Origin: a bacterium
GTDB taxonomy: Bacteria > SM23-31 > JAUVVT01
Length of the DNA stretch: 7,822 bases
Reading direction: 5' to 3'
NCBI GenBank assembly: GCA_030616165.1
Contig: JAUWXV010000177.1
Location: 1 to 7,822 of the forward strand
In this document: positions 1 to 7,822 of the stretch, piece by piece
Numbering within the stretch: position 1 is the first letter of the stretch
Layout: each line of letters starts with the position of its first letter
The notes under the pieces: model-generated
Told to the model about the DNA's origin: nothing
What the model saw: the letters and a program-made list of their open reading frames with translations, nothing else
Database searches by the model: none
Translations under genes and position numbers: made by a program

Positions 1-115
1 TATATTAGAATTACAATATATGAAGTTAGTATATTTAATAACATTTATAATATAATACATTTTTCGAGGGAAGTCAAGAAAAATTTTGAGTGATTGTAAA
101 TAAGTCTGATATAAA

Positions 116-179
116 AACGCTAATTACACTAATTTCAAGGACTTAACATTACTTCAGTTAGAAAAGATTAATTAGCGTT
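116..179. repeat. 11-bp inverted repeat with 42-nt loop
   Basis: AACGCTAATTA at 116-126 is perfectly complementary to TAATTAGCGTT at 169-179. The sequence after the right arm repeats the theme (GCGTTAATTGGCG, then AAATTTGCGG). Such TTAGCG/CGCTAA-rich stretches look like a dispersed intergenic palindrome rather than a gene-specific site, but only a genome-wide copy count could show this. A structured RNA is possible; the long A+T-rich loop argues against a terminator. Confidence 0.4.
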
Positions 180-287
180 AATTGGCGAAATTTGCGGATT
201 TAACCTTTTTAGACTGGACTCATAAATTAGATTTGGAATTGTGATTGGTTTTTTAACAATTTAAATATGGAAATAAAGATATTTTAT

Positions 288-316
288 TTGACTTTTATAT
301 TTTAAAATTGTAAATT
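288..316 (+). promoter_or_regulatory. Possible sigma70-type promoter for the RiPP operon
   Basis: TTGACT at 288-293 and TAAATT at 311-316 are separated by 17 nt, giving a good -35 and a moderate -10. A start near 323 would leave a leader of about 70 nt before the ATG at 394. The A+T background makes chance matches likely, so this is a weak call. Confidence 0.3.
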
Positions 317-393
317 TTTATTGAATTAACACTATTTTAATTTTGAATGTTAACCGTCAAATTTTTAAGTTAGTTAATAGTTAGCAGGCTATC

Positions 394-1812
394 ATGAAGG
401 TTGTTCTATTTCCAACTCCAGTAATGGATTACGAACAGGGCGAACTCAGACCTATCGGTTATGACGCATCGCGGGAATGCCCTCCATATGGCATCTATCT
501 CCTCGCGACCATCCTGAGTCATAATGGCCATGAAGTTGTAGTTGCAGATTTGATTGCAGAGGGAACAAGCAGCATTGCCAAATACTCTAACCAGTTGAAG
601 GACTGTAAGCTCGTGGGTATCTCAGCCACAACCCTTTCTTGGCCGACCGCCATTGAAGTGATCTTACAGGTGAGAGAATCCGTGCCACAAATTCCCATAG
701 TCATCGGGGGAGTCCATCCGACGATGTTCGCCGAATACATCGTGCGGTCATTTCCTGTGGATTATGTTATAAGGGGTGAAGCCGAGGGCATTCTTCAAAT
801 GCTTTGTGAAGCAATAGAGCGAAAATCAACCTTAGAAAACATCCCCAGCCTTGTCTGGCGATCACCTGATGGTAGAATAATCTCAAATCCGAAAGCGGGA
901 CGCTTGACAAGTGACGAACTCTCTAGATCGACTGCCACGGATTACTCGATCCTTCCAAGGGGCATATACAAGGGCTTATCCATCGAGTCTTCTCGCGGGT
1001 GCCGATTTAATTGCTCCTTCTGCAGTGCAACATATAGACGGAAATGGGTTCCACTTAAACCTGATCGGTTTGTGCAAAATCTCGAACGTACAACAAATTA
1101 TATATATCACACAAAACTCAGGATCTTTTACATTATTGACGACAACTTCTCTTCTGATCCACACCGCTGCATTGAAATCGCAAGCAAGTTAAGGGACCGC
1201 GGTTTGCGTCCGCGCTTAACATATGACTCCCGTGTTAATGAACTGCTTTACGATGGATTCTTGGACAATATGTCCGAGTTCACCCACCAAATGCTAGTCG
1301 GAGCAGAATGTGGGTACGATGAAGGTCTTGCCAAGATAGGTAAAGGCACAACAACAAAAAAAATAGAGAGTGCTGCTAGGGCATTGTCAGAGCACGGTCT
1401 TGCATCACAAGCTGACTTCTCCTTCATAATTGGCCTTCCGTGGGAAAGCAAGACAGAAATATTGAAGACGCTGATGTTCGCAGCCAATTTGCTTGCTGAC
1501 TATGGTGTTCGAATCTTAATACAGTGGTATGTCCAAATGCCTACCTCGAGGATTTGGGTCGAGGACAGAAGGAAACAAGTCGTCCACGAGGCCATGTACG
1601 ATCGTTATGGCTTCTTCCGGAATCTCTATCTCTTTCGCACAGCAAATCATCTCTTACCATCTGACATATGGGAAATCTCCAGAGCAATAGAAGCATCAAA
1701 GGTTTTAAGTCGATTACGATATCCGAAAAAGCAAATGATTGAACATTCGTTACCTTTACAGATATACGAAAACTTTCCTGAGAACAGACTTGAATCCATC
1801 ACCATTAACTGA
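394..1812 (+). CDS. Cobalamin-binding-type radical SAM enzyme, probable RiPP-modifying enzyme
   Basis: This 472-residue protein has the two-part layout of class B (B12-dependent) radical SAM enzymes. Residues 1-140 form a Rossmann-like B12-binding domain, with PPYGIYLLATILSHNGHEV at 30-48, the signature GGVHPT at 105-110 and the edge motif YVIRGEAEG at 124-132. A radical SAM barrel follows, with the [4Fe-4S] triad C203-xxx-C207-xx-C210 (RGCRFNCSFC). Downstream, IIDDNFSSDP, LTYDSRVNE and VGAECGYDE are the usual barrel strands. Family members cleave S-adenosylmethionine to a 5'-deoxyadenosyl radical; many use methylcobalamin to methylate unreactive carbons. The gene ends 42 nt before a RiPP-leader-like protein, so I infer that this protein is its substrate. 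The ATG has only a weak AGCAGG site at 383-388. A ladderane/hopanoid-type or other small-molecule role is the main alternative. The family call is firm; the substrate is inferred. Confidence 0.9.
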   Translation: MKVVLFPTPVMDYEQGELRPIGYDASRECPPYGIYLLATILSHNGHEVVVADLIAEGTSSIAKYSNQLKDCKLVGISATTLSWPTAIEVILQVRESVPQIPIVIGGVHPTMFAEYIVRSFPVDYVIRGEAEGILQMLCEAIERKSTLENIPSLVWRSPDGRIISNPKAGRLTSDELSRSTATDYSILPRGIYKGLSIESSRGCRFNCSFCSATYRRKWVPLKPDRFVQNLERTTNYIYHTKLRIFYIIDDNFSSDPHRCIEIASKLRDRGLRPRLTYDSRVNELLYDGFLDNMSEFTHQMLVGAECGYDEGLAKIGKGTTTKKIESAARALSEHGLASQADFSFIIGLPWESKTEILKTLMFAANLLADYGVRILIQWYVQMPTSRIWVEDRRKQVVHEAMYDRYGFFRNLYLFRTANHLLPSDIWEISRAIEASKVLSRLRYPKKQMIEHSLPLQIYENFPENRLESITIN

Positions 1813-1813
1813 A

Positions 1814-1832
1814 TCTTGCCTATTGGGCAAGA
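1814..1832 (+). promoter_or_regulatory. Intercistronic hairpin between enzyme and precursor genes
   Basis: TCTTGCC (1814-1820) pairs perfectly with GGCAAGA (1826-1832) around a 5-nt loop. It starts directly after the enzyme's TGA and ends 9 nt before the precursor's Shine-Dalgarno sequence. No T-run follows, so it is not a classical terminator. It could protect a processed precursor mRNA from 3' exonucleases or separate the translation of the two genes. That role is inference. Confidence 0.45.
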
Positions 1833-1840
1833 ACAAAGAA

Positions 1841-1849
1841 AAGGAGGTG
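1841..1849 (+). promoter_or_regulatory. Near-perfect Shine-Dalgarno of the precursor gene
   Basis: AAGGAGGTG matches the anti-Shine-Dalgarno consensus over nine bases and lies 5 nt before ATG 1855. It fixes that ATG as the start in preference to the in-frame TTG at 1816. It is much stronger than the site before the enzyme gene, as expected if many substrate copies are made per enzyme. Confidence 0.85.
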
Positions 1850-1854
1850 TAACT

Positions 1855-2199
1855 ATGCAAAACAAACGCATTGTCCACGAAGAAAAGAAAGAGGAGCGAT
1901 TGTCGCGTGTAAAGTTTCGCGAACTCTTGGGCAGGACTCTGCAAGACAGATCATTTCTGGGTCTTTTGGAATCGGACCCAAAGGGTGCACTTGAAACAGT
2001 CGGAATTGATATTGACGACAAGGAGGTACTTCAATATCTCAAGGAGCATCTCAAAATAAGTGAAGAGGCTCTTTTAGCCGATGGGCAGGCCAAGAAAATT
2101 TTGGCAGTTGCAACGGGCGCTAGCATTGTGGTTGCAGTCTCGACGCCCGCTTTCCCAAAAGGCGAAGAGGACGAAAAATCGCAAGGAAAAGGGAAATAG
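1855..2199 (+). CDS. Putative RiPP precursor with NHLP/Os1348-type leader
   Basis: The protein has 114 residues. Residues 1-20 are charged. Residues 21-66 carry the pattern of nitrile-hydratase-like leader (NHLP-clan) precursors: a helix with LLGRTLQDRSF, then the hallmark LLESDPKGALETVGIDI at 37-53 (compare the family pattern LL-x-DP-xx-AL-xx-AGI), then an acidic helix (VLQYLKEHLKISEEALL). Residues 82-100 are hydrophobic and small (ILAVATGASIVVAVSTPAF), and 101-114 form a polar tail rich in Gly, Lys and Glu. No nitrile hydratase catalytic segment (Cys-rich metal claw) is present, and the protein has only this one domain. In proteusin- and Os1348/Franean1_4349-like systems such leaders recruit radical SAM or other enzymes to the C-terminal core. 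With a B12 radical SAM gene immediately upstream, a RiPP substrate is the best reading. The core boundary, the modified residues and the cleavage site cannot be read off. Alternatives are a small membrane-associated protein or a regulator of the enzyme. Confidence 0.72.
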   Translation: MQNKRIVHEEKKEERLSRVKFRELLGRTLQDRSFLGLLESDPKGALETVGIDIDDKEVLQYLKEHLKISEEALLADGQAKKILAVATGASIVVAVSTPAFPKGEEDEKSQGKGK

Positions 2200-2212
2200 A
2201 TGTGCAGTAATC

Positions 2213-2490
2213 TGGGGACAGCATACATATTTATTGATTTTCGGGTTGAATTTTTGTATATTTTTTTATGGCAAGAATTGCAAGAGTGGTTGTTCCGGAA
2301 TGTCCCCACAATGTTACACAACATGGCAACCGCCAGCAGGAGACATTTTTTTGTGAGAAAGATTATGGATTTTACATAAATCTTATAGAGGAATGGTGTT
2401 CTTAACATGGAGTTGAGGTGTGGGCATAATAAAACTTAAAAAAGCGGGAAGAAAGCTTAAGCAGCAGAAATAATAGGTATGGTGTCCCCA
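2213..2490 (+). mobile_element. Internally deleted RAYT/IS200-like element with inverted ends
   Basis: The ends TGGGGACAGCATAC (2213-2226) and GTATGGTGTCCCCA (2477-2490) are inverted copies matching at 13 of 14 positions. Between them lie an N-terminal transposase piece and a short basic C-terminal piece in another frame (see the pseudogene entry). At 278 bp the element is far too short for a full RAYT gene, so it is a decayed or MITE-like derivative. I saw no target-site duplication, which fits Y1 (HUH) transposases. It begins 14 nt after the precursor stop and may have cut off an original downstream part of the operon. Confidence 0.75.
2268..2473 (+). pseudogene. REP-associated tyrosine transposase (RAYT, Y1_Tnp) remnant
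   Basis: From ATG 2268 the frame reads MARIARVVVPECPHNVTQHG and continues to EEWCS before TAA at 2403-2405 (45 codons). This is the conserved N-terminus of RAYT/IS200-like transposases, which normally read MARxxRxxxPxxxHHVTQRGNR. After the stop the same frame continues HGVEVWA (2406-2426), the normal next segment, and then stops again. The HUH motif (usually MPNHVHL) and the catalytic Tyr are missing. At 2432-2473, in a different frame, KLKKAGRKLKQQK and a TAA resemble the basic C-terminal tail of the family and end just before the right inverted end. One large internal deletion plus a nonsense mutation explains the whole arrangement. The gene is not functional. Confidence 0.8.
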
Positions 2491-2503
2491 TATTATTTGA
2501 TTG

Positions 2504-2509
2504 TATAAT
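2504..2509 (+). promoter_or_regulatory. Possible -10 box ahead of the membrane protein gene
   Basis: A perfect TATAAT lies 65 nt upstream of the TTG start at 2575, just outside the RAYT remnant. No convincing -35 hexamer sits at 16-18 nt, and the background is A+T-rich, so this is only a candidate. Confidence 0.25.
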
Positions 2510-2574
2510 AAACGAATAATCATTAAGTTAATTATTAATTAGGTAACTGGGAACAGACACTTTAAGGAAAATAA

Positions 2575-3273
2575 TTGTTAGAGAAGGATAAATTAGCAAA
2601 CTATCTTTGGATTGGTCCATTCTACTTTCTGTCAGTAGGTGTACTATATATGTGGGGCTATTGGCCAAATTTTGGAGTTAACATATTTGAGTATGTTTCT
2701 CTTTCAGATATAATTAGAGTCGCGATCATACCCGTTGGTTCAGTTTTCATATTCGTACTTATTGGCTTCTGTTTAGGAGAGACAACTGTAGCTGACATAT
2801 TACCTAAAAGCGGTGGTAACAAAACTATTATAGGTCGCTTCCTAAATAAGATCAAGTGGCTTCTAATCCTTATTTATGCCGCTGTAGTATTTATCTTAAT
2901 TTTTTATCCAGTTCCAAATAAGTGGTTTGTTCTTCCTACACTTTTAATGTTGCCTTTTTACCTTCCTTTGAAGGGTGCTGGCTTTCTTAGCGAAATTAAA
3001 AATGACAGTATAAGATCTATCATAATTATAGCCACCATAGCGCTACCTTTATATTCGTATGCTATAGGTAAAATAAACGCTGATAAAATCCTTAGAAACA
3101 CAGATTATCAATATATGGAGCTTGTCAAGGAAGGTAAGAAACAAAGATTGAAATTCTTAGGATACGCAAACCAGTATGTCTTTTTGCTTTCTATGAACAA
3201 TCAAGACCTTGTTATATCTAAAATAGACAAGGTTAGTCCTATGTATTTGCACTATAGAGAATCTGGAAAGTAA
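2575..3273 (+). CDS. Uncharacterised five-helix integral membrane protein
   Basis: I do not recognise the family. The 232-residue protein has about five membrane segments, near residues 10-30, 46-68, 94-112, 117-135 and 147-164. A basic soluble tail (165-232) follows, with a strand-rich part (RLKFLGYANQYVFLLSMNNQ) that could be a small beta domain. There is no signal peptide beyond the first helix and no catalytic motif. The start is TTG, 4 nt after AAGGAAA (2564-2570); the next in-frame ATG would remove most of helix 1, so TTG is preferred. The stop lies 17 nt before an attC-like site in the same orientation, so the gene may be an integron cassette, and orphan membrane proteins of this size are common cassette cargo. 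It lies between mobile-element traces on both sides. Coding is well supported; the function is unknown. Confidence 0.8.
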   Translation: MLEKDKLANYLWIGPFYFLSVGVLYMWGYWPNFGVNIFEYVSLSDIIRVAIIPVGSVFIFVLIGFCLGETTVADILPKSGGNKTIIGRFLNKIKWLLILIYAAVVFILIFYPVPNKWFVLPTLLMLPFYLPLKGAGFLSEIKNDSIRSIIIIATIALPLYSYAIGKINADKILRNTDYQYMELVKEGKKQRLKFLGYANQYVFLLSMNNQDLVISKIDKVSPMYLHYRESGK

Positions 3274-3290
3274 AGAACTGATGAAGAGAA

Positions 3291-3364
3291 ACCTAACAAG
3301 AGGATGAAAAAGGACGGGCAATAGCCTATCGGCTCTTACGCACCTTTTAGTCGCGTTGTTAGAC
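3291..3364 (+). other. attC-like integron recombination site
   Basis: The left end ACCTAAC (3291-3297) fits the attC consensus RYYYAAC, and the right end GTTAGAC (3358-3364) fits GTTRRRY. CTAACAA pairs with TTGTTAG, the inner AAAAGG pairs with CCTTTT, and a terminal AGCC-TATC-GGCT hairpin completes an imperfect 74-nt fold, within the usual attC length range. The inner L boxes pair poorly, which suggests degeneration. Orientation and position (17 nt after a gene's stop) match a gene cassette. No integrase, attI or second attC is in the window, so this would be a lone cassette or a look-alike repeat. Confidence 0.55.
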
Positions 3365-3373
3365 TTATTTTGG

Positions 3374-3414
3374 TAAAATGATAAATAATTATAATTAAGA
3401 AATTAATCATTTTA
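3374..3414 (+). terminator. Weak A+T stem-loop, possible terminator
   Basis: TAAAATGAT (3374-3382) is complementary to ATCATTTTA (3406-3414) with a 23-nt loop, and a T6 run follows within 8 nt (3422-3427). The stem has a single G-C pair, so it would be a poor intrinsic terminator. It lies where transcription of the membrane protein gene would be expected to end. Confidence 0.25.
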
Positions 3415-3599
3415 TTGGTAGTTTTTTAAAAATGTGAAACACTTAAAAAAAGTGGGTAATTTGATTATATAATACTTTATATGAAATTTCTCCTCTTGGT
3501 AGTCTGTTTATCAGAATCCTATCTTTTTTATATACAAACAATTTTTTTATAATTAAAATGAGGGTGGTGAAAAGGTAGAATGAAGATTTAATTTGATGC

Positions 3600-3693
3600 G
3601 AGATTGCCACGTCGCTTCGCTCCTCGCAACGACAGGTGAGAGGGAAATTGACATGTCGTCCCCCGAGTACTCGGGGGACTCCTCGCAATGACA
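3600..3693. repeat. Dispersed palindromic repeat (CEERSDVAI-type)
   Basis: The motif CTCCTCGCAAYGACA occurs twice (3620-3634 and 3679-3693). Between the copies lies a perfect 22-nt palindrome (3658-3679) centred on GAGTACTC with C5/G5 arms. GAGATTGCCACGTCGCTTCG at 3600-3619 is typical of a widely dispersed noncoding repeat whose spurious translation contains CEERSDVAI. Its G+C-rich stems stand out from the A+T-rich surroundings. It may act as an mRNA-end hairpin; no gene is involved. Confidence 0.7.
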
Positions 3694-3844
3694 TTTTATT
3701 TTTTAAATTTTAGTAAAACATCCGATTTTTTTGGAAATTATTATTACCGTATCGCAATTTTCAGGTTTAATATTACATCTGTAAACAGCAAAACTATAAA
3801 ACCTGTTCCCTGACTATCAGATATTCAATAACAATATTAAGTAT

Positions 3845-4465
3845 TTATTTCCCAGATATTGGTGTTAGAATCTCCACTGGAACATTGCAGAGACTTTTAA
3901 ATCTTTCTGCATTGTTCTTTGAACCCACGACAGAACCAAAATGCATTGGTATAGCCAATTGTGGTTTAATAAGGTTCGCTGCATCAGCCGCTTCTTCGGC
4001 AGTCATAGTATAGGTACCGCCAACTGGCAGTAAAACTATATCCGCTTTTATATCTCCCACCACAGGAATCTTATCAGTATCTCCAGCATGATATATCCTT
4101 TTATTATTCACTATTACAATATATCCAACCCAGTTATTCGACTTCGGATGGAATCTTTTATTAATATTATATGCGGGAACGGTCTCGATATTTATTCCCC
4201 CTACGGTAATTTTATCGCCGGGTTTCACAGTTTTAATATTACCAGACAGATTAGATTTGCAGTCGGGTGTTGCAACAATAACTGTATTACTTTTTTGTAT
4301 TTTCTTTACATCAGGAGGTGAGCAGTGGTCAAAGTGCGAATGAGTAATTAGAATTATATCTGCCTTTTCATACTCTCCCTTTAATTGATAAGGGTCAATA
4401 TAAATAATTTTTTCTCCAGCAATTTTAAAACTGGCATGCCCAAGCCAATTCAAATTCTCTAACAT
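3845..4465 (-). CDS. MBL-fold metallo-hydrolase (Lactamase_B_3 / UlaG-like)
   Basis: With the ATG at 4465 the protein has 206 residues, close to the usual size of small MBL-fold hydrolases. WLGHASFKI at 7-15 and IDPY at 23-26 are the family's N-terminal strands. The zinc motif HxHxDH is intact (THSHFDHCSP; H42, H44, D46, H47). Further metal ligands are H126 and D129 in HAGDTD, and H175 in PMHFGS. These enzymes use one or two metal ions to hydrolyse phosphoester or lactone-type bonds; the substrate here is unknown. A GTG at 4486 would add seven residues, but ATG 4465 has the better AAAGGAAA site upstream. The frame stays open to 4573, and an out-of-frame signal-peptide start at 4590 suggests the gene was, or is, longer (see the next entry). 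No partner gene is evident. Confidence 0.9.
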   Translation of the reverse strand: MLENLNWLGHASFKIAGEKIIYIDPYQLKGEYEKADIILITHSHFDHCSPPDVKKIQKSNTVIVATPDCKSNLSGNIKTVKPGDKITVGGINIETVPAYNINKRFHPKSNNWVGYIVIVNNKRIYHAGDTDKIPVVGDIKADIVLLPVGGTYTMTAEEAADAANLIKPQLAIPMHFGSVVGSKNNAERFKSLCNVPVEILTPISGK

Positions 4466-4482
4466 TTTTGTTGTTTCCTTTC

Positions 4483-4590
4483 TCACTTTTTCTTCTTTTT
4501 GCGGATTTGCTTTTTGCCCCCCAAGAGTAAAATAACAAAAAAAAACAGGACAGAAAACAATATTAAATTGTTTTTAAAAAATGTATTCAT
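4483..4590 (-). other. Out-of-frame signal-peptide start of the MBL gene (one-base frameshift)
   Basis: An ATG at 4590 follows a run of G residues (AGGGGGG, about 8 nt upstream) that would serve as a strong ribosome site. The frame reads MNTFFKNNLILFSVLFFFVI and then LLLGGKK, a classic signal peptide, before poly-Lys and TGA at 4483-4485. The MBL frame is open across the same stretch (GGQKANPQKEEKVRKETTKM, then LENLNWLGH). A single extra G in the G6 run at 4517-4522 would fuse the two into one secreted MBL protein of about 249 residues. Causes could be an assembly error in the homopolymer, a real frameshift, phase variation, or -1 slippage at CAAAAAG just after the G run. Confidence 0.6.
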
Positions 4591-4641
4591 ATTTAATTCC
4601 CCCCTACGATTAAACTTAGAAAAATATAGTAAATTTTTAAA

Positions 4642-4650
4642 ATTATAACA
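4642..4650 (-). promoter_or_regulatory. Extended -10 promoter ahead of the MBL gene
   Basis: Read on the - strand the sequence is TGTTATAAT, which is TGn plus a perfect TATAAT. It lies 52 nt upstream of the ATG at 4590. The -35 position at 17 nt holds ATCAAA, a weak match. Its position upstream of 4590 fits the idea that the transcript includes the signal-peptide start. Confidence 0.4.
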
Positions 4651-4760
4651 AGACTTTTGAAAATTTTGATAAACTCATTATTTTACGTATTTATATTGGA
4701 ATTCTCAATTGGAAAATTTAATTTATTACTATATAATAAGTTACAAGGACGCTAAAAATT

Positions 4761-4866
4761 AACTGCCTAATAAAATTTTCGATACTTGTTAATATTGAAC
4801 ATACAGTATCTAAAATTAGAAATTTTTCTTTAAAATCACCCTTTTTTTATGAGTTATTAGGCAGTT
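4761..4866. repeat. 13-bp inverted repeat bounding a 106-bp A+T-rich unit
   Basis: AACTGCCTAATAA (4761-4773) is perfectly complementary to TTATTAGGCAGTT (4854-4866). A T6 run (4865-4870) overlaps the right end, which would make it terminator-like on the + strand, although the 80-nt loop is long. It could be a MITE-like element or a small structured RNA. No coding frame lies inside. Confidence 0.5.
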
Positions 4867-4906
4867 TTTTAATCAATTACCTATTTCCTTATTCTTTTTC
4901 ATTAAC

Positions 4907-4924
4907 CCCTCGATAAATCGAGGG
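4907..4924. repeat. Hairpin CCCTCGAT-AA-ATCGAGGG
   Basis: A perfect 8-bp stem with a 2-nt loop. Its left flank, CATTAACCCCT preceded by a T-rich run, is shared with the larger hairpin at 4988-5021, so both probably belong to one repeat family. It lies in the gap between the aldo/keto reductase and MBL genes. Confidence 0.6.
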
Positions 4925-4948
4925 ATTGATAGAACAGAATCGCACATT

Positions 4949-4972
4949 TTAAAACCGTTAAAACGGTTTTAA
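4949..4972 (-). terminator. AACCGTT hairpin, possible terminator
   Basis: An 11-bp perfect stem (TTAAAACCGTT with AACGGTTTTAA) around a 2-nt loop. On the - strand it lies 56 nt after the aldo/keto reductase stop and its right arm ends in TTTTAA, a short U tract. It could act in tandem with the hairpin nearer the gene. On the + strand it also ends in TTTT, so direction is uncertain. Confidence 0.4.
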
Positions 4973-4987
4973 TGGTGACTTTTTGCT

Positions 4988-5021
4988 TCATTAACCCCTA
5001 ACTGAAGTTAGGGGTTAATGA
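4988..5021 (-). terminator. Strong 16-bp hairpin just after the aldo/keto reductase stop
   Basis: The left arm TCATTAACCCCTAACT and right arm AGTTAGGGGTTAATGA pair perfectly over 16 bp with a 2-nt loop. It begins 7 nt after the stop codon of the reductase on the - strand. No U tract follows immediately on that strand, so it is more likely an mRNA-3'-end stabiliser or a repeat copy than a classical intrinsic terminator. Confidence 0.5.
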
Positions 5022-5028
5022 GAAAAAA

Positions 5029-6333
5029 TTAACAATTTAACGAGAGCATCTTATGAGATTGTAACAATCTTTCCTTGATCGCAATATCGTAAGGGCAGAA
5101 TTTTTGACAGGGGGCATCACAACCGGAACAGTTATCTCCCAGTTTGTCTTTCGGCAGGTTTGAATATTCAGAGACAGCCATTCTCCTATCACCGTAATTT
5201 TCATAATACATTTGAAATCTTAAAATATCATTAACTTGAATACCTTTTGGGCAGTACGAATGGCATAAATCACATCCAACACGACAGTATTTATTCCAGA
5301 TAAAAGCGGTGTAAGTATCGAGAATTTCCTTATCATAATAACCGAATTTTTCTCCTGAAGCAGGCAAAAAAGTATCCACATCATAGAATGTTCTGAAACT
5401 GGCGATCAATGTGCTGACGTGGGGATTAGAAAGAACCCATTTAAATGTACTCCTATTAAAGTCAGCGGTAAATCTTTTCCCAGAATCTACAAATCTATCC
5501 ATTACCGTTCTTTTTCGAGCCACCGGAAGACTTTCAAAATCCTCACCAAGGGGCTGTTTATCCCACCCGGGAAGTCTTTCAAGATATGCCCCCATCCTTG
5601 TCTTCATTGCAACAATCGCTCTTCCTTTTTCGGATAAACTTTTTATATCTTCATTAACATCCTTATTATTTAAATAATTATAAGCAGGTGTAAGGATTTT
5701 CATCGAATCATAATTAAAAAATTGTTTAACAATATTACCCATTCCGGAAGAATGAAAGCTGGCACCTGAATATTTTACCTTTCCTTCCTTTTTTGCCTTT
5801 TTAAAAACCTCGTGCATATCCTCACTTTTCATTCTACTTTCCGAAGCGCCGTGTATAAGGATGGCATCCAGATAATCGGTTCTCAAGTCTTTCAGACTTC
5901 TTTCGAGTGATTCTCTCAGATTTTTTTTGAGTTCTTCCGGATTTTTAACTCGCCACGCCCTCCCGCTATACTTTGTCGTTATAAACACCTCTTTTCTCTT
6001 TTCCTTCAACACCTCACCGATTAATCTTTCTGACTGACCATAAGTTGGAGCTGTATCAATATAATTAACTCCGCAGTCAACTGCATATCTCACCACTGCC
6101 CCATCAGTAATATGAGACGCACCGAAACTTATATCAGAAACTTTAAATCCTGTATTGCCAAGGTTGCGATAACTTTTTATTCTGACCTTTTCTTCCTGCG
6201 TAAGTCTATTTACAAAAAAATTCTTTACCCTGTTGTCTCTCCCTAATCCAAAGAGAACTGAGCCCGCAAAAAAAGTTCTATCTGTAATTTTTCTAAAAAA
6301 ATCTCTCCTTCTTATCTTTTTTAAAAATTTCAT
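5029..6333 (-). CDS. Aldo/keto reductase with C-terminal two-[4Fe-4S] ferredoxin tail, Tat-like signal
   Basis: The protein has 434 residues from the ATG at 6333, which follows GGAGGG by about 4 nt; the in-frame ATG at 6348 would place this ribosome site inside the gene. Residues 1-31 look like a twin-arginine signal (KIRRRDFFRK, then FFAGSVLFGLG), although the hydrophobic part is short. Residues 55-340 form the aldo/keto reductase barrel with the full catalytic tetrad: D93 and Y98 (YIDTAPTYG), K121 (TTKYS) and H161 (ILIHGAS). The C-terminal part has two cysteine sets: C350, C354, C357, C361 and C402, C405, C409, C413, each followed by Pro, as in two-[4Fe-4S] ferredoxins. Family members reduce or oxidise carbonyl or sugar substrates with NAD(P)H; the iron-sulfur tail suggests electron exchange with another partner. 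The substrate is unknown. It appears to be transcribed alone. Confidence 0.92.
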   Translation of the reverse strand: MKFLKKIRRRDFFRKITDRTFFAGSVLFGLGRDNRVKNFFVNRLTQEEKVRIKSYRNLGNTGFKVSDISFGASHITDGAVVRYAVDCGVNYIDTAPTYGQSERLIGEVLKEKRKEVFITTKYSGRAWRVKNPEELKKNLRESLERSLKDLRTDYLDAILIHGASESRMKSEDMHEVFKKAKKEGKVKYSGASFHSSGMGNIVKQFFNYDSMKILTPAYNYLNNKDVNEDIKSLSEKGRAIVAMKTRMGAYLERLPGWDKQPLGEDFESLPVARKRTVMDRFVDSGKRFTADFNRSTFKWVLSNPHVSTLIASFRTFYDVDTFLPASGEKFGYYDKEILDTYTAFIWNKYCRVGCDLCHSYCPKGIQVNDILRFQMYYENYGDRRMAVSEYSNLPKDKLGDNCSGCDAPCQKFCPYDIAIKERLLQSHKMLSLNC

Positions 6334-6380
6334 AGTCCCTCCATACAAAATTAATGTTTCAGTAACTTTAAATCAGTAGG

Positions 6381-6407
6381 GACAACCCTCGGGTTGTCAC
6401 CACGTGG
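6381..6407. repeat. GACAACCC hairpin plus CCACGTGG palindrome
   Basis: GACAACCC (6381-6388) pairs with GGGTTGTC (6391-6398) around a 2-nt loop, followed at once by the palindrome CCACGTGG (6400-6407). GTAGGGACA at the left edge recalls the GGACA arms of the other repeats in this window and suggests a dispersed REP-like family. Confidence 0.55.
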
Positions 6408-6549
6408 TTGTGAAAATTAAACTAAATCCATATATTATAGTTATACTTATTCCGGCAAAAAGATTTAAAAAAAAATTTTGCCCTTTGCCGTTTCATTTTT
6501 CAAAAGAAGAAGACATACTTTCTTTGAAAATCCGGCAGCAAAGAATTGT

Positions 6550-6583
6550 GGACAGACCCCAAGGCAAGCAAGAATGTCTGTCC
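6550..6583. repeat. GGACAGAC/GTCTGTCC inverted repeat
   Basis: GGACAGAC (6550-6557) pairs perfectly with GTCTGTCC (6576-6583) across an 18-nt loop containing two AAGCA/AGGCA-like steps. The arms resemble those of the repeats at 7639-7672 and 7710-7754, and the GGACAG core resembles the ends of the RAYT remnant. Confidence 0.55.
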
Positions 6584-6700
6584 TACTGTCTTTTGTTTCT
6601 AACTCATCCAGAGCATTAGGAATGAATTAGGAATGCTAAAATTTTACCTCTCTTGTTGAGCATAACGGAATTAGAAATTATAAATACTTTCACAAAACCT

Positions 6701-7471
6701 TTATTCGATGCTCTTTCGAATATCAATGTCAATCCAGTAGGCCGGATGGTCAGATATTTTGTTGGGAATCAGTTTTCCTTCAAGAACTGAGTTTCGAAAT
6801 TTTTCCGATACCAGGATGTCATCAATCCCTTCCTCAAGTTTGAGTACTTCTCTTGTGCTGTACAACATCCCTTCCTCAAGGAGAGGTTGAAGCTGCCGAG
6901 ATGGTCGGGTATTGAAATCTCCAACAAGGATAATAGGATGCGATAAATCAACGATAATTTCTCTGATACGCTGAATTTGCAATGCGCGATTCTTCGAGGA
7001 ATATGCACTCAAATGTGTATTTAGAAAAGAAATGGTTACATTATTGATATTAATAGAGGCAATAATGATACCTCGCGGCTCTTTTTCCTCAGGATTGGGC
7101 AGTGCAACATTTTCCGCATCGAGTACGGGATACTTTGAAAGAATTAAATTACCATAGTTCTCTCCGATATTTGGTCCATAAAAAATCTGAAAATTCAGTT
7201 CATCTTTCAGAATTTGCGGCTGGTCTTCATACCGGCTTCGCTCTGAATACCCATTATCAACTTCCTGACAGCCGATAAGTTCTGCCTGATGCTCCCGGAT
7301 AAATCGGGCAATACGTTCTATTTCATAAACCGAGTCAGTACCTTCACCGTGATGTATGTTAAATGTCATAACTCTTAGAGTTTGCTGACCCGGGCCTGTC
7401 GTGCAATTAATGATGAACAGCGAACAAAAAATTGTAAAAAATAATGCAAATAATAAATATCGGTGCTTCAT
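6701..7471 (-). CDS. Endonuclease/exonuclease/phosphatase-family hydrolase, probable lipoprotein
   Basis: This 256-residue protein starts with a signal peptide (MKHRYLLFALFFTIFCSLFI) ending in IINC at 20-23. C23 is a possible lipidated Cys, although Asn at -1 is unusual for a lipobox. The remainder is a compact EEP domain with its conserved motifs in order: MTFNIHHGEG (N38), GCQEVD (E70, metal ligand), FLNTHLS (N151, H153), VGDFNTRP (D185, N187) and ISDHPAYW (D241, H242). These enzymes use Mg2+ to cleave phosphodiesters in nucleic acids, phosphoinositides or sphingomyelin. An exported, lipid-anchored member most likely acts on extracellular or periplasmic phosphodiesters; the substrate is not readable. 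The length fits a domain-only protein. Its ribosome site is weak (CTGGATATTAAC before the ATG). No partner lies within the window. Confidence 0.92.
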   Translation of the reverse strand: MKHRYLLFALFFTIFCSLFIINCTTGPGQQTLRVMTFNIHHGEGTDSVYEIERIARFIREHQAELIGCQEVDNGYSERSRYEDQPQILKDELNFQIFYGPNIGENYGNLILSKYPVLDAENVALPNPEEKEPRGIIIASININNVTISFLNTHLSAYSSKNRALQIQRIREIIVDLSHPIILVGDFNTRPSRQLQPLLEEGMLYSTREVLKLEEGIDDILVSEKFRNSVLEGKLIPNKISDHPAYWIDIDIRKSIE

Positions 7472-7511
7472 GTTAATATCCAGAGAGAATTGTAAACTCT
7501 CAAATTTTTTA

Positions 7512-7517
7512 ATTATA
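7512..7517 (-). promoter_or_regulatory. Possible -10 box of the EEP gene
   Basis: The - strand reads TATAAT, a perfect -10, 40 nt before the ATG at 7471. The expected -35 region holds GTGTCT/AGTGTC, a poor match. The distance is right; the call is weak because of A+T background. Confidence 0.35.
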
Positions 7518-7575
7518 TAAAATGATTGATATGAGACACTGGTGACTTATTAAATAATAAATGATATATATTTTC

Positions 7576-7605
7576 TTGACATTTTTTGAAATGGAGAAAT
7601 AATAA
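7576..7605 (+). promoter_or_regulatory. Promoter-like sequence reading rightward
   Basis: TTGACA (7576-7581, perfect -35) is followed after 18 nt by TAATAA (7600-7605, moderate -10). No gene follows within the window, so it would serve a gene beyond 7822, an untranslated RNA through the repeats, or nothing. Confidence 0.3.
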
Positions 7606-7638
7606 ATGACATAAAATCAACTTTTACTTTATACAGAA

Positions 7639-7672
7639 GGACAGGACACAGTGTGCAGGCAATGTCCTGTCC
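7639..7672. repeat. GGACAGGACA/TGTCCTGTCC hairpin
   Basis: A perfect 10-bp stem (7639-7648 with 7663-7672) with a 14-nt loop. The loop region contains CACAGTGTGCAGG (7647-7659), which recurs at 7730-7742. It belongs to the same family as the next repeat. Confidence 0.65.
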
Positions 7673-7709
7673 CTATAATACATTTAATCATAAATGATTA
7701 TTATGTAGA

Positions 7710-7754
7710 GACAGAACACAAAGTGCAGGCACAGTGTGCAGGCAGCGTTCTGTC
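7710..7754. repeat. GACAGAAC/GTTCTGTC hairpin with tandem 13-mers
   Basis: GACAGAAC (7710-7717) pairs with GTTCTGTC (7747-7754). Inside are two adjacent 13-nt units, CACAAAGTGCAGG (7717-7729) and CACAGTGTGCAGG (7730-7742), so the loop has been duplicated relative to the copy at 7639-7672. A second copy of the family within 40 nt indicates local spread. Confidence 0.65.
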
Positions 7755-7822
7755 CGTTAACATATTTTTGAAAATTATACAAATATAAGAATTAAGGAAC
7801 TTTTTTTATTTTCTCATTAAAA

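What the first reader, a model, noticed from the sequence alone, without database searches (positions are those of the whole stretch)
394..2199. Minimal two-gene RiPP locus: B12-type radical SAM enzyme plus NHLP-like precursor
The enzyme has a B12-binding domain and an intact CxxxCxxC radical SAM triad. The next gene, 42 nt away, encodes a 114-residue protein with the LLxxDPxxALxxxGI leader hallmark of NHLP/Os1348-type precursors and none of the catalytic parts of nitrile hydratase. Known B12 radical SAM enzymes in such loci C-methylate or otherwise rearrange the core. A locus with no other tailoring gene in view, in an A+T-rich uncultured-type genome, could make an undescribed peptide.
Basis: partly seen in the sequence, partly recalled or inferred. 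Interest (0 to 1): 0.85.

Follow-up and report, generated by a model that had tools for sequence, protein, structure and literature searches.

The report
Two-gene B12 radical-SAM peptide-modifying cassette
A bacterium known only from its genome carries a two-gene unit, found in four genomes of two distantly related lineages, in which a vitamin-B12 radical enzyme probably adds methyl groups to the greasy tail of the small protein encoded next to it; this is a new, unusually compact variant of known peptide natural-product pathways.

Summary
The pair is real. The enzyme (394-1812) has B12-binding and radical-SAM domains above Pfam cut-offs and a CxxxCxxC triad. The 114-aa neighbour (1855-2199), 42 nt downstream, has an Os1348/NHLP-like helical leader (E 3e-5, below the curated cut-off). 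Three genomes of a small, different phylum carry the same pair, in reversed gene order among unrelated genes. All four precursors share GQ[AG]x(1-3)[ILV][LV]AV at the tail's start, found nowhere else in 5,854 open frames. Their enzymes form a clade with the window's (support 95). Full-length precursor homologues occurred only in enzyme carriers (3 of 385 genomes). Two genomes compared show strong purifying selection on both genes. In two gut Firmicutes, enzymes of the wider clade sit in multi-gene RiPP clusters, also with aliphatic-rich peptides. Most likely: a two-gene RiPP cassette whose B12 enzyme C-methylates aliphatic residues of the tail, as in polytheonamides. Chemistry, cleavage and product are inferred. 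It passes neither the NHLP (no Gly-Gly) nor the rSAM_ocin_1 model: a new variant of a known kind.

The parts
394..1812 (+). Cobalamin-binding radical SAM enzyme, 472 aa
   Evidence: Pfam B12-binding and Radical_SAM over cut-off; fold model matches OxsB, CysS, MgmA, TsrM
472..798 (+). B12-binding domain (residues 27-135)
   Evidence: PF02310 59.7 bits
1000..1023 (+). CxxxCxxC cluster-binding motif, C203, C207, C210
   Evidence: translation; invariant in the clade
1840..1848 (+). Ribosome-binding site AAAGGAGGT for the small gene
   Evidence: sequence
1855..2199 (+). Precursor protein, 114 aa
   Evidence: Os1348-like leader E 3.2e-5; recurrence and selection in relatives
1855..2082 (+). Leader, residues 1-76, predicted helical from residue 18
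   Evidence: AlphaFold model; the end of the leader is inferred from the conserved junction
2083..2109 (+). Conserved junction GQAKKILAV
   Evidence: pattern present in all four precursors and no other of 5,854 open frames
2098..2145 (+). Putative core ILAVATGASIVVAVST, residues 82-97
   Evidence: 1 of 10,000 shuffles; aligns with cores of G269, G386, G387
2146..2196 (+). Charged C-terminal end PAFPKGEEDEKSQGKGK
   Evidence: sequence; G386 and G387 have a similar PAPEDEQ end

Best explanation
A self-contained two-gene RiPP cassette. The 114-aa protein is a precursor: its N-terminal helical Os1348/NHLP-like leader docks the substrate on the enzyme, and its C-terminal Val/Ala/Ile-rich stretch after the conserved GQ junction is the modified core. 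The 472-aa class-B (cobalamin-binding) radical SAM enzyme most likely transfers methyl groups from methylcobalamin to unactivated sp3 carbons of aliphatic core residues (for example beta-carbons of Val or Ile, as PoyC does) after hydrogen abstraction by the 5'-deoxyadenosyl radical. The leader would then be removed by a protease encoded elsewhere. Shown here: domain make-up, recurrence of the pair, shared core motif, purifying selection in relatives. Inferred: docking, C-methylation, cleavage, export, biological role. Working odds: the two genes act together 0.92; the small protein is post-translationally modified 0.85; C-methylation is the main reaction 0.55-0.6.
For: Domains over cut-off. 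Same pair in G269, G386 and G387 with reversed gene order and different neighbours. Enzyme clade support 95, wider clade 100. Shared junction/core pattern GQ[AG]x(1-3)[ILV][LV]AV in 4 of 4 precursors and no other of 5,854 frames. dN/dS 0.13 precursor, 0.075 core part, 0.11 enzyme. No orphan precursor among 385 genomes. Control: 1 of 118 other B12 radical SAM genes has a comparable small neighbour. Wider-clade enzymes in Blautia and a second genome of its family lie in clusters with PqqD proteins, further radical SAM enzymes and peptides ending in Val/Ile/Ala-rich cores. Best sequence match among solved structures is MgmA, a peptide C-methylase. PoyC precedent for Val/Ile methylation (PMC11285071).
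Against: Enzyme is far below the rSAM_ocin_1 model (57 of 282 bits). No Gly-Gly in the precursor, and no C39 peptidase in the 90%-complete genome. Leader homology with the three relatives is not significant on score. The structural match of AprD4, a dehydratase, is as good as that of methylases. One wider-clade enzyme lies in an NRPS-like cluster. Contig ends 393 bases upstream.
Confidence: 0.58

Rival explanations
1. Same RiPP pair, but the enzyme performs a different radical reaction on the aliphatic core (ring or cyclopropane formation, C-C cross-link, or rearrangement) instead of C-methylation.
For: B12 radical SAM enzymes are not all methylases: OxsB and AprD4-like folds match equally well; ApyD scores 97 bits and B12 radical SAM enzymes that form ortho-tyrosine act on RiPPs (PMC12257519 abstract). 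A SPASM enzyme makes cyclopropylglycine from Val (PMC9062424).
Against: Methylation is described as the commonest outcome for cobalamin radical SAM enzymes (PMC11659888 abstract), and the closest solved relative by sequence, MgmA, methylates a peptide. No Tyr, Trp or Cys is available in the window's core.
Confidence: 0.2
2. The small protein is modified but never cleaved: the product is a whole, permanently modified small protein with a greasy tail, comparable to MgmA acting on a protein.
For: No Gly-Gly, no linked protease or transporter, no C39 peptidase in G000 or G269; charged C-terminal end conserved in style in G386 and G387.
Against: The leader-core layout resembles RiPP precursors, and cleavage by an unlinked protease is common; G386 and G387 do have C39 proteins elsewhere.
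Confidence: 0.15
3. The enzyme makes a small molecule or lipid modification and the small gene is an unrelated neighbour.
For: Best NCBIfam score is BchE at 110 bits; one wider-clade relative, L114, lies beside adenylation enzymes and another B12 radical SAM enzyme.
Against: The pair recurs in four genomes in both gene orders with a shared, selected core motif, and no orphan precursor was seen in 385 genomes. BchE cut-off is 481 bits.
Confidence: 0.07

Closest known systems
Polytheonamide-type proteusins: PoyA with B12 radical SAM C-methyltransferases PoyB and PoyC
   Same: Long helical leader of the nitrile-hydratase-like kind, Val/Ala/Ile-rich core, class-B radical SAM enzyme; PoyC methylates Ile3 and Val5, 10, 21 (PMC11285071)
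   Different: Only two genes, no epimerase, dehydratase or N-methyltransferase; no Gly-Gly; Cx3Cx2C instead of PoyC's Cx7Cx2C; enzyme far below the rSAM_ocin_1 model, the model to which I assign PoyB/PoyC from general knowledge
Os1348 family (NF038399; Os1348 of Pseudomonas sp. Os17, PDB 6lk7)
   Same: Leader hit E 3e-5; first Foldseek match of the precursor model (E 0.11)
   Different: Below curated cut-off; Os1348 sits with an acetyltransferase, a peptidase-like protein and a SagB-type dehydrogenase, not a B12 radical SAM enzyme (PMC7726476)
MgmA, methyl-coenzyme M reductase glutamine C-methylase (PDB 9ccb)
   Same: Best sequence match in the PDB (E 5e-14); fold Z 25.5; acts on a peptide in extended form (PMC11796369)
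   Different: 22% identity; archaeal; modifies one Gln of a large enzyme; TIGR04014 score only 65 of 360 bits
Multi-gene RiPP clusters of Blautia caecimuris (L013) and a second genome of its family (L115)
   Same: Enzymes of the same clade beside short precursors ending in Val/Ile/Ala-rich cores
   Different: Additional radical SAM enzymes and PqqD-domain proteins; precursors of about 40-49 aa without the helical leader

Membership tests
Cobalamin-binding (class B) radical SAM enzymes | N-terminal B12-binding domain, radical SAM domain and CxxxCxxC | tested here: met
   PF02310 and PF04055 over cut-off; triad C203/C207/C210
Cobalamin-binding (class B) radical SAM enzymes | Cobalamin actually bound and used | not testable with these tools
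   AprD4 has a similar fold; binding needs spectroscopy
rSAM_ocin_1 (TIGR03975) RiPP C-methyltransferases | Score above curated cut-off 281.85 | tested here: not met
   56.8 bits
BchE / HpnJ / HpnR small-molecule enzymes | Score above curated cut-off | tested here: not met
   110 of 481, 82 of 578, 79 of 650 bits
NHLP / proteusin precursors | Gly-Gly (double-glycine) leader cleavage motif (PMC2887384) | tested here: not met
   No GG in the 114-aa protein
NHLP / proteusin precursors | Nitrile-hydratase-alpha-like leader by curated model | tested here: not met
   TIGR04509 15.9 of 34 bits; no other NHLP model listed
NHLP / proteusin precursors | Leader fold like solved proteusins | tested here: inconclusive
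   Foldseek lists Os1348, proteusins 8tb1 and 9cjx and nitrile hydratases, none with E under 0.1; VIA ranks unrelated helices higher
Os1348 family NF038399 | Score above curated cut-off 40 | tested here: not met
   23.9 bits, E 3.2e-5
RiPP biosynthetic gene cluster | Genetically linked precursor with leader and variable core plus modifying enzyme, recurring across genomes | tested here: met
   Four genomes, both gene orders
RiPP biosynthetic gene cluster | Modified core released from its leader | not testable with these tools
   Needs mass spectrometry

The most novel reading that the evidence does not exclude
A one-enzyme system in which a B12 radical SAM enzyme modifies, perhaps several times, the greasy tail of a small folded protein that is never cleaved, giving a permanently modified membrane-active or carrier protein instead of a free peptide; or, with the same pair, a radical reaction on aliphatic residues not described before.
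Probability: 0.2. Interest if true: 0.75.

Novelty: new variant of a known kind. Interest (0 to 1): 0.57.

Why it matters
If right, one enzyme and one short gene suffice to edit unactivated aliphatic carbons of a genetically encoded peptide, with no epimerase, recognition protein or transporter in the cluster. Such a minimal pair is far easier to rebuild than the large polytheonamide cluster and would be a practical test bed for how B12 radical enzymes choose sp3 carbons in peptides. It also defines an unmodelled enzyme clade that links candidate-phylum genomes with gut Firmicutes clusters.

Tried and rejected
Small-molecule assignment (BchE, HpnJ, HpnR): all far below cut-off. Plasmids, phages and viral contigs gave no relative at the limits used. 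A second precursor in the same genome: none. BLASTP of the window precursor against G387's: no alignment; profile comparison weak, so homology of the leaders rests on shared pattern, not on score. My first control threshold (12-residue hydropathy 2.6) missed the window itself, so it was rerun over several thresholds; at 2.4 all four pairs and the Blautia locus pass with 1 of 118 controls, but in the window an unrelated overlapping frame (2081-2356) scores slightly higher, so this control alone is not proof. The junction pattern was written after seeing the four sequences. VIA ranks clamp-loader helices above Os1348 for the precursor model, so fold similarity of the leader is not counted as proof. 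The SPASM gene near the G387 pair is closest to the NirJ1/AhbC heme-pathway models (561 of 650 bits) and was not counted as a RiPP gene. No precursor was found beside the L012 deltaproteobacterial enzyme.

Full report
WHAT IS THERE. The window is a complete 7,822-base contig (C208) of a 3.74 Mb, 90%-complete genome. The enzyme gene spans 394-1812 and the small gene 1855-2199; the gap is 42 nt with a strong ribosome-binding site. Pfam confirms B12-binding and radical SAM domains over their cut-offs. No NCBIfam equivalog applies: BchE 110 of 481 bits, ApyD 97 of 750, rSAM_ocin_1 57 of 282. The small protein resembles Os1348 (E 3e-5) and Franean1_4349-type leaders (E 1e-3), always under the curated threshold. 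The two genes have third-position G+C of 0.46-0.47 against 0.29-0.36 for the other four genes of the contig, which suggests acquisition from elsewhere.

After a leader of about 76 residues comes GQAKK, then ILAVATGASIVVAVST, sixteen residues drawn only from V, I, L, A, G, S and T (1 of 10,000 shuffles), then a charged end. There is no Cys, Trp or Gly-Gly. This shape, more than the leader, is what relatives share.

RELATIVES. A scan of named genomes gave two related loci, a deltaproteobacterial MAG (L012) and Blautia caecimuris (L013). A profile search of 386 genomes added G269. With the window enzyme as query these score at least 189 bits, all other fetched enzymes at most 109. The rest of G269's small phylum (nine genomes) added G386 and G387. 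In all three the enzyme follows a 120-137 aa protein by 168-274 nt, the reverse of the window's order. Neighbours differ: heme-pathway, 2-oxoacid oxidoreductase and acetyltransferase genes in G387, argininosuccinate lyase in G386. In G387 both flanks are complete and hold no other evident RiPP gene. In G269 the enzyme is interrupted by a TGA at the position of the otherwise invariant W218; the gene also ends in TGA, so it is probably broken there.

ARE THEY THE SAME THING. A tree of 125 B12 radical SAM enzymes puts window, G269, G386 and G387 together (SH-aLRT 95) within a nine-row clade (100). The pattern GQ[AG]x(1-3)[ILV][LV]AV occurs in the four precursors and in no other of 5,854 open frames (805,000 residues) of the fetched DNA; it was written after seeing them, but only 5 of 200,000 shuffles of the window protein contain it. 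Between G386 and G387 the precursor has dN/dS about 0.13, its core part 0.075 and the enzyme 0.11: both genes are kept by selection. The precursor profile found only the same three genomes among 385. The leader alone would not have proved homology.

CONTROL. Small same-strand frames with a polar head and greasy tail within 700 nt were counted at 118 other B12 radical SAM genes. At a threshold passed by all four pairs and by the Blautia locus, 1 of 118 controls passes.

WIDER CLADE. In Blautia two such enzymes lie in one cluster with a peptide ending EAGIVIVIVVGVAVTGV, another radical SAM enzyme and a PqqD-domain protein. In a second genome drawn from the same family (G673) one sits with two further radical SAM enzymes, a PqqD protein and a peptide ending AAIGAAAVWAIGIGAVWVW. 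A further member is in an adenylation-enzyme cluster, so the clade is not purely ribosomal.

STRUCTURE. The enzyme model (pLDDT 84.8) matches B12 radical SAM folds: OxsB Z 27.1 (rmsd 3.6, 408 aligned), AprD4 27.1 (3.2, 391), CysS 25.6 (3.8, 407), MgmA 25.5 (3.3, 367), TsrM 24.7 (3.1, 407). The best sequence match among solved structures is 9ccb, MgmA, which methylates a peptide and has a wide cleft able to hold it in extended form (PMC11796369). The precursor model is helical at residues 18-96; Foldseek lists Os1348 first, with proteusins and nitrile hydratases lower down, none significant, and a second aligner ranks unrelated helical proteins higher.

MECHANISM. Shown: co-occurrence, selection, domain content, shared core. 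Inferred: the leader positions the tail in the enzyme; cobalamin is methylated by one SAM, a second SAM gives the 5'-deoxyadenosyl radical, and aliphatic core carbons are methylated. The precedent is PoyC (PMC11285071); discodermin's DscE is a nonribosomal parallel (PMC12858407). How the leader is cut is open: no Gly-Gly, and no C39 peptidase in G000 or G269. The uncleaved, modified small protein is a live rival.

VERDICT. By test it is neither an NHLP nor an rSAM_ocin_1 system, but it very probably works like one: a new variant of a known kind.

Noticed in passing
window 394-2199 versus 2575-7471: Third-position G+C of the pair is 0.46-0.47, of the other genes 0.29-0.36: probably acquired horizontally.
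   Followed up: partly
L093:1483-2871 (G269): The relative's enzyme gene has an in-frame TGA exactly at an otherwise invariant Trp, while its precursor gene is intact.
   Followed up: partly
L013:209-5658 (Blautia caecimuris DSM 29492): RiPP cluster with two B12 radical SAM enzymes of this clade, another radical SAM enzyme, a PqqD-domain protein and a peptide ending EAGIVIVIVVGVAVTGV.
   Followed up: partly
L115:4170-9530 (G673:C14): RiPP cluster with peptide MKKQYQSPTSIKLSGVENEYGAAIGAAAVWAIGIGAVWVW, PqqD-SPASM and other radical SAM enzymes, and a methyltransferase-like gene next to it.
   Followed up: partly
L116:6827-14321 (G673:C13): An enzyme of the same wider clade next to a second B12 radical SAM protein and adenylation/carrier-domain enzymes: an unusual nonribosomal-type cluster.
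   Followed up: no
window 5029-6348, - strand: Aldo/keto reductase fused to a C-terminal 4Fe-4S dicluster-like region.
   Followed up: no
window 2575-3273, + strand: 232-aa hydrophobic, probably membrane protein without any family above cut-off.
   Followed up: no
window 2205-2560: Several TGGGGACAG / TGTCCCC-like words downstream of the pair, reminiscent of transposase-associated repeats; seen by eye only, not reported by the repeat scan of 2150-3700.
   Followed up: no
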